Shown here piece by piece: positions 1 through 64,000 of a stretch of DNA of 64,000 nucleotides. The translations under genes were made by a program, and so were the position numbers. Each line of letters begins with the position of its first letter. Within the stretch, counting starts at the first letter, position 1. A model generated the notes under the pieces. That model made no database searches. It had not been told where the DNA came from and saw nothing but the letters and a program-made list of their open reading frames with translations. This DNA is from Streptomyces sp. NBC_01283 (lineage in GTDB: Bacteria; Actinomycetota; Actinomycetes; Streptomycetales; Streptomycetaceae), in assembly GCF_041435335.1 (NCBI RefSeq), contig NZ_CP108430.1:1736001-1800000 (forward strand), read 5' to 3'.

Positions 1-1
1 G

Positions 2-1675
2 TACGTCACTTCGGGCGACGGTTTCTACGAGGACGGCTCCTTCGTGCAGCACGGCTCCGTCGCGTACACGGGGACGTACGGAAGTGTCCTGCTCGGCAGC
101 GCGGGCCAGTTGATCGCCCTGCTCGCGGACTCCGAGTGGGCCGTCACCGACCCGAAGACGTCCATCCTGTACGAGGCGGTGGACCGGACCTTCTCGCCGG
201 TGGTCTTCGACGGACTGATGATGGACGCGGTGCGCGGCCGTGCGACGTCCCGCGAGAAGGCGCCCGACCACAAGGACGGCGCGGTCACCCTCACCAACAT
301 CCTGCAACTGGCGGACGGCGCCCCCGCCGCGTACGCCCACCGCTGGCGCGCGCTGGCCAAGGGGTGGATGAGCCGCAACAGGACCCACCCCTATCTGAGC
401 CTGGTGGGCGTCCCCGCACTGGCCCGCGCCAAGGCAGTCCTCGACGACCACTCCGTGCCGGCCGCCGACCGGCTCACCGGGCACTTCGCGTTCGCGGACA
501 TGGACCGGGTGGTGCACCGGCGCCCCGGCTGGGCGCTCACGCTCTCGCTCTCCTCGCAGCGCATCGCCGCGTACGAGGCGGGCAACGGCGAGAACCTGCA
601 CGGCTGGTACACCGGCGACGGCATGGCCTATCTGTACGACGGCGACGACCTGGGGCAGTTCGGGGACGGCTTCTGGGCGACGGTCGATCCGTACCGCCTG
701 CCGGGCACCACCGTCGACACGCGCAAGCGGGCCGACATCGGCACGGGCGGCGGGACGGGAACCTACCGGCCGAAGAACACCGTCGCGGGCGGCGCGGTGC
801 TCGACGGCAGGTTCGGCGCCGCCGCGATGGAACTCCTCGCCGACGGCAGCACGCTGCGGGCCAGGAAGGCATGGTTCTTCCTGGACAACGCGGTCGTCGC
901 CCTGGGCGCGGACATCACCGCGAGCGACGGCAGGACCGTCGAGACCATCGTCGAGAACCGGAACCTGTCCGAGGACGGGGCGCCCCGCTTCACGGTCGAC
1001 GGACGGCGGCAGCCCTCGCACACCGGCTGGTCCGAGCCCCTGGCCGGCGCCCGCTGGGCCCACCTGGAAGGCACCGGTGGCTATGTCTTCCCCGACGACC
1101 CCGCGCAGCCGGCCCACGGCCGTGGCCGCACCCGGCTCAATGCCCTGCGCGAGGAGCGGTCCGGCACCTGGCGGGAGATCAACACCGGCGCGGACACCGG
1201 AGGCAGCACGGCCCCGGTCACCCGCCGCTATCTGACCCTGTGGCTCGACCACGGCACCTCCCCCACCACGTCCTCGTACGCCTATGTCCTCCTGCCCGGC
1301 GCGAGCGCCACCTCCACCGCCCTCTGGGCGCACTCCCGGCCCGTCCGCGTCATCGCCAACAACGCCACCGCCCAGGCGGTCGAGGCCCGGCGCCACGGCC
1401 TCGTCGCCGTGCACTTCTGGGGACCCGGCAGCGCGGCAGGCATCACGGCGTCGGGCCCCTGCACGGTGATCATGCGACGCGGCGGCGACGGCATGACGCT
1501 GGCCGTGGCCGACCCGGGCCGCACCGGCACGACGGTCACCCTGGAACTCCCCTCCCCCGTACGGAAGGTGGTCCGCGCCGATGACACGGTCACCGTCACC
1601 CCGGGCCGCCGCCCCGTCGTGACCGTCCGCGTCGCGGGCTCGCGCGGCCATACGCACACCGCGCACCTGAGGTGA
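2..1675 (+). CDS. Polysaccharide lyase family 8 protein, C-terminal part (5' end outside window)
   Basis: The reading frame is open from the first bases of the window and runs 557 residues to a TGA, so the start codon and the N-terminal part are missing. Near residues 11-26 lies the family 8 lyase signature DGSFVQH followed by YTGTY. The His and the second Tyr are nine residues apart, the spacing of the catalytic His/Tyr pair of hyaluronate and xanthan lyases; the catalytic Asn would lie upstream of the window. The rest matches the beta-sandwich region of these enzymes. The family cleaves uronic-acid polysaccharides by beta-elimination and is normally secreted; the signal peptide cannot be seen. 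The stop codon lies 47 bases before the next start, so the two genes are probably co-transcribed. The exact substrate (hyaluronan, chondroitin, xanthan) cannot be told. Confidence 0.85.
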   Translation, partial: YVTSGDGFYEDGSFVQHGSVAYTGTYGSVLLGSAGQLIALLADSEWAVTDPKTSILYEAVDRTFSPVVFDGLMMDAVRGRATSREKAPDHKDGAVTLTNILQLADGAPAAYAHRWRALAKGWMSRNRTHPYLSLVGVPALARAKAVLDDHSVPAADRLTGHFAFADMDRVVHRRPGWALTLSLSSQRIAAYEAGNGENLHGWYTGDGMAYLYDGDDLGQFGDGFWATVDPYRLPGTTVDTRKRADIGTGGGTGTYRPKNTVAGGAVLDGRFGAAAMELLADGSTLRARKAWFFLDNAVVALGADITASDGRTVETIVENRNLSEDGAPRFTVDGRRQPSHTGWSEPLAGARWAHLEGTGGYVFPDDPAQPAHGRGRTRLNALREERSGTWREINTGADTGGSTAPVTRRYLTLWLDHGTSPTTSSYAYVLLPGASATSTALWAHSRPVRVIANNATAQAVEARRHGLVAVHFWGPGSAAGITASGPCTVIMRRGGDGMTLAVADPGRTGTTVTLELPSPVRKVVRADDTVTVTPGRRPVVTVRVAGSRGHTHTAHLR

Positions 1676-1722
1676 CCGCCGCCCGCCACCGGGCCCCCAG
1701 CCATAAGGAGCAACGACCCGCC

Positions 1723-3609
1723 ATGTCCGCACCGCACCTGGCCCTGCCGCCCACCGACCGGGTCCTGTCCCCGCTCACGGGCTGGACCCGCGCGCACTGG
1801 GAGGCGCTCGCCGACCGGCAGCTGGACGCGCTCGTCCCCTACGCGACGCCGAACTTCGCGCAGTACCGGCTGCCCGGGCGCGGCAGTTGGTCAGGGGTCG
1901 TGTCGGACGGGCTCGAAGGCTACGCACGGTCATTCCTCCTCGCCTCCTTCCGGATCGCGGGAGCGGGCGGCGAGGTCGACCCCCACCTCGTCGAACGCTA
2001 CGCGCAGGGTCTGACAACGGGCACGGACCGCGACGCCGCGGGCGGCGAGGCCTGGCCCGAACTCAGCGACTGCTCGCAGCAGATGGTGGAGGCGGCGTCC
2101 ATCGCGATCGGGCTGCACGAGACCCGCCCCTGGATCTGGGACAAGCTCGACACCCGGGTCCAGGAGCGGGTCGTCGACTGGTTCTCCGGGTTCGTCGGCG
2201 GCCGGACGTGGGACAACAACTGGCGGCTCTTCCAAGTGGTGTCCGAGCAGTTCCTGGCGTCCGTCGGCGCCCCGTACAGCAAGGCGGACATCGACGGCGG
2301 GCTCGACCGCATCGAGGACTGGTACCGCGGCGACGGCTGGTACAGCGACGGCGACGGACGCAACTTCGACTACTACATCGGCTGGGCGATGCATCTGTAC
2401 CCGCTGCTCTGGGCGCGCATGGCGGGCCCGGACGACGACGGGCGCGCCAAGGTCTACCGCGAACGCCTGTCCCAGTTCCTCACCGCCTACCCGCACCTCT
2501 TCGGCGCCGACGGCTCCCCCGTCCACCAGGGCCGCTCCCTGACGTACCGCTTCGCGGCGACCGCCCCGGTATGGATGGGCGCCCTCGCGGACTGCACTCC
2601 CCTGGCCCCCGGCCTCACCCGGCGCCTCGCGTCCGGCACCGCGCGGCACTTCGTGGAGCGCGGCGTCCCCGACGAGCGGGGACTGCTGCCGCTCGGCTGG
2701 TACGGGACGTTCCTGCCGACCACCCAGGCCTACTCGGGTCCGGCGTCCCCGTACTGGGCGAGCAAGGGTTTCCTCGGCCTGCTGCTGCCCGCCGAGCACC
2801 CGGTGTGGACGGAGCGCGAACTCCCGCTCCCCGTCGAGGAGTCCGACCAGTACACGGCCCTCCCCCAGCCCGGCTGGCTCCTGCACGGCACACGCCACGA
2901 CGGCATCGTCCGTCTGGTCAACCACGGCAGCGACCACAACCCGCTCGAAGGCCCGGCGGCCGACGACCCGCACTACGCCAAGTTCGGCTACTCCACGGCG
3001 ACCGCACCCGAGGCCGCCCCGAGCGCGTGGGAGCGCAATGTGGACAACCACCTCGCGCTCCTCGCACCGGACGGCACCGCGTCCCGCCGACGCCGGATCC
3101 ACCCGGTGCGCTGCGAGGGACGCGTGGCCGCTTCCCGTCACGACGCTCAACTTCCGGGTTTCGAGGGCGACTTCCCGGTCCAGACGACGAGCGCGCTGCA
3201 CGGCCCCTGGGAGATCCGCGTCCACCGCGTCCAGGCCCCGGCGGGCGTGACGGTCCGCGAGGGCGGATACGCGGTCGCCGACGAGGCACAGCCGCACGCC
3301 GAGCAGGGGCCCGGCTGGGCCCTCACCCGTACGGAAGCCGGGCTGACCAGTGCCGTCGTCGCGCTGCACGGCTGGGACGAGGAGGCGGGCATCGCCCGTG
3401 AGGTCGCCGCCAACGCCTACGGGCCGCACTCGGCGACGCCCTACCTGACCTTCTCGGGGCATCCGGGCGGAGCCGGCATCCACGTCACGCTGGTCGCCCT
3501 GTCCCAAGATGCCGTCCGGCCCGCGGCGTTGAGGGAGTCCATCGCGTGCACGGTGGCGGACGACGTGGTCCGTGTCCGCTTCCCCGACGGCACCCTGCTG
3601 GAGGTGTGA
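1723..3609 (+). CDS. DUF2264 domain-containing protein
   Basis: A 628-residue protein of the DUF2264 family, a large (alpha/alpha)6-barrel-like family of unknown activity often found with polysaccharide-degrading enzymes. The ATG at 1723 is chosen because AAGGAG lies 12 bases upstream; a GTG at 1672 overlapping the lyase stop is possible but has no clear ribosome site. Trp- and Tyr-rich motifs such as GRTWDNNWRLFQ and NFDYYIGWAMHLYP fill the N-terminal two thirds, and the C-terminal third looks like beta-sandwich. No signal peptide is seen, so it probably acts in the cytoplasm on oligosaccharides released by the adjacent lyase. That role is inferred from the neighbour only. Confidence 0.8.
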   Translation: MSAPHLALPPTDRVLSPLTGWTRAHWEALADRQLDALVPYATPNFAQYRLPGRGSWSGVVSDGLEGYARSFLLASFRIAGAGGEVDPHLVERYAQGLTTGTDRDAAGGEAWPELSDCSQQMVEAASIAIGLHETRPWIWDKLDTRVQERVVDWFSGFVGGRTWDNNWRLFQVVSEQFLASVGAPYSKADIDGGLDRIEDWYRGDGWYSDGDGRNFDYYIGWAMHLYPLLWARMAGPDDDGRAKVYRERLSQFLTAYPHLFGADGSPVHQGRSLTYRFAATAPVWMGALADCTPLAPGLTRRLASGTARHFVERGVPDERGLLPLGWYGTFLPTTQAYSGPASPYWASKGFLGLLLPAEHPVWTERELPLPVEESDQYTALPQPGWLLHGTRHDGIVRLVNHGSDHNPLEGPAADDPHYAKFGYSTATAPEAAPSAWERNVDNHLALLAPDGTASRRRRIHPVRCEGRVAASRHDAQLPGFEGDFPVQTTSALHGPWEIRVHRVQAPAGVTVREGGYAVADEAQPHAEQGPGWALTRTEAGLTSAVVALHGWDEEAGIAREVAANAYGPHSATPYLTFSGHPGGAGIHVTLVALSQDAVRPAALRESIACTVADDVVRVRFPDGTLLEV

Positions 3610-3612
3610 GCG

Positions 3613-4182
3613 TCAGATCCCGCCGTCCTCCCGGCGGTGGATCTGCTGGATCAGCTCCGCCGCCATCGCCTTGATCGTCTCCAGACCCGCCCTCCCCCAG
3701 GGCCGGGGCTCGACGTCGACGACGCAGACGGTGCCGAGCGCGATGCCCGTGCGGTCGATGAGCGGGGCGCCCAGGTAGGAGCGGATGCCGATCTCGTCGA
3801 CGACCGGGTTCCCCGCGAACCGCGGATAGTCGCACACGTCCTCCAGCACGAGGGCCTTGCGCCGCACGATCACATGCGGGCAGTACCCGTGATCGCGCGC
3901 CATGTAGCGGAACGGCGCGTACTCACCGGCCGCCGTGGAGGTCAGTTCGGAGCCGTCCCCCGTGTGGTCCGGGGTGTGCAGACCGGCGAAGAACTGCCGG
4001 TTCTCGTCGATGAAGTTGACCATGGAGTACGGCGCGCCCGTGACCTCGGCGAGCCGGTCGGCGAAGGCGTCGAAGGCGAGCTCCGGACGCAGTCCTATGC
4101 CGAGCCTGCGCAGCCTCCGTACCCGGCTGGGCGCCTCCGCGTCGACGGGAGTGAGCAGCAGGGGCGCGGTCGAGTCGTACAT
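3613..4182 (-). CDS. GAF domain-containing protein, last gene of the conservon
   Basis: A 189-residue protein that is almost entirely one GAF domain (about residues 20-180), with the family pattern VNFIDENRQFF in the N-terminal part, YCPHVIVRRKALVLEDV in the middle and SYLGAPLIDRTGIALGTVCV in the C-terminal half. GAF domains bind small ligands or act as redox and light sensors. The ATG is fused to the stop codon of the upstream GTPase gene (TGATG), so it is translationally coupled to the conservon. Some Streptomyces conservons carry extra members such as cytochrome P450s; here the extra member is a stand-alone GAF sensor. The ligand is unknown. It converges with the DUF2264 gene with only 3 bases between the stops. 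Confidence 0.85.
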   Translation of the reverse strand: MYDSTAPLLLTPVDAEAPSRVRRLRRLGIGLRPELAFDAFADRLAEVTGAPYSMVNFIDENRQFFAGLHTPDHTGDGSELTSTAAGEYAPFRYMARDHGYCPHVIVRRKALVLEDVCDYPRFAGNPVVDEIGIRSYLGAPLIDRTGIALGTVCVVDVEPRPWGRAGLETIKAMAAELIQQIHRREDGGI

Positions 4183-4778
4183 CAGGTGTGGGCTCCGTAG
4201 CTCGGGGCGGCCGGGGAGTGGGCGAGGAGGTGCTTGACGAGGGTGAGGAGGGTGGCGATGCCCGAGCTGGAGATCCTCGCGTCGCACCGCACGACGGGCA
4301 CCTGCGGATCCAGGTCGATGGCGGAACGTACCTCCTCGGGCTCGTAGCGGTGGGCGCCGTCGAATTCGTTGATCGCGACGATGAATCCCATGCCGCGCTG
4401 CTCGAAGAAGTCCACCGCGGCGAAGCAGTCCTCCAGGCGGCGGGTGTCGGCGAGGACCACCGCGCCGAGTGCGCCTTCGGAGAGCTCGTCCCACATGAAC
4501 CAGAAGCGTTCCTGGCCGGGCGTTCCGAAGAGGTAGAGCACGTGTTCCGGGTCGAGGGTGATGCGGCCGAAGTCCATGGCCACGGTCGTCGTGGTCTTGT
4601 TCTCGACGCCCGACAGATCGTCGGTGCCTTCGCTGACGGTGGTGAGGAGCTCCTCCGTGCTCAGCGGCGCGATCTCGCTCACCGCGCCCGTGAAGGTCGT
4701 CTTGCCGACCCCGAAACCTCCCGCGATCAGAATCTTCAGTGCGGTGGGGAAGGGGTCAGAGCTGTCGTCGTAGTCCAT
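4182..4778 (-). CDS. cvnD: CvnD-type small GTPase (ATP/GTP-binding protein)
   Basis: A 198-residue Ras-like GTPase. The P-loop GGFGVGKTT is at residues 20-28, the switch II motif reads GTPGQERF, and NEFD stands in place of the canonical NKxD base-recognition motif, which is usual for conservon GTPases. It is the fourth member of the conservon order kinase, roadblock, DUF742, GTPase. In S. coelicolor Cvn9 these four proteins form a membrane-associated complex that resembles a eukaryotic G-protein-coupled receptor system. Its start lies 23 bases inside the DUF742 gene. Confidence 0.93.
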   Translation of the reverse strand: MDYDDSSDPFPTALKILIAGGFGVGKTTFTGAVSEIAPLSTEELLTTVSEGTDDLSGVENKTTTTVAMDFGRITLDPEHVLYLFGTPGQERFWFMWDELSEGALGAVVLADTRRLEDCFAAVDFFEQRGMGFIVAINEFDGAHRYEPEEVRSAIDLDPQVPVVRCDARISSSGIATLLTLVKHLLAHSPAAPSYGAHT

Positions 4779-5127
4779 CGAGCACTGCCTCCAACAGGGA
4801 CCGGTCAGTGGGGTTGTGGTAGAAGTCCGGGGCTCTCAGGGTGAGCGCCCCGCAGTCGACGAGATCGGAGAGCAGCACCTTGGTCACCACCGCGGGCAGT
4901 TTGAGCTGCGCCGCGATCTCCGCGACCGACGTGGGTGCCGCGCAGAGCCCGAGCGCCTCCGTGTGTTCTGGCCCCAGGTAGCCGACCACCGGGCCTCCGG
5001 TGGCCCTCACCTGGGTCAGGAGGTCCAGTTGAGCGGTCGGCCGGGTCCGCCCGCCGCTGACCGTGTAGGGCCGGACGAGACGTCCGGCGGATTCGTCGAG
5101 CCATGGCCCGTCGTGCGGGGCCGCCAC
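4756..5127 (-). CDS. cvnC: CvnC-type DUF742 protein
   Basis: About 123 residues of the DUF742 family. The N-terminal half carries RLVRPYTVSGGRT, which marks the family, and the C-terminal half has a winged-helix-like pattern (TSVAEIAAQLKLPAVVTKVLLSDLV, given here only as a region near residues 65-95). It is the third conservon component. I place the start at the GTG at 5127, because a GAGG ribosome site lies 8 bases upstream; a TTG at 5133 in the same frame would leave a spacing of only 2 bases. The end overlaps the GTPase gene by 23 bases. The function is probably as adaptor between the roadblock protein and the GTPase. Confidence 0.9.
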   Translation of the reverse strand: MAAPHDGPWLDESAGRLVRPYTVSGGRTRPTAQLDLLTQVRATGGPVVGYLGPEHTEALGLCAAPTSVAEIAAQLKLPAVVTKVLLSDLVDCGALTLRAPDFYHNPTDRSLLEAVLDGLRRQL

Positions 5128-5129
5128 GC

Positions 5130-5564
5130 TCAATGCCTCATCGGGGCGGGTTCACCGGCGGGTTGCCGGGGTGCGGTGAGGAGGTAGGGGCGCACGCTCT
5201 TGACCAGCATCGTCATTTCGTAGCCGAGCACCGCCGCGTCCGCGTCGCGCCCGGCGAGCACCGCCAGACAGGTGCCGGAGCCCGCCGTGGAGACGAACAG
5301 GAGGGTGGAGTCGAGCTCCACGACGACCTGGCGCACGTCGCCGCCGTCCCCGAACCGGATGCCGGCGCTGCGCCCCAGTGAGTAGAGCCCGGAGGCGAGG
5401 GCCGCCATGTGGTCGGCGCTGTCCGGGTCGAGGCCATGGACCGACTTCACGAGTCCGTCGGAGGAGAGCAGGACCGCGCTGTGGGTGTGCGGCACACGCT
5501 GTACGAGTCCGCTCATCAGCCAGTCGAGGTCGGATACCTGCGCGGTCGGCGCATCGCTCGCCAT
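5130..5564 (-). CDS. cvnB: CvnB-type roadblock/LC7 domain protein
   Basis: A 144-residue roadblock/LC7 protein, with LDWLMSGLVQRVPHTHSAVL at the start and a regular alpha/beta pattern through to residue 125. Roadblock proteins bind small GTPases and modulate nucleotide exchange or hydrolysis; in conservons this one is thought to act on CvnD. The ATG at 5564 is preferred because AAGGAG lies 10 bases upstream. A frame extension to 5639 would overlap the kinase stop and adds a low-complexity Ser/Thr/Pro stretch. The stop codon TGA is shared closely with the start of the DUF742 gene, so translation is coupled. Confidence 0.92.
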   Translation of the reverse strand: MASDAPTAQVSDLDWLMSGLVQRVPHTHSAVLLSSDGLVKSVHGLDPDSADHMAALASGLYSLGRSAGIRFGDGGDVRQVVVELDSTLLFVSTAGSGTCLAVLAGRDADAAVLGYEMTMLVKSVRPYLLTAPRQPAGEPAPMRH

Positions 5565-5631
5565 GGTGGATCGACTCCTTGAGGTACGAGGGTCTGCCGG
5601 GGCAGACGTGGTGCTTGCTGGGTGGTGCGGT

Positions 5632-7422
5632 TCAGCCACCCTGGTCGCCTCCGTCGCGAGGGACGCCGAGATCGGGTCCGGGGGCCGGGTCCCGCATCTC
5701 CTGTGCGGCGGCGAGTCCGATGCCGCGCTGGAAGGCGGCCATCAGACCCGGGTCGTGGCCGATGTGGTGTTCGCTCTCCGGGCGTGGCGCCGGCGCCTCC
5801 CGCAGCTGGGGCGCGATGTGTTCCTGGGCGCGCCGCTTGGGCAGTTGGGGCTTTTCCACCCGGCCGCGTACGGCGCCGCCGTTGAGCGGGGTGGGCGGTG
5901 CCCCTGCGTTCTCGGCCGCGGCCTGCCGGTCCTCGGGCCGAATCCCGGGCACGGCCTCGGCCGGTGTCGGCCTGCCCTCCCTGCCCCGTACGGGCAGCGG
6001 GGCGGGCGCGGAGCCCTGCGCCACGGGAGCGACCGGCGCGGTCGGCGGCGGGCTCGGCCGCACGTCATGCTGCGGCTGCCGCGACACGGCAACGGGCTCC
6101 GGGTGGGGGGCCACGGCGGGCATGTGCGCCGGTTCCCGTACGTCGCCGGGGGCGGCCGGCGGCGCCGCGTCCGGGGCGTGCTGCGGGCGGTCGGCGGCGA
6201 CGGGCTCGTGCTGCGGCTCGGTGCCCAGCAGACCCTGCGGAAGGATCAGTACGGCCTGTACGCCTCCGTAGATGTTGGTCTGGAGGCGGACCGCGATGCC
6301 GTGCCTGCGGGCCAGCGCGGAGACCACGTAAAGGCCGATCCGGCCGTCCTGGAGGAGGCTCGCGACGTTGACCTGGTCCGGGTCGGCGAGCAGGTGGTTC
6401 ATCTTGTTCTGCTCGGTCAGCGGCATGCCGAGGCCACGGTCCTCGACCTCGACGGCGAGCCCGGCCGTCACCAGATTGGCGCGCAGCAGGACCTGGGTGT
6501 GCGGGGCGGAGAACACCGTGGCGTTCTCGACGAGTTCGGCGAGGAGGTGGATGACGTCGGCGACGGCGTGGCCGCGCAGGGTGCCGGCGATCGGCGGCAC
6601 CAGCTTGACCCGCGAGTACTGCTCGACCTCCGCGATGGCCGAGCGGAGCACCTCCGTCATCGAGACCGGGTTGCTCCACTGGCGGCGCGAGATGGCGCCG
6701 CCGAGGACGGCGAGGTTCTCGGCGTGCCTGCGGATGCGGGTGGCCAGGTGGTCGACGTGGAAGAGGCCCTTGAGCAGATCCGGGTCCTCGACCTCGTTCT
6801 CCAGCTCGTCGAGGATGGAGATCTCGCGGTGCACGAGGGACTGCAGCCGCCGGGCCAGATTGACGAAGACCTCGACCTTCTGTTCGCTGCCCGCGTGGCT
6901 GGAGAGCTGCGAGGCCTGCACGACAGAGGTGACGGCGACGTCCTGGGCCCGGGACAGCTCGGCGGCGAGCAGTCCGAAGTCGTCGCCGTCCGGGGCGGAT
7001 CGGGCGGGAGCCCTGCGAGCGGGCGGCCCTTCGCCGCGGCGCAGCTTCTCGACGACTTCGCGCAGTTCGGCCTGGCCGCGCGCGGTGGTGCGGCGCAGGG
7101 TGCCGACGCGTTCGCGTACGGAGGTGGCGGTGCGGTCGGCGGCGACGGCCGCGATCACGATGCTGGCCAGGCCGATGGCTCCGGCGGCGATGAGGATGAG
7201 GAGCAGCGCGGGTTCGAGCGGGCCGGGGGACGAGCGGACGATGAACAGCACGGCGGCACCGGCGCAGAGCATCACCGCGACGACGGGCAGTACGGCGATG
7301 CGCAGGAGCTGCGGCCGTATCCGGGCCTCGGGCAGCGCCGTGGCGGGTCGGCTCCCGGGCCTGCCGTGGCGCCCGCCCTCACGGCGGTCTGCGCGGGCGG
7401 CCGGTGCACGGAGGTGAGACAT
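5632..7422 (-). CDS. cvnA: CvnA-type sensor histidine kinase-like ATPase
   Basis: A 596-residue protein with two adjacent hydrophobic helices near residues 37-95, a linker and dimerisation region, a HATPase domain with the N-box HLLAELVENATVFS and the G1 box VEDRGLGM, and a long Pro/Ala/Arg-rich tail of about 200 residues. It is the first gene of the conservon. Many CvnA proteins have a large extracellular nitrate-sensor-like domain between the two helices; here only a loop of a few residues separates them, so no extracytoplasmic sensor is visible. The ATG at 7422 has GAGG about 8 bases upstream. A frame extension to 7749 adds unlikely sequence. It probably receives signals inside the cell or in the membrane and passes them to CvnB/C/D. 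Confidence 0.88.
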   Translation of the reverse strand: MSHLRAPAARADRREGGRHGRPGSRPATALPEARIRPQLLRIAVLPVVAVMLCAGAAVLFIVRSSPGPLEPALLLILIAAGAIGLASIVIAAVAADRTATSVRERVGTLRRTTARGQAELREVVEKLRRGEGPPARRAPARSAPDGDDFGLLAAELSRAQDVAVTSVVQASQLSSHAGSEQKVEVFVNLARRLQSLVHREISILDELENEVEDPDLLKGLFHVDHLATRIRRHAENLAVLGGAISRRQWSNPVSMTEVLRSAIAEVEQYSRVKLVPPIAGTLRGHAVADVIHLLAELVENATVFSAPHTQVLLRANLVTAGLAVEVEDRGLGMPLTEQNKMNHLLADPDQVNVASLLQDGRIGLYVVSALARRHGIAVRLQTNIYGGVQAVLILPQGLLGTEPQHEPVAADRPQHAPDAAPPAAPGDVREPAHMPAVAPHPEPVAVSRQPQHDVRPSPPPTAPVAPVAQGSAPAPLPVRGREGRPTPAEAVPGIRPEDRQAAAENAGAPPTPLNGGAVRGRVEKPQLPKRRAQEHIAPQLREAPAPRPESEHHIGHDPGLMAAFQRGIGLAAAQEMRDPAPGPDLGVPRDGGDQGG

Positions 7423-7766
7423 CAGCGTCCTCGGTAGGGGAGCGGGCTCCGACGGGCGCGCGACGCGTGGCTTCGCGGCATCGCCGTGCCGGTCGGGAGG
7501 GCTCGGGCAGGACCGCTGCCATGATCCCCGCGTCGACCGGCGGACACTCACGGTAGTCATCAACGCTTCATGTGCGGGAGGCAGTTGACAAAGTCCGGCA
7601 CCCAGCGTCCCGCTCTGGTATGACACGTCGCACGACCGTCCGAATACGCCTTCGCACGTCTGTTCCGTCCGGGGAAGTCGGGGTCCCGGCCGCCGCTCCG
7701 GAAATTTCGGCTGTTCACTGCCTAATCCCGTTGAGACTCCGCCGTCCATTGGCGAGAGTCGGCGGC
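7423..7766. other. Divergent intergenic region between conservon and YCII-domain gene
   Basis: This 344-base stretch holds no convincing gene. It must contain the promoter of the conservon on the minus strand, which I could not pin to clear boxes, and the promoter of the YCII-domain gene on the plus strand, listed separately. The base composition is somewhat less GC-rich than the flanking genes, with AT-rich patches around 7700-7730. Confidence 0.5.
7731..7766 (+). promoter_or_regulatory. Candidate leaderless promoter of the YCII-domain gene
   Basis: TTGAGA at 7731-7736 and GAGAGT at 7754-7759 are 17 bases apart, and 7 bases follow before the ATG at 7767. This spacing fits a housekeeping promoter whose transcript starts at or very near the start codon. 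The -10 box is weak (only the second A and last T match TAnnnT). Confidence 0.4.
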
Positions 7767-8315
7767 ATGGAATTCTTCTGCTACCACCGCGACCGGCCCG
7801 GCTCCCTCACGTTGCGCGAGAAGCTGACGGAGGATCACTGGTCCTACATGGATCAGTACGCCGAGGAGTTGATAGCGCGGGGTCCGACCTTCGCCGCCGA
7901 CGGCGAGACGCCGACCGGCAGCGTGCACATCGTGGACCTGCCGGATCCCGCCGCCGCCCGGGCGTTCGCCTTCGACGAGCCCAACTACCAGGCGGGTGCG
8001 TACCGGGACGTGCTGCTGCGGCGGTGGCGCAACACACTGGGCCGCACCATGTGGGACTTCCCCGGTGGCGCCACGGGCGGAAACCGGTACCTGGTCATCG
8101 GCCTCGGCTCGGGACAGGCCGCCGATCTCGACGTGCCGCCGACCCGGGACGGGCTGATCGCTTACGGGCCGCTGCTCTCCGACGACGGCACCCTCTGGCT
8201 GGGCACGGCGGCACTGGTCATGGCCCCGGACCCGGCCACGGCACGCGCCGTCCTGACACCGGAGCGGTACGCCGGCATCGAGGTGCACGACTGGGAGTTC
8301 GGCGGGCGGCGGTAG
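7767..8315 (+). CDS. YCII-related domain protein
   Basis: A 182-residue protein made of two YCII-like alpha/beta modules. The first, about residues 1-90, contains HWSYMDQYAEELIARGP and LPDPAAARAFAFDEPNY, the pattern of YciI-type ferredoxin-fold proteins; the second, about residues 100-180, repeats this with YGPLLSDDGTLWLGTAALV. YciI proteins have a conserved His/Asp pair and are suspected hydrolases or dehydrochlorinase-like enzymes; the substrate is unknown. There is no clear ribosome site, which fits leaderless translation. A hairpin terminator follows 11 bases after the stop. Confidence 0.8.
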   Translation: MEFFCYHRDRPGSLTLREKLTEDHWSYMDQYAEELIARGPTFAADGETPTGSVHIVDLPDPAAARAFAFDEPNYQAGAYRDVLLRRWRNTLGRTMWDFPGGATGGNRYLVIGLGSGQAADLDVPPTRDGLIAYGPLLSDDGTLWLGTAALVMAPDPATARAVLTPERYAGIEVHDWEFGGRR

Positions 8316-8326
8316 CGACGGCAATT

Positions 8327-8361
8327 GCGGGCCGAACGTCCCAATGTGTCACTCGGCCCGC
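8327..8361 (+). terminator. Hairpin terminator after the YCII-domain gene
   Basis: GCGGGCCGA at 8327-8335 is the exact complement of TCGGCCCGC at 8353-8361, giving a 9-bp stem with a 17-base loop just after the stop codon at 8315. There is no T-run, as is common in Streptomyces. Confidence 0.6.
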
Positions 8362-8553
8362 CCGGACAATGCACGGAAAGGACAACTGTGAATCCGAATC
8401 GGTGAAATACCGGTGGAACCCCGAGGGCCGCGTCTGCCGTGCTGCAATATCCGTCATCACGAGTGGTGATGGGCGACGTGGACGTGTGCGGAGGCGGGGC
8501 AGTGACTCTCTCCGTCCGGGTGCGGATGCGTCAGGTGAAGCGAGGCATCAGTG

Positions 8554-10107
8554 ATGTCAGTACAAAGGCTGCGGGACGCCGGAAACCAGTCGGGCTTCTT
8601 CCGGGAGTTGGTCGAATCCTCACAGGACGCCATCCTCATGAAGACCCTGGACGGGCAGATCACTTTCTGGAATGCGGCAGCGCAGCGACTGTACGGATAC
8701 ACACCCGAAGAGGCCGTCGGCAGCCATGTCGGCATGCTCGTGCCCCCCGACCTCAAGGACGAGGAAACCGGCCTGCTGGAGCAGCTCGCCCGCGGCGTAC
8801 GGATCGAGCACTACGAGACCCGTCGGACGGCCAGCGGCGGTCGCGTCCTGGACGTCGACGTGACCCTGTGGCCGATCCGCACCCGCGACGGAGCCATCAC
8901 GGCCGCCTGCTCGATCATGCGTGACATCACCGCCCGCAAGAGATCCGAGGCGGAGCTCACCGAGTTGCACGCGCAGCAGCGGCAGATCGCGCTGGCCCTC
9001 AACCTCATGGGGAACGCCAAGCAGATCCCCGGCGCGCTCGCGGCCAGCCGGTATCTGCCGTCGACCCAGGGGCAGGGGGTCGGCGGGGACTGGTTCGACC
9101 TGATCGACCTGGGTGCCGGGCGGGTCGGGGTCTTCGTCGGGGACGTGATGGGGCGGGGCCTGGACGCGGCCGTGGTCATGGGCCAGCTGCGTTCCGCGGC
9201 CCGCGCCCTGGCCCTGGCGGGGCTTCCGCCGTGCGAACTGATGCAGACGCTGGACGCGTTCACGCGTGATCTGCCCGAACCGTTCGTCACCTGCGTCTAC
9301 TTGCAGGCCGACCCGGCCCAGGGTGAGGTGACGGTGTGCTCGGCCGGTCATCTGCCGGTGCTCCTCATCGAGCCGGACGCGACGGTCCGCGAGCTGCCGG
9401 TGCCGACCGGCATCCCCCTCGGGGTGGGCGGGGTGCCTCACCAGCAGGTCCGTCTTCCGCTGCGGGCCGGGACGACCCTGGCCCTCTACACCGACGGTCT
9501 GGTGGAGACGGCGAGCAGCGACATCGACCTCCGCCTGAAGCTGGTGACCAGCAAGCTGGAGGACGTCTTCGCCACTGCCGGTGGCCTGGAGAGCGCCGCC
9601 GACCACGTCCTGCACGCACTGCTGCCGGACACCGACGCGTACGCTGACGACGTGACCCTGCTGCTCGTCAGCTTCCCCACGGCACCCCTGGACACCGCGG
9701 AGACGCGTCTTGCCGACGAGGCGGTCTCGGTCCCGGCGGGGCGCCGGTTCCTGCGGGCCAAGCTGCGGGAATGGGGGCTCACGGCACAGGCCGACACGGC
9801 GCTCCTGCTGGCCTCCGAACTCCTGACCAACGCGTTCCGCCACGCGCGGGGGCCCATCGGTCTGCGGGTGTGGCACAGCGTCCGCGAACTGGGCGTGGAG
9901 ATCACCGACCACAGCACGCCGCGGCCGCGGGCCCGGCTCGCGGAGAGCACGGAGGAGGACGGCCGCGGCCTGCTCCTCGTCGAGGCCCTCGCCGACGCCT
10001 GGGGCACCCGGCCCACCACCAGCGGCAAGACCGTCTGGTTCACCTTGCTCGTCGCTCCGGTCGAGCAGGGCTCGGAACAGGCAGCTCTGGCGCCTGCGCC
10101 CGGCTGA
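8554..10107 (+). CDS. PAS / PP2C (SpoIIE-type) phosphatase / HATPase fusion, stress-response regulator
   Basis: A 517-residue cytoplasmic protein with three domains. A PAS domain fills about residues 12-125 (AQRLYGYTPEEAVGSHVG). A SpoIIE-type PP2C phosphatase follows at about 155-375, with the metal-binding aspartates in GGDWFDLIDLG and VFVGDVMGRGLDAA and a late Asp in YADDVTLLLV. A GHKL ATPase of the RsbW/SpoIIAB type ends the protein (ELLTNAFRHA N-box, EEDGRGLLLVEAL). Such fusions combine RsbU-like phosphatase and anti-sigma-like kinase activities, probably acting on an anti-anti-sigma factor. The ATG at 8554 has GAGG 8 bases upstream; the GTG at 8551 is too close. The ligand of the PAS domain is unknown. 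No partner anti-anti-sigma gene is seen nearby. Confidence 0.9.
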   Translation: MSVQRLRDAGNQSGFFRELVESSQDAILMKTLDGQITFWNAAAQRLYGYTPEEAVGSHVGMLVPPDLKDEETGLLEQLARGVRIEHYETRRTASGGRVLDVDVTLWPIRTRDGAITAACSIMRDITARKRSEAELTELHAQQRQIALALNLMGNAKQIPGALAASRYLPSTQGQGVGGDWFDLIDLGAGRVGVFVGDVMGRGLDAAVVMGQLRSAARALALAGLPPCELMQTLDAFTRDLPEPFVTCVYLQADPAQGEVTVCSAGHLPVLLIEPDATVRELPVPTGIPLGVGGVPHQQVRLPLRAGTTLALYTDGLVETASSDIDLRLKLVTSKLEDVFATAGGLESAADHVLHALLPDTDAYADDVTLLLVSFPTAPLDTAETRLADEAVSVPAGRRFLRAKLREWGLTAQADTALLLASELLTNAFRHARGPIGLRVWHSVRELGVEITDHSTPRPRARLAESTEEDGRGLLLVEALADAWGTRPTTSGKTVWFTLLVAPVEQGSEQAALAPAPG

Positions 10108-10152
10108 CGCCTTGGGAGGGCGGCATGCCTGCGGCACGGCCAGGGCAGGCAC

Positions 10153-10180
10153 GGGACGACGCCTCGTACGCGGCCGTCCC
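10153..10180. terminator. Possible hairpin between convergent genes
   Basis: GGGACG at 10153-10158 and CGTCCC at 10175-10180 can form a 6-bp stem in the 91-base gap between two converging genes. The stem is short and this is only a weak candidate. Confidence 0.25.
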
Positions 10181-10198
10181 AGCCCGCTGCTGCTTCCG

Positions 10199-11455
10199 TC
10201 AGCCGACCCGCGCCGCCTCGGGCTCCCCGGTGCCCTCCGTGGGCTCGGCACGGGCGGTGTCCTCCGGGCGCTCCACGGAGACGGAGCCAGAGCCGGAGCC
10301 GGCGGGCCCGGTGCCCGCGGTGGAGCCGTCCGGACGGCTCCAGCCGTCCTCCGGTTCGATCGCCACGCCGCGCCACCACGGCTCCGCCGGAGCGGAGTCC
10401 GACGCGGGCTCGAACGGCTGCCCCGGGACGGGCAGCGCGATCCTCGCCCCCACGGGGCCCGCCGCGGCGACCGTGCCCTCGCCCGGCGCGGCCCACGGGT
10501 GCGGCGCGAGGTTGAACGTGCCCCAGTGGATCGGCAGCATCACGCCTTCGGGCCGCCCACCCTGGAGGTCCAGGTGCGCGCGCAGCCCCTCCTCGGGCGT
10601 CATGTGGATGTCGGGCCAGAACTCGCTGTACGCCCCGATCTGGATCATCGTGACGTCGAACGGGCCGTGCTCGGCGCCGATCTCCTGGAAGCCGGCGAAA
10701 TAGCCGGTGTCCCCGCTGTGGTAGACGCGGTGCTCGGATCCCGTGACGACCCAGGACGCCCAGAGCGTGTGCTGCTGGTTGCGCACGCCACGGCCGCAGA
10801 AGTGGCGCGCGGGTGTCGCCGTGAGGGTCAGGCCCCCCACCTTCGCGGCCTCGTTCCAGTCGAGTTCGCGCAGCCGGTCGGCGGGGACGCCCCAGCGCTC
10901 CAGGTGGGCGCCGACGCCCAGCGGCACCGCGAAGACCGTGTCCGTGCCCGCCAGGGCCTTGATGGTGGGCATGTCCAGGTGGTCGTAGTGATCGTGCGAG
11001 ATCACCACGACGTCCACCGGTCCGAGCGCCGCGAGCGGCACCGGCACGGGGTGCAGCCGCTTGGGCCCGACCCAGGAGAAGGGGGAGCACCGCTCGCCCC
11101 AGACCGGGTCGAAGAGCACCCGCTGCCCGTCGATCTCGGCGAGCACGCTGGAGTGCCCCATCCAGGTGATCCGCAATCCGCTGGCGGGTGGCTCGGCGAT
11201 GTCGGCGAGGGTCGTCGCGTGCACGGGGATGGTGCCCGTGGGGCCGCGCCGGATCCGCTCTTCCTTGCGGAAGTAGATCTTCGCGAACTCGAGCGTCGAA
11301 CCGGTGGGCCGGGTCCGCGCCCCCTCGGGGTTCTGGAAGGACCCGTCGGCGAAGTTCGGCGATCCGTGGATCCTCGCGAGCCGCTCGCCGGCCGGATCCG
11401 CGCCGAAGGCGGCGGTCCTGAGCGAGCGGAGCCCAGAGCTCAGCGAACGGGACAC
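10199..11455 (-). CDS. MBL-fold metallo-hydrolase (UlaG/NAPE-PLD-like)
   Basis: A 418-residue metallo-beta-lactamase-fold hydrolase. The metal-binding motif HDHYDHLD is at residues 154-161; further ligands are the His in ARHFCGRG, the Asp in YHSGDTGY and the His in LPIHWGTF. This arrangement matches the group that includes lactonase-like UlaG and N-acyl-phosphatidylethanolamine phospholipase D. About 90 N-terminal residues precede the fold, and the last 80 residues are a Gly/Ser/Pro/Glu-rich tail. No signal peptide is seen. The GTG start has AGGAGGTG directly upstream. The substrate is unknown; a phosphodiester or lactone is likely. Confidence 0.87.
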   Translation of the reverse strand: MSRSLSSGLRSLRTAAFGADPAGERLARIHGSPNFADGSFQNPEGARTRPTGSTLEFAKIYFRKEERIRRGPTGTIPVHATTLADIAEPPASGLRITWMGHSSVLAEIDGQRVLFDPVWGERCSPFSWVGPKRLHPVPVPLAALGPVDVVVISHDHYDHLDMPTIKALAGTDTVFAVPLGVGAHLERWGVPADRLRELDWNEAAKVGGLTLTATPARHFCGRGVRNQQHTLWASWVVTGSEHRVYHSGDTGYFAGFQEIGAEHGPFDVTMIQIGAYSEFWPDIHMTPEEGLRAHLDLQGGRPEGVMLPIHWGTFNLAPHPWAAPGEGTVAAAGPVGARIALPVPGQPFEPASDSAPAEPWWRGVAIEPEDGWSRPDGSTAGTGPAGSGSGSVSVERPEDTARAEPTEGTGEPEAARVG

Positions 11456-11596
11456 AGCACCTCCTGGAAGGGATGTAGGTCTCCATTATGTGCACCGCCC
11501 GCGACAGCGGTCGTCCGGAGGGGCCCGCATCGGGCCACCCGAGCGTCCGCGCGTGATGTACTCCTACTGATCCCCCATTCAGCAGGAGTCCGCTCC

Positions 11597-12823
11597 ATGC
11601 CTTCAGCGCCCCCGGTACCCCCAGCGCCCGCCGCCCCCTCCCCCACACCCCTCCTCTCCCTCACCTGGACCGACCACATCACCGGCCACCGGGGTTTCCT
11701 CGTCATCGACCGTCTCGTACGCGGCGTCTGCAGCGGCGGTCTCCGGATGCGCCCAGGCTGCACGCTCGACGAGGTCACGGGACTGGCCCGCGGGATGACG
11801 ATGAAGGAGGCCCTGCACTACGACCCCAGCGCCCACTACATCCCGCTCGGCGGCGCCAAGGGCGGCATCGACTGCGATCCGCGCGCCCCGGAGGCGTACG
11901 ACGTCCTGGTCCGCTACCTGAGGGCGATGCGCCCCTACATCGAGAGCTCGTGGACCACGGGCGAGGACCTGGGGCTGACCCAGGATCTGGTCGACGAGGC
12001 GGCGGCGGAAGCAGGCCTGATCTCCACCGTCCAGGCCGTCTACCCGCTCCTGGACGACGAGGCGACGGCCCGCGCACGCCTGGCGGACGCGTTCGCTGTG
12101 GAGGTCGACGGGATCGGCCTGGACGAGCTGGTCGGCGGCCACGGGGTCGCCGAAGCGGTCCTCGCCGCCCTCGACCGCGCGGGCCACGCGCACGCGGGCA
12201 CACGCGTGGCCGTGCAGGGCCTGGGCACCATGGGCGGCGCCACCGCCCGCTACCTCACCCGGGCGGGGCTGACGACGGTGGCCGTCGCCGACATCAAGGG
12301 CACGATCGCCAACCCGGCGGGGCTCGACGTGGAGGCACTGCTCGCCGCCCGCGACGCGCACGGCACGGTGGACCGCGCGGTCCTGCGCCCCGGCGACCGC
12401 GAGCTCCCGGGCGAGGCCTGGCTGTCCACGGAGGCGGAGATCCTGGTCCCCGCGGCGGTGTCGTACACGATCAACCAGACCAACCAGGCGCGGATCACGG
12501 CCCGTTGGATAGCGGAGGCAGCCAACATGCCCGTGCTGCCCGAGGCGGAGCGTCTCCTGGCCGAGCGCGGCATCACCGTGCTGCCGGATGTCGTCGTCAA
12601 CTCCGGTACCAACGCCTGGTGGTGGTGGACGCTCTTCGGCGACATCGGGCCCGACGCGGACGAGGCCTTCGCGCACACCCGCCGCTCGATGCGGGCCCTG
12701 GTCGACGTGATGCTGCGGCGCGCGGAGGCGGACGGCACCACTCCGCGTACGGCCGCCCATGCGCTGGTGGCGGACCGTCTGCCGGTGATCGGGGAGCGAT
12801 TCGGCTGGTACGCGAACGCGTAG
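11597..12823 (+). CDS. Glu/Leu/Phe/Val dehydrogenase family protein
   Basis: A 408-residue NAD(P)-dependent amino acid dehydrogenase. The N-terminal dimerisation and substrate domain has Lys70 in GMTMKEA and the catalytic Lys88 in PLGGAKGGI; the Rossmann domain has the dinucleotide motif VQGLGTMGGATARYL. The family oxidatively deaminates glutamate or branched-chain and aromatic amino acids. The length is near that of Glu dehydrogenases and longer than typical 360-residue Leu/Val dehydrogenases, so the substrate is uncertain. The ATG at 11597 has AGGAG 8 bases upstream; frame further upstream is an antisense shadow of the hydrolase gene. A TetR regulator follows at once and may control it. Confidence 0.9.
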   Translation: MPSAPPVPPAPAAPSPTPLLSLTWTDHITGHRGFLVIDRLVRGVCSGGLRMRPGCTLDEVTGLARGMTMKEALHYDPSAHYIPLGGAKGGIDCDPRAPEAYDVLVRYLRAMRPYIESSWTTGEDLGLTQDLVDEAAAEAGLISTVQAVYPLLDDEATARARLADAFAVEVDGIGLDELVGGHGVAEAVLAALDRAGHAHAGTRVAVQGLGTMGGATARYLTRAGLTTVAVADIKGTIANPAGLDVEALLAARDAHGTVDRAVLRPGDRELPGEAWLSTEAEILVPAAVSYTINQTNQARITARWIAEAANMPVLPEAERLLAERGITVLPDVVVNSGTNAWWWWTLFGDIGPDADEAFAHTRRSMRALVDVMLRRAEADGTTPRTAAHALVADRLPVIGERFGWYANA

Positions 12824-12834
12824 CCGGGAGGTGG

Positions 12835-12848
12835 ATAGGCTGCCCGGC
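12835..12848 (+). promoter_or_regulatory. Candidate -10 box for leaderless TetR-family gene
   Basis: TAGGCT at 12835-12840 is followed by 8 bases and then the GTG at 12849. This is the usual layout of leaderless Streptomyces genes. The GGGAGG at 12825-12830 is too far from that GTG to serve as its ribosome site. Confidence 0.5.
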
Positions 12849-13463
12849 GTGGCGAGAGTGCGGTTGAGCGTGGCGGAACGGCGGGCGGAGCTGCTGGCCG
12901 CCACCGTCGAACAGATCGAGGTGCGTGGTGTGGCCGCCGTGCGCATCGCGGACGTGGCCGCGGCGCTGGGGGTGAGCAACGCGCTGGTCCTGTACCACTT
13001 CTCCACGAAGGAGAGGCTGGTGGCAGCGGCCTTCACACACGCCGCGGAGGCCGACCTGGCCCATCTCCGCGCCCTCCTGGGCCGCCGCACCACCGCCCTG
13101 CGCCGGCTGCGCGCAGCCGTCCGCTGGTACGCGCCCACCGGCCAGGCCAAGGGCTGGCGCCTGTGGATCGAGGGCTGGTCCGCCGCACTGCGCGAGCCCA
13201 CCCTGCGCACGGTGACGCGCGACCTGGACCAGCAGTGGAAGGCGGCCCTGGCGGAGGTCATCGCGGAGGGCGTCACCGAGGGCGAGTTCACCTGCTCCGA
13301 CCCCGGGACCACGGCCCTGCGGCTCACGGCCCTCCTGGACGGCCTCGCGGTGCAGATGACGGCCTACGAAGGCACGCTGCCCCGCTCCCGCATGCTGGCC
13401 TGGGTGGACGAGGCCCTGAACCGCGAACTGGGCCTGGCTCCGGTCGAAGCGCCGACGGGCTGA
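12849..13463 (+). CDS. TetR/AcrR family transcriptional regulator
   Basis: A 204-residue regulator. The N-terminal helix-turn-helix (about residues 8-60) reads VRIADVAAALGVSNALVLYHFSTK, and the rest is an all-helical ligand domain resembling the BetI-like C-terminal type. The GTG at 12849 is preferred because a TAnnnT box sits 8 bases before it; a GTG at 12831 in the same frame is possible. It begins 25 bases after the dehydrogenase stop, so it could be read from that transcript as well. Its ligand and targets are unknown; the neighbouring dehydrogenase is the obvious candidate. Five 8-bp repeats begin at its last codons. Confidence 0.87.
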   Translation: MARVRLSVAERRAELLAATVEQIEVRGVAAVRIADVAAALGVSNALVLYHFSTKERLVAAAFTHAAEADLAHLRALLGRRTTALRRLRAAVRWYAPTGQAKGWRLWIEGWSAALREPTLRTVTRDLDQQWKAALAEVIAEGVTEGEFTCSDPGTTALRLTALLDGLAVQMTAYEGTLPRSRMLAWVDEALNRELGLAPVEAPTG

Positions 13464-13495
13464 GGGGCTGATCGACTGAAGGGCTGACCGGCTGA
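13456..13495 (+). repeat. Five tandem 8-bp units, each ending in TGA
   Basis: CGGGCTGA, GGGGCTGA, TCGACTGA, AGGGCTGA and CCGGCTGA follow one another without gaps. The first unit contains the stop codon of the TetR gene. Because the period is 8, the TGA triplets fall in all three frames. Confidence 0.75.
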
Positions 13496-13519
13496 CGGAC
13501 CCGCCCCGCACGCGACGAA

Positions 13520-13552
13520 GCCGCCTGCCCGGTTCCCCCGAGGGCAGACGGC
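13520..13552. terminator. Hairpin terminator after the TetR gene, also downstream of the permuted tRNA
   Basis: CTGCCC at 13525-13530 pairs with GGGCAG at 13542-13547, and GCCG at 13520-13523 pairs with CGGC at 13549-13552 across a 1x1 mismatch, around an 11-base loop. It would terminate transcripts coming from both sides. Its outer arm overlaps one strand of the helix proposed for the tRNA precursor. Confidence 0.6.
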
Positions 13553-13709
13553 TCGCGTCAGGTGTCCAGAGATCAAAGCCGGAGCAGGCGACGTGGTGCT
13601 CTGCCGACTGAGCTACGCCGACCCGAAGTCGACGACGGGACTCGAACCCGCGACCTCCCCATTAGGAGTGGAAGTAGCCCGCGCCTTCGCACCTGGACGC
13701 TCTTACCGT
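13548..13709 (-). ncRNA. Candidate structured precursor around the permuted tRNA
   Basis: The flanks of the permuted tRNA are complementary. On the minus strand, GCGT-C-CAGGTG upstream (13700 down to 13690) pairs with CACCTGACGC downstream (13564 down to 13555), ten pairs with one bulged C. Outside it ACGGT (13709-13705) pairs with GCCGT (13552-13548) across an AAGA/GA internal loop, and inside it AGGCG (13686-13682) pairs with CGCCT (13590-13586). These helices would bring the two open ends of the anticodon stem together in one transcript. The limits of the RNA and its promoter are not determined. The pairings come from hand inspection, not from an energy calculation. Confidence 0.55.
13595..13671 (-). 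tRNA. Circularly permuted tRNA-Arg(CCU) gene
   Basis: Read on the minus strand, the 3' half of a tRNA (positions 29-72, 13671 down to 13628) comes first, then a 5-base linker TTCGG (13627-13623), then the 5' half (positions 1-28, 13622 down to 13595). Joined in normal order, the halves give exactly 72 positions. Acceptor: GTCGGCG with CGTCGAC, 7 pairs with one G-T. D-arm: GCTC, loop AGTCGGCA, GAGC. Anticodon arm: CC from the 5' half plus CCA from the 3' half pair fully with TGGGG around loop CTCCTAA, giving anticodon CCU. Variable loop AGGTC; T-arm GCGGG, TTCGAGT, CCCGT. T8, A14, G15-C48, G18, G19, A21, T33, A37 and C56 are all in place. CCA is not encoded. Maturation would need cleavage of both flanks, ligation in the anticodon stem and removal of the linker; no enzyme for this is seen. 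Permuted tRNA genes are known from some algae and archaea. Confidence 0.8.
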
Positions 13710-13720
13710 AGCGATCCCCT

Positions 13721-13750
13721 CCCACGGAGGCACCTGGTTTTCTCCGTGGG
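13721..13750 (-). terminator. Hairpin terminator after the SGNH hydrolase gene
   Basis: CCCACGGAG at 13721-13729 is the exact complement of CTCCGTGGG at 13742-13750, a 9-bp stem with a 12-base loop, 11 bases past the stop of the minus-strand SGNH hydrolase gene. It separates that gene from the permuted tRNA downstream, so the tRNA either has its own promoter or depends on read-through. Confidence 0.65.
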
Positions 13751-13761
13751 CGCCGCCGCCT

Positions 13762-14580
13762 TCAGGAAGCGGACTCGATGTGCATCCTGACGGTGTACGG
13801 GTCCACGCTTCCCTTGGCCGCCACGTGGTCGCCCGACGACTCTCCCCGCAGCCGCCGCCCGAACCACGGCACCAGGTACTCGCGCGCCCAGTTGATGTCG
13901 TCCCGCCGCACCTCAAGGGTGCCGCGCGGCGGCTCCGGGGGCCACGGCTGGTCCGGGTCCGCGGGGACCTCCAGGCCCAGGACCTGGGCCGCGCGGAGCG
14001 CCACGCGCGTGTGGCCCTCGGCGGAGAGGTGCAGGCGGTCGCCGTCCCAGGCGCGGCGGTCCTGGATGGTCTTGAGGGACCACAGGTCGAGGACCGGGCA
14101 GCCGTAACGGTCGGCGATCGCTCGGACATGGCCGTTGTACGTGGCGATCTTGCCGCGCAGATGCTTGAGGACCGGCACCCCGCGGGTGTCGAATCCCGTG
14201 GTCACCATGACGGTGCCGACCGACGAGGTGAGGTCGGCGACGGCTCGCTCGAACCGCTCGGCGACCTCGTCCGGGTCGGTGCCGGGGCGGATGATGTCGT
14301 TGCCGCCCGCGCAGAACGTCAGGAAGTCGGGGCCCAGCTCCTTGGCCAGGGGCACCTGGTCGGCGACGATCTGGTCGAGCAGCTTGCCGCGCACGGCGAG
14401 GTTGGCGTACCGGAACGTGTGCTCCGGCTGCCGGTCGTCGAGCAGCACGGCAAGGCGGTCGGCCCAGCCGACGAACGTTCCGTCAGGGCCGGGGTCCCCC
14501 ACGCCTTCGGTGAAGCTGTCGCCGACCGCTGCGTAGGAGGTGAATGTGTCAGGGATGAAGGATGTCGACTCTGCTCTCAC
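13762..14580 (-). CDS. SGNH/GDSL hydrolase family protein
   Basis: A 272-residue SGNH-fold esterase or lipase-like protein. The nucleophile Ser22 lies in AVGDSFTEGVGD, the block III Asn in CAGGNDIIRPG, and the catalytic Asp/His in DRLHLSAEGH. There is no signal peptide, so it is probably cytoplasmic. The last 60 residues extend past the SGNH core. The start is a GTG at 14580. The gene stands alone, between the permuted tRNA region and the alpha-galactosidase. Substrate unknown; these enzymes act on acyl esters of lipids, sugars or peptides. Confidence 0.9.
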   Translation of the reverse strand: MRAESTSFIPDTFTSYAAVGDSFTEGVGDPGPDGTFVGWADRLAVLLDDRQPEHTFRYANLAVRGKLLDQIVADQVPLAKELGPDFLTFCAGGNDIIRPGTDPDEVAERFERAVADLTSSVGTVMVTTGFDTRGVPVLKHLRGKIATYNGHVRAIADRYGCPVLDLWSLKTIQDRRAWDGDRLHLSAEGHTRVALRAAQVLGLEVPADPDQPWPPEPPRGTLEVRRDDINWAREYLVPWFGRRLRGESSGDHVAAKGSVDPYTVRMHIESAS

Positions 14581-14720
14581 ATCGTCATATCTTTCACCTC
14601 GCTAAGTGACCTACGCCACCGTAGGGAGGGGTTGACGGGGGGTGAGATAAGCCACCGGTCAAGATTCGTCCAAGCCAGGAATACCTGAGGGGTCCGACGG
14701 CACTCATACGCGACGGGCGT

Positions 14721-16811
14721 TCATGCCCGACGGAAACGGAACACCGCCGCGTCCAGATCCCCGCGAAGCCCCGTCCGCAGCCCGTGGTGCAGCAGCACCG
14801 CGCCCCGGTGGATCGCGCCCGTCTCCTGGCAGACGTAGGCCGCCGTGGGGTCGAGCCCCCGCAGCCGCACCCTGGGCGGCTCCTCCCCGTAGGACTGCGC
14901 CCGCAGCCAGGCGAGGACCACGGTCTCGTCGCCGTGGACGTACTGCACCGCGCTGAGCGGCTCCGACGGCGGGCGCAGCCGGTAGAGGTCCCCGAGCTGC
15001 ACCGCGGGCCTGATCTCCTTGTGGAGCTTCACCCAGTCGCCCGCTTCGGCCAGCTCGCCCGCACTCCACTCCATGAGGTCGCCGCCGATGCCGAGGACCC
15101 CCGCCATCGCGCTCACGAAGCGGAAGCGCAGCGTACTGACCCTGCCGTTGAGCTGATTGTTCGGACTGTCCGTCACCCAGGCGGCCATCACCCGCGCCGG
15201 GTGCAGCTGGCCGAAGCCGTGCTGGATGGCGAGCCGGTCCAGGGGGTCGGTGTTGTCGGAGGTCCACACCTGGTCGGTACGGGAGAGGATCCCGAGGTCG
15301 ATCCGGCCGCCGCCGCCCGAGCAGGACTCGAAGGCGACGGAGGGATGCGCGGCCCGCAGTCGGTCCAACAGGCCGTAGAGGGCGTGCACATGGGCGTTCC
15401 AGATGCCCTGCGGGTAGCTCTCGCCCGGCCAGCCCGCGTCGGTGAAACTGCGGTTGAAGTCCCACTTCACGTAGTCGATCGGAGCACTGGAGAGGAGCGT
15501 GTCGAGCTGCTCCCAGAGGTACTCCTGGACGTCCTCGCGGGCGAGGTTGAGCACGAGCTGGTTGCGGAACTCGGTGCGGGTGCGCCCGGGTTGGTGCTGC
15601 ACCCAGTCGGGGTGCGCCCGGTAGAGGTCGCTGTCGGGGTTGACCATCTCCGGTTCGACCCAGATCCCGAAGCTCATGCCCAGCGCGTGCACGTCGTCGG
15701 CGAGGGGCTTGAGGCCGCCGGGGAAGCGGTCCGGGTTGGGTGTCCAGTCGCCGAGCCCGGCCCGGTCGCTGACGCGCTGCCCGAACCACGCGTCGTCCAC
15801 CACGAACAGCTCGACCCCCATGGCCGCGGCCCGTCCGGCGAGCGCCCGCTGCTGGTCCGCGGAGATGTCGAACTTGGTGGCCTCCCAGGAGTTGTAGAGC
15901 ACGGGCCGCGGCTCGGCCGCGTCCGGGATCACGTGCGCGCGCTGATAGGCGTGCCAGGCCCGGCTCGCCCCGCCGAAGCCGCCGCCGCTCCACAGCCCGG
16001 CGAAGACCGGCGTCACCGTCCGCGTGCCGGGTGCGAGCAGTTCCTGTCCGGCGTCGTCGTGCCCTTGGCCGCCGGTGATCTGCACGGCCCCGTCCGGCAG
16101 TTGGCCCACCGCGATCCGCCAGGAGCCCGACCAGGCCAGCGCGCAGCTGTAGACCTCGCCGTGCTCCTCGGTCGCCCCTTCCGCGTCGAGCGCGACCCAG
16201 GGCAGGTGCTGATGCCCGGTGTGTCCTCGACGGCTGCCGATGACCTTCTCGCCGTACGTGATCTCCGACCGCACGAGCCGTGACTCGGCCGCCCAGCGCC
16301 CGTGCAGCTGGGAGAGCCGCCAGTGCTCGCGGGAGGGCAGGGTCCAGGTCGCGGAGTCGGCGCGGAGCAGCTCGAGTTCGGGTGCGTCCGCCGGCCCTTC
16401 GTGGCGCAGGACGGCGAACCGCTCGATGACGTCCCCACGCGTCCGATAGACGAGCGTGACCCCCAACTGGTGCACGGGGTCCTGGAATTGGAGCCGCAGT
16501 TCGTCGGGCCCGGTCTCGGCCGCCGAGAACCGCCACTCGCTGCCGCGCACCCCGGCGCCCCGTACGGACAGCGCGGGGCGCACGAAGCGCCGGCCGCCCT
16601 CGACGGGATACTCCTCGTGGCCGTCGAGCCGCGACTCGAAGGACCACTCCGCGGGCAGCGGCTCCGCCGCGAGCGCCTCGGCGTCGGCGAGCGCGATGCG
16701 CGGCCCCCAGTGCAGGTGCAGCAGCTCGTCGCCGTCCGTGAGCCGCAGCGCGTAACTGCTGGTGGGACCCGAGAGCAGCCACGTACGGCCGTCTTCGCCG
16801 ACCTCGATCAT
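14721..16811 (-). CDS. Alpha-galactosidase, glycoside hydrolase family 36
   Basis: A 696-residue GH36 enzyme with an N-terminal beta-sandwich (about 1-290), a catalytic barrel (about 300-600) and a short C-terminal beta domain. The nucleophile Asp lies in YVKWDFNRSF and the acid/base Asp in WTSDNTDPLDR; CSGGGGRIDLGIL is the family substrate-binding motif. It releases terminal alpha-galactose from raffinose-type sugars or galactomannan fragments. There is no signal peptide, so it acts inside the cell on imported sugars. No sugar transporter lies next to it. The 172-base region upstream carries two GAGGCAA half-sites facing each other, like those in front of the XRE-cupin gene. Confidence 0.93.
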   Translation of the reverse strand: MIEVGEDGRTWLLSGPTSSYALRLTDGDELLHLHWGPRIALADAEALAAEPLPAEWSFESRLDGHEEYPVEGGRRFVRPALSVRGAGVRGSEWRFSAAETGPDELRLQFQDPVHQLGVTLVYRTRGDVIERFAVLRHEGPADAPELELLRADSATWTLPSREHWRLSQLHGRWAAESRLVRSEITYGEKVIGSRRGHTGHQHLPWVALDAEGATEEHGEVYSCALAWSGSWRIAVGQLPDGAVQITGGQGHDDAGQELLAPGTRTVTPVFAGLWSGGGFGGASRAWHAYQRAHVIPDAAEPRPVLYNSWEATKFDISADQQRALAGRAAAMGVELFVVDDAWFGQRVSDRAGLGDWTPNPDRFPGGLKPLADDVHALGMSFGIWVEPEMVNPDSDLYRAHPDWVQHQPGRTRTEFRNQLVLNLAREDVQEYLWEQLDTLLSSAPIDYVKWDFNRSFTDAGWPGESYPQGIWNAHVHALYGLLDRLRAAHPSVAFESCSGGGGRIDLGILSRTDQVWTSDNTDPLDRLAIQHGFGQLHPARVMAAWVTDSPNNQLNGRVSTLRFRFVSAMAGVLGIGGDLMEWSAGELAEAGDWVKLHKEIRPAVQLGDLYRLRPPSEPLSAVQYVHGDETVVLAWLRAQSYGEEPPRVRLRGLDPTAAYVCQETGAIHRGAVLLHHGLRTGLRGDLDAAVFRFRRA

Positions 16812-16874
16812 CGATCCCCCGCAGTCGCAGAGACGGATGCGTGTGTACGCACATCATCAAGGGGGATGACCTGT

Positions 16875-16908
16875 GAGGCAACGCTCATGCGTCAGCAGTG
16901 ATTGCCTC
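16875..16908. promoter_or_regulatory. Inverted GAGGCAA / TTGCCTC half-sites in the divergent promoter region
   Basis: GAGGCAA at 16875-16881 and TTGCCTC at 16902-16908 face each other across 20 bases, between the divergent alpha-galactosidase and phosphatase genes. The same heptamer forms the two palindromes in front of the XRE-cupin gene 1.8 kb away. This suggests that regulator also binds here. Confidence 0.5.
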
Positions 16909-16983
16909 AGGAACCCATGTCGTATGGTCGAAGCCGCACCCCCACCGGCGAGTCGCGCCGGCGGCCGGACGGGAGGAGCCCCC

Positions 16984-17805
16984 GTGACGCAGCAAGTCCC
17001 GCCGACAGAGCTGACGACGACCGAGCCGGCGGAGCCGGAGCTGTCCGGAGTCCGCAACTTCCGTGACGTGGGCGGGCTTCCGACCGTGGACGGCCGCCGT
17101 GTCCGGCGGGGCCGCCTCTTCCGCAGCGGTCACCTCGCGCACGCCACGGCGGCCGACGCCGCGTTCCTCTCCACCCTGGGTCTGCACACGATCTACGACT
17201 TCCGCAACGCGGCCGACCAGCGCCTCGAAGGTCCGGACGTCGAGCTGCCCGGCGTCCGCAACGTGAACCTGCCGCTGACCGACCCGGCCCACGGCGCCGA
17301 GTTCTGGGTGATGGTCCGCGACGGCGACCTGGACCAGCTGCGCGCGGCCCTCTCCGAGGGGCAGGCCGGGGGGCGGATGACCAACACCTATCGCGAGATC
17401 ATCAGGGACCGCACCGCCGAGCACAGCCGGATACTTCACGAGATGGCCGCCGACAGCGTGCCCGCCCTGATGCACTGCGCCGCGGGCAAGGACCGCGCAG
17501 GCCTTTCGATAGCCGTCACGCTCCTCGCCGTCGGCGTCGAGCGCGAGGCCATCGAGGCGGACTACCTGGAGTCGAACGCCACCCACCGCCGCTACAAGGT
17601 GCACCGCAGCAACAGCTCCCCCAACGCGATGTCCCCCGAGGTCATGCAGCTGCTCAGCCCGCTCTTCGAGGCCCGCGCGGAGTATCTGGCCGCGGCCTTC
17701 GAGACGATCGGGCAGATCTGGGGCGACACGGAGACCTACCTCACCGAGGGCCTGGGGCTGGCCCCGGAGACCCGTGAGCGGCTTCGCGAGCACCTCCTGG
17801 ACTGA
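16984..17805 (+). CDS. Tyrosine-protein phosphatase (DSP/PTP-like)
   Basis: A 273-residue protein of the bacterial tyrosine or lipid phosphatase group. The active-site loop is HCAAGKDRAG, with the Cys nucleophile and the P-loop Arg; the N-terminal segment LSGVRNFRDVGGL followed by GRLFRSGHLAHAT is also typical. The Lys and Asp of the loop place it near phosphoinositide-type phosphatases. GTG at 16984 has GGAGG 7 bases upstream; an in-frame extension to 16873 would cross the GAGGCAA sites. Substrate unknown. Together with the divergent alpha-galactosidase it shares the candidate operator. Confidence 0.88.
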   Translation: MTQQVPPTELTTTEPAEPELSGVRNFRDVGGLPTVDGRRVRRGRLFRSGHLAHATAADAAFLSTLGLHTIYDFRNAADQRLEGPDVELPGVRNVNLPLTDPAHGAEFWVMVRDGDLDQLRAALSEGQAGGRMTNTYREIIRDRTAEHSRILHEMAADSVPALMHCAAGKDRAGLSIAVTLLAVGVEREAIEADYLESNATHRRYKVHRSNSSPNAMSPEVMQLLSPLFEARAEYLAAAFETIGQIWGDTETYLTEGLGLAPETRERLREHLLD

Positions 17806-17808
17806 CCG

Positions 17809-18003
17809 CTACTGGTTCTGGGCGCCCAGCGTGAACAGCAGGTAGATGAAGGCCGCGAAGAGGTGGCCCACGGCGACGTAGACGATCAGCCGGACCCAGA
17901 GCCCGCGGGGGAACTTCTCCTCCATGGACATGGCCTTCTTGGCGGGCACCGCCTGCCCCCGCTGACCGGCCTGCTCGGGCTGCTGCGCTTCGGGTTCCGT
18001 CAT
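17809..18003 (-). CDS. Small membrane protein, DUF6126-like
   Basis: A 64-residue protein with a Gln/Glu/Ala-rich N-terminal third and one strongly hydrophobic helix, LWVRLIVYVAVGHLFAAFIY, near residues 39-58. It looks like a DUF6126 family protein, a small actinobacterial family of unknown role usually next to a XRE-cupin regulator. The ATG overlaps the stop of that regulator (ATGA), so the two are translated together. It may be a membrane partner or target of the regulator. Confidence 0.75.
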   Translation of the reverse strand: MTEPEAQQPEQAGQRGQAVPAKKAMSMEEKFPRGLWVRLIVYVAVGHLFAAFIYLLFTLGAQNQ

Positions 18004-18641
18004 CGCGGGTCTCCCAGGGTGGGGCTGTGCGGGGTCCCGCCGAGGCACAGCGCGGTGGCGGGACTCTGCAGCAGGGTGTGGACGAAGAGAAGGTCGGTGC
18101 CGAGGCGGTCCGCGGCGGCGATCCGGTGCGGGGTGAGCGAGTCGAAGTGCGCGCTGTCCCCCGGTTCGAGCGTGTACGTGGTGTCGCCGAGCCGCAGCCG
18201 AAGGTGCCCCTGGAGGACGTACAGCCATTCCTCACCGGGATGAACGCGCACGATGTCACCCTGTGCCCCCTGCGGGACGTGCACCCGCAGTGCCTGCATG
18301 CCACGGGCCTGCGCGCCCGCCGGCCAGTAGGTCCAGCCGCCCGCCCGGGTCGGTTCCATGTCCGAGGCGCGGACGATCGCGTCCCGGTCGGCGGGCGTCT
18401 CGCCGAGCAGCTCCGAGACGGTCGTACCGTAGGTGCGGGCCAGTGCGAGCAGCAGGGGCAGGGACGGCTGGCGCTGCCCGGTCTCGAGCCGGGAGAGATG
18501 GGCGGGCGAGAGCCCGGCGTTGCGGGCCGCTGCCTCCAGGGTCAGCGAGGCGCGTCGGCGCAGCTCACGTAGTTGCGGGGCGACGGCAGGCAGGGCGTCG
18601 GCTGCCTCCGGGTCGAGCGGTGCGGACTCGGCGTTGCTCAT
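18000..18641 (-). CDS. XRE-family regulator with C-terminal cupin domain
   Basis: A 213-residue regulator. A helix-turn-helix at about residues 24-80 (SLTLEAAARNAGLSPAHLSRLE) is followed by a cupin barrel at about 125-205, with the metal- or ligand-binding stretch VHPGEEWLYVLQGHLRLRLG. This architecture is that of small-molecule-responsive repressors such as PuuR and SutR. Two 15-bp palindromes of the form TTGCCTCnGAGGCAA lie 21-55 bases upstream of its start, so it is probably autoregulated. The same half-site upstream of the alpha-galactosidase and phosphatase genes suggests a small local regulon. The effector is unknown. Confidence 0.92.
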   Translation of the reverse strand: MSNAESAPLDPEAADALPAVAPQLRELRRRASLTLEAAARNAGLSPAHLSRLETGQRQPSLPLLLALARTYGTTVSELLGETPADRDAIVRASDMEPTRAGGWTYWPAGAQARGMQALRVHVPQGAQGDIVRVHPGEEWLYVLQGHLRLRLGDTTYTLEPGDSAHFDSLTPHRIAAADRLGTDLLFVHTLLQSPATALCLGGTPHSPTLGDPR

Positions 18642-18661
18642 ACCTCGATTGAGCCAGGCTC

Positions 18662-18696
18662 TTGCCCCCGAGGCAACTTTCTTGCCTCAGAGGCAA
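18662..18696. promoter_or_regulatory. Paired palindromic operators upstream of the XRE-cupin gene
   Basis: TTGCCCCCGAGGCAA at 18662-18676 and TTGCCTCAGAGGCAA at 18682-18696 are two 15-bp palindromes whose centres are 20 bases apart, two turns of DNA on the same face. The second is perfect around its central base; the first has one mismatch. They sit just upstream of the regulator gene and after the hpnO stop. Confidence 0.75.
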
Positions 18697-18755
18697 AAGC
18701 TGATCGCGCGGCGCCACACCGACCGGATGGCACCTCTCGCCGGCCACATGGCGCC

Positions 18756-20141
18756 TCAGCGGTTCGCGACCGCCTGCTTCACCAGCGTCCTGCCGAAGTC
18801 CCACATCAGCCCGCCGCCGCTGTGCGCCTCGTCCATCACCGCGGTGAAGGCCTCCACGAACCGGTCGACCTCCTTCTCCCCGACGGTCAGCGGCGGGATC
18901 AGCTTGATGACCTCCAGATGATCGCCGGAGACCTGGGTGAGGATGCGGTGCTTCTGCAGCAGCGGCACGACCACCATCTGCGCGAAGAGCCCCTTGCGCG
19001 CCGCCTGCAGCATCGTCCAACGGCTGCGCAGCTTCAGGGACTTGGGGCGCCCGAACTCGATGCCGATCATCAGGCCACGGCCGCGCACCTCGCTCAGCAG
19101 CTCGTAGCGGTCGACGAGCGCGCCGAGCCGCGCCTTCAGGAGTCCGCCGGTGACGCGCGCGTTCTCGACGGTCTTCTCGTCGTCCATGACGGAGAGCACC
19201 GCTAGCCCGGCCGCCATGGCCTGCGCGTTGGACCCGAAGCTCGCCGAGTGCACGAGTACCCGGTCCATGGACGAGAAGACCTTCTTGAAGATCCAGTCCT
19301 TGCCGAGCGTCGCGCCCACCGGCACATAGCCACCGGACAGCGCCTTCGCGACGCACAGCAGGTCCGGCTCCACGCCTTCCTCGTGCTGGTAGGCGTAGAA
19401 GTCGCCGGTCCTGCCCAGGCCCGTCTGCACCTCGTCGGCGATGAGCAGCGCCTTGTGCTGGTGGAGCAGCTCCTGGGCGGCGCGCAGATAGCCGGGCGGC
19501 GGCTCGTGCACGCCCTTGCCCTGGATGGGCTCGACGATCAGCCCCGCCACGTCGCCCTTCTTCAGCTCCTTGCGCAGGGCGTCCAGATCGCCGAGCGGGA
19601 CGGCGGTGTCGGGAAGCAGCGGCGCGAACCCGTCCCGGAACCCGGACTCGCCGTTCACCGACAGGGAGCCGGTGGTCAGCCCGTGGAAGGCGTGGGCGCA
19701 GTAGAGCACCCTGGGCCTGCCCGTCGCGTACCGCGCGAACTTCAGGGCGGTCTCGACGGCCTCGGTGCCGCTGTTGCCGAAGAAGACCCGGTCCAGGTGC
19801 GGACTGTGGGTCAGCAGTCTCTCGGCGAGGAGCCCGGGCAGCGGCTGGCAGTCGAAGCGCGTCAGATCGGCGAGCGAGGCGTCCAGGACGTCGTGCAGCG
19901 CCTTGCGTACGACGGGGTGGTGGCGGCCCAGCCCCATCACCCCGAAGCCCGCGAGCATGTCGAGATAGTCGTTGCCCTCCGCGTCCCAGAAGTACGCGCC
20001 CTCGGCCCGCTCGTAGACCTTGTCGAAGCCGATGGTGTGCAGCATGCGCGGCAGCTGGTGATTCAGATGCCGGGCGTGCAGTTCGTAGCGCTCGGCGCCC
20101 CGCTCGGCGAGGAGTCTGCCGAGGTCGAACTCCTTGGTCAT
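18756..20141 (-). CDS. hpnO: HpnO-type aminotransferase (aminobacteriohopanetriol formation)
   Basis: A 461-residue class III PLP-dependent aminotransferase. The PLP-binding Lys lies in [14 protein letters not shown], the cofactor-binding Asp in [15 protein letters not shown] and the phosphate loop in [14 protein letters not shown]. In hopanoid clusters this family (HpnO) aminates ribosylhopane-derived aldehyde to give aminobacteriohopanetriol. It is the last gene of the operon and its ATG overlaps the dxs stop (ATGA). General ornithine-like aminotransferases are close relatives, so the assignment rests on the cluster. Confidence 0.85.
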
Positions 20142-22027
20142 GCTCCGTGCTCCTTGGCTGCCAGTGTGGCGCTGATCCGCCCCGCGATCTCGACCGGGGT
20201 GAGCCCGAGGTCCGCGAGCACCTCGGCCCGCTTGGCGTGCGCGAGGAACTGCTCGGGGATGCCGAACCGCCTGATGGGGACGTCGACTTCGGCGTCACCG
20301 AGGGCGAGGGCGACGGCCGCGCCGACCCCGGACGCCCTGCTGTTGTCCTCGACGACCCCCACCACGCGGTGCCGTGCGGCGAGGGCGGGCAGCTCGGCGT
20401 CGACCGGCTTGACCCAGCGCGGGTCGACCACGGTGCAGCTGAGGCCCCGCTCCCGCAGCAGCTCCGCCGCCTGCAGGCAGACCGGCGCCATCACGCCGAC
20501 CGCCACCAACAGGACGTCCGCGTCGGCGTCCTGGCCGTCCTGGCTCAGCACGTCCATGCCGCCGATCCGGTCCACCGCGGGGATCGCCGGTCCCACCGAC
20601 TCCTTGGGGAAGCGCAGGAGCGTCGGCGCGTCGTCCACGGCGACCGCCTCCCGCAGCTGGACGCGGAGTTGGTCGGCGTCGCGCGGCGCCGCGATCCGCA
20701 GGCCCGGCACGACCTGGAGGATCGACATGTCCCACATGCCGTTGTGCGAGGCTCCGTCGACGCCCGTGACCCCGGCCCGGTCCAGGACGAAGGTGACGCC
20801 GCACTCGTGCAGCGCGACATCCATCAGGAGCTGGTCGAAGGCCCGGTTGAGGAAGGTGGCGTAGACGGCGACGACGGGGTGCAGGCCGCCGGTCGCGAGC
20901 CCGGCCGCCGACACCGTGGCGTGCTGCTCGGCGATGCCGACGTCCCACACCCGGCCGGGGAACTCCGCCGCGAACTTCGTCAGACCCACCGGGTGCAGCA
21001 TCGCCGCCGTGATCGCCACCACGTCGGGGCGCTCCCGGCCGACGCGCACGATCTCGTCACCGAACACCGAGGTCCAGGAAGGCCCGTTGGAGGGTGCGAG
21101 CGGCTCGCATGTCAGCGGGTCCATCACGCCGACCGTATGAAAACGGTCGGCCTCGTCGGCGAGCGCGGGTTCGAAGCCGCGCCCCTTCTCGGTGAGGCAG
21201 TGGACGATGACGGGTCCGTGGAAGCGTTTCGCACGTCGCAGTGCCGACTCGACGGCCCCCGTGTCGTGGCCGTCGATCGGCCCGACGTACTTGAGGCCCA
21301 GGTCCTCGAACATGCCCTGCGGCGCGAAGGCGTCCTTGAACCCCTTCTTGGCGCCGTGCAGCGACTCGTACAGCGTGTGTCCGACGACGGGTGTGCGCTG
21401 GAGTATGTCCTTGCCCCAGGCCAGGACCTGTTCGTAGCTGTCGGTCGTGCGGAGCGTGGCCAGGTGGTTGGCGAGGCCGCCGATGGTGGGGGCGTACGAC
21501 CGTTCGTTGTCGTTGACGACGATGATCAGCGGCCGGTCCTTCGCGGCCGCGATGTTGTTGAGCGCCTCCCACGCCATGCCGCCGGTGAGCGCGCCGTCCC
21601 CGATGACGGCGACGACATGGCCGCGCTCCCCCTGGACCTGACGCGCCTTGGCCAGGCCGTCGGCCCAGCCGAGCGCGGTCGAAGCGTGGCTGTTCTCGAC
21701 GATGTCGTGCTCGGACTCCGCGCGCGAGGGGTAGCCGGAGAGGCCGCCCTTGCCGCGCAGCTTGGAGAAGTCCTGCCGGCCGGTCAGGAGTTTGTGCACG
21801 TAGCTCTGGTGGCCGGTGTCCCACACGATGCGGTCGAGCGGTGACTCGAAGACCCGGTGGAGGGCGATGGAGAGTTCCACCACCCCCAGGTTGGGCCCGA
21901 GGTGACCTCCGGTCCTGGCGACCGCGTGCACCAGGAACTCCCGGACCTCCTCGGCCAGTTCGTCGAGCTCGGCCTCGGTCAGCGCCTTCAGGTCACGCGG
22001 TCCCCGAATGGATTCCAGAATGGTCAT
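20138..22027 (-). CDS. dxs: 1-deoxy-D-xylulose-5-phosphate synthase
   Basis: A 629-residue thiamine-diphosphate enzyme. The TPP and Mg motif [16 protein letters not shown] is in the first domain, the central pyrimidine domain has [18 protein letters not shown], and the C-terminal transketolase domain is complete. It condenses pyruvate and glyceraldehyde 3-phosphate, the first step of the MEP isoprenoid pathway. Its place inside the hopanoid operon, just after ispG, suggests a second, dedicated copy that raises precursor supply; whether another dxs exists elsewhere cannot be seen. The ATG follows the purine-rich GAGAGGGGG. Confidence 0.96.
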
Positions 22028-22052
22028 GCTCGGGCCCCCTCTCTGGTTGAAC

Positions 22053-23219
22053 TCAGCTCACGGTGACGTCGGGCACCCCTGAGGTGACGCCGTCGTCCTG
22101 CATCTGTGCGGCGATCTTCATCGCCTCTTCGATGAGGGTCTCCACGATCTTCGACTCGGGGACGGTCTTGATGACCTCGCCCTTCACGAAGATCTGACCC
22201 TTGCCGTTGCCGGACGCGACGCCCAGATCCGCCTCACGGGCCTCCCCCGGCCCGTTCACGACGCACCCCATGACCGCGACCCGCAGCGGCACCTCCATGC
22301 CGTCCAGACCCGCCGTCACCTCGTCGGCCAGCTTGTACACGTCCACCTGGGCCCGCCCGCAGGACGGGCAGGAGACGATCTCCAGGCGGCGTTCGCGCAG
22401 GCCGAGCGACTCCAGGATCTGGATGCCGACCTTGACCTCCTCGGCGGGCGGCGCGGACAGCGAGACCCGGATGGTGTCGCCGATGCCCTCGCTCAGCAGC
22501 GCCCCGAAGGCCACCGCCGACTTGATCGTGCCCTGGAACGCGGGCCCCGCCTCCGTCACGCCGAGGTGCAGTGGATAGTCACAGGCCGCGGCCAGCTGGC
22601 GGTAGGCGTTGACCATGACCACCGGGTCGTTGTGCTTCACCGAGATCTTGATGTCCCGGAAGCCGTGCTCCTCGAAGAGCGACGCCTCCCACAGCGCCGA
22701 CTCGACCAGAGCCTCCGGGGTGGCCTTCCCGTACTTCTTCAGAAGGCGTGCGTCCAACGAACCCGCGTTCACGCCGATGCGGATCGGCGTACCGGCGTCG
22801 TTCGCGGCCCGCGCGATCTCGCGCACCTTGTCGTCGAACTGCTTGATGTTGCCGGGATTCACGCGCACGGCCGCGCACCCGGCGTCGATCGCCGCGAACA
22901 CGTACTTCGGCTGGAAGTGGATGTCGGCGATCACCGGGATCTGCGACTTCCGCGCGATCGTCGCGAGGGCGTCCGCGTCGTCCTGCGTCGGACACGCCAC
23001 CCGAACGATCTGGCAGCCGGACGCAGTGAGTTCGGCGATCTGCTGCAGCGTCCCCCCGATGTCGGACGTACGCGTCGTCGTCATCGACTGCACCGAGACC
23101 GGTGCACCACCCCCCACGGCCACCGGCCCGACCTCGATGCGCCGCGAGAGGCGGCGCTCCGAGATCGGCCGGACCGGCAGCTCAGGAAGGCCCAGTGCCA
23201 CAGGCGTTCCAGGGGTCAT
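22053..23219 (-). CDS. ispG: 4-hydroxy-3-methylbut-2-enyl diphosphate synthase
   Basis: A 388-residue [4Fe-4S] enzyme of the MEP pathway, also called GcpE. The N-terminal TIM barrel begins with [20 protein letters not shown], and the C-terminal iron-sulphur domain has the cysteines of [11 protein letters not shown] and [10 protein letters not shown]. It makes HMBPP from MEcPP. I place the start at the ATG at 23219, five bases after the hpnH stop; a frame extension to 23252 would overlap hpnH. It sits between hpnH and dxs in the same transcript. Confidence 0.95.
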
Positions 23220-23223
23220 GACG

Positions 23224-24246
23224 TCACCCGCGGTTTCCGGAGACCGTTTCACGGGCGGCGCGGATGGACTCCTTGAGGGAGCCCATGGTGGCGAGGACGG
23301 CGGTCGGCTCGTAGCCGCAGTGCGCCATGCAGTTGGCGCACCGCGGGTCCTTGCCGCGGCCGTACTTGCTCCAGTCGGTCTCCTCGATGAGCTCCTTGTA
23401 CGTGGGGACGTACCCGTCGCTCATCAGGTAGCAGGGGCGCTGCCAGCCGAAGAGCGAGTAGTTCGGGATCGCCCACGCGGTGCAAGGGAAGTCCGCCTTG
23501 CCCTCCAGGAAGTCCAGGAAGAGCGGCGAGTGGTTCAGGCGCCAGCGCCTCCTGTTGCCGCCCGCGAAGGCCTTCTTGAAGAGTTCGCGGGTCTGCTCGA
23601 CGCCCAGGAAGTGCTCCTGGTCCGGCGCCTTCTCGTAGGCGTAGGCGGGCGACAGCATCATCTCGTCGACCTGCAGCTCATCATTGAGGTAGTTGAGGAC
23701 CTCGATGATGTTCTGCGGGGTGTCGTTGCTGAAGAAGGTCGAGTTGGTGGTGACGCGGAAACCGCGCTTCTTGGCCTCCTTGATGGCCGCCACCGCCTCG
23801 TCGAACACGCCCTCCTTCGCGACGGATTCGTCGTGCCGCTCCCGCATTCCGTCGATGTGCACGGCGAACGCGAAGTACGGCGAAGGCGTGAACTTCTCCA
23901 GCTTCTTGCGCAGCAGCATCGCATTGGTGCACAGGAAGACGTACTTCTTCTTGGCGACCAACTGGCGGACGATCTCGTCCATGTGAGGGTGCATCAGCGG
24001 CTCACCGCCGGCGATGGACACCATCGGCGCACCGGATTCGAGCACGGCACCCACGGCCTGGGCCACCGGCATGCGCTGCTTGAGCACCCCGGCGGGGTGC
24101 TGGATCTTGCCGCATCCCTCGCACGCGAGGTTGCATGCGAAGAGCGGCTCCAACTCCACGATCAGCGGGAACTTCTCCCGCTTGCGCAGCTTCTGTTCAA
24201 AGAGATACGTCGCGACCTTGACGGTCTGGCGCAGCGGCATGGCCAT
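23224..24246 (-). CDS. hpnH: Adenosyl-hopene transferase, radical SAM
   Basis: A 340-residue radical SAM protein. The cluster-binding motif is C38-x3-C42-x2-C45 in [12 protein letters not shown], followed by the SAM-binding [13 protein letters not shown]-terminal DUF3463 domain has [12 protein letters not shown]. HpnH joins the 5'-deoxyadenosyl radical to diploptene to form adenosylhopane, the first step in building the C35 side chain. ATG at 24246 has GGAGGTGA 5 bases upstream. Another in-frame ATG lies two codons downstream. Confidence 0.96.
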
Positions 24247-24251
24247 CTGGC

Positions 24252-24902
24252 TCACCTCCGAGGGAGCAAAGAAGAACGGTGCCATTCGAAAAATGCAGGA
24301 AGCACGGCACGAAGAACACGGAAAGCCGATATTCCACCGCGCACCGTGCCGATGCGGACGAGTTCGTGCTGTGGGGCGTCCACGACCACCCGGACGGCGG
24401 CAACCGGCCGGTCTCCCGCCCGCAGCGCGCTGTGCAGCGTCGTGGCGGACTCCATGTCCACCGCGATCGCGCCCGTGGCGAGCAGGGCGGTGCGCTCGTG
24501 GCCGCGGACGACATGGTCGGAACCGGTGAGCGGGCCGGTGTGCACGGTGCGGCCGGGCACGGCCCGCATCAGCTCCTTGACCAGCAGATCGGTTCCGACG
24601 CAGGTCGTGCGGCCGTGTGCGTCGCGTGTCTCGTCGGCGACGATCAGGTCGCCGGGGTGCATGCCGGGGGCGAGCCCGGCACAGAAGCCGGTGGCCACGA
24701 CGGCGGCGTGGCGCAGCGGTTCCTTGCCGAGCGCGCCGGTGACGGCCCGCTCGGCGTTCTTGGGGCCCATGCCCGTACGGAGCAGGGTGGCCCGCCCGTG
24801 TGCGCCTCCGCGGTCGCCCGTGCGCAGGGCGAGGTGCTCGATGCCGAGCGCGCAGGCGATCAGCAGCGGTGCGGGGTCCGGCACGGCCGGGGTCCGGCCC
24901 AT
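24252..24902 (-). CDS. hpnG: Adenosylhopane nucleosidase / phosphorylase
   Basis: A 216-residue member of the nucleoside phosphorylase superfamily, with GMGPKNAERAV near residue 45 and AVDMESATTLHSAL near residue 145, the purine-nucleosidase signature region. HpnG removes adenine from adenosylhopane to give ribosylhopane (or its phosphate). The ATG at 24902 is fused to the stop codon of shc (TGATG). Five bases separate its stop from the hpnH start. A longer frame reaching 25400 is an overprint of shc and is not used. Confidence 0.9.
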   Translation of the reverse strand: MGRTPAVPDPAPLLIACALGIEHLALRTGDRGGAHGRATLLRTGMGPKNAERAVTGALGKEPLRHAAVVATGFCAGLAPGMHPGDLIVADETRDAHGRTTCVGTDLLVKELMRAVPGRTVHTGPLTGSDHVVRGHERTALLATGAIAVDMESATTLHSALRAGDRPVAAVRVVVDAPQHELVRIGTVRGGISAFRVLRAVLPAFFEWHRSSLLPRR

Positions 24903-26896
24903 CAGCCCCCCTTGGCGGCGAGGCCCGCGAACGGCTCCCCGTTGACGTACCGGCCGAGTGCGGTGAGCGGGAACACCTGCCGGTAGAGGTGGTAATTGAT
25001 GGAGAAGTCCCAGGGGAAGCCGGTGCCGGTGAAGTACGGCTCGTCCCAGGAGCCGTCGTCCCGCTGGGTCTCGGCGAGCCAGGCGACGCCCCGCTCCGCG
25101 GCCTTGGAGTCCCGCTCCCCGGCGGCGAGCAGCGCGAGCAGCGCCCAGGCCGTCTGCGACGCGGTGGAGACGCCCTGGCCGCGCCATTCCTCGTAGCGGT
25201 AGGAGCGCAGGTCCTCGCCCCAGCCTCCGTCGTCGTTCTGCACCGATTCCAGCCAGCCGACGGCGCGGCGCAGTGCCGGGTGCGAGCCCGGCAGGCCCGC
25301 CGCGGTGAGCGCGGGCACCACGGACCCTGTCCCGTATACGTAGTTGACGCCCCAGCGGCCCAGCCAGGAACCGTCCGGCTCCTGTTCGGCGAGCAGCCAC
25401 TCGATGCCGCGCCGGGTGCGCGGGTCGTGAGCCTTGCCCTCGACGGCGAGCATCTCGACGACATGCCCGGTGACGTCGGCCGACGGTGGGTCGATGACCT
25501 CGCCGAAGTCGCAGAAGGGCAGCCGGTTGGGGAACGGGCTGGTGTTGTCGGCGTCGAAGGCGGCCCAGGCGTTGTTCTTGGACTGCATGCCCAGGGTCCA
25601 GCGCACCCCGCGGCTGATGGCGTTCTCCATGCGCGCACGGTCCGGGTGGTCCACCCGGCGCAGCGCGAGGATGACCTCGGCGGTGTCGTCGATGTCGGGG
25701 TAGTTGTCATTGTGGAACTCGAACGCCCAGCCGCCCGGGGGGAGTTGGGGTCGGCGGACGGACCAGTCGCCTGGCCGTGCGATCTCTTCGGCGAGCATCC
25801 AGTCCGCCGCCTTGATGAGCTGCGGATGGTCCGCGGGCACGCCCGCGTCCGCGAGTGCGATGGTCGCCAGGCAGGTGTCCCAGACCGGCGACTGGCACGC
25901 CTCGATCATCCGGGCACCGTCCTCGCGCCAGACGGCGAACCGGTCGAGGGACGCGAGGCCCGCCTTGAGGACCGGGTGCTCCAGGTCGTAGCCGAGCAGG
26001 TGCAGCGCGATCACGGAGTAGACGGCGGGTGGCTGGATGCCGCCCCAGCAGCCGTCGTTCTCCTGGCGTTCGATGATCCAGCGGGCGGCGCTGTTCATCG
26101 CGGCCTTGCGCACCTTGCGCGGGGCGACCTTGCGGTAGAGGTGCAGCGCCTTGTCGAGCCGCTGGAAGACGCCGTCCCAACTCCCTACGGAAGCAAGGGG
26201 TTTGCCGGGGTTCGGCACGCGCGCATCGCTGTGCAGCTCGTCAAGGGGGAAGGGCGCGGGCCGGACGGGACGCTTGGCGGAGACGACCGTGAGCGGCACG
26301 ATCGTCTGCCGGGCCCAGCACCCGAAGTCGTAGATGTTGAGGGGCAGCCACTTGGGGAAGTAGATGAGCTCCGGCGGGAGTTCGGGGAGGTCGTCCCATT
26401 TCCACCAGCCGAACAGGGCGAGCCAGATGCGGGTGAAGACGCGGCTCGCGGCGATGCCGCCCTGGTCGCGGATCCAGGCGGAGGCCTTCGCCATGTGCGG
26501 GGCGTCGGGGGCGTCGCCCGCCAGACGCAGCGCGACGTACGCCTCGACGGTGGTGGAGAGTTCGCCGGGGCCGCCGAAGAAGGTGGCCCACGTGCCGTCG
26601 TCACGCTGCTCGCCGCGGATGAAGAGCGCGGCGGCCCGCGTGGTCTTCTCGTCGCGGATGCCCAGGAACTGACGGAGCAGCAGGTCCTCGGCGTCCATCG
26701 TCACGTTCGTCTCGAGGTCGCCCTTCCACCAGCCCTGGGCGTCCTGCTGCGCGAGCAGGAATTCGGTGGAGCGTTGTATGGCGCGCGCGGCGGCGTCACG
26801 TGGCCCTGCCGTCGTGACGGCCTGGTCGAGTGGCTGGCTGGCCGAGGTTGCGCGGGGCGTCACCGCTCCGGTGCTTCCGTCGGTCGTCGCTGTCAT
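24902..26896 (-). CDS. shc: Squalene-hopene cyclase
   Basis: A 664-residue class II triterpene cyclase with two alpha-barrel domains. The protonating acid motif DIDDTAEV lies near residue 400, and several QW repeats such as QDAQGWW, QRDDGTW, QENDGCWGG and QNDDGGWGE are spread over both halves. It cyclises squalene to hopene and hopanol and is a monotopic membrane protein. It starts 131 bases after the prenyl synthase stop, the only sizeable gap in the operon, which holds a hairpin. Confidence 0.97.
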   Translation of the reverse strand: MTATTDGSTGAVTPRATSASQPLDQAVTTAGPRDAAARAIQRSTEFLLAQQDAQGWWKGDLETNVTMDAEDLLLRQFLGIRDEKTTRAAALFIRGEQRDDGTWATFFGGPGELSTTVEAYVALRLAGDAPDAPHMAKASAWIRDQGGIAASRVFTRIWLALFGWWKWDDLPELPPELIYFPKWLPLNIYDFGCWARQTIVPLTVVSAKRPVRPAPFPLDELHSDARVPNPGKPLASVGSWDGVFQRLDKALHLYRKVAPRKVRKAAMNSAARWIIERQENDGCWGGIQPPAVYSVIALHLLGYDLEHPVLKAGLASLDRFAVWREDGARMIEACQSPVWDTCLATIALADAGVPADHPQLIKAADWMLAEEIARPGDWSVRRPQLPPGGWAFEFHNDNYPDIDDTAEVILALRRVDHPDRARMENAISRGVRWTLGMQSKNNAWAAFDADNTSPFPNRLPFCDFGEVIDPPSADVTGHVVEMLAVEGKAHDPRTRRGIEWLLAEQEPDGSWLGRWGVNYVYGTGSVVPALTAAGLPGSHPALRRAVGWLESVQNDDGGWGEDLRSYRYEEWRGQGVSTASQTAWALLALLAAGERDSKAAERGVAWLAETQRDDGSWDEPYFTGTGFPWDFSINYHLYRQVFPLTALGRYVNGEPFAGLAAKGG

Positions 26897-26982
26897 GGCT
26901 TCCCCTTCGTGCAGTCGTCTTCTCTGCTGTGGGTCCGCCGTCGGCCGACGCGCTGGGCGCCGGCCGGCGACTGCCTGGGAGT

Positions 26983-27000
26983 CTGGGGGCTATCCCCCAG
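26983..27000. terminator. Hairpin in the gap before shc
   Basis: CTGGGGG at 26983-26989 and CCCCCAG at 26994-27000 form a 7-bp stem with a tetra-base loop, between the prenyl synthase stop and shc. It could attenuate the transcript or stabilise an mRNA end, and the gap may hold an internal promoter for shc and the genes after it. Confidence 0.5.
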
Positions 27001-27027
27001 AGGGCCCGCATATGCGCTCGATAGTGA

Positions 27028-28158
27028 TCATCTCTTTCGTACGACGACGAAATCGGCGAGCGCGACGAGCTGAGCCCGCACCCGGTCCGGCATCTGGATG
27101 GTGTCGAGCGCCTCGATCGCGATGGTGTGCTGGCGCCGGGCCTCCTCGGCGGTCCACTCACGGCCGCCCGCCTGCTCGATCAGGGCGGCGCGCGCGGCGA
27201 ACTCCTCCTCGGAGAAGCTGTCGAAGTCATTGCTCTTGGCGTCGGCCGCGAGCAGCTCGCCGAGCTGCTCGGATGCGGGCCCGCCCGCGGCGAGCGCGGC
27301 CACGACGGGCAGTGACTTCTTGCGCTGGCGCAGGTCGCTCCAGGTCTGCTTGCCGGTGGCCTCCGGGTCGCCCCAGATGCCGAGCAGATCGTCCACGGCC
27401 TGGAAAGCGAGGCCGAGGTGGTAGCCGTACTTCTCCAGGACGTCGGCGGTGTGGTCGTCGGCGCCGCCGAGGACCGCGCCGATGGAGACCGCGCAGGCGA
27501 GCAGGGCGCCGGTCTTGTTGCCCTCCATCTCCAGGCACTCCTCGACGGTGACCCGCTCGCGGTGCTCGTAGGAGATGTCCTGCGCCTGGCCGTCGATCAG
27601 GGCACGGGTGGCGGTGGTCAGGCGGCGCGTGGCGCGGCCCGCCTCGACGGTGCCGATCTCCAGGAGGATCTCGTTGGCGAGCGCGAAGAGGGCGTCGCCG
27701 ACGAGGATGGCCTGGGCCGGGCCGTGCACCTTCCACACCGTGTCGCGGTGGCGGCGCTGCTCGTCGCCGTCCATCAGGTCGTCGTGCAGCAACGAGAAGT
27801 TGTGCACCAGTTCCACGGCGACCGCTCCCGGTACGCCGACCTCGGGAGCGGCGCCCGCGGCCTCCGCGGAGAGCAGGGCGAGGGCGGGGCGCACGGCCTT
27901 GCCGCCGTCGCCGTCCGACGGGTTGCCCTCGGCGTCGATCCAGCCGAAGTGGTAGGCGGCGACGGTGTCCATGGGCGGTGCGAGGCGGTCCACGGCGGAC
28001 CTCAGCACCGGGGTGGCCAGCGTCCTTCCGCGCTCGAGCAGTGAGGTCACGTCCACCGTGTCGGCAGCCGGTTCGGCCGAGGGCACAGTCGGCACAGTCT
28101 CTCCTCTTGTTCCAATGCTGGCTTCCTGGGGACCTGACCCCAGAAGGGCTGGCTTCAC
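27028..28158 (-). CDS. Polyprenyl (farnesyl/geranylgeranyl-type) diphosphate synthase
   Basis: A 376-residue all-helical trans-prenyl synthase. The first Asp-rich motif is HDDLMDGD and the second is QAVDDLLGIWGD, each near the expected place; FNSLLHDD-type context is conserved as HNFSLLHDD. In hopanoid clusters this gene supplies farnesyl diphosphate for presqualene formation, although the chain length cannot be fixed from sequence by eye. The GTG start overlaps the hpnE stop (GTGA) and has GAGGAGG upstream. Confidence 0.9.
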   Translation of the reverse strand: MKPALLGSGPQEASIGTRGETVPTVPSAEPAADTVDVTSLLERGRTLATPVLRSAVDRLAPPMDTVAAYHFGWIDAEGNPSDGDGGKAVRPALALLSAEAAGAAPEVGVPGAVAVELVHNFSLLHDDLMDGDEQRRHRDTVWKVHGPAQAILVGDALFALANEILLEIGTVEAGRATRRLTTATRALIDGQAQDISYEHRERVTVEECLEMEGNKTGALLACAVSIGAVLGGADDHTADVLEKYGYHLGLAFQAVDDLLGIWGDPEATGKQTWSDLRQRKKSLPVVAALAAGGPASEQLGELLAADAKSNDFDSFSEEEFAARAALIEQAGGREWTAEEARRQHTIAIEALDTIQMPDRVRAQLVALADFVVVRKR

Positions 28159-29567
28159 GCGGCCTCCTCGACGTCGAAGAGGTGATCACGTGGGCGGTCG
28201 AGTGCGGAGAGAGCGGCCCCGGCGGCACTGATGCCACTGCGGACGGCGCTCTCCATGGTCGCGGGCCACCCGGTGGCGGTCCACGCCCCGGCCAGGTACA
28301 GGCCGGGAGCCTTGGTGCGAGCACCGGGCCGCAGCCGGCCCACACCGGGAGTCGGCGCGAACGTCGCGGTGCGCTCCCGAGTCACGAAGAAGTCCCGTAC
28401 TCCGGCGCCGTGCGCGGCGGGCAGCAGCCGCTCCAGCTCCGGCAGATAGCGCTCGCGCAGCGCGGCGACGGGCGCGTCGATCTCGTCCTGGGCCGCGGAC
28501 TGGGACAGCGCGACGTACTGCCCCTCGGTGAGTCCGGAGGCCTCGGTCCGGTCGAAGACCCACTGCACGGGTGAGCCGATGGCCGCGAAGAAGGGCCGCT
28601 TGAGCACCTTGCGGTCGTAGACGACGTGGATGTTGAGGATCGGCGCGGTGTCGATGTCGAGCAGCCGGTCGGGCTCGTCGAGGGCGCCGTCCGGGAGCAG
28701 GTCGTGGGTCTCGTGCTGCGGCACGGCGAGCACGACGGTCTGGGCCTCGAACTCCTCGCCGGGAACTTCGACCTTCCAACCCCCGTTGTCGGTACGGGAG
28801 ATGGAGGTGACTCGTGTCCTCAGTTCGGTTCGCACGCCCGCGGAGTCGAGCGCCTTGCGGGCGAGCGTGTCATGGAGATCACCGAGGGGCACATGGGCCC
28901 AGCCGATGTCGGCGGCGCCCGGTTCCGAGAGCAGCCCGGTCTTGAAGACCATCGCGGCGAGCCCCAGCGAGGAGTCCCCCGCGACGGCGTTCAGCGTGGC
29001 CACCCCGACCAGGTCCCACAGGGCCTCGACGGCGCGCGCCGACTGACCGTGCGCGGTCAGCCAGCTGCCGAAGTCCTGGCCGTCCAGCTTGGGGTCTGCC
29101 GGGTCGAGCCCCTTGAGGGCGAGCGCGGCACGCCCCACGTTGGCGCGCTCCGCGAGCGACAGATGGGGATACGTGGCGAGGCTCGCGGCCAGGTGCAGCG
29201 GCACGGGCAGCGCGGTGCGGCGAAGGCGTCCGAGCCGGTTCCGGTCGGCGTCGAGTACGGGCACGTCGAGACGTTCCTGCAGGGGCGCGAGGGCCGCTCC
29301 GTCGACGCGGTCGAGGAACCAGCGGTAGGCGGTGCAGCAGCGCAGATAGACGTGCTGGCCGTTGTCGACGGTCAGCTCGCCGCGTTTGAAGGAGAAGGCG
29401 AGCCCGCCGAGGCGCGGTCGCCCTTCGAGCAGCGTCACGCGCAGCCCCGCGTCGGCGAGGGACAGCGCCGCGGTGATGCCGGCGAGCCCGCCGCCGACCA
29501 CCACGGCGGCCCCGCGGCCCGCGGCGTCCTCGGCCTCCGCGGCCGATCGCGTGTCGTCGTTCGTCAT
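28155..29567 (-). CDS. hpnE: Hydroxysqualene dehydroxylase
   Basis: A 470-residue FAD-dependent amine-oxidase-type flavoprotein. The dinucleotide motif VVVGGGLAGITAALSLADAG lies near residues 21-40, and the C-terminal FAD motif reads GLYLAGAWTATGWPATMESA. HpnE reduces hydroxysqualene to squalene, the last step of the HpnCDE route. Older annotation calls this family phytoene dehydrogenase. ATG at 29567 overlaps the end of the small ORF upstream (ATGA). Confidence 0.94.
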   Translation of the reverse strand: MTNDDTRSAAEAEDAAGRGAAVVVGGGLAGITAALSLADAGLRVTLLEGRPRLGGLAFSFKRGELTVDNGQHVYLRCCTAYRWFLDRVDGAALAPLQERLDVPVLDADRNRLGRLRRTALPVPLHLAASLATYPHLSLAERANVGRAALALKGLDPADPKLDGQDFGSWLTAHGQSARAVEALWDLVGVATLNAVAGDSSLGLAAMVFKTGLLSEPGAADIGWAHVPLGDLHDTLARKALDSAGVRTELRTRVTSISRTDNGGWKVEVPGEEFEAQTVVLAVPQHETHDLLPDGALDEPDRLLDIDTAPILNIHVVYDRKVLKRPFFAAIGSPVQWVFDRTEASGLTEGQYVALSQSAAQDEIDAPVAALRERYLPELERLLPAAHGAGVRDFFVTRERTATFAPTPGVGRLRPGARTKAPGLYLAGAWTATGWPATMESAVRSGISAAGAALSALDRPRDHLFDVEEAA

Positions 29568-29680
29568 GCACTTTCCCCCTGGGCGGTTGCAGTCTGGGAC
29601 GCCGGGGCGGAGCGGAGGGTTGCCCGCCGGTTGCCGGAGGTCGCCCTACGTTCAGCGCATTCGCCTCGGATGCCCCTCAC
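29564..29680 (-). CDS. Small ORF coupled between hpnD and hpnE (DUF6380-like)
   Basis: A 38-codon ORF fits exactly between hpnD and hpnE. Its GTG overlaps the hpnD stop (GTGA) and its TGA overlaps the hpnE ATG (ATGA), and GGAGG lies about 6 bases before the GTG. The predicted peptide is basic and Ser/Thr/Ala-rich, with the piece NRRATLRSAPASQTATA, which from memory resembles the actinobacterial DUF6380 family. It may be a real small protein or a coupling device that carries ribosomes from hpnD to hpnE. No signal peptide or membrane helix. Confidence 0.55.
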   Translation of the reverse strand: MRGIRGECAERRATSGNRRATLRSAPASQTATAQGESA

Positions 29681-30627
29681 GTACGCCTCCTGACGGTCTG
29701 CCGGGAGATGGTGCGCGCATCGAGACCGGAGAGACCGCGCACGGCGACATACGCCTTTTCGCGGCCCGGCAGCGAGACACGGCCCCGCAGGACCGCCTCC
29801 GGCTCCCGCTCGATGCGGTCGAGGAGACGCCGGTAGATGCCAGCCATGGCGGCGACGCAGGCGCCGCTGCGCCGGTCCAGCATGGGCAGCAGCCGGTATC
29901 CCTCGGCGAACAGCGCCCGCGCCCTGCGCACCTCGAAGTGCACGAGCCCGGCGAAATCGGACCCGGCGGGCGGCTGCGAGCCCGAGAACCCGGCCGAGCA
30001 GCCGAACTTGGCGAGGTCGTCGGCGGGCAGATACGTACGGCCGTCCTCCGCGTCCTCGCGAACGTCGCGGAGGATGTTGGTGAGTTGGAGCGCTAGGCCG
30101 AGCGTGTCGGCATACTCCGGCGCGCGCTCGGCATTGAGCGCCCCCCGCTCGGTGCCGAACACGCCCAGCGAGAGCCGTCCGATGGCCCCCGCCACGCACC
30201 GGCAGTAGACCTTGAGGTCCTCCCAGATCTCGTATGTCTCGCCGCGGACGTCCATCAGGACCCCGTCGATGAGTTCGTCGAGCCCGCCGAGCGGGATGGG
30301 GAAGTGGTCCGCGGCGTGCGCGAGCGCGACCGCCACGGGGTCGGTGTCGTCCTCGTCCACGTTGCCCGCGCGGATCCGGGCGAGCAGGGCCCGGGTGTCG
30401 TCGAGGCGCTCGGCCTTGACGTCCGGCGGGAGCGCGCCGTCACCGATGTCGTCCACGCGCCGCGAGAGGGCGTAGAGCGCCGACATCGCGCGGCGCTTGG
30501 GCATCGGAAGCAGCCTGATGCCATAGGCGAAATTGCGTGCCTGCTGCCCGGTGACGGCCTCGCAATAGCTGTATGCGGCGAGTACCGGCGCGGACACGTT
30601 CGGGCCTGACTCCACGGTCCGGCTCAC
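29677..30627 (-). CDS. hpnD: Presqualene diphosphate synthase
   Basis: A 316-residue squalene/phytoene-synthase-family enzyme. The two Asp-rich motifs are SRRVDDIGDG near residue 56 and LRDVREDAEDGR near residue 190. HpnD joins two farnesyl diphosphates to presqualene diphosphate. The GTG start overlaps the hpnC stop (GTGA). The gene follows hpnC, the usual order of the HpnC-D-E set. Confidence 0.94.
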   Translation of the reverse strand: MSRTVESGPNVSAPVLAAYSYCEAVTGQQARNFAYGIRLLPMPKRRAMSALYALSRRVDDIGDGALPPDVKAERLDDTRALLARIRAGNVDEDDTDPVAVALAHAADHFPIPLGGLDELIDGVLMDVRGETYEIWEDLKVYCRCVAGAIGRLSLGVFGTERGALNAERAPEYADTLGLALQLTNILRDVREDAEDGRTYLPADDLAKFGCSAGFSGSQPPAGSDFAGLVHFEVRRARALFAEGYRLLPMLDRRSGACVAAMAGIYRRLLDRIEREPEAVLRGRVSLPGREKAYVAVRGLSGLDARTISRQTVRRRT

Positions 30628-31520
30628 CCCTCTCCTCGCAGAACCGCCCCCACCTCGCGCAGCAAGCGCGGCTTGGTGGGTTTGGGCGGTCCAGGAAGTA
30701 CGTCGTATCCGGCGGCGACGATCGCGGAGACCGCCGCCCTCCCCCCAGCCACGAAACCTGCAAGCAGCACCTTCAGCCTGCCGTGGACGCTACCCACCAG
30801 GGGGGTGCCTTCATTCAGGAGGCAGCGGGCGCGTTCTGCTTCATATGCAACCAGTGCGCGCACCGACGCGCCTGCTGTCGGTGCGGCCAGATCCCGCTCC
30901 TGGACATGGAACCGCTTCATGTCCTCGGCGGGCAGGTAGATGCGGTCGCGGCCCAGGTCCTCGGCGACGTCCTGCAGGTGCTCGACGATCTGGAGGGCGG
31001 TGCACACCGCGTCCGAGCGGCGGATCCGCTCCGGCGTCGCGGTGCCGGTGATGCCGAGGACGAGCCGGCCCACGGGGTTCGCTGACAGCTCGCAGTAGGC
31101 GAGGAGGTCGCCGTACGTCTCATAGCGTGCGACGAGCTGATCCTGGCGGTTGGCCTCGATCAGGCCGAGAAAGGGCTCGGGCGTGAGGCCGCAGCGGTGC
31201 ACGGTGGGCTGGAGCGCGCGCATCAAGGGGTGCATCGGGGTGGAGTCGAAGACCCGGTGCAGGTCGGCCTCGAAGGCGTCCAGGAGGGCGAGCCGGTCGT
31301 CGGCGGCCTCGGGGTCCACGCCGAGGTAGCGGGCGTCGGCGCCACCTGGGGCCAGGTCGCCGTCACCGATGTCGTCCACCAGGCGGGCGTAGCCGTACAC
31401 GGCCATGAGGTCGTCGCGCCAGGCGCGGGGCAGGAAGAAGGGCGCCACGGGGAAGTTCTCGTCCGCGGCCTTCGCGAGGACGGCGGATGCGTCGCGCAGC
31501 TGGAGATCATCCGAAGCCAT
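30624..31520 (-). CDS. hpnC: Hydroxysqualene synthase
   Basis: A 298-residue squalene/phytoene-synthase-family enzyme with the motifs ARLVDDIGDGD near residue 50 and LQDVAEDLGRDR near residue 180. HpnC converts presqualene diphosphate to hydroxysqualene. It is the first gene of the operon. The ATG at 31520 has GGGAGA 9 bases upstream; a GTG three codons earlier (31529) is also in frame. About 335 bases separate it from the ABC transporter gene on the same strand, with that operon's terminator beyond. Confidence 0.93.
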   Translation of the reverse strand: MASDDLQLRDASAVLAKAADENFPVAPFFLPRAWRDDLMAVYGYARLVDDIGDGDLAPGGADARYLGVDPEAADDRLALLDAFEADLHRVFDSTPMHPLMRALQPTVHRCGLTPEPFLGLIEANRQDQLVARYETYGDLLAYCELSANPVGRLVLGITGTATPERIRRSDAVCTALQIVEHLQDVAEDLGRDRIYLPAEDMKRFHVQERDLAAPTAGASVRALVAYEAERARCLLNEGTPLVGSVHGRLKVLLAGFVAGGRAAVSAIVAAGYDVLPGPPKPTKPRLLREVGAVLRGEG

Positions 31521-31796
31521 TGCCGTCACATCTCCCGTTCTACACTGCCGACCCAATACATCCCATTTCGGACACGCCGCCCGGCCCTCCGCGAGACGGA
31601 CCGTGTCATGAGCCGGGGCGCCGCGCGATATCGCCCCACTTGCCGCGAATCAGCACCGGTACAGCTTACGTTGTACAACGCCGCCTGCATCGTCGGGGTG
31701 TTCCGCGCATCACAACAACACACCGATTGGCGTCAATCTTCCCTGGGCCAGAGGGACTTGAGGCAACCAACGGGGCAGTCGGGATTCAGGACGCGG
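31521..31796. promoter_or_regulatory. Promoter region of the hopanoid operon, with a 12-bp palindrome
   Basis: No gene is seen here. The promoter of hpnC must lie in this stretch on the minus strand, but I find no convincing -35/-10 pair. CGTTGTACAACG at 31669-31680 is a perfect 12-bp palindrome about 150 bases upstream of hpnC and may be a regulator site. Confidence 0.45.
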
Positions 31797-31831
31797 CAGG
31801 GCCCCGCCGGGTTGACTCCGGCGGGGCCCTG
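31797..31831 (-). terminator. Strong terminator after the ABC exporter operon
   Basis: CAGGGCCCCGCCGG at 31797-31810 and CCGGCGGGGCCCTG at 31818-31831 are exact complements, giving a 14-bp GC-rich stem with a 7-base loop, 25 bases past the stop of the minus-strand ATPase gene. Confidence 0.9.
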
Positions 31832-31855
31832 ACTCGTTCGGGTGTACGGGTCGAG

Positions 31856-32662
31856 CTACTTGCCCGTGAACTTCTCGTACTCCTTGATGACCTCGTCGGT
31901 CGGCCCGTCCATGCGCAGCTCACCGCGTTCGAGCCACAGCACGCGGTCACAGGTGTCACGGATGGACTTGTTGTTGTGGCTGACCAGGAAGACCGTGCCG
32001 GCCTCCTTGCGGAGCTCGCGGATGCGGGCCTCGGAGCGCTTCTGGAACTTCCGGTCACCCGTGGCGAGCGCCTCGTCGATCATCAGTACGTCGTGATCCT
32101 TGGCGGCAGCGATGGAGAAGCGCAGGCGGGCCGCCATGCCCGACGAGTAGGTGCGCATCGGCAGGGTGATGAAGTCGCCCTTCTCGTTGATGCCCGAGAA
32201 GTCGACGATGTCCTGGTAGCGCTCCTTGATCTGCTCGCGTGTCATGCCCATCGCGAGCCCGCCGAGTATGACGTTGCGCTCGCCCGTCAGGTCGTTCATC
32301 AGGGCCGCGTTCACGCCGAGCAGCGAGGGCTGGCCGTCGGTGTAGACCTTGCCCTTCTCGGCGGGGAGCAGGCCCGCGATGGCACGCAGCAGGGTCGACT
32401 TGCCGGAGCCGTTCGAGCCGATCAGGCCGATGGCCTCGCCGCGGTAGGAGGTGAAGCTGACGCCGCGCACGGCGTGCACCTTGCGCACGCCCCGCTCCTC
32501 GCCGCGCTTGAACATGCGGCTCAGGGCGGAGGTGGCGCTGCCCTTGCCCGTCTTCGCACCGTTCACGCGGTAGACGATGTGCAGCTCGTCGGCGATGACG
32601 GTGGGGACGTGCCCCTTCGTCACGTCGGAGATCTCGTCGGTGATCTTGTCTTCTTCAGCCAC
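31856..32662 (-). CDS. ABC transporter ATP-binding protein, polysaccharide/teichoic acid export type
   Basis: A 268-residue ATPase. Walker A is GSNGSGKST near residue 80, the signature is YSSGMAARLRF, Walker B is DVLMIDEALATGD and the switch His is in FLVSHNN. The family (TagH/RfbB/Wzt) energises export of undecaprenyl-linked polysaccharides and teichoic acids. The short C-terminus lacks the substrate-binding domain seen in some Wzt proteins. It overlaps the permease gene by 8 bases and is the last gene of the operon. Confidence 0.92.
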   Translation of the reverse strand: MAEEDKITDEISDVTKGHVPTVIADELHIVYRVNGAKTGKGSATSALSRMFKRGEERGVRKVHAVRGVSFTSYRGEAIGLIGSNGSGKSTLLRAIAGLLPAEKGKVYTDGQPSLLGVNAALMNDLTGERNVILGGLAMGMTREQIKERYQDIVDFSGINEKGDFITLPMRTYSSGMAARLRFSIAAAKDHDVLMIDEALATGDRKFQKRSEARIRELRKEAGTVFLVSHNNKSIRDTCDRVLWLERGELRMDGPTDEVIKEYEKFTGK

Positions 32663-33593
32663 GGCCGTAACGCTCCTCAGCCTTCCAGAAGTACACGAAG
32701 CCGCCGACGGCGACGAGTACGGCCCAGCCGGCCGCGACCGCCCAGACGTGGTTCGGGAGGTACTCGTTGCCGTACCCGTCGATGAGCGCGAAGCGCATCA
32801 GGTCCATGTAGATGGCCGCGGGGTTCCACTGCAGGATGTCCGCGATCCACTCCGGCCTGCCCTTGAGCATGACCGGGATGGAGAACATCACGCCGGACGC
32901 GTACATCCAGGTACGCATCACGAACGGCATCAGCTGGGCGAGGTCAGGGGTCTTGCTGCCGAGCCGCGCCATGATCATCGCGAGGCCCGTGTTGAACAGG
33001 AACTGCAGGGCGAGGACCGGGAAGATCAGCAGCCACGACAGCTTGGGGTAGCTGCCGAAGCCGATCGTGATGAGGAACAGCACGATCATCGAGAACAGCA
33101 GCTGCTGGAGCTGCTGGAGCGAGAAGGAGATCGGCAGCGAGGCCCTCGGGAAGTGTAGGGCGCGCACCAGGCCGAGGTTCCCCGAGATCGACCGGACGCC
33201 CGCCATCACCGAGGACTGCGTGAAGGTGAAGACGAAGACACCCGTGACCAGGAACGGAATGTAGACCTCGCGGTCGAAGCCCCGGTCCGCCTTCAGGATC
33301 AGGCCGAAGATCAGGAAGTAGACGAGCGCGTTGAGGAGCGGCGTCGCCACCTGCCACAGCTGGCCGAGCTTGGCCTGGCTGTACTGGGCGGTCAGCTTCG
33401 CCTGCGAGAAGGCGAGGATGAAGTGGCGCCGTCCCCAGAGCTGGTGGACGTACTCGAAAAGTCCGGGCCGTGCGCCGCTGACGGTCAGACCGTACTTGGC
33501 GGCGAGCTCGGCGCGGGAGAGCCCGTCATCGGGCGACGGAGTCGACGGGGATGCTGTCACCGCGACTCCGCCGTCATGCGTTGTCTCACTCAC
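32655..33593 (-). CDS. ABC transporter permease, polysaccharide/teichoic acid export type
   Basis: A 312-residue ABC-2-type permease of the TagG/RfbA family. A cytoplasmic N-terminal stretch of about 60 residues is followed by six hydrophobic helices between about 65 and 300. It pairs with the downstream ATPase. The start is a GTG at 33593. It lies 95 bases after the glycosyltransferase stop. Confidence 0.92.
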   Translation of the reverse strand: MSETTHDGGVAVTASPSTPSPDDGLSRAELAAKYGLTVSGARPGLFEYVHQLWGRRHFILAFSQAKLTAQYSQAKLGQLWQVATPLLNALVYFLIFGLILKADRGFDREVYIPFLVTGVFVFTFTQSSVMAGVRSISGNLGLVRALHFPRASLPISFSLQQLQQLLFSMIVLFLITIGFGSYPKLSWLLIFPVLALQFLFNTGLAMIMARLGSKTPDLAQLMPFVMRTWMYASGVMFSIPVMLKGRPEWIADILQWNPAAIYMDLMRFALIDGYGNEYLPNHVWAVAAGWAVLVAVGGFVYFWKAEERYGRG

Positions 33594-33688
33594 GAGTGGA
33601 AACTTTCGTCTTCAGATGCGCAGCCGGTCGGGCGTAGGCATGGGCCAGGGACCGGGGTATGGCCCAGATGTTCTCAGACCCGAGCTTG

Positions 33689-34585
33689 TCAGATGACAGG
33701 AGGTCGGCCCAGTCGGGTCAGGCGCCACACCGTACGCCACTTCATCGGTTTGCGCGGTCCGCAGGGCGTCGTCCAGCCCTCCTTGAAGCCGCCGAACCAG
33801 GCCTTGAGCGCGGGGCCGGAAGGCTTCCTGGCCAGGGTCAGGAGCATCCACACGCCGAGGTAGACCGGGACCAGGAGTGCGGGCAGGTTGCGGCGGGCGA
33901 GCCAGACGCGGTTGCGGGCGACCATCCGGTGGTACACCGCGTGCCGCGAGGGGGCGGTGGTGGGGTGGAAGAGCACCATGTCGGCGCGGTAGTCGATCAT
34001 CCAGCCCGCGTTCAGGGCACGCCAGGCGAGGTCGGTCTCCTCGTGGGCGTAGAAGAACTCGTCGGGCAGACCGCCGACCTCCGCCATGACCTGCGTACGG
34101 ACGGCATTGGCGCCGCCGAGGAAGGTCGTCACCCGGGATGAGCGCATCGGGTCGGCCGCGCGCAGGCGCGGGACGTGGCGGCGCTGGGTCTCCCCCGTGT
34201 CCGGGTCGGCGATGCGGAAGCTGATGATGCCGAGCTTCGGGTCGGCGGCGAAGGCCTCGCGGCACAGCTGGGCCGTGTCCATGTTGGCCAGGAGTCCGTC
34301 GTCGTCCAGGAACAGCAGGATGTCGACGTCGGTGCCGCCGGGGCCGAAGGCCTCGATGCCGACGTTGCGGCCGCCGGGGATGCCGAGGTTCTCGGGCAGC
34401 TCGACGGTCCGTACGCCCTCGGGGACGTCCGGCACGGGGGCGCCGTTGCCGACGACGACCACCTCGACCGGGTCGCCGTCCTGCTTGGCGACCGAGTCGA
34501 GGAGGGCGCGCAGCTCCTGCGGCCGGTTGCCCATGGTGATGATGACCGCGCCGACCTTCAGGGGACGGCTCCCCGCCGCACTCAC
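33689..34585 (-). CDS. Family 2 glycosyltransferase
   Basis: A 298-residue GT-A-fold glycosyltransferase. The nucleotide-binding region starts with VGAVIITMGNRPQELRALLD, the metal-binding motif is LLFLDDDGL near residue 95, and the acceptor-side ED-like motif lies in FFYAHEETDLAWRAL. A hydrophobic stretch near residue 250 may bind the membrane. The GTG at 34585 overlaps the stop of the phosphatidyltransferase gene (GTGA). It probably adds a sugar to the product of the cluster. Which sugar is unknown. Confidence 0.88.
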   Translation of the reverse strand: MSAAGSRPLKVGAVIITMGNRPQELRALLDSVAKQDGDPVEVVVVGNGAPVPDVPEGVRTVELPENLGIPGGRNVGIEAFGPGGTDVDILLFLDDDGLLANMDTAQLCREAFAADPKLGIISFRIADPDTGETQRRHVPRLRAADPMRSSRVTTFLGGANAVRTQVMAEVGGLPDEFFYAHEETDLAWRALNAGWMIDYRADMVLFHPTTAPSRHAVYHRMVARNRVWLARRNLPALLVPVYLGVWMLLTLARKPSGPALKAWFGGFKEGWTTPCGPRKPMKWRTVWRLTRLGRPPVI

Positions 34586-35361
34586 TTCAGCCTGCTGGAA
34601 GCGAGGATGGACACGAGGTGCAGCAGGGTCTGGAGCAGCGCGATGCCGGCCAGGACGGCGACACCGATCCGCGAGAAGAACAGGTCGCCGCGCACCTGGT
34701 CCACGATCGCGAGGACCAGGATGAGCAGGGACGCCTCGATGCCGAGCACGAGCCGGTGGAACTTCAGCGCGCCCGCGGCCCTGCGGGCCAGGGCCATGCC
34801 GGAGGAGCGCGGCTCGGAGGCCGACTCCTTGACCGGGGCGAGGCCCTGCTGGTGACGGGCGACACCGACGAGGTCGGTCTCCGCCTTGATCAGGATGGCG
34901 CCGAGCGCGGCGAGCGTGCCGAGGAAGGCCCACAGCCAGTCGATGCGGCCAGAGCCCCACAGATCGGCGGCGCGCAGACCGAAGCCGACCAGGACCGCGG
35001 CGTCGCACAGGTAGGCGGCGACACGGTCGAGGTAGACCCCGGCCATCGAGTACTGCTTGCGCCAGCGGGCGATCTCGCCGTCGACGCAGTCCAGCAGGAG
35101 ATACAGCTGGACCATGATCACGCCGAGTACGGCGCCCGTGATCCCCGGCACCAGAAGCGCCGGGGCGGCGAGGGCGCCGGCCACGGTCATCAGATACGTG
35201 AGCTGGTTGGGCGTGATCCTGGTGTTCACCAGGTAGCGGTCGCAGCGCAGCGAGATCTCTCGCATGTACAGGCGTCCCGCCCAGTGCTCACCGCTGCGCC
35301 GATCCTTCACCCCTGCGGGGTGAACGACGGGGCGGAGTTCAGCTACCGATGGCCTTGGCAT
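34582..35361 (-). CDS. CDP-alcohol phosphatidyltransferase family protein, fourth Asp replaced
   Basis: A 259-residue membrane protein with about six helices. The family motif reads LDCVDGEIARWRKQYSMAG then VYLDRVAAYLCD. The first three conserved aspartates are present, but the position four residues after the third Asp, where the motif needs Asp, is Ala. A further Asp lies four residues on. The family links alcohols to CDP-activated lipids or polyols with release of CMP. The start overlaps the dehydrogenase gene by 23 bases. The altered motif leaves activity in doubt; see findings. Confidence 0.85.
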   Translation of the reverse strand: MPRPSVAELRPVVHPAGVKDRRSGEHWAGRLYMREISLRCDRYLVNTRITPNQLTYLMTVAGALAAPALLVPGITGAVLGVIMVQLYLLLDCVDGEIARWRKQYSMAGVYLDRVAAYLCDAAVLVGFGLRAADLWGSGRIDWLWAFLGTLAALGAILIKAETDLVGVARHQQGLAPVKESASEPRSSGMALARRAAGALKFHRLVLGIEASLLILVLAIVDQVRGDLFFSRIGVAVLAGIALLQTLLHLVSILASSRLK

Positions 35362-36403
35362 AGTCGGCGTATGCGTCCTTGATCTGGTCGGAATTCAGAT
35401 TGAGGTGCTCGAGGATCGTGTAGCGCCCGGGGCGCGTCTGCGGGGCGTACTCCACGACCTGGACGAACTCGTCCACGGTGAAGCCGATCTCCTGCGGCGT
35501 CACGGGGAGACCGTGCCTGCGCAGCACCTCCACCATGTACAGCGACTCCTCGCGTGCCCCGCGCAGGAACATCGCGAAGGCCGCGCCCAGGCCGCACTGC
35601 TCGCCGTGGCTGGCAGCGCGCTTGGGGAAGAGGAGGTCGAAGGCGTGGTTGATCTCGTGGCAGGCGCCGGACGCCGGGCGGGAGTCGCCCGACACGGACA
35701 TCGCGATGCCGGTGAGGACCAGACCCTCGGCGAGGACCTGCAGGAAGGCGTCGTCGCCCACGCCCCCGGGGTGGCGCAGGACGGCCTCGCCGGCCTGGCG
35801 GGCCATCGCGGCCGCGAGGCCGTCGATGTCCTCGCCGCGCTCACGCGCGGCGAGCTCCCAGTCCGCGATCGCGGAGATGTTGGACAGGGCGTCGCCGATG
35901 CCGGAGCGCACGAACCGTACGGGAGCCTCGCGGATCACGTCGAGGTCGATGACGACCGCGATGGGGTTCGGGACTCCGTACGAGCCGCGGCCCGCGTCGT
36001 TGTCGAGCGTGGCGACCGGCGAGCACAGACCGTCGTGCGACAGGTTCGTCGCGACGGCGACCAGCGGCAGGCCGACGCGCGCGGCAGCGAACTTGGCGCA
36101 GTCGATGATCTTGCCGCCGCCGAGGCCCACGACCGCGTCGTAGCGGCCCTTCTTGATGGCGTCGGCGAGCTTGATGGCGTCATCGAGCGTGCCGCCGCCG
36201 ACCTCGAACCACTCGGCGCTGGGCAGCGACGGTTCGAGCCGCTGGCGGAGCACCGCGCCGGAGCCACCGCTGATGGCGATGGCGAGCTTGCCGGTTGACG
36301 AGCAGATCCGCTGGTCCGCGAGGACACCGGCCAGGTCGTTGAGCGCCCCCGGCCGGATGTCCACGACGACCGGCGAGGGGATGAGCCTCGTCAGTACTGG
36401 CAC
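35339..36403 (-). CDS. Iron-containing / glycerol-1-phosphate dehydrogenase-like protein
   Basis: A 354-residue dehydroquinate-synthase-like dehydrogenase resembling AraM/EgsA glycerol-1-phosphate dehydrogenases. The NAD-binding motif is GLGGGKIIDCAKF. Metal ligands are the Asp in SGIGDALSNI, the His in GACHEINHAFD and the His in ASHGEQCGLG. The enzyme would reduce dihydroxyacetone phosphate or a sugar phosphate to a polyol phosphate. GTG at 36403 has GGGAG 6 bases upstream and overlaps the nucleotidyltransferase end by 13 bases. The start at 36454 is less likely. Confidence 0.85.
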   Translation of the reverse strand: MPVLTRLIPSPVVVDIRPGALNDLAGVLADQRICSSTGKLAIAISGGSGAVLRQRLEPSLPSAEWFEVGGGTLDDAIKLADAIKKGRYDAVVGLGGGKIIDCAKFAAARVGLPLVAVATNLSHDGLCSPVATLDNDAGRGSYGVPNPIAVVIDLDVIREAPVRFVRSGIGDALSNISAIADWELAARERGEDIDGLAAAMARQAGEAVLRHPGGVGDDAFLQVLAEGLVLTGIAMSVSGDSRPASGACHEINHAFDLLFPKRAASHGEQCGLGAAFAMFLRGAREESLYMVEVLRRHGLPVTPQEIGFTVDEFVQVVEYAPQTRPGRYTILEHLNLNSDQIKDAYADYAKAIGS

Positions 36404-37128
36404 GCGATCTCCCGGCCCTTGGCGAGGTCGTCGTGGTTGTCGATCTCGACCCACTTGACGTCGCCGATCGGCTCCACGTCGATCTTGAAGCCGCGGTTGA
36501 CGAGCTCCTGGTAGCCGTCCTCGTAGTAGAGGTCGGGGTCGCGCTCGAAGGTGGTCTTCAGCGCGTCGGCGAGCTCGTCGGCCGCCTCGCCCTCGATGAG
36601 GGTGACGCCGATGTACTCACCGGTGGCCGTCGCCGGGTCCATCAGCTTGGTGATCTTCTGGACGCCCTTGGCGGGGTCCACGATGACCTTCATCTCCTCG
36701 TCGGCGAGGTTCTTCACCGTGTCGAGGGCGAGGATGATCTTCTTGCCGTCACCGCGGGCGGCGAGCAGCGTCTTCTCGACGGAGACCGGGTGCACGGTGT
36801 CCCCGTTGGCGAGGATCACGGTGTGCTTGATCGAGTCACGGCCGCACCAGAGGGAGTAGGCGTTGTTCCACTCCTCGGCCTTGTCGTTGTCGATCAGCGT
36901 GAGCTTGAGGCCGTACTTCGCCTCGAGCGCCGCCTTGCGGTCGTAGACGGCTTCCTTGCGGTAGCCGACGATGATCGCTACCTCGGTGAGACCGATCTCC
37001 GCGAAGTTGCCGAGGGTCAGGTCGAGGATGGTGGTGTCACCGTCGACCGGCACCAGGGCCTTGGGGAGCGTGTCGGTGTAGGGGCGAAGACGCCGTCCGG
37101 CGCCGGCCGCCAGCACGAGGCCGATCAT
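36391..37128 (-). CDS. Sugar/polyol-phosphate nucleotidyltransferase
   Basis: A 245-residue Rossmann-like nucleotidyltransferase. The nucleotide-binding motif LAAGAGRRLRPYTDTLPKAL opens the protein, and LANGDTVHP carries the metal-binding Asp. The overall pattern is that of CTP-dependent inositol-phosphate or phosphocholine cytidylyltransferases as well as glucose-1-phosphate types. Next to a polyol-phosphate dehydrogenase and CDP-alcohol transferases it most likely makes a CDP-polyol. The ATG overlaps the stop of the upstream gene (ATGA). Confidence 0.88.
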   Translation of the reverse strand: MIGLVLAAGAGRRLRPYTDTLPKALVPVDGDTTILDLTLGNFAEIGLTEVAIIVGYRKEAVYDRKAALEAKYGLKLTLIDNDKAEEWNNAYSLWCGRDSIKHTVILANGDTVHPVSVEKTLLAARGDGKKIILALDTVKNLADEEMKVIVDPAKGVQKITKLMDPATATGEYIGVTLIEGEAADELADALKTTFERDPDLYYEDGYQELVNRGFKIDVEPIGDVKWVEIDNHDDLAKGREIACQY

Positions 37129-38939
37129 GCGGGTTCTCCTTCATCGTGTACGGCGGGTGCTCCACGTTTGTGAGCGGTCACCCAGAAGCGGATGCTCTCG
37201 ACGAGCACCACGAGTGCCACGGCCACGGCGAGTGCCGTGAGCGCGACGGTGAAATCTGTGTCGGTGAGCAGAGCGGCGGCGAGAGCGACCGCGAGCGTCC
37301 TGCCCTCATGCCCGCCGATCGCCCGCACCAGCCAGTGCGGCGGCGCGCCTGCGTCGCCGCGGATGCGGTACACCGTGTCGTAGTGATGGTAGGCGACGGC
37401 GGACACCAGTCCGAAAGCCGCGGGCAGGGCGCCGTTCACGTCCGCGTTGGCGGCCAGCAGCAGGATCGTGCCGTACTCGGCCGCGCGGAAGAACGGCGGG
37501 ACCAGCCAGTCGAGGGCGCCCTTGAGGGGGCGGGCGACGGCGAGTCCCGAAGTGATGACGTAGATCACCGCGGCGACGATCACCCACGGGCTGCCGTACG
37601 ACGTGAGTCCCGCCACGCAGACCAGCACGGCGCCGCCGGCGAAGGCGAGCAGCGGCGCGGGCAGCGCCGGGCCGCGGAGCCTGAGTGCGGCGAAGGCGGT
37701 CGCGAGCGGGCCGGTGTCGGCGAGGTCCGCGAGTGCCTGGGCTGCGCGGTCGGTGCGGGTCGCCTTGCGGGTCAGCGAGCGCAGGAGACGGCCGGCCGTG
37801 GTGTAGCAGGCGGCGAGTCCACAGCCGATGAGCAGGACGACCAGGGTGATGCGCGGCGTGGTCACCGCGGTGAGCACGGCGATCAGGGCCCAGCGCTCGC
37901 CGATCGGCAGCACGATCATGCGGCGCAGCCAGACCGTCCAGCCGACGCTGTCGAGCTTGTCGGAGAGGGCAGCGGTGGGGCTGGTGTTGGCGGTGGCGTC
38001 GTGATTCGCCTCATTGAACGAGAAGTCCACGACGTGCCGGCAGGTCTGCAGGACCATCGCGCCGAGCGCGAGCGCCCATACGTCGTCGCCGGTGGCGTTC
38101 GCCGCGCCGAGCGCGAGGCCCGCGTAGTAGGCGTACTCCTTGGCGCGGTCGAAGGTCGCGTCCAGCCAGGCGCCCAGCGTCGAGTACTGCAGGGAGTAGC
38201 GGGCGAGCTGCCCGTCCGTGCAGTCCAGGACGAAGGAGAAGAGCAGCAGAAGGCCGGCCGCGACGAAGCCGGGGCGGGTGCCGGTGGCCGCGCAGCCCGC
38301 CGCGATCAGGGCGACGAGCAGCGAGGCCGTCGTGACCTGGTTCGGGGTGAGGCCGCGGCGCGCGCACCAGCGGGCGATGTAACGCGAGTAAGGGGAGATG
38401 CAGTACGTCGTGAAGAAGCCGTCCCGCGACTTGACCGCGGTCCGCAGGCGTACGGCCTCGTCGTCCACGGCGGCCACGGCCTGCCGCGCCTCGTTCCGTG
38501 CCTGAGGATCGCTGGGCACGGTGGCGACGAGGGTGCCGAGGTCGGGGCGGTGGACGTCGCGGCCTTCGGCGGCCAGAGTCTCGGAGACGTGGTCCGCGAG
38601 CGCCTCCACCGTCAGGGCGGAGCCGCCGCCGTTGCCCGAGCCCGTGGTGGACCGCAGCGCACGCGTCAGGTCCGCCCTGGCCTCGGGCTGCGCGGTCACG
38701 GCGCCGGGAACGGCGGACGCGGCGAAGCGGGGGTCCGTCAGGCCGAGGCGGAGGGCGTGGACGTGGCCCACGAAGCGCGCGTCGACGACCGCGACCCGCT
38801 GTCCGGCCGGGACGGCGGCGAGCAGCGTCTCGGTGTCCGCCGCGTCGGAGGCGACCCGTACGTCAAATCCCAGGGACCGCAGATCGCCTTCGAGCGGCGA
38901 CCCGGGGACCGGCTGACCGGTCAGGATGGCGGTCGACAG
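37125..38939 (-). CDS. DUF5941 / CDP-alcohol phosphatidyltransferase protein, apparent CTG start
   Basis: A 604-residue protein. The N-terminal 200 residues (beginning STAILTGQPVPG) resemble a reduced nucleotidyltransferase-like region; a CDP-alcohol phosphatidyltransferase domain follows with a full motif, DCTDGQLARYSLQYSTLG then AWLDATFDRAKEY, all four Asp present; the C-terminal half is hydrophobic with DUF5941 features. A TGA in frame at 38948-38946 limits the start, and the first usable codon after it is CTG at 38939, with AAGGAG 9 bases upstream. No ATG, GTG or TTG occurs in frame before the GTG at 38771, which would cut off 56 residues. It is the first gene of the seven-gene operon. 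Confidence 0.82.
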   Translation of the reverse strand: MSTAILTGQPVPGSPLEGDLRSLGFDVRVASDAADTETLLAAVPAGQRVAVVDARFVGHVHALRLGLTDPRFAASAVPGAVTAQPEARADLTRALRSTTGSGNGGGSALTVEALADHVSETLAAEGRDVHRPDLGTLVATVPSDPQARNEARQAVAAVDDEAVRLRTAVKSRDGFFTTYCISPYSRYIARWCARRGLTPNQVTTASLLVALIAAGCAATGTRPGFVAAGLLLLFSFVLDCTDGQLARYSLQYSTLGAWLDATFDRAKEYAYYAGLALGAANATGDDVWALALGAMVLQTCRHVVDFSFNEANHDATANTSPTAALSDKLDSVGWTVWLRRMIVLPIGERWALIAVLTAVTTPRITLVVLLIGCGLAACYTTAGRLLRSLTRKATRTDRAAQALADLADTGPLATAFAALRLRGPALPAPLLAFAGGAVLVCVAGLTSYGSPWVIVAAVIYVITSGLAVARPLKGALDWLVPPFFRAAEYGTILLLAANADVNGALPAAFGLVSAVAYHHYDTVYRIRGDAGAPPHWLVRAIGGHEGRTLAVALAAALLTDTDFTVALTALAVAVALVVLVESIRFWVTAHKRGAPAVHDEGEPA

Positions 38940-39196
38940 ACGAACTCACTCCTTGATTGCCGGCGCGGCTCGCGCCGGGCACGTGCGTGATGAGGGGCGC
39001 CCCTGGCCGGCAGCGGCCGGGCGGCACGTCGGCAGAGGCTATCGGATGATGGGAAGCGGGCGTTCACCGCCCGTTTACGGCCCCATAAGCAGAACCTGCA
39101 GAGCCCTCCGCCAACTCGATCATCATGGTCGATCGGGGGCGGCACCCACAAACCGCGCTTCATGTGACCGGCACAAACGACATAAAGTCGACGCCC
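38940..39196. promoter_or_regulatory. Divergent promoter region with PHO-box-like repeat
   Basis: No gene is seen in these 257 bases between the seven-gene operon and galE. GTTCACC at 39062-39068 and GTTTACG at 39073-39079 are spaced 11 bases, as in a PhoP direct repeat. TAAAGT at 39183-39188, 8 bases before the galE ATG, is a likely -10 box for leaderless transcription. A promoter for the minus-strand operon is expected but not resolved. Confidence 0.5.
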
Positions 39197-40180
39197 ATGA
39201 CATGGATGATCACAGGTGGAGCGGGTTATATCGGGGCACATGTGGCGCGGGCCATGGCCGGTGCCGGGGAGCGGGTGGTCGTCCTGGACGACGTCTCGGC
39301 CGGGGTGCCGGAGCGGCTCCCCGCGGACATTCCGCTCATCAGGGGCTCATCGCTCGACGGTGATCTGCTGCGGCGGGCCTTCGCCGAGCATGAGGTGACG
39401 GGTGTGGTGCACCTCGCGGCGCGCAAGCAGGTCGGCGAATCCGTGGAGCAGCCGCTGCGCTACTACCGGGAGAACGTCGGCGGCCTGGTGACGCTGCTCG
39501 AAGCGGTGGCCGATGCGGGCATCAAGCGGTTCGTCTTCTCCTCGTCGGCCGCGGTGTACGGCAACCCGCCCGACGTGGCCCTGGTGGCGGAGGACACCCC
39601 CTGCGTGCCGATCAACCCGTACGGCGAGACGAAGCTCGCCGGGGAGTGGCTGGTGCGGGCCGCGGGCCGGGCGCACGGCATCGCGACCGTGTGCTTGCGC
39701 TACTTCAATGTGGCGGGCGCCTCGGCCCCCGAGCTCGCGGACACCGGGGTCTACAACGTGGTCCCGATGGTCTTCGACCGGCTCACCCGCGACGAGTCAC
39801 CGCGGATCTTCGGTGACGACCACCCGACGCCGGACGGCACCTGCGTCCGTGACTACATCCACGTGGCCGACCTCGCCGACGCCCACCTCGCGGCGGCCCG
39901 CCGTGTCGAGGCGCACCCCGAGGGCGACCTGACGGTGAACATCGGCCGCGGCGAGGGAGTTTCCGTACGCGAACTCGTCACCCTCATCGGCGAGATCTCG
40001 GGTGACCACCGGCCGGCGATCGTCGAGCCGCGCCGCGAGGGCGACGCCCCGCGCGCCGTCGCGGATGCCGGTCTGGCCGCCGAGAAGCTGGGCTGGAAGG
40101 CGCGGCGCACGGTACGCGAGATGGTCGAATCCGCGTGGGCCGGCTGGTGCCTCCACCACCCCGAGGCGCACCGCCCCTGA
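39197..40180 (+). CDS. galE: NAD-dependent epimerase, UDP-glucose 4-epimerase-like
   Basis: A 327-residue extended short-chain dehydrogenase. The NAD-binding motif TGGAGYIGAHVARAM starts the protein, the catalytic Tyr and Lys are in INPYGETKLAGEW, and the Ser is in FSSSAAVYGN. The architecture and length fit GalE, which interconverts UDP-glucose and UDP-galactose. ATG at 39197 is preceded by a -10 box 8 bases away and no ribosome site. Divergent to the polymer operon, it may supply its UDP-sugar. Other sugar epimerases of the family are possible. Confidence 0.88.
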   Translation: MTWMITGGAGYIGAHVARAMAGAGERVVVLDDVSAGVPERLPADIPLIRGSSLDGDLLRRAFAEHEVTGVVHLAARKQVGESVEQPLRYYRENVGGLVTLLEAVADAGIKRFVFSSSAAVYGNPPDVALVAEDTPCVPINPYGETKLAGEWLVRAAGRAHGIATVCLRYFNVAGASAPELADTGVYNVVPMVFDRLTRDESPRIFGDDHPTPDGTCVRDYIHVADLADAHLAAARRVEAHPEGDLTVNIGRGEGVSVRELVTLIGEISGDHRPAIVEPRREGDAPRAVADAGLAAEKLGWKARRTVREMVESAWAGWCLHHPEAHRP

Positions 40181-40190
40181 TCACCTCAGT

Positions 40191-40224
40191 GCTCTGACCT
40201 GCGGTCATTTCCGCAGGTCAGAGC
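40191..40224 (+). terminator. Strong terminator after galE
   Basis: GCTCTGACCTGCGG at 40191-40204 and CCGCAGGTCAGAGC at 40211-40224 are exact complements, a 14-bp stem with a 6-base loop, 11 bases after the galE stop. Confidence 0.92.
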
Positions 40225-40227
40225 ATA

Positions 40228-40242
40228 TGACAACGGTGTTCA
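40228..40242 (+). promoter_or_regulatory. Zur-box-like site upstream of zitB
   Basis: TGACAACGGTGTTCA is a 15-base imperfect dyad that matches the Streptomyces Zur consensus TGAAAATGATTTTCA at 11 of 15 positions. It lies about 105 bases upstream of zitB. In S. coelicolor Zur is known to activate zitB at high zinc, so the site makes functional sense. Confidence 0.55.
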
Positions 40243-40345
40243 GTGCCGTGTTGCCGGATACCCCCACCCCGTAGTTCACTGTGATCGCGGCAGACGCGCG
40301 ACCAGGGGACAGAAGACCGATACCGACCATACGGAGGCGGCTTCC

Positions 40346-41272
40346 ATGGGGGCTGGGCACGACCACGGACACACACACGGGGGGACGGCGACGGCGGCGT
40401 ACCGAGGGCGGCTGCGCATCGCGCTCTCGATCACGGTCACCGTCATGGTGGTCGAGATCGTCGGCGGCCTCATGGCGGATTCGCTCGCGCTCATCGCGGA
40501 CGCGACGCACATGGCGACGGACGCGCTGGGTCTCGGCATGGCACTGCTCGCGATCCAGTTCGCCAACCGCCCGGCGACGGAGAACCGCACCTTCGGCTAC
40601 GCCCGGGCCGAGATCCTCGCCGCGCTCGCCAACTGTCTGCTGCTGCTCGGCGTCGGCGGCTACGTCCTGTACGAGGCGATCCAGCGGTTCATCACGCCCG
40701 CCGAGACCGAGGGCGGACTGACCATCGTCTTCGGGGTCGTCGGCCTGGTGGCGAACATCATCTCCCTCTCGCTCCTGATGCGCGGCCAGAAGGACAGCCT
40801 GAACGTGCGCGGCGCCTTCCTGGAGGTCGTGGCCGACGCGCTGGGCTCCCTGGCCGTGATCGTCGCCGCGGTGCTCATCCTGACGACCGGCTGGCAGGCG
40901 GCGGACCCGATCGCCTCGCTGGTCATCGGCCTCATGATCGTCCCGCGTACGGTGAAGCTCCTGCGCGAGACCCTGAACGTGCTCCTTGAGTCCGCGCCGA
41001 AGGGCGTCGACATGGCCGAGGTCCGCCAGCACATACTGGATCTGCCGGGCGTCGAGGACGTCCACGACCTGCACGCCTGGACCATCACTTCGGGGATGCC
41101 GGTCCTCTCCGCACACGTGGTCGTCAGCACCGAGACGCTCAACGGGATCGGCCACGAGAAGATGCTGCACGAGCTGCAGGGCTGCCTGGGCGACCACTTC
41201 GACGTGGAGCACTGCACGTTCCAGCTGGAGCCGGTGGGCCACGCGGAGCACGAGGCAAAGCTCTGCCACTGA
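40346..41272 (+). CDS. zitB: Cation diffusion facilitator, zinc exporter ZitB
   Basis: A 308-residue CDF transporter. The His-rich N-terminus HDHGHTHG is followed by six membrane helices to about residue 220 and a cytoplasmic ferredoxin-like domain (ILDLPGVEDVHDLHAW). The TM2 metal motif is DATHMATDAL; in TM5 the motif is EVVADAL, with Glu where many family members have His. It exports zinc with proton antiport. A Zur-like box lies upstream, idi lies next, and the ATG has GGAGG some 8 bases before it. The gene corresponds from memory to SCO6751. Confidence 0.92.
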   Translation: MGAGHDHGHTHGGTATAAYRGRLRIALSITVTVMVVEIVGGLMADSLALIADATHMATDALGLGMALLAIQFANRPATENRTFGYARAEILAALANCLLLLGVGGYVLYEAIQRFITPAETEGGLTIVFGVVGLVANIISLSLLMRGQKDSLNVRGAFLEVVADALGSLAVIVAAVLILTTGWQAADPIASLVIGLMIVPRTVKLLRETLNVLLESAPKGVDMAEVRQHILDLPGVEDVHDLHAWTITSGMPVLSAHVVVSTETLNGIGHEKMLHELQGCLGDHFDVEHCTFQLEPVGHAEHEAKLCH

Positions 41273-41388
41273 CACCGGCGCCGACACCGGCACGGACACC
41301 GGTGAGGGTGGCTTCCGGTGGTTCCTTGCCAGGAGGGGCGGTCACGTGCGGCAGACTTGAGGCTCGAAGACCGAAGCGAAGGATGGGT

Positions 41389-41982
41389 ATGCCGACCACA
41401 CCTGCCACCGCGGCGAACAGCTCGTCGAACGGCACCGGAGAAGCGATCTTGCTGGAACTCGTCGACGAGGACGGCAGGACGATCGGCACGGCGGAGAAAC
41501 TCTCCGCGCATCAGGCGCCCGGGCAGCTGCACCGGGCGTTCTCCGTCTTCCTCTTCGACGAGCAGGGGCGGCTGTTGCTCCAGCAGCGCGCCCTGGGCAA
41601 GTACCACTCCCCCGGCGTCTGGTCGAACACCTGCTGCGGCCACCCGTACCCCGGCGAGGCGCCGTTCGCGGCCGCCGCCCGCCGGACGTACGAGGAGCTG
41701 GGCGTCTCGCCCTCGCTGCTCGCGGAGGCCGGCACCGTGCGCTACAACCACCCGGACCCCGACTCGGGCCTGGTGGAGCAGGAGTTCAACCATCTCTTCG
41801 TGGGGATGGTCCAGTCGCCGCTGCGGCCCGACCCGTCCGAGGTCGGCGAGACCGCGTTCGTGACGGCCGGTGAGCTGGCGGAGCGGCACGCCGAGGGGCC
41901 GTTCTCCGCGTGGTTCATGACCGTCCTGGACTCGGCGCGGCCCGCGATCCGGGAGCTGACGGGGCCGTCGGCCGGCTGGTGA
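41389..41982 (+). CDS. idi: Isopentenyl-diphosphate delta-isomerase, type I
   Basis: A 197-residue Nudix-fold isomerase. The catalytic Cys lies in NTCCGHPYPGE and the catalytic Glu in LVEQEFNHLFVG; the Nudix region ARRTYEELGVSP is clear. It interconverts IPP and DMAPP, the substrates of the prenyl synthase in the hopanoid operon. ATG at 41389 is chosen over the ATG at 41383 because GAAGG then lies 6 bases upstream. The gene is separated from the hopanoid operon by about 10 kb, so it is not part of it. Confidence 0.94.
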   Translation: MPTTPATAANSSSNGTGEAILLELVDEDGRTIGTAEKLSAHQAPGQLHRAFSVFLFDEQGRLLLQQRALGKYHSPGVWSNTCCGHPYPGEAPFAAAARRTYEELGVSPSLLAEAGTVRYNHPDPDSGLVEQEFNHLFVGMVQSPLRPDPSEVGETAFVTAGELAERHAEGPFSAWFMTVLDSARPAIRELTGPSAGW

Positions 41983-42006
41983 CCCGACTCCCTGTCTGAT
42001 CCCGGT

Positions 42007-42522
42007 CTAACCGGTGCCGTTGGGCTTCAGGGGCAGGGCCGCCCAGATGACCTTGCCCCCGCTCGCGGTGTGTTCGACGTCGCAGGCGCCGCCCGCCTCC
42101 TGCGTGATCTCGCGGACGAGGAGAAGGCCGCGGCCGCCGGTCTGGCCGTGGTCGGCCACCAGGGCGGTCGGGCGGTAGGGGTGGTCGTCCTCCACGGAGA
42201 CCCGCACCCACTCGGCGCCGACCGCCACCTCCACCGCGAGCATCGGCGAGAGCAGGGCCGCGTGCCGCACCGCGTTGGTGACCAGTTCGGAGACGATCAG
42301 GAGCAGGCCCTGCACGAGGTCGTCCGATACGGGCACGCCCTGCCGGGCCAGCAGGTCGCGTACGGCGTGCCGTGCCTGGGGCACCGAGGCGTCCACGGCG
42401 GCGGCGGTGAACCGCCACACGCCTTCGTACGGCACCTTTCCGGTCTCCCGAGGGAGTGGGCCGGGGCACCTCCCGTCGTCGCCCATCGTCGGGTCGCCGC
42501 CCTTGCGCTCGATTGTCACCAC
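42007..42522 (-). CDS. ATP-binding protein, RsbW/SpoIIAB-like anti-sigma kinase fold
   Basis: A 171-residue GHKL ATPase. The N-box is LIVSELVTNAVRHA, G1 is SVEDDHPYRP and G2 is TGGRGLLLVREI. Streptomyces have many such stand-alone kinases, thought to bind sigma factors or anti-sigma antagonists. No sigma factor or antagonist gene is next to it, so the partner is unknown. The start may be the GTG at 42522 or the ATG at 42486. It converges with idi 25 bases away. Confidence 0.85.
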   Translation of the reverse strand: MVTIERKGGDPTMGDDGRCPGPLPRETGKVPYEGVWRFTAAAVDASVPQARHAVRDLLARQGVPVSDDLVQGLLLIVSELVTNAVRHAALLSPMLAVEVAVGAEWVRVSVEDDHPYRPTALVADHGQTGGRGLLLVREITQEAGGACDVEHTASGGKVIWAALPLKPNGTG

Positions 42523-42653
42523 GCATCGAGTGTTGGGAATGTCCTGGTCCGGACCGTATGACTGACCAGAAGTCAGCGACTATCGACGCAATTTGATCAC
42601 TGACGCCAAACCGCGTCAGTTGTATGGCGCTTCCTGTCCTCGCCGTTTCGCTT

Positions 42654-43316
42654 TCAAGCGTTCTTCGGGTTGTACGGGTTGTCAGCACCGTCTGGCCCGC
42701 CCGACCCGCCCGTCTGCCGGTCCTCCGCGACCATGCTCACGATCCGCCGTCCGCCGAGGCCCGCGGCGAGCAGGCCGAGGCCGTCGAAGAGCAGCGCGAG
42801 CGAGAAGAAGCAGCCGATCACGTACTGGCTGCTGCTGGGCCAGTTGGCGAGCACCAGGATGCCGAGAAGCAGACCGAAGGCGCCCTGCACGAGCGTCCAG
42901 CCGAACTGCGGGCCGCGCACCACCAGGCTGCCGACCAGTCGGAAGACACCACCGGTCAGGAAGAGCAGCGCGGCGAACATCGTCAGCGCCTCCGCCGCCA
43001 CATCCGGCCTGCGGATGATCACGACACCGGCGGCTAGGTTCAGGGCGGCCACGACCACGCCGAGCCAGAAGAAGTTCGTGCCGCGGGACTGCACCGCGTG
43101 CAGCAGGCCGACACAGCCGCCGATCAGGAGCAGCCAGCCGAACAGGAGCATGGAGGTGAGGGTGGCGAGGCCCGTGTAGACGAGGCCGACGATCCCCGCC
43201 AGCGCGAGGATCGCGCCCAGCAGGGCCAGCCAGCCGAGACTGCGGCTGAGCTGCTTGGCGCCCTGGGCATCCGCCGGGGCGGTCTTGGTGGTCTTGGCGC
43301 TCTTGGGTCGGGCCAT
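42654..43316 (-). CDS. HdeD/DUF308 family membrane protein
   Basis: A 220-residue membrane protein with a Lys/Thr/Ala-rich cytoplasmic head of about 25 residues and six helices arranged as in HdeD acid-resistance proteins (DUF308), for example WLALLGAILALAGIVGLVYT as the first helix. The C-terminal tail is charged and Gly-rich. The family is linked to acid or osmotic stress in enterobacteria; its role in Streptomyces is unknown. ATG at 43316 has GGAGA 5 bases upstream. The 131-base gap to the upstream-lying kinase gene shows no clear feature. Confidence 0.83.
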   Translation of the reverse strand: MARPKSAKTTKTAPADAQGAKQLSRSLGWLALLGAILALAGIVGLVYTGLATLTSMLLFGWLLLIGGCVGLLHAVQSRGTNFFWLGVVVAALNLAAGVVIIRRPDVAAEALTMFAALLFLTGGVFRLVGSLVVRGPQFGWTLVQGAFGLLLGILVLANWPSSSQYVIGCFFSLALLFDGLGLLAAGLGGRRIVSMVAEDRQTGGSGGPDGADNPYNPKNA

Positions 43317-43396
43317 CAGCGTCTCCGTCCTGCTTCCCCCGTCGCGCAGAGTTCTCAGGGCAGCCCCTTCTTGATCGTACGTTCGAGTAGGGCGGA

Positions 43397-43409
43397 TAGC
43401 ATCCTGCGC
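43397..43409 (+). promoter_or_regulatory. Candidate -10 box for leaderless enoyl-CoA hydratase gene
   Basis: TAGCAT at 43397-43402 is followed by 7 bases and the ATG at 43410, with no ribosome site between them. Confidence 0.5.
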
Positions 43410-44201
43410 ATGGAGCCGCAGCTGAGGCAGACCGTCACCCACGGCGTCGCCACCGTCGTCATCGACCATCCGGCGAAGCGCAACGCCATGACGGCGGACA
43501 TGTGGCGGCAGGTGCCGCCGCTGCTCGCCGGGCTCGCCGCCGATCCGGCCGTGCGGACGGTCGTGCTGACCGGCGAGGGCAATACCTTCTGCGCGGGGGC
43601 CGACATCTCCTCGCTGCGGGAGTCGCCCGGCCAGGCGCAGGATCTGGCGGTGCGGGCCGAGGAGGCTCTCGCGGCCTTCCCCAAGCCGACGCTCGCCGCG
43701 GTGCGCGGCTACTGCGTGGGCGGCGGAAGCCAGCTCGCGGCGGCCTGCGATCTGCGGTTCGCGGACGAGGGCGCCCTGTTCGGGATCACTCCGGCGAAGC
43801 TGGGGATCGTCTATCCTTCGTCGTCCACCCGGCGCCTGGTGTCGCTTGTGGGGCCCGCGACCGCCAAGTACCTCTTGTTCTCGGGCGAGTTGATCGACGC
43901 GGGGCGTGCGCTGCGCACCGGTCTGGTGGACGAGGTGCTGCCCGGGGACGAACTGGACAAGCGGGTCGCGGAGTTCACCGCCGTCCTCGCCTCGCGTTCG
44001 CAGCTGACGCAGGCCGCGGCCAAGGAGTACGCCGACGGCCGCCTGGACCGGGATGCCCACTGGGGCGAACAGGCGCGTGCGGGCGGCGACGCCGCCGAGG
44101 GGGTCGCCGCCTTCCTGGAGCGCCGCGAGCCGCGCTTCACGTGGACTCCGGGCGAGGGCACACTCGGGGGCAACGCTGCCGGGGGCAGCGCTACTGGCTG
44201 A
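43410..44201 (+). CDS. Enoyl-CoA hydratase/isomerase family protein
   Basis: A 263-residue crotonase-fold protein. The oxyanion-hole motifs FCAGADISSL and GYCVGGGSQLAAACDLRFA are present; the position of the second catalytic Glu of true hydratases, in GITPAKLGIVYP, is Lys rather than Glu, so isomerase or another crotonase activity is as likely as hydration. The length is typical. It appears leaderless. The last 11 bases overlap the convergent DJ-1-type gene. Confidence 0.85.
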   Translation: MEPQLRQTVTHGVATVVIDHPAKRNAMTADMWRQVPPLLAGLAADPAVRTVVLTGEGNTFCAGADISSLRESPGQAQDLAVRAEEALAAFPKPTLAAVRGYCVGGGSQLAAACDLRFADEGALFGITPAKLGIVYPSSSTRRLVSLVGPATAKYLLFSGELIDAGRALRTGLVDEVLPGDELDKRVAEFTAVLASRSQLTQAAAKEYADGRLDRDAHWGEQARAGGDAAEGVAAFLERREPRFTWTPGEGTLGGNAAGGSATG

Positions 44202-44823
44202 AGCGGCTCCCCGCGCGGAACTTCTCGACGAGGTGCGCGGGCGCCTTCCGCGGGGATCCGGCGTCGTAGGGCGGCCTGGGGTCGTATTCGGTGAGGAGCT
44301 GCACGGTCTGGGCCTGCTCCTCGCCCGCGATGCGGCCGATCAGGGCGAGCCCCATGTCGATGCCGGAGGAGACCCCGGCCGCCGTGACGTACTTGCCGTC
44401 GAACACCACCCGCTCGTCCGTCGACTCCACGCCGAACCTCGCCAGCTCCGCGAGTGCCAGCCAGTGCGAGGTGGCGCGGCGCCCCTTGAGCAGTCCGGCG
44501 GCGGCGAGCAGGAGGGATCCGGTGCACACGGACGTCGTCCAGGTGCTGGTGGCGTCGGCGGACCGCAGCCAGCCCAGGAGCGCCGCGTTCTCCATGTGGT
44601 CGCTCTGCCCGGGGCCGCCGGGGACGACCACGACATCGGGCTCGGTCACGTCGGCGAAAGCGCGGTCGGCGACGAGCGCGAGGGAGCCGTTGTCGTTGCG
44701 CACCGGTCCTGGGCGCTCCGCCACGAGGACGGTCTCGGCGCCGGGCATACGGCTGAGGGTCTCGTACGGGCCGACCGCGTCCAGGGCGGTGAAGCGTTCG
44801 AACAGGGCGATGGCGATCTGCAT
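44191..44823 (-). CDS. DJ-1/PfpI family protein
   Basis: A 210-residue DJ-1/PfpI protein. The nucleophile-elbow Cys lies in TSVCTGSLLLAAAGLL, and the rest fits the isonitrile-hydratase-like (InhA) branch of the superfamily. It lacks an AraC domain. The gene lies 9 bases after the GlxA-type regulator, so the two form an operon, and the regulator has a homologous N-terminal domain. Substrate unknown. Confidence 0.88.
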   Translation of the reverse strand: MQIAIALFERFTALDAVGPYETLSRMPGAETVLVAERPGPVRNDNGSLALVADRAFADVTEPDVVVVPGGPGQSDHMENAALLGWLRSADATSTWTTSVCTGSLLLAAAGLLKGRRATSHWLALAELARFGVESTDERVVFDGKYVTAAGVSSGIDMGLALIGRIAGEEQAQTVQLLTEYDPRPPYDAGSPRKAPAHLVEKFRAGSRFSQ

Positions 44824-44832
44824 GAGGGGGGC

Positions 44833-45837
44833 CTATCCGTTGAGGGCGGGTGCCGGCTGAACGGCGGGAGGAGGGGCGAGAGGGGCGTGGAAGCGCCGCC
44901 GGTACTCGGCGGGCGCCGCGCCGAGGGTCTTGACGAAGGCCCGGCGCATCGCCTCCGGGGTGCCGTAGCCACAGGCGCGCGAGACCTCCTCGACGCCGTG
45001 GGAGGTGTCCTCCAGGAGGCGGCGCGCATGCTCGACGCGTACGCGCTCGACGTACTTGCCCGGCGTCATCCCCGTCTCCGTCTGGAACGCGCGGGCGAAG
45101 TGCCGTGGCGAGAGCCGGGCGCGGGCGGCGAGCGACTCGACGCAGAGGTCCTCGTCAGGGTGCTCGGTGATCCACTGCTGGACCTCGCGCAGGGGTTCGC
45201 GCTGTGCCGTCTGCACGGCGAGCTGGGCGCTGAACTGCGCCTGGTTCCCCGGCCGCCGCAGGAAGACGACGAGATAGCGGGCGACCGTCAGGGCCTCGTC
45301 CCGGCTCAGGTCCTCCTCGACGAGGGCCAGCGCCAGGTCGATCCCCGCGGTCACCCCCGCGGACGTCGCGACGTGACCGTCACGGACGAAGATCGGATCG
45401 GGGTCCACCTCGATGGCGGGGTGGTCGCGGGCGAGCTTGGAGCAGTACGCCCAGTGGGTGGTCGCCCGGCGGCCGTCCAGGAGGCCCGCCTCCGCGTACA
45501 GGATGGCGCCGGTGCAGACCGAGACCAGGCGCCGGGCCCGCGGGGCGTTCGTCCGCAGCCAGTCGATCAGGCGGGGGTCGGCCTCGCGGGTGCCGAGGCC
45601 GCCCGGGGTGAGCAGGGTGTGCGGCACGGGGGCATCGGCCAGGGAGCAGTCCGGCACGAGCGTGAGGCCGCTTGAGGTGCGTACGGGAGAGCCGTCCAGG
45701 GACGCGGTGACGATGCGGTACGCCGGAGCGTCGCCGCCCCGGCAGGCGGCGGCGCCCGCGAAGACCTCCACCGGCCCCGTGACATCGAGGCTCTGGACCC
45801 CGTCGAAGAGGACGACCAGGACAGTTCGCTGCTCCAT
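44833..45837 (-). CDS. GlxA family transcriptional regulator (DJ-1-like plus AraC domain)
   Basis: A 334-residue regulator. An N-terminal DJ-1/PfpI-like domain (about 1-190, with the elbow Cys in VSVCTGAILYAEAGLL) is fused to an AraC helix-turn-helix pair (about 215-310, LSPRHFARAFQTETGMTPG). The family senses small molecules by the DJ-1-like domain. It precedes a DJ-1/PfpI enzyme gene that it may control. The downstream protein resembles its own sensor domain. Confidence 0.9.
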   Translation of the reverse strand: MEQRTVLVVLFDGVQSLDVTGPVEVFAGAAACRGGDAPAYRIVTASLDGSPVRTSSGLTLVPDCSLADAPVPHTLLTPGGLGTREADPRLIDWLRTNAPRARRLVSVCTGAILYAEAGLLDGRRATTHWAYCSKLARDHPAIEVDPDPIFVRDGHVATSAGVTAGIDLALALVEEDLSRDEALTVARYLVVFLRRPGNQAQFSAQLAVQTAQREPLREVQQWITEHPDEDLCVESLAARARLSPRHFARAFQTETGMTPGKYVERVRVEHARRLLEDTSHGVEEVSRACGYGTPEAMRRAFVKTLGAAPAEYRRRFHAPLAPPPAVQPAPALNG

Positions 45838-45965
45838 GCCCCGATTCTTGGCCTCGTACGGGATGGCCGCAATGACGAATGACCCACTTTTCCTGCCGTC
45901 GACGGCGGTGGCGCGGGGGCGGTCCGTGGCCGGTCCGGCGGTGCGGGCGCCCCGGGCTTCACCTC

Positions 45966-45982
45966 ATACCAACCAGTCGGTA
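45966..45982 (+). promoter_or_regulatory. TetR-type operator-like dyad before the SCO6745-family gene
   Basis: TACCAACCAGTCGGTA is an imperfect 16-bp dyad (TACC and GGTA arms) resembling common TetR-family operators. It lies about 11 bases before the ATG and could cover the promoter. The regulator is not known. Confidence 0.45.
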
Positions 45983-45992
45983 GCGTGCGGTC

Positions 45993-46883
45993 ATGACTTC
46001 TCTCAAGCCCCCCGCCCAGGCCGCGGCACTGCACCCGCGCGCGGGTCGCCGATGTCACAACGCGCTCAATGCGCTGCACTCGACGCACTATTTCTCGCCC
46101 GACACGGGTCGCGAGCTGGGCGAGATCGGGATCACCCACCCCAAGGCCGTCAACTTCGCCGCGCGCACGGCGGCGATGGGGCGGGTCGGCGCCGGAGTGG
46201 TCACGGCGGCCTTCTACAACTACAAGCACGAGACCGTCGCCCAGCACGTGCCCGGCATCTGGGACACCGCGTCCCCCGAGGACGTCCTCGCCGCCCGCCT
46301 GCGTGCCGTCGACACGACGCTGCGGCGCCTCCTCGGCGAGGACGCCCTCACGTCCCCGGAGATGGCGGAGGCGGCCGAGCTCGCCCTGCGCGCCACCGAG
46401 GCCTGCTCCCGCTCCGCCCGCCCCCTGTACTCCGCCCACGCGGACCTGCCCGTCCCCGAGCAGCCGCACCTCGCGCTCTGGCACGCCGCGACTCTGCTGC
46501 GCGAGCACCGGGGCGACGGACACCTCACGGCCCTCCAGCACGCCGAACTCGACGGCCTGGAAGCGCTGGTGAGCCACACGGCGACCGGCAAGGGCATGCG
46601 GCCCAAGTGGAACTTCACCACGCGCGGCTGGAACCAGGAGGACTGGGACGCCGCCGTGGAGCGCCTCCGCGCCCGCGGACTGCACGACGGTGCGGCCGAG
46701 TTGACGGAAGCGGGCGTCGAGCTGCGCAAGGACGTCGAGGAGGCCACGGACCGCCTCGACCGGGCACCGTACGAGCACCTGGGCGCGGCGGGCGTCGAGC
46801 GTCTGACGGAGCTGGGCAACGTGTTCGCGGGCGCGGCGCTCCAGGCGGGGGCGTTCCCGGCGGACCTGCTCGGCAAGGAGTAG
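45993..46883 (+). CDS. SCO6745 family protein
   Basis: A 296-residue all-helical protein of the actinobacterial SCO6745 family, which is predicted to contain a winged helix-turn-helix toward the C-terminus (DGLEALVSHTATGKGMRPKW then TTRGWNQEDWDAAVERLRARG, about residues 185-240). The N-terminal part has conserved His and Asn residues (RRCHNALNALHSTHYF, ELGEIGI). No function is established. It starts just after a TetR-like dyad. I assign it by the characteristic motifs; I recall the name from S. coelicolor. Confidence 0.8.
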   Translation: MTSLKPPAQAAALHPRAGRRCHNALNALHSTHYFSPDTGRELGEIGITHPKAVNFAARTAAMGRVGAGVVTAAFYNYKHETVAQHVPGIWDTASPEDVLAARLRAVDTTLRRLLGEDALTSPEMAEAAELALRATEACSRSARPLYSAHADLPVPEQPHLALWHAATLLREHRGDGHLTALQHAELDGLEALVSHTATGKGMRPKWNFTTRGWNQEDWDAAVERLRARGLHDGAAELTEAGVELRKDVEEATDRLDRAPYEHLGAAGVERLTELGNVFAGAALQAGAFPADLLGKE

Positions 46884-46985
46884 CCCCACGACCACGGCGC
46901 GGGCATGGACGGCGCCGTGCGAGGTACCCGTTCGTCTCCGGTCCCGCGCGTCGTGCGCCGGACCGGCGACGAAAGGGGAAATCCC

Positions 46986-47153
46986 GTGTTCCGAGCGATC
47001 GCAGACGTCCTGCGTCAGATCGGCGCGGCCATCGCCACCGTGGTGACGCTGCCGTTCCGCGCCGTTGCCCGGCTGTTCGGCGGTGCCTCCGACTCCACTC
47101 GGCGAACGGGGCGCCGTTCGGGAGGCCGCCCGGGGCGGGCACGCCGGGTCTGA
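46986..47153 (+). CDS. LPFR-motif small protein
   Basis: A 55-residue basic protein. The sequence FRAIADVLRQIGAAIATVVT then LPFRAVARLFGGAS shows one amphipathic or hydrophobic helix followed by the LPFR motif, and the tail is rich in Arg and Gly. Small proteins with this motif are widespread in Streptomyces and have no known role. GTG at 46986 has AAGGGGAA about 6 to 8 bases upstream. Confidence 0.75.
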   Translation: MFRAIADVLRQIGAAIATVVTLPFRAVARLFGGASDSTRRTGRRSGGRPGRARRV

Positions 47154-47216
47154 TCCCCCCGCTGTCGGTGCCACCTGCCACAATTGCCCCGCAACCCCAG
47201 TGAGAAGGCGGGAAAC

Positions 47217-49601
47217 GTGGCACCTCTGCAGACGTCCACTCCAGCATCGATCGAAGGCAGGATCGCCGAAGAACTCGGCGTACGGGAGCGGCAGGTGAAG
47301 GCTGCCGTCGACCTGCTCGACAGCGGCTCGACGGTGCCCTTCATCGCTCGCTACCGCAAGGAAGCGACCGAGATGCTCGACGACGCGCAGCTGCGTACGC
47401 TCGAGGAGCGGCTGCGTTATCTGCGGGAGCTCGAGGAGCGGCGCGCGGCGATCCTCGAATCGGTCCGCGAGCAGGGCAAGCTCACCGACGATCTCGAGGC
47501 GCGGATCCGGGCCGCCGACACCAAGGCGCGTCTGGAGGACATCTACCTCCCGTTCAAGCCGAAGCGGCGCACGAAGGCTCAGATCGCCCGCGAGGCAGGC
47601 CTGGAGCCGCTGGCCGACGGCCTGCTCGGCGACCCGTCGGTGGATCCGCTCGCCGCGGCATCGGCCTTCGTGGACGCCGACAAGGGCGTCGCCGATCCGC
47701 AGGCCGCCCTGGACGGCGCGCGCTCGATCCTCGCCGAGCGGTTCTCCGAGGACGCCGACCTGATCGGCGAGCTGCGCGAGCGCATGTGGGTGCGCGGGCG
47801 CCTCGCCGCGAAGGTCCGGGACGGCAAGGAGGAGGCGGGCGCCAAGTTCGCCGACTACTTCGACTTCTCCGAGCCCTTCAAGGAGCTCCCCTCGCACCGC
47901 GTCCTGGCGATGCTGCGCGGCGAGAAGGAGGACGTGCTCGACCTCGTCCTGGAGCCGGAGGAGGCGACGGAGGGGCCTTCTTCGTACGAGGGGATGATCG
48001 CGCACCGCTTCGGCGTCGTGGACCGCGGACGCCCGGCCGACAAGTGGCTGCAGGACACCGTGCGCTGGTCCTGGCGGACCCGCATCCTGGTGCACCTGGG
48101 CATCGACCTGCGCCTTCGGCTGCGAACGGCCGCCGAGGACGAGGCCGTGCGGGTCTTCGCGTCGAACCTGCGCGACCTGCTGCTCGCCGCACCGGCGGGC
48201 ACGCGCGCGACGCTGGGCCTCGACCCCGGTTTCCGTACGGGTGTGAAGGTCGCCGTGGTCGACGCGACCGGCAAGGTCGTCGCCACCGACGTCATCAACC
48301 CGCACGTCCCGGCGAACAAGTGGGACCAGTCCCTGGCCACCCTCGCGAAGCTCGCCAAGGAGCACTCGGTCGACCTGATCGCGATCGGGAACGGCACGGC
48401 GTCCCGCGAGACGGACAAGCTCGCCGGTGAACTCATCGCGAAACACCCGGAGTTGAACCTCACCAAGGTGATGGTCTCCGAGGCGGGAGCCTCGGTGTAC
48501 TCGGCGTCGGCGTTCGCCTCGCAGGAGCTGCCCGACATGGACGTGTCGCTGCGCGGCGCCGTGTCCATCGCCCGGCGGCTGCAGGACCCCCTCGCCGAGC
48601 TGGTGAAGATCGACCCGAAGTCCATCGGCGTCGGCCAGTACCAGCACGACCTCTCCGAGCTGAAGCTGTCCCGCTCGCTCGACGCGGTGGTCGAGGACTG
48701 TGTGAACGGCGTCGGCGTGGACGTGAACACGGCATCCGCCCCGCTGCTCGCCCGGGTCTCCGGCATCGGCGCGGGCCTCGCCGAGAACATCGTGTCGCAC
48801 CGCGACACGAACGGCCCCTTCTCCTCCCGCAAGGGCCTCAAGGACGTGGCAAGGCTCGGCCCCAAGGCGTACGAGCAGTGTGCGGGCTTCCTGCGCATCC
48901 GGGGCGGCGACGACCCGCTCGACGCGTCCAGCGTGCATCCCGAGGCGTACCCCGTGGTGCGCAAGATGGCGAAGAAGACGGGCGGCGAGGTCGCCTCGCT
49001 CATCGGCGACACGGCCACGCTGCGCTCGCTCAGGGCGGACGAGTTCGTGGACGAGTCCTTCGGTCTGCCCACGGTGAGCGACATTCTCAAGGAACTGGAG
49101 AAGCCGGGGCGCGACCCGCGTCCCGCGTTCAAGACGGCGACCTTCAAGGACGGCGTCGAGAAGATCTCCGACCTCGCCTCCGGCATGGTCCTGGAGGGGG
49201 TCGTCACGAACGTGGCGGCGTTCGGTGCCTTCGTGGACATCGGTGTCCACCAGGACGGGCTCGTCCATGTCTCGGCGATGTCCAAGACGTTCGTCAAGGA
49301 CCCGCGGGACGTGGTGAAGCCGGGCGACATCGTCAAGGTGAAGGTGATGGACGTCGACATTCCGCGCAAGCGGATCTCGCTGACGCTGCGTCTGGACGAT
49401 GAGGCCGCGGCCGACTCCACCGGGGAGCGCCCGAAGCGCGGCGGGCGTCCGCCGCAGCAGCGGGGGCAAGGGGGCCAGCGCCCCCAGCGCCAGGGCGGTG
49501 GCCAGGGTCAGCGGCAGCAGCGGCAAGGGCCGCCGCCTGCCAATGACGCCATGGCTGATGCGTTGCGGCGGGCCGGGTTGTTGGATCCGAAGAAGCGCTG
49601 A
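47217..49601 (+). CDS. Tex family RNA-binding protein
   Basis: A 794-residue Tex protein. It has an N-terminal helical domain, a YqgF/RNase H-like domain ([17 protein letters not shown], near residue 325), a helix-hairpin-helix region ([20 protein letters not shown]) and an S1 RNA-binding domain ([20 protein letters not shown], near residue 645). The last 70 residues are a Gly/Gln/Arg-rich tail that may bind nucleic acid. Tex acts in transcription or translation quality control. The GTG at 47217 is chosen as the start; an earlier GTG-like codon in frame at 47184 is less likely. Confidence 0.93.
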
Positions 49602-49612
49602 CGCACTTGTCT

Positions 49613-49696
49613 GTGGGTGGGTGGGTGGGTGGGTGGGTGGTTTTCCCGGCCTAACGGCCGGGGGTTTCCCGCCCACCCACCCGATTGCCCGGCAGC
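49613..49696. terminator. G-run plus compound hairpin between tex and the ABC-F gene
   Basis: Six GGG tracts separated by single T occupy 49615-49637, and GGG-T repeats can pair with CCCACCCACCC at 49672-49682. Between them CCCGGCC (49645-49651) and GGCCGGG (49656-49662) form a tetraloop hairpin. The structure lies 11 bases past the tex stop and next to the stop of the convergent ABC-F gene. The G tracts could also fold as a G-quadruplex on the plus strand. Confidence 0.75.
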
Positions 49697-49697
49697 C

Positions 49698-51344
49698 TCA
49701 AGGAGCGGGAAGTTCCACTACCTTGCCGTCCGTCACTTCCAGGCGCCGCGTCACCCGTACCGCGTCCAGCATCCTGCGGTCATGCGTGACCAGGAGCAGC
49801 GTGCCCTCGTAGGCGTCGAGGGCGGACTCCAGTTGCTCGATCGCCGGCAGGTCGAGGTGGTTCGTCGGCTCGTCGAGGACCAGGAGGTTGACGCCCCGGC
49901 CCTGGAGCAGGGCGAGGCCCGCGCGGGTGCGTTCGCCAGGCGAGAGGGTGGCCGCGGGGCGCAGGACGTGCGCGGCCTTCAGGCCGAACTTGGCGAGCAG
50001 CGTGCGGACTTCGGCCGGTTCGGTGTCGGGCACGGCCGCGCAGAACGCGTCCAGGAGCGACTCCGGGCCGTGGAACAGCGCGCGGGCCTGGTCCACCTCG
50101 CCGACCAGTACCCCGGAGCCGAGGGCCGCGTGGCCCGCGTCCGTGGGAATGCGACCCAGCAGGGTGCCGAGCAGCGTCGACTTTCCCGAGCCGTTCGCGC
50201 CGGTGATGGCCACCCGGTCCGCCCAGTCGATCTGCAGCGACACAGGGCCGAGCGTGAAGCCGCCGCGATGCACCTCGGCGTCGCGCAGGGTCGCCACGAC
50301 GCTGCCGGAGCGCGGCGCCGACGCGATCTCCATCTGCAGCTCCCACTCCTTGCGGGGCTCCTCGACGACGTCGAGCCGCTCGATCATGCGCTGCGTCTGA
50401 CGGGCCTTCGCCGCCTGCTTCTCGCTGGAATCGCTGCGGAAGTTCTTGCCGATCTTGTCGTTGTCGCCCGCCTTGCGCCGGGCGTTCTTGACGCCCTTGT
50501 CCATCCAGCCCCGCTGCATCTGGGCGCGGCCCTCCAGGGCGGACTTCTTGTCGGCGTACTCCTCGAACTCGTCGCGGGCGTGCCGGCGCGCGACGTCGCG
50601 CTCCTCCAGATAGGCGTCGTAGCCACCGCCGTAGAGGTTGATCTGCTGCTGGGCGAGGTCGAGCTCCAGGACCTTGGTGACGGTGCGGGTGAGGAACTCG
50701 CGGTCGTGGCTGACGACCACCGTGCCGGCGCGCAGGCCGCGCACGAAGCTCTCCAGGCGTTCGAGCCCCGCCAGGTCGAGGTCGTTGGTCGGCTCGTCCA
50801 GGAGGAACACGTCGTAGCGGGACAGGAGGAGCGAGGCGAGGCCCGCGCGGGCGGCCTGGCCGCCGGAGAGCGAGGTCATGGGCTGGTCGAGGCTGACGTC
50901 GAGGCCCAGCGATGCGGCGACCTCCTCCGCACGCTCGTCCAGGTCGGCGCCGCCGAGCGCGAGCCAGCGCTCCAGGCTGGTCGCGTACGCGTCGTCCGCG
51001 CCCGGGGTGCCGTCGACCAGACCCTGGGTGGCCTCGTCCATGGTCCGCTGGGCCTCTTCCACGCCGGTGCGGCGGGCCAGGAAGGCGCGGATGGACTCAC
51101 CGGGGCGGCGGTCGGGCTCCTGCGGGAGGTGACCCACGGCCGCGGTGGGCGGGGAGAGGCGCAGTTCGCCGGTCTCCGGGGTGTCCAGGCCCGCGAGGAG
51201 GCGCAGGAGGGTGGACTTGCCCGCTCCGTTGGCGCCCACGAGGCCGATGACGTCGCCGGGGGCGACGACGAGTTCGAGGGCGGAGAAGAGGGAGCGGTCG
51301 CCGTGGCCGGCGGCGAGGTTCTTGGCGACGAGGGTTGCGGTCAT
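49698..51344 (-). CDS. ABC-F family ATP-binding protein
   Basis: A 548-residue protein with two ABC ATPase domains and no membrane part. Walker A motifs are GANGAGKST (near 37) and GANGSGKST (near 365); signatures are LSGGQAARAG and LSPGERTRAG; Walker B regions are LLDEPTNDLD and VLDEPTNHLD. A charged helical linker of about 80 residues lies between the domains. ABC-F proteins act on the ribosome as translation factors or antibiotic protection proteins. Which role applies here cannot be said. TAAACT lies 9 bases before the ATG at 51344, so the gene may be leaderless. Confidence 0.93.
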   Translation of the reverse strand: MTATLVAKNLAAGHGDRSLFSALELVVAPGDVIGLVGANGAGKSTLLRLLAGLDTPETGELRLSPPTAAVGHLPQEPDRRPGESIRAFLARRTGVEEAQRTMDEATQGLVDGTPGADDAYATSLERWLALGGADLDERAEEVAASLGLDVSLDQPMTSLSGGQAARAGLASLLLSRYDVFLLDEPTNDLDLAGLERLESFVRGLRAGTVVVSHDREFLTRTVTKVLELDLAQQQINLYGGGYDAYLEERDVARRHARDEFEEYADKKSALEGRAQMQRGWMDKGVKNARRKAGDNDKIGKNFRSDSSEKQAAKARQTQRMIERLDVVEEPRKEWELQMEIASAPRSGSVVATLRDAEVHRGGFTLGPVSLQIDWADRVAITGANGSGKSTLLGTLLGRIPTDAGHAALGSGVLVGEVDQARALFHGPESLLDAFCAAVPDTEPAEVRTLLAKFGLKAAHVLRPAATLSPGERTRAGLALLQGRGVNLLVLDEPTNHLDLPAIEQLESALDAYEGTLLLVTHDRRMLDAVRVTRRLEVTDGKVVELPAP

Positions 51345-51811
51345 CAGGGGGTCGAGTTTAGGCGAGACCCGGTCCGGCTCGCCCGGCAGCACCGACGGCA
51401 GCCGGCCGGGCCCGGGGGGCAGCCCAACGCCCACGTCGAGCAGCCCCGCCCGTCCAGGCGTGCCTGACGCCCCTCGCCACCGGCGGGCGCCACGCCACCC
51501 GAGCCGCCCCGCTGCCATCCACGGATCTCCGCCCTGCGGCACCTGCTCAAGGCAAGCCCACCTGCACCGCCTCGAAGGCGGGCCCCTCCCGCCCGCCCGA
51601 CGACTACCGGCCCCCCACCTCGCCACCCGAGCCGCCCCGCTGATCGCCACCTGCGGCAGCCACTCACCGCAAGCCCGGCTCCACCACCTCGACCCCTTGT
51701 CCGGGCCGCCTCGCCCCTACCGTCCCCGTGCCTGCAGCCATCGGCTCGCCGCCCGAGCTGCCCCCGCTGATCGCCGCCCTGCGGCAGTTGATCGCCGCAA
51801 ACCCAGCCCCG
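51345..51811. repeat. Three degenerate direct repeats of about 127 bp in an intergenic region
   Basis: Copies start near 51493, 51621 and 51747, each with a core of the kind CGCCACCCGAGCCGCCCCGC followed after a short gap by CTGCGGCA and CAAGCCC or CAAACCC. Period is 126-128 bp. The third copy ends in the last codons of the gene that stops at 51812. There is no convincing gene on either strand. Confidence 0.65.
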
Positions 51812-52846
51812 CTACCTCACTATCGGCGCCGTAAGCACGCTGTCCGTCGTTCGTGCCACCACGTACGACTCGCCCTTTGTCGCCTTCCTGTCCAGTGTGA
51901 TCCGGTGTTCCCCCGGCTCCAGGACGCCGTCGAAGACCTGGTGGGTCTGCGTGCGGGAGAGTCGGTCGAGGCGGTAGGCGGTGAGCTGGACCCGGCAGGT
52001 CGAGGTGATGTCGACGCCCGCCGCGCCGTCCGCCGCCGCGAGCCGCGTCAGGCGGCGCAGCTCCAACGGGCTGCGGTCCAGGGCGTGTTCTATCTGGGCG
52101 ACCAGCAGCGGGATGATCGGGGCGAGGCCGTCGACGTACGCGACCTGGAGCCCCGCGCCCTCGAACGCCGCGCGCACCCCCTCGCGCGTCTCCGCCGGGA
52201 CGGACCGTCCGAAGGCCACCGCCCCGTACGTCCGCAGCTCGTCCGGTGGCACGCCCGCCGCGTCCGCCGCGATCTCGGCGCCGACGCCGATCGTGCGCAG
52301 AGCCGCCGCGAGCTTGGCGAGGACAGCGACGCGGGCGCCGATCAGGAGCACCCTGCGGCGACGCGCCGCGGGTTCGCCGTCCGCCAGCAACTGCCGCAGC
52401 GCCTCGCGGTATTCGGCGCCCCGGAAGCGGAAGGGCCCTATGCCGTGGTAGCCGTTGAGTTTCAGATCGGCCCGCTCGGCCGTCTGCCAGGCGAAGTCCC
52501 GCCATACGTAGGTGTCGGTGCCGTCCGGCGCCTGCTCGATGACCGCCGTGACCGCCCCGCACTCCAGTCCCTCGCACTCGGGGCAGCCGTAGATGACGTG
52601 CCGGTCGTCGAGCAGGGGCGCCTCGGCCTCCAGGAGGAGTCCGCGCACGTGGTGGGTGAAGATCGCGGGTGGGACGTCGGAGGCGAGCGGGGAGACGGCG
52701 TCGAGGTCGGAGAGCTGGAACAGCAGCGGGCGCCCGTTCACGATGAAGTCGACGAAATCCCGGTGGACTTGGTAGTCACCGTTGGCGAGGACCCCACCGG
52801 CGCGCATGGCCGGTGCCAGACCGAAGGTCGCGTACTCGGCAGACAT
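51812..52846 (-). CDS. Uncharacterised protein, possible oxidoreductase
   Basis: A 344-residue protein I do not recognise with certainty. The N-terminal part (LAPAMRAGGVLANGDYQVHRDF) is followed by a possible zinc site C-x2-C-x4-C in GCPECEGLECG near residue 85. The middle part RRRVLLIGARVAVLAKLAAALRTIG looks like the start of a Rossmann or receiver-like fold. The ATG at 52846 follows GATACT by 6 bases and has no ribosome site. It stands alone between the repeat region and the BCCT gene. Database names of the type oxidoreductase should be treated with caution. Confidence 0.7.
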   Translation of the reverse strand: MSAEYATFGLAPAMRAGGVLANGDYQVHRDFVDFIVNGRPLLFQLSDLDAVSPLASDVPPAIFTHHVRGLLLEAEAPLLDDRHVIYGCPECEGLECGAVTAVIEQAPDGTDTYVWRDFAWQTAERADLKLNGYHGIGPFRFRGAEYREALRQLLADGEPAARRRRVLLIGARVAVLAKLAAALRTIGVGAEIAADAAGVPPDELRTYGAVAFGRSVPAETREGVRAAFEGAGLQVAYVDGLAPIIPLLVAQIEHALDRSPLELRRLTRLAAADGAAGVDITSTCRVQLTAYRLDRLSRTQTHQVFDGVLEPGEHRITLDRKATKGESYVVARTTDSVLTAPIVR

Positions 52847-53108
52847 AGTGTGAGTATCCCCATCTAGGGGGTGATGTGAGCACGGCATGGCCCATTCCGC
52901 TGCGCCTACCGGGGGCGATAGATCCAAATTCGTGTCGTGGACGAGGAGTTGACCGTCCACGTGGCGCGGACCGGCGTACGCATGGTCGATGGCGTACACG
53001 GCGCGGCCCGGCTGGACGGACACGCGGAAGCACACAGGAGGCGGCGCGCTTCGCGGACGAAGCGGCCGCCTCCTGAGAGTGGTGCGAAAGGAAGAGGGTG
53101 GTGCGGAC

Positions 53109-54827
53109 TCAGACCGACTCGGCCTTGGTCGCCCCCTCGTCGTCCCCGTTGTCGCTCGGGCCGATACGGATCTCGAAGTCACCGTCGTACTGCTCGTGGC
53201 CCGCGATCACGGCCTTCTCGACGGCTTCCGTGCCGTGCTCGCCGCGCACGATCAGCGGGTCCTGGCGCAGGTCCCGCATGAGCGCCACGCACATCCCGAT
53301 CATCACCAGGGTGAACGGCGCGGCCACCAGGATCGTCAGATTCTGCAGGCCCTGGAGGGCGTTGCCCGATCCGTCGCCGATCAACAGCATGATCGCCGCC
53401 ACGGCTCCGGTCACGACACCCCAGAACACGACCACGAACTTGCCGGGTTCGAGCGCGCCCTTCTGCGAGAGCGTGCCCATGACGATCGACGCCGCGTCGG
53501 CGCCCGAGACGAAGAAGATGCCCACGAGGATCATGACGAGCAGGCTCGTCACCGTGGCGATCGGGTACTCGTGCAGCAGACCGAAGAGCTGCCCCTCGGG
53601 CGTGGACTCGTCGGCGAGGCCGCCGCGCTCCTTCACCTTCATCGCGGTGCCGCCGAACACGGCGAACCAGAGAAGGCTGACGGTGCTGGGCACCAGGATG
53701 ACGCCGCCCACGAACTGGCGGATCGTACGGCCGCGGCTGATCCTCGCGATGAACATGCCCACGAAGGGCGTCCACGAGATCCACCAGGCCCAGTAGAAGA
53801 CCGTCCAGCTGCCGAGCCAGTCCGAGACGCCCTTGCCGCTCGACGCCTCCGTACGCCCGACCAGCTGGGGCAGATCCCCGAGGTAGGCACCGATCGAGGT
53901 CGGCAGCAGGTCGAGGACGATGACCGTCGGACCCACGATGAAGACGAAGACGATGAGCAGGAACGCGAGCACCATGTTGATGTTCGACAGCCACTGCACC
54001 CCCTTCTCCACTCCGGAGATGGCGGACGCCACGAACGCCACGGTCAGGACGGCGATGATGGCCACCAACAGGCTGGTGGGCACATCGCTGCTCCAGTCGA
54101 GCACCTCGAAGCCACTGCCGATCTGCAGCGCGCCGAGCCCCAGCGAGGCCGCCGACCCGAAGAGCGTGGCGAAGATGGCGATGATGTCGATGACCCTGCC
54201 CCAGGCGCCGTGGGCGTGCTTGGCGCCGATGAGCGGCTCGAAGACGGCGCTGATGGTCTGCCTGCGCTCACGCCGGAACGTGCTGTACGCGATGGCGAGA
54301 CCCACGACCGCGTAGATCGCCCACGGGTGGAGCGTCCAGTGGAAGAGGGTCGTGGCCATCGCCGTTTCCATCTTCGCGGCGGAGTCGGCCGGGTCCGTGC
54401 CCGGCGGGGGCGTCGTGAAGTGGGCGAGCGGCTCGCTCACGCCATAGAACATCAGACCGATGCCCATACCGGCGCTGAACATCATGGCGACCCAGGAGAC
54501 GGTGCGGAATTCCGGCTCCTCGCCCTCCTTGCCGAGGGTGATCTTCCCGTACCGGCTGACGGCGAGCCAGAGCGCGAAGACTACGAAGCCGCTCGCGGCC
54601 AGCATGAAGGCCCAGCCGCCGTTGTGGATCAGGCCGTTGAGCATCTTCGTCGAGGTCTTCTCGAGCGAATCCGTCGCCACGGCGCCCCAGACCACGAAGG
54701 CCAGGGTGAGTACGGCGGTGACACCGAACACGATCCGGTCGGTCTGCGGGGCCCGTTCGGCGGCCAGGCCCGCCCCCGAATCGGGCGGGCCTCCCCCACT
54801 GTCCGCTTTCTGCTGTTCCTGCGTCAC
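53109..54827 (-). CDS. BCCT family betaine/carnitine/choline transporter
   Basis: A 572-residue sodium- or proton-coupled transporter with twelve helices between about 35 and 520. The family region WTVFYWAWWISWTPFVGMFIARISRG is present (positions near 320-345), containing the Trp-rich substrate box. It probably takes up glycine betaine or a related osmolyte. GTG at 54827 has AAAGGT 8-9 bases upstream; a GTG three codons earlier is less well placed. The 262 bases upstream of the next gene on its left hold no clear feature. Confidence 0.93.
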   Translation of the reverse strand: MTQEQQKADSGGGPPDSGAGLAAERAPQTDRIVFGVTAVLTLAFVVWGAVATDSLEKTSTKMLNGLIHNGGWAFMLAASGFVVFALWLAVSRYGKITLGKEGEEPEFRTVSWVAMMFSAGMGIGLMFYGVSEPLAHFTTPPPGTDPADSAAKMETAMATTLFHWTLHPWAIYAVVGLAIAYSTFRRERRQTISAVFEPLIGAKHAHGAWGRVIDIIAIFATLFGSAASLGLGALQIGSGFEVLDWSSDVPTSLLVAIIAVLTVAFVASAISGVEKGVQWLSNINMVLAFLLIVFVFIVGPTVIVLDLLPTSIGAYLGDLPQLVGRTEASSGKGVSDWLGSWTVFYWAWWISWTPFVGMFIARISRGRTIRQFVGGVILVPSTVSLLWFAVFGGTAMKVKERGGLADESTPEGQLFGLLHEYPIATVTSLLVMILVGIFFVSGADAASIVMGTLSQKGALEPGKFVVVFWGVVTGAVAAIMLLIGDGSGNALQGLQNLTILVAAPFTLVMIGMCVALMRDLRQDPLIVRGEHGTEAVEKAVIAGHEQYDGDFEIRIGPSDNGDDEGATKAESV

Positions 54828-54908
54828 AAATGGCACCTTTCACAGAGTGGATACGTCAGATCAATGTTCTCCGTACCCCCTACCACATGTGACGCGCCTC
54901 TCACCTGC

Positions 54909-56207
54909 TCAACAGCCGGTGTCGGGCCGACCCGTCACCAGGTGATAGGGAGCACGCTCGTCGAGCAGCAACGGTACGAGGTTTCGCGCCGACTGCCGCA
55001 GGGGGACGTAGGCACCCCTGCCCGCTGGCCTGACCTTGACTCCGTGCAAGGCCAGTTCGTCCTTGACGTCGCCGTACTGTGCGGCGTCGAGCCGGTAGCC
55101 GCAGGGCGGGTCCTGGATCACCTCGGACGGCTCGGCGGGGTCGTTGTCCGCACCGCCGACATAGACGGGCCCGCGGTCACGGAAGCCTTCGAGGCGGGCC
55201 GCACCGGTGGCCGCCTCCAACTGGCCGCGCCGCTCGTCCGCGTACGCGAACAGGCCGCCGAGCGCCGAGAGTTGGGACTTCACGCGGCGCCGGTTGTTCA
55301 GCGCCTCGTCCTTCTTCTCGGCGTCGGTGAGCGGGTCGACGCGGCTCTCGATGAGCAGCCCCGCCGCGTGCTTGATGCCGGACATGTTGCGCAGGATGCG
55401 CTCCTGGCCGTCGCCCGCCGTCTGCTTGATCGGGTCGCCGGTCACGGGGTCGGTCCAGATCCCGTACGTCCCCGTCGTGTGGCCCGCCTTGTTGGCGGCG
55501 GGCCTGACGTAGGTCTGCGAGAGGGTCTGCGCCTCCTTGTGCACCGCCTCGTCGGTGTTCAGGTTGCGCGGCCACAGGTCGAACAGGTCTTTGTCGTAGT
55601 ACTTCGGGGTCGCTCCGTACTCGTGCAGGTCGTATATGGAGTCGGGCTGCCGGTCGCGGATGACGGCGGCCATGGCGCGGGCCTCCGCGGTCCGCAGGGA
55701 GAGGTGGTCGCGGTTGATGTCGACGCCGTCGGAGTTGCCCCGGGTGTCGGCGGCGCGGCCGTCCGGGTTGGCGGTGGGGACGACGAGGAGCGTGGTGCGC
55801 GAGAGGAACTTCCGGGTCTTCTTGTCCTTGGCGTACGCCAGGTCGCGGATGGTCGACAGGCAGGCGTCGCGGCCGGACGGTTCGTCGCCGTGCTGGCTGC
55901 AGATCAGCAACACCGTGTTCTTCGTGGGGCGTTCGCCGATGCGGACCAGTTGGACGGGCCGGTCCTGCTTGGTGGTGCCGATGCGGGACACCGAGACCCG
56001 GTCGGTCGCCTTGTCGACGGCGGCGAGGAGTTCCTGTTCCTCGGGCTGGCTGGTCCAGCGTGCGCCGTTGGTCTTCTCGAATCCGGTGCGGGGCGGCGTC
56101 GGCGTCGCCTGCGCGGGCACGGTCACGAGGGGTGCGGCGAGCGCGGCGGCGGCGCAGGCGAGCGCCAGAGTGCGGGCGCGGGGCGTGAGGCCGGTGCGGG
56201 GTCTCAT
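54909..56207 (-). CDS. Secreted M14 family zinc carboxypeptidase
   Basis: A 432-residue secreted protein with a signal peptide of about 34 residues ending LVTVPAQA. The M14 zinc ligands are in CSQHGDEPSGRDA (His and Glu) and the His in YDLHEYGATP; the catalytic Glu is probably in LLIESRVDPL. It would trim C-terminal residues from peptides outside the cell. The start overlaps the stop of the upstream hydrolase gene (ATGA), so the two are co-translated. Confidence 0.9.
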   Translation of the reverse strand: MRPRTGLTPRARTLALACAAAALAAPLVTVPAQATPTPPRTGFEKTNGARWTSQPEEQELLAAVDKATDRVSVSRIGTTKQDRPVQLVRIGERPTKNTVLLICSQHGDEPSGRDACLSTIRDLAYAKDKKTRKFLSRTTLLVVPTANPDGRAADTRGNSDGVDINRDHLSLRTAEARAMAAVIRDRQPDSIYDLHEYGATPKYYDKDLFDLWPRNLNTDEAVHKEAQTLSQTYVRPAANKAGHTTGTYGIWTDPVTGDPIKQTAGDGQERILRNMSGIKHAAGLLIESRVDPLTDAEKKDEALNNRRRVKSQLSALGGLFAYADERRGQLEAATGAARLEGFRDRGPVYVGGADNDPAEPSEVIQDPPCGYRLDAAQYGDVKDELALHGVKVRPAGRGAYVPLRQSARNLVPLLLDERAPYHLVTGRPDTGC

Positions 56208-58168
56208 GAAGTGCTGCCTCCCGGGATGGGGCGGAACGGACGCGGCGGGGCCACGCCGTCGAGACGGGATTCGCGCGGGGCGACGGATCCGGACGAGGTC
56301 CTGAACGCGTCGGCGCCGCCCACCAGCGGTACCTTCGCCGATGTACGGGCCAGGTCGATGGCGAGCGTCGGAGAGCTTGGGGGAGGATCGATGAGGTCCT
56401 TGTCGGTGCCCGCGACGATCAGCGCGAGGCGGTGGCCCTTCGGTACGACGTGGTCGCTCGCGGCCAGGTCGAGGGTGATCGTGTGCTTCTTGCCCGGCGT
56501 GAGGGGACGGCCCTTGTGGTCGTCGGCCCAGTTGCCCAGGTCGGCCCAGCCGCGGCTGAACACCGTGTAGTCGACGTCGGCGGTCTTCGGCGCCGTCTCC
56601 TTGAAGCAGGAGCTGTCACCGGCGGTGCTCCCGCCCCAGCAGGTGCGTTCGGGGAGCGTGGTGATGCCCTCGCCCGCGCCGGCGTAGTCGCGGATGGTGG
56701 CGGGGCCGAGGTCGACGAGGACCGCGGAGAGATGGGCGGTGCGGGTCGTCGGGGTCGCGGTGACCGTCACCTCGGAGGAGCCCGACAGGCGCAGGTCGCT
56801 GCCCAGTGGCCTGCTGATGAACCCGGCCTTCGACGGGGTCGAGGTGTCGATCTGGGCGGCCCAGTCGGTCTCGCTCAGCTTCGGGTCGTCGGTGAACGTC
56901 TCGCTGCCGGTGCCGGGGCGCGTGGTGAGGGTGCCGACGCCGGGTGCGGTCCCCTTGCCTGGGCGGAGTTTCACCGTGTCGGTGCCGCGCGGCGGCCAGA
57001 CGCGGTCGGTGGTCCACTGCCCGGGGGCGCGCTCGATGTCGGCCATCGGCTCGCGGTCGATGCCGTTGTCGTAGCCGAGGAGTTCGTGGTCGAACCAGCG
57101 GTGCAGGGTGCGCACCCAGTCACCGCGCCGGAAGTCGAACGGGTCGACGTGACCGGTCTGGCTGAGCCACACCTTGCGGTCGACGCCCTCGTCGGCGAGG
57201 GCGTCCCACCACTGGCCGAAGTGCTTCGTGCGGACGTTGAGGTCCTGCATGCCGTGTACGGCGAAGACGCTGGCCCTCACCTTGTCCGCGTCCGGGGTGT
57301 AGTCGCGCTCGCTCCACAGCCGGGTCCAGTCGCCGGTGCGGGGTGCCTCGTCGACAAGTCGCTTCTGTACGGCGGCGCAGCGGGCCCTGGCCTCCGGGCT
57401 CTCCACGTAGTCCGACAGCCACTCGGGGCCGCTGTCGTAGAGCGGGGCGCCCTTGGCGAAGTAGTAGTCGTACCAGGACGAGATCGCGCCGATCGGCACG
57501 ATGGTCTTGAGACCTCGCACCCCGGTGGCGGCCACGCCCTGCGCGATGGTCCCGTCGTAGCTCTTGCCGATCATGCCGGTGGCGCCGTTCGTCCAGGACG
57601 CCTCGGCGTTCTTGCCACCGGTGCGGGTGGTGTAGCCGCGGGCCCGGCCGTTCAGCCAGTCGACGACGGCCTTGGCGGACTGGATGTCGGAGCGGCCCCC
57701 GACGTCCACGCAGCCGTCGGAGCGGTTCGTCCCCGCGAGGTCGACGGCGACGAATCCGTAGCCGCGGGGCACGAAGTAGTTGTCGTAGTAGAGCGGGAAC
57801 TGGACGGGGTTGCCGTCCGCGTCGTAGGTCTTCTTCTGGCTCTCGTTGCCCCGTCCGCAGCAGGAGTAGTACGGGCTGGCGTCCATGATCACGGGTATCT
57901 TCCGCCCCTGCTGGGCGGGTTCGCGGGGCCGGACGACGTCGACGGCGACCCGATCGGTCTTCCCGTCGCCGTCACCGTCGATCCTCGTGTCGACCCAGAC
58001 GGATTCGCGGATCGCGCTCTCGTACGAGTAGACGGGCTTGCTCTCGCGCGGGGCGCTCGGCGCACCTTGGGCGGCACCCGGGGACACGAGCGTGGCAAGC
58101 AGGGCGGCCAGGGCCGCCGTCAGCAGTGATCTCCAGATCAAGCGCGTGCTTCGCGCACGTATCGGCAT
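56204..58168 (-). CDS. Secreted CocE/NonD hydrolase, Xaa-Pro dipeptidyl-peptidase type
   Basis: A 654-residue secreted alpha/beta-hydrolase with a signal peptide to about residue 36. The nucleophile Ser lies in MIGKSYDGTIAQG, the Asp in VHGMQDLNV and the His in TGHVDPFDF. A C-terminal galactose-binding-like jelly-roll domain follows from about residue 430. The family (X-Pro dipeptidyl-peptidases and cocaine esterases) cleaves Xaa-Pro dipeptides or esters. Start at the ATG at 58168. It forms an operon with the carboxypeptidase and is divergent from the M1 peptidase gene. Confidence 0.9.
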   Translation of the reverse strand: MPIRARSTRLIWRSLLTAALAALLATLVSPGAAQGAPSAPRESKPVYSYESAIRESVWVDTRIDGDGDGKTDRVAVDVVRPREPAQQGRKIPVIMDASPYYSCCGRGNESQKKTYDADGNPVQFPLYYDNYFVPRGYGFVAVDLAGTNRSDGCVDVGGRSDIQSAKAVVDWLNGRARGYTTRTGGKNAEASWTNGATGMIGKSYDGTIAQGVAATGVRGLKTIVPIGAISSWYDYYFAKGAPLYDSGPEWLSDYVESPEARARCAAVQKRLVDEAPRTGDWTRLWSERDYTPDADKVRASVFAVHGMQDLNVRTKHFGQWWDALADEGVDRKVWLSQTGHVDPFDFRRGDWVRTLHRWFDHELLGYDNGIDREPMADIERAPGQWTTDRVWPPRGTDTVKLRPGKGTAPGVGTLTTRPGTGSETFTDDPKLSETDWAAQIDTSTPSKAGFISRPLGSDLRLSGSSEVTVTATPTTRTAHLSAVLVDLGPATIRDYAGAGEGITTLPERTCWGGSTAGDSSCFKETAPKTADVDYTVFSRGWADLGNWADDHKGRPLTPGKKHTITLDLAASDHVVPKGHRLALIVAGTDKDLIDPPPSSPTLAIDLARTSAKVPLVGGADAFRTSSGSVAPRESRLDGVAPPRPFRPIPGGSTS

Positions 58169-58362
58169 GGCGCGGAAGGTACACGGGTCAACTCCTGCGC
58201 GACAGAGGGCAGTACGCGACGACGACAGGTTCATGGGGCGATTTGGCACATGTCGGCCGAATGGCGATCGTGTGACAGCAGCGACCGTGGACATGACGCG
58301 TGGCCAGAGGGCTCAATAAGGTCGAGCCACCTACCGAAGTGCCCCTACGACTTGGAGCTCTT

Positions 58363-59853
58363 GTGCACCGCAGACTCATCGCCCCTGGCGCGCTCGCGGC
58401 CTCTCTGCTGCTGGCGATCCCGGCATCGGCCGCCGACTTCACGCCCGGGGCCCCGGGTATCGGCGATCCCTATTACCCGGCCAGCGGCAACGGCGGCTAC
58501 GACGTCTCGCACTACGACCTGCGGCTGAAGTACCAGCCGAAGACCGATCTGCTCGAAGGCACGGCGACCCTCAACGCCACCACGACGCAGGACCTCTCCC
58601 GCTTCAACCTCGACTTCGGCCTGAAGGTCAGCGAGGTGCGCGTCAACGGCAAGAAGGCCACCTTCAAGAAGTCCGGCGAGCAGGAGCTGGAGATCACTCC
58701 GGCGGCCGGACTTCCCAAGGGAACGCCGATCACCGTCGTCGTCCGTTACGCGGGCAAGCCGTCCGAGGTGAAGATCAACGGCTTCACGGCGTGGGCGCGC
58801 ACGCCGGACGGCGGCGTGGCAGCGCAGGAGCCGGATTCGGCCGCCTGGTGGTTCCCGTCCAACGACCACCCGCTGGACAAGGCGACGTACGACGTCTCGG
58901 TCTCCGTGCCCGACGGCTCGCAGGCCATCTCCAACGGCGTGCTGCAGTCGCAGAGTTCGAAGCTCGGCTGGACGCGCTTCAACTGGCGCTCGAACAAGCC
59001 GCAGGCCAGCTATCTGACGACGCTCGCCGTCGGCAAGTTCGACATCACGACGGACAAGACCGCGGACGGCCTGCCCGTCCTGAACGCCTACAGCAAGGAC
59101 CTCGGCGACAACGCGGGGGCCGCGCGGGCGAGCATCGAGCGGTCGGTCGAGGTCACGGAGTGGCTGGAGACCGTCTTCGGCAAGTACCCCTTCAACGCCC
59201 TGGGCGGGTACGTCCCGAACGTGACGAGCGGCTTCGCCCTGGAGACGCAGACGCGGCCGTTCTACAGCCCGAGGCAGTTCGCGAACGGCTCCAACGTGTC
59301 CGTCGTGGTCCATGAGCTGGCCCACCAGTGGTACGGCGACAGCGTGTCCGTCGACGGCTGGAAGGACATCTGGATCAACGAGGGCTTCGCGCGGTACAGC
59401 CAGTGGCTGTGGTCGGAGAAGGAGGGCGAGGGTACGGCGCAGGAGCTGGCGGACTATGTGTACGCGCAGCACCCCGCCGACGACCCGTTCTGGAAGGTCA
59501 AGCCGGGTGACCCGGGGCCGGACAACCAGTTCGACATCGCCGTGTACGACCGCGGGGCGCTGGCCCTGCAGGCACTGCGCAACGAGGTCGGTGAGAAGTC
59601 CTTCTCGGCGATTCTGAAGGGGTGGCCGAAGGAGCACGCGTACGGGAACGCGAAGGTGGGAGACTTCGTGAAGTACGCGGAGAAGGTTTCCGGTAAGCCG
59701 CTCGCCGCGCTGTTCGATGCGTGGCTGTACCAGCCGTCGAAGCCGTCCGCTCCGGCCGCGGCCCGTGCCGGGGTCGCGCGTGCCGCGGGAATCCCGGCTG
59801 CGCCGAAGTCGTGGAAGTCGATCGCTGCGACGAACGGTGTGCACGGCCACTGA
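58363..59853 (+). CDS. Secreted M1 family metallopeptidase
   Basis: A 496-residue gluzincin with a signal peptide to about residue 24 (LAASLLLAIPASAA). The zinc motif is VVHELAHQWYGD, with the third ligand Glu in INEGFARY; the exopeptidase motif is GFALETQ, a variant of GAMEN without the final Asn. M1 enzymes are aminopeptidases. GTG at 58363 has GGAG 6 bases upstream. The protein lacks the large C-terminal helical domain of longer M1 peptidases. With the adjacent carboxypeptidase and X-Pro peptidase it forms a small set of extracellular peptide-degrading enzymes. Confidence 0.92.
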   Translation: MHRRLIAPGALAASLLLAIPASAADFTPGAPGIGDPYYPASGNGGYDVSHYDLRLKYQPKTDLLEGTATLNATTTQDLSRFNLDFGLKVSEVRVNGKKATFKKSGEQELEITPAAGLPKGTPITVVVRYAGKPSEVKINGFTAWARTPDGGVAAQEPDSAAWWFPSNDHPLDKATYDVSVSVPDGSQAISNGVLQSQSSKLGWTRFNWRSNKPQASYLTTLAVGKFDITTDKTADGLPVLNAYSKDLGDNAGAARASIERSVEVTEWLETVFGKYPFNALGGYVPNVTSGFALETQTRPFYSPRQFANGSNVSVVVHELAHQWYGDSVSVDGWKDIWINEGFARYSQWLWSEKEGEGTAQELADYVYAQHPADDPFWKVKPGDPGPDNQFDIAVYDRGALALQALRNEVGEKSFSAILKGWPKEHAYGNAKVGDFVKYAEKVSGKPLAALFDAWLYQPSKPSAPAAARAGVARAAGIPAAPKSWKSIAATNGVHGH

Positions 59854-59963
59854 CACTGAACCGCCGCTTCGCGGATACTGAGCCGCCGCTTCGCGACGGA
59901 TGCTTTCCCGCCCACCCACCCGATCACCCGGCAGCGAGCTGCTGGATAGGGCGGGTGGGCGGG
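59854..59963. terminator. Tandem repeat and hairpin between the M1 and DUF2236 genes
   Basis: ACTGAACCGCCGCTTCGCGG is followed after a few bases by a near copy ACTGAGCCGCCGCTTCGCGA. Further on, CCCGCCCACCC at 59907-59917 is the exact complement of GGGTGGGCGGG at 59953-59963, a strong stem between two converging genes. The stretch 59904-59935 nearly repeats 49665-49696 after tex. Confidence 0.65.
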
Positions 59964-59967
59964 GAGA

Positions 59968-60846
59968 TCAGGCCGTCCGGCGTTTGAGGACGCGGTGCGC
60001 CCGGGCCCTGCGCGCCAGTGGCAAGTAGCGGAGCCGTTCCGGTAGGCGGGGGGTCACCGTGCCGATCACCCGGCCGAGGCGGCACAGGCGCCGCTCCTGG
60101 GCTTCCGTCCACGGCAGGCCGATCGCCGCCCTCGCGTCCGGCGGCATCAGGCCGATCGTGATGAAGCGGCGGAAGCGGGCCAGGGGCGGCAGGAGCAGCG
60201 GCCACAGGGCGCGCAGCGTCACCCGCAGCAGGTAAGGACCGCGGTCCGGGGGCGGGACCGGGCGGTCCGTGGCGACCAGGTCGCGCACCACCTCCGTCAA
60301 CTCCAACTCGTCGGCGAGGACCTTCGCGTAGTACGGCCAGAACTCCTCGAGAGTCTGCGGCATGTCCCGGTCATGGATACCGAGGATCCGGCCGACCTGG
60401 AGCCACTCCGCGTACAGCTGCCGCTCCTGCTCCTCGGTGAAGGGACGGCCCAGGTACTTCTGGGCGTGGTGGTAGACGGGGAACCCCGTGGCGTGCACCC
60501 ACGCGTAGTACGCGGGCGTCAGCGCGTGGTAGTCGCGGCCGTGCGCGTCCGTGCCCCGGATGTGCTTGTGCAGTTCGCGCAGCCTGCGCCCCTCCTCGGC
60601 CGCGCTCTCACCCCCGTACACCCAGGTCTGCAGCGACCGCAGCGAGCGCTCGCCGCGCCCCCAGGGGTCGGTGCGGAAGACGGAGTACGTGTCGACGCCG
60701 GCGCCCACCGCGGGGTGCGCGACCTGCATCGTGAGCGCCGCGGGCAGGGCGAGCAGGGCGCGGACGTCGCCCGCGATGTCCCACAGGATCCCGTCGGGCG
60801 GAGGCGGGGGCGGTGGCTCCTCGGGAGTCCGGCGGCGGCTTGGCAT
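59968..60846 (-). CDS. DUF2236 (oxygenase MpaB) family protein
   Basis: A 292-residue all-helical DUF2236 protein. MQVAHPAVGAGV near residue 41 with SVFRTDPWGRGERSL behind it and ALTPAYYAWVHATGF near residue 105 are the family landmarks; the conserved His and Arg would bind haem in the MpaB or latex-clearing-protein sense. The substrate is unknown. ATG at 60846 has GGGAG 8 bases upstream. The longer frame to 61125 adds low-complexity Arg/Ser residues over three 12-bp repeats and is not used. Confidence 0.85.
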   Translation of the reverse strand: MPSRRRTPEEPPPPPPPDGILWDIAGDVRALLALPAALTMQVAHPAVGAGVDTYSVFRTDPWGRGERSLRSLQTWVYGGESAAEEGRRLRELHKHIRGTDAHGRDYHALTPAYYAWVHATGFPVYHHAQKYLGRPFTEEQERQLYAEWLQVGRILGIHDRDMPQTLEEFWPYYAKVLADELELTEVVRDLVATDRPVPPPDRGPYLLRVTLRALWPLLLPPLARFRRFITIGLMPPDARAAIGLPWTEAQERRLCRLGRVIGTVTPRLPERLRYLPLARRARAHRVLKRRTA

Positions 60847-61146
60847 CACGCGGCTCCCAGACGTCGTCGGGCCCGCCGGCCGGTGCCCGGTTTGTGTGTG
60901 TTCCAGTATGCGACGCCCGAGGTCACGGCGATCCGCAGGGGTGGCGGCACCACAGCCATCCCGACCCGGGCCACCAAGACGGGAACGGCACCGGCCGGCG
61001 CTTCTCCGCCCTGACTGCCGCCCTGACTGCCGCACTGACTGCCGCTTCGCTGCCCTCGAACAGCGCGGTGGCGCCACCTCGGACATGCGTGATGTCCGAC
61101 GTGACGCCACCGTAGGCGCTGCCACTGACCGTGGCGGGTTGACCTG
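60847..61146. other. Intergenic stretch with three 12-bp tandem repeats
   Basis: No gene is seen in these 300 bases between the permease stop and the DUF2236 start, both on the minus strand. CCCTGACTGCCG at 61009-61020 is repeated at 61021-61032 and, with one change, at 61033-61044. A promoter for the DUF2236 gene is expected but not resolved. Confidence 0.5.
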
Positions 61147-62604
61147 CTACTTCGTAAGGCCCGCTGCCTCGCGGTCCACCCTCTTGCGGATGGCGTACCA
61201 GCCCACGGCCAGCGCCGCCCCGATGATCGGGATGAGGTAGAGCGTCTTGCGGCCGATCTCGGGGTCCTTCCACATCAGGCCGAGCACTGCCAGCAGGAAG
61301 GCGATCGTGACGATCTCCGTGACCGGGCTGCCCGGGAGCCGGAAGCTCGGGCGGGTGATCACGCCTTCCTTGGCGCGGCGTACGAACGCCAGGTGACAGA
61401 TCATGATGATCACCCAGGTGCTGATGATGCCGAGGGACGCCACGTTCAGGACGATCTCGAAGGCCTGGCTCGGCATGAGGAAGTTCAGGCCCACGCCGAG
61501 CACGCACACCGCGGAGGTGAGCAGGATGCCGCCGTAGGGGACCTGGCTCTTGTTCATCCTGGCGGTGAACTTCGGCGCCGAACCGGCCATGGCCATCGAG
61601 CGCAGGATGCGGCCCGTGGAGTACAGGCCCGAGTTCAGGGACGACATCGCCGCCGTGAGGACGACCAGGTTCATCACGTCACCGGCCGCGGGGACGCCGA
61701 TCTTGGAGAGGACCGTCACGAACGGGCTCTGGTCCGCCGAGTACACCGACCCCGGGAGCAGCAGGGCGAGGAGGATGACCGAGCCGACGTAGAAGAGGCC
61801 CACGCGCCACATGATGGAGTTCACCGCGCGCGGGACGACCTTCTGCGGCTCGGCGGTCTCGCCCGCCGCGACGCCGACCAGTTCGAGGGACGCGTACGCG
61901 AAGACGACACCCTGCATGACGATCACGACCGGCATCAGGCCGTGCGGCAGGAAGCCGCCGTTGTCGGTGATCACGCTCAGGCCGGGCGTCTGGCCGTCGA
62001 CGTCGTGCTGCGTGACCAGCAGGAATATGCCGATGAGCATGAAGGCGATCAGGGCCGCGACCTTGACGATCGCGAACCAGAACTCCATCTCGCCGAAGTA
62101 CTTCACCGAGATCAGGTTGATCACTAGGACGACGGCGAGGGCGATCAGCGCGAGCACCCACTGGGGGATGTCGGTGAAGAAGCTCCAGTAGTGCGTGTAG
62201 AGCGCGATCGCGGTGATGTCGGCGATGCCGGTGGTCGACCAGTTGAGGAAGTACATCCAGCCGGCGACGTAGGCGCCCTTCTCGCCGAGGAACTCACGCG
62301 CGTACGAGACGAACGAACCCGACGACGGCCGGTAGATGACCATCTCGCCGAGGGCGCGCACGACGAAGAAGGCGAAGATGCCGCACACGAGGTACGCGAC
62401 GGCGAGCGCGGGGCCCGCGGAGTGCAGGCGGCCGCCCGCACCGAGAAAGAGTCCAGTTCCGATCGCGCCACCGATCGCGATCATGTTGACGTGACGGGCC
62501 TTGAGGTCCTTGCTGTAACCGGCGTCGCCCGCGTCCGCGGGGGCCTGGGACGCATCTGTGCGGGATGCGTCCGCAGCGGCCGTGTCTACGGCTTCCTTGC
62601 TCAC
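61147..62604 (-). CDS. Amino acid permease, APC superfamily (AAT family)
   Basis: A 485-residue permease with twelve helices between about 38 and 470. The first helix region [18 protein letters not shown] carries the substrate-binding glycines of the family, and [19 protein letters not shown] follows. It resembles asparagine, proline and GABA permeases of the AAT family; the substrate cannot be told from sequence by eye. The start is a GTG at 62604 with no strong ribosome site. The gene stands alone. Confidence 0.92.
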
Positions 62605-62807
62605 GTGGGGGGTCTACTCTCTGGTGCCCGGAAAACTCCGGTGTCCGGATGTGCTCCGGTCCACGACACCCCTGATGTGCGTGGACCGACGCGACACCTT
62701 CCCCCAGAGATCGCCGGACATGCGGTGGCGCACGTCACATAGCGGAACTTCTCACATGGTGGGCAGGGGCTGTACACCCGATGATCACCAGATGTAGGGC
62801 TCGTGAA

Positions 62808-64000
62808 TCACTGGGGGTACAGCGCGCTGATGGCCTCCGCGTACTTCTCCCGGATGACCCTGCGGCGCAGCTTCAGGGAGGGCGTCAGCTCCCCGGTCTC
62901 GGGGCCCCACTCCTCCCCCAGGAGCCGGTAGCGCTTGATCTGCTCCGTGCGGTTGAGGCGCGCGTTGGCCGCCTCGACGGCGCGCGCGACCTCTTCCTGT
63001 ACGGCCTCGCTCGCCATCAGGTCGCCCGTGATCCCCCGGGAGGCCGCCCATACCGGGGCCATCTCGGCGTCCAGGACGAGCAGCGCGACCAGGTAGGAAC
63101 GGCCGTCGCCGTGGACGAGGGCCTGGCCTATGAGCGGGTGCTCCTTGAGGGTGTTCTCGACGAGTGCGGGCGAGACGTTCTTGCCCGTCGACGTCACGAT
63201 CAGTTCCTTCTTGCGGTCGGTGAGCCAGAGGAAGCCGTCCTCGTCGATCCGCCCGACGTCTCCGGTGGCGAACCAGCCGTCCGCGTCGCAGGCCGAATCG
63301 ACACCGCCGTCGGGCAGCAGATAGCCGTCGAAGACCGTCGCGCCGCGCACCAGGATCTCGCCGTCGTCGGTGGTGCGGATCTCCAGGCCGTCCAGGGGCT
63401 TGCCGACCGAGCCGAGCCGGAAGGCGGCCGGGGTGTTGATGGTGACGACGCCGGTCGTCTCCGTGAGTCCCCACGCGTCCATGATCACGATGTCGAAGCC
63501 CGCCCAGAAGCGCACGACGTCCAGGGGCATCGAGGCCGCCGCGCTCGCGGTCCACACCAGGCGGTCGAAGCCGGCCAGCGAGAGCAGCGGATCGATGGTC
63601 TTCTCCTTGGCCTCCCGGTACGCCGCCTCCAGCGCCGCCGTCGGTTCCTCGCCGCGCTCGACGCAGTCCACACGCGCGCGTGCCGTCTCGTTCGCCGCCT
63701 CGATCGCCTCCCGCTGCTCCTGCGGCAGCCCGGCGAGCACGGCCTTCACGGAGGCGGCCAGCTTCTCCCACACGCGCGGGACCCCGAAGAACTGCGCGGG
63801 CCGCAGCTCGCGCGCGGTCGCCGCGACGGCGGCCGGATCCGCGCACAGGTACACGTGCGAGACGCGGAACACGGGCAGGTAGATGCCCAGCATGCGCTCC
63901 GCGACGTGTGCGAACGGGAGATAGCTGATGTGCTCCACGAAGTCGGGCAGCTCTACGACGGCGTCCAGGGCGACGCCGTTGAGGACGACGTTGCGGTGCG
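62808..64000 (-). CDS. Long-chain acyl-CoA synthetase (AMP-binding), 5' part outside window
   Basis: The frame is open to the window edge on the right, so the start and the first third are missing; about 397 residues are visible, from RNVVLNGVALDAVVELPDF to the stop. The adenylation motif is in IMDAWGLTETTGV, and the hinge region reads GWFATGDVGRIDEDGFLWLTDRKK, with the C-terminal Lys in SLKLRRRVI. It activates long-chain fatty acids with ATP and CoA. The visible part is complete and intact. Confidence 0.93.
   Translation of the reverse strand, partial: HRNVVLNGVALDAVVELPDFVEHISYLPFAHVAERMLGIYLPVFRVSHVYLCADPAAVAATARELRPAQFFGVPRVWEKLAASVKAVLAGLPQEQREAIEAANETARARVDCVERGEEPTAALEAAYREAKEKTIDPLLSLAGFDRLVWTASAAASMPLDVVRFWAGFDIVIMDAWGLTETTGVVTINTPAAFRLGSVGKPLDGLEIRTTDDGEILVRGATVFDGYLLPDGGVDSACDADGWFATGDVGRIDEDGFLWLTDRKKELIVTSTGKNVSPALVENTLKEHPLIGQALVHGDGRSYLVALLVLDAEMAPVWAASRGITGDLMASEAVQEEVARAVEAANARLNRTEQIKRYRLLGEEWGPETGELTPSLKLRRRVIREKYAEAISALYPQ

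Follow-up and report, generated by a model that had tools for sequence, protein, structure and literature searches.

A predicted Y RNA of Streptomyces with a whole tRNA fold in circularly permuted order

In the circularly permuted tRNA genes of algae and archaea, the 3' half precedes the 5' half. The same order of parts on the minus strand of a 64,000-nucleotide stretch of Streptomyces sp. NBC_01283 DNA (the window, meaning the whole stretch analysed here) raises the question of whether a bacterium encodes such a tRNA gene or another RNA built like one. Positions 13671-13628 read as tRNA 29-72, 13627-13623 as TTCGG and 13622-13595 as tRNA 1-28. The original prediction was a permuted tRNA-Arg(CCU) gene, and its account of the parts is borne out by direct reading of the sequence. 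All four tRNA stems pair, the two G-T pairs being 5-68 (acceptor stem) and 49-65 (T stem); the anticodon loop CTCCTAA is present on the minus strand; and the tertiary-contact bases U8, A14, G15, C48, G18, G19, A21, U33 and C56 are all in place. In natural order, ARAGORN finds 0 tRNA and 0 tmRNA in the window, and the Rfam tRNA model scores 21.6 bits, below its cut-off of 29, so no ordinary collinear cloverleaf is recognised. When the halves are joined at 28-29, ARAGORN calls a tRNA-Arg(cct), and 13671-13595 is thus a circularly permuted tRNA in the formal sense of a 3' half placed first and a cloverleaf once re-joined.

The re-joined halves are closest, among 13 tRNAs of the same genome, to tRNA-Arg(CCT) (73.6% identity), and their T-loop and D-loop bases are tRNA-like. 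Both points favour a true permuted gene whose transcript would be cut and joined into a functional tRNA, the route taken in algae and some archaea. We conclude instead that 13563-13699 is very probably a YrlA-type Y RNA, a predicted binder of Rsr, with a whole tRNA fold as its core, written as 29-72 and then 1-28. This conclusion draws on co-occurrence and linkage with rsr, on covariation, on YrlA being the best Rfam family, on the genome's own TROVE protein and on the likeness of the loci.

The permuted fold and its enclosing stems

The conserved unit is longer than the 13595-13671 first proposed, which missed the outer stems. The whole conserved RNA, predicted to be a Y RNA of type Y1, spans 13563-13699 (137 nt, minus strand) and matches positions 1-139 of R1, a covariance model made from 54 relatives with the window copy included, at 150.3 bits. 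By blastn, homology to orphan copies elsewhere takes in the RNA, a terminator-like repeat and about 15 bases upstream. Covariation was assessed in an alignment (A1) of 54 sequences, in which copies identical over a 120-nt core were counted once. It excludes six Glu-type RNAs and L055, which is a base short ahead of the T arm, and its L011 entry was lengthened manually at the 3' end. In a structure of 36 pairs named by hand, 97.3% of cells pair across the 54 sequences, and pairing falls to 35-46% when partners are slid by 1-3 columns. Both sides have changed in 23 of the 36 pairs, against a mean of 7.4 in shuffles. The claim that the fold lies beyond chance therefore stands, and covariation in relatives supports the view that this bacterial RNA has a genuine and conserved tRNA fold, circularly permuted. 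A lack of conservation or of compensatory changes in relatives had been named in advance as grounds for refutation; the arrangement passes this test, yet as a member of another RNA class than a tRNA gene.

From the outside inwards, the 5' strand of P1 (GTCCAG, 13693-13698) pairs with its 3' strand (CTGGAC, 13564-13569), with 99.4% of cells paired and both-side changes in three of six pairs across the 54 sequences. The internal loop that follows has on its 5' side GTGCGAA (13686-13692), invariant at six of seven positions in the 54 sequences, and on its 3' side GGCTTTGATCT (13570-13580), where the G of GA and CT are invariant and the A of GA nearly so. Because GTGCGAA sits in the lower stem, the part of Y RNAs to which Ro60 binds according to passages of PMC4726728, it is likely to belong to a predicted Ro60/Rsr site. 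The CUUG of the 3' side aligns with the YrlA consensus in the relative L016. P2 (13677-13685 with 13581-13589) shows both-side changes in eight of nine pairs and has 90.3% of cells paired in the 54 sequences; its pair 18-116 is unpaired in 39 of the 54, and the window copy has a single mismatch, 17-117.

Beyond P2 lies the linker TACTT (13672-13676, invariant in 54/54), and then the anticodon hairpin (13659-13671, tRNA 29-41, with its loop at 13662-13668), whose pairs 29-31/39-41 form in all 54 sequences and show CG to GC and AU to UA or GC swaps. After tRNA 42-43 (13657-13658) comes the T arm (13635-13651, tRNA 49-65), which has 100% of cells paired in the 54 sequences and lies inside the Rfam YrlA match (24-84). 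The acceptor strands, 3' (13628-13634, tRNA 66-72) and 5' (13616-13622, tRNA 1-7), pair with each other in 98.9% of cells, with both-side changes in six of seven pairs (54 sequences). They are closed by the TTCGG loop (13623-13627), which varies in length and letters among relatives and leaves no free 3' CCA end. The D arm (13598-13613, tRNA 10-25) has a stem that is invariant in 54/54 and so gives no covariation evidence. Last come tRNA 27-28 (13595-13596), the 5' side of the lower anticodon stem, which pair with 42-43 in 54/54 sequences.

Where the two halves meet bears directly on how such an RNA would fold. RNAalifold, run on its own, recovers P1, seven of the nine P2 pairs and all four arms, and draws the lower anticodon stem with a local U27-U28 rather than with 27-28 of the D-arm side. 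The D-arm-side pairs 27-43 and 28-42 form in all cells of the 54 sequences, three cells being changed on both sides, whereas for the local alternative one sequence breaks the pairing at each of columns 28/44, or a change on one side preserves it. At positions left free by the search pattern, distinct RNAs from named records show a Watson-Crick pair 30-40 in 111 of 111 and 27-43 together with 28-42 in each of the 110 that have a recognised D arm, nine with G27-C43 and one with U28-G42; with partners slid by one, this falls to 0/110. The compensatory changes in the alignment and the 110/110 result favour the D-arm side and hence the 28/29 join put forward originally, although the two tests are not independent, as some genomes are common to both. 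A single-sequence energy fold of the window RNA gives no cloverleaf (z -1.68), and 12 of 200 shuffles fold equally well or better. Since one continuous RNA can adopt the fold, with its anticodon stem nicked where the Y RNA stem leaves, no splicing or joining enzyme has to be postulated.

The RNA is flanked by putative signals of its own. A -10-like box, TACGGT (13705-13710), lies upstream of P1. In relatives a TAnnGT box is found at a distance of 7-12 nt upstream of P1, each conserved base being present in 51-55 of 56 copies (5 of 61 copies, with a different upstream context, were left out); in the window copy it stands one base closer to P1 than in relatives. In most copies a conserved AATTCGCTCGCC-like stretch is also seen 44-34 nt upstream of P1, some 20-25 nt before the -10-like box, and is possibly part of a promoter or a regulator site. 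On the 3' side is a terminator-like inverted repeat (13520-13552, minus strand), and a similar hairpin trails other orphan copies (L007, L009, L067 and L076-L080). Among the orphan loci compared, homology covers the RNA, this repeat and a few upstream bases, and the neighbouring genes are not shared.

Family resemblance and linkage to rsr

YrlA, a bacterial Y RNA, is the best Rfam family for the window RNA (33.7 bits over 13658-13595; gathering score 69), and at Rfam gathering thresholds no RNA family matches in the whole window. The gathering score, which is a detection threshold and not a biological criterion, is reached neither by the window copy nor by any of the 12 loci scanned (top 46.9 bits). 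Two relatives, L016 of the Y1 type and L025 of the second-member type, align with the YrlA model over its whole length, 1-114. The architecture also agrees: the tRNA-like domain runs from T arm to acceptor hairpin to D arm, as in YrlA, and a long basal stem, of which both P1 and P2 covary, joins the two ends of the RNA. Below its cut-off the YrlA model matches 7 of 14 control genomes as well, and the tandem tRNA-Asn genes of this genome (C1:6253771-6253921) give false matches to YrlA (40.8 bits) and to R1 (57.4 bits, 29-107). Matching tandem tRNAs and control genomes as it does, the Rfam model was rejected as proof by itself.

The tRNA-Asn pair makes it reasonable to ask whether the window RNA arose by chance, or as a relic, from tandem or broken tRNA genes, the 3' part of one followed by the 5' part of the next. 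Such an origin would leave unexplained the full-length conservation, outer stems included, in 75 of 150 genomes (among the matches listed), the compensatory changes in the stems, the promoter-like box upstream and the association with rsr, and we consider it almost certainly wrong.

The spread of the family points to a Y RNA. R1 was run over 150 genomes of the genus, counting only listed rows that span 1-139, down to about 60 bits, and dropping those that span 29-107 only (tandem tRNAs). Among the matches listed, 120 are full-length, in 75 of the 150 genomes, and include second array members and Glu-type copies besides Y1. A TROVE (Ro60/Rsr) gene is present in 81 of the 150 genomes: in 74 of the 75 with a listed full-length match versus 7 of the 75 others (Fisher p 5e-33, kinship ignored), those seven being TROVE genomes without a full-length R1 match among the matches listed. 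Most of the listed RNAs (101 of 120) precede the TROVE match by 577-1163 bp and share its strand; a linked copy occurs in 71 of the 74 genomes. One genome of the 75, G125, has its listed full-length match (C2:137818-137956) and no TROVE match. Adjacency to the Rsr/TROVE gene, a YrlA trait, is thus found for the family, while the window copy itself is unlinked.

Named genomes searched by pattern agree, with at least 120 loci. The 80 listed names are mostly Streptomyces, S. viridochromogenes and S. antibioticus among them, and include Kitasatospora, Microbispora, Planomonospora, Planobispora, Actinomadura and Nocardia, and a start of an rsr-like gene lies within 600 bases in 102 of 119 usable pattern matches, among the matches listed. 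Full-length R1 matches also occur in other families of the class. Raw tallies of 111/150 (blastn), 142/150 (R1) and 193/296 (R1) were set aside as measures of prevalence, as they count in tandem tRNAs or short stretches of ordinary ones.

The genome of the window has what a Y RNA would serve, at a distance. It encodes one TROVE protein (524 aa), which matches two solved TROVE-domain chains, and its rsr gene, at C1:6970433 (6.97 Mb), is 5.2 Mb from the window RNA. The neighbours of this rsr, phoX and a GntR regulator, are shared with the array-bearing locus L084, and phoX also with L085; the order here is phoX-rsr-GntR, as against phoX-[Y array]-rsr in relatives. The phoX-rsr gap here is about 117 bases, and R1 finds no RNA there. 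By R1 the genome has two Y RNAs, 1749563-1749699 (the window copy) and 392612-392748, a third match being the tandem tRNA-Asn artefact. The second copy (C1:392612-392748, minus strand; L076:5013-5149) has a tRNA-Glu-like D arm and a 7-nt loop, CTGCCAA.

Related sequences were also seen on mobile elements. In a phage search, 29 records matched, none over more than 80% of the query. Two Brevundimonas phages of more than 310 kb, ON529850.1 (H1) and ON529857.1 (H2), carry an unannotated match of about 74% to query 18-116, and these stretches are possibly phage Y RNAs, to judge from sequence likeness. A plasmid search matched five records; a 678-kb Streptomyces plasmid (NZ_CP109366.1:298578-298724, H21) has a copy 70% identical over 99% of the query.

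The anticodon arm and its loops

The part of the RNA that most resembles a decoding tRNA is also the part that sets it apart from YrlA. In L016 the anticodon hairpin is a 15-nt insertion relative to the YrlA consensus, and a complete anticodon arm is absent from the Rfam YrlA consensus. Across the 54 sequences U33 and A38 are invariant and positions 36-38 are UAA in 45, while position 35 ranks fourth and position 34 eleventh in variability among the 137. Triplets 34-36 in the 111 named RNAs are CAU (36), GAU (25), CUU (19), GUU (17), GCU (6) and six rarer ones, 11 in all with U36 fixed by the search pattern, and no decoding identity is conserved. In another survey, which also comprised 111 permuted units, 60 have the three-pair hairpin, the other 51 being mainly second array members (with a D-arm-side stem or a long variable arm) and parser misreads.

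Several observations weigh against a working tRNA-Arg(CCU). The anticodon differs among relatives, covariation extends to stems beyond the tRNA, the loop at the end of the acceptor stem varies in length, most copies precede the Rsr/Ro60 gene and an ordinary tRNA-Arg(CCU) gene stands at C1:5283246 in the same genome. We therefore regard a permuted tRNA-Arg gene as very improbable and rejected it as the main reading, given the free anticodon, the enclosing stems and the ordinary gene.

All but one of the 111 triplets (110/111) are anticodons in use in the genome of the window, and A34 is nearly absent (1/111). The loop of the window copy, CTCCTAA, is identical to that of its own genome's tRNA-Arg(CCT). 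Of 140 units, 90 met the 7-nt hairpin rule, some of them spurious, and 64 of these 90 loops are identical to tRNA loops of the genome of the window, from Met, Lys, Ile, Asn, Asp, Glu, Arg, Cys, Gly and Pro tRNAs; the list of that genome's tRNA loops covers 55 tRNA genes, and the Rfam search had 69 matches. Real tRNA loops make up 11 of 14 distinct CTNNNAA loops versus 21 of 64 possible ones (p about 1e-4, post hoc, kinship ignored), and the same test on the 11 NNU triplets of the named RNAs gives p 0.013, again post hoc and ignoring kinship.

It could be that the RNA is a Y RNA whose anticodon arm merely caps a junction, its tRNA-like loops being a by-product of gene conversion with tRNA genes. 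The demands of folding could account for the retention of U33, A38 and the stem, whose neighbours at positions 34 and 35 shift from one relative to another; many loops are real tRNA loops, as conversion would give, and 26 of the 90 match no tRNA loop of the genome of the window. The single A34 among 111 RNAs and the excess of real loops (11/14 against 21/64) are harder to fit to such a cap, and we regard it as a substantial possibility, though not a probable one. The scarcity of A34 and the same excess, with the caveats of post hoc testing and kinship given above, suggest that loop identity in these Y RNAs is under selection or recurrent exchange.

Other members of the family resemble other tRNAs. 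The tRNA-Glu-like paralogues L067 and L077 have the loop CTCTCAA of tRNA-Glu(CTC), the D arm of the Glu-type group is close to that of tRNA-Glu(TTC), and the loop of this genome's own Glu-type copy, CTGCCAA, matches none of its tRNA loops. About 205-250 bp after Y1 in L018, L030, L033 and others is a second array member, tRNA-Leu-like and permuted, with a TGGCGGAA D arm and a long variable arm. In L016, L030 and L049 a short middle RNA lies between Y1 and Y2, with the basal motifs CTCCCGGTGCGCAGG ... TCTCGGGAG and no tRNA-like domain. In other actinomycete families (L103, L105) four Y-like RNAs occur in a row, some of them tRNA-Gln-like with a TGGTGTA D arm.

Proposed working and relation to known RNAs

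We propose a model in which the 5' and 3' ends would form P1, followed by the internal loop with its invariant GGUGCG and by P2, which would open into the anticodon hairpin, the T arm, the acceptor hairpin closed by its short loop and the D arm. Across the nick at 28/29, pairing of 27-28 with 42-43 would complete the lower anticodon stem. To this point the model follows the covariation. By likeness to other Ro RNPs, P1 and the internal loop would hold Rsr. Enzymes that bind tRNA would recognise the tRNA-like domain, which would gate or tether the partners of Rsr, as with PNPase in Deinococcus. The phoX-rsr array of relatives being missing here, the window RNA would act in trans from its own predicted promoter.

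Aminoacylation as a tRNA is not expected, as the acceptor end is closed, and decoding is unlikely given that closed end, the free anticodon and the ordinary tRNA-Arg(CCU) gene. Given that its loops often copy those of real tRNAs without adhering to any one identity, the domain is probably a tRNA mimic aimed at a protein that examines or cleaves anticodon loops. By analogy, a full anticodon loop could in principle allow these RNAs to be bound or cut by anticodon nucleases. The RNA probably has a role in RNA quality control as a tRNA look-alike and is not a new route to making tRNA. It is tempting to go further and to speculate that the Y RNA sets of actinomycete Ro60 mimic whole tRNAs, in units permuted at 28/29 with real loops (Met, Ile, Lys, Asn, Arg, Asp, Glu, Cys, Pro and others) and in Glu, Gln and long-arm Leu paralogues. 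They might then stand in for one another as decoys or sensors, directed at modification enzymes and at nucleases of the anticodon loop, and relay tRNA damage to the Rsr RNA-quality machine; we hold this wider scheme only tentatively and think it rather unlikely as a whole.

Several of these elements have precedents. Mimicry of permuted tRNA by Y RNAs is already known: passages of PMC11472068 state that 6CU1, a Y RNA from bacteria, can be superposed on tRNA through a circular permutation. Passages of PMC8394870 and PMC4726728 describe bacterial Y RNAs that bind Rsr by the basal stem and have a tRNA-like domain modified by tRNA enzymes, and a Deinococcus Y RNA that tethers Rsr to PNPase. Loss of rsr is reported to reduce the amount of other Y RNAs (PMC4726728). 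The YrlA domain might competitively inhibit an anticodon nuclease of which YrlA is not a substrate, according to part of PMC7790460. Among other actinomycetes, Y RNAs are reported in Mycobacterium smegmatis (PMC4726728) and Propionibacterium propionicum (PMC11277228). What looks new is the complete anticodon arm, with its stem nicked at 28/29 and loops that often copy real tRNA loops. The literature searched, which lacked primary bacterial Y RNA papers, yielded no mention of a whole anticodon arm nicked in this way and bearing real, exchangeable loops, nor did a search for Streptomyces with Ro60 and Y RNA return a paper; an earlier description of the anticodon arm or of the Streptomyces arrays is possible.

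A puzzling bacterial permuted tRNA gene thus becomes a well-supported tRNA-mimic Y RNA, and suggests that Y RNA mimicry of tRNA can extend to the anticodon arm. It raises the question of whether Ro60/Y RNPs meet factors that read or cut anticodon loops. The family scores under the Rfam YrlA threshold, and ARAGORN did not report the RNA in the loci tried; searches for permuted tRNAs in bacteria should be expected to collect Y RNAs and tandem tRNAs.

Like the permuted tRNA genes of algae and archaea, the window RNA has its 3' half before its 5' half; unlike them, it does not have the look of a tRNA precursor, with conserved enclosing stems, a closed acceptor end, a free anticodon and an ordinary tRNA gene in the same genome. 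The permuted two-piece tmRNA of some bacteria offers another bacterially encoded permuted tRNA-like domain, as passages of PMC3978253 relate, but ARAGORN finds no tmRNA in the window and the gene linked in relatives is rsr. From YrlA (Rfam RF02553; PDB 6CU1) the RNA differs in its family's complete anticodon arm, the 15-nt insertion of L016, in a score under the Rfam gathering score and in a window copy unlinked to rsr. With YrlA it shares the basal stem formed by the ends, the permuted order of T arm, acceptor hairpin and D arm and, in most of its relatives, the genetic link to the Rsr/Ro60 gene.
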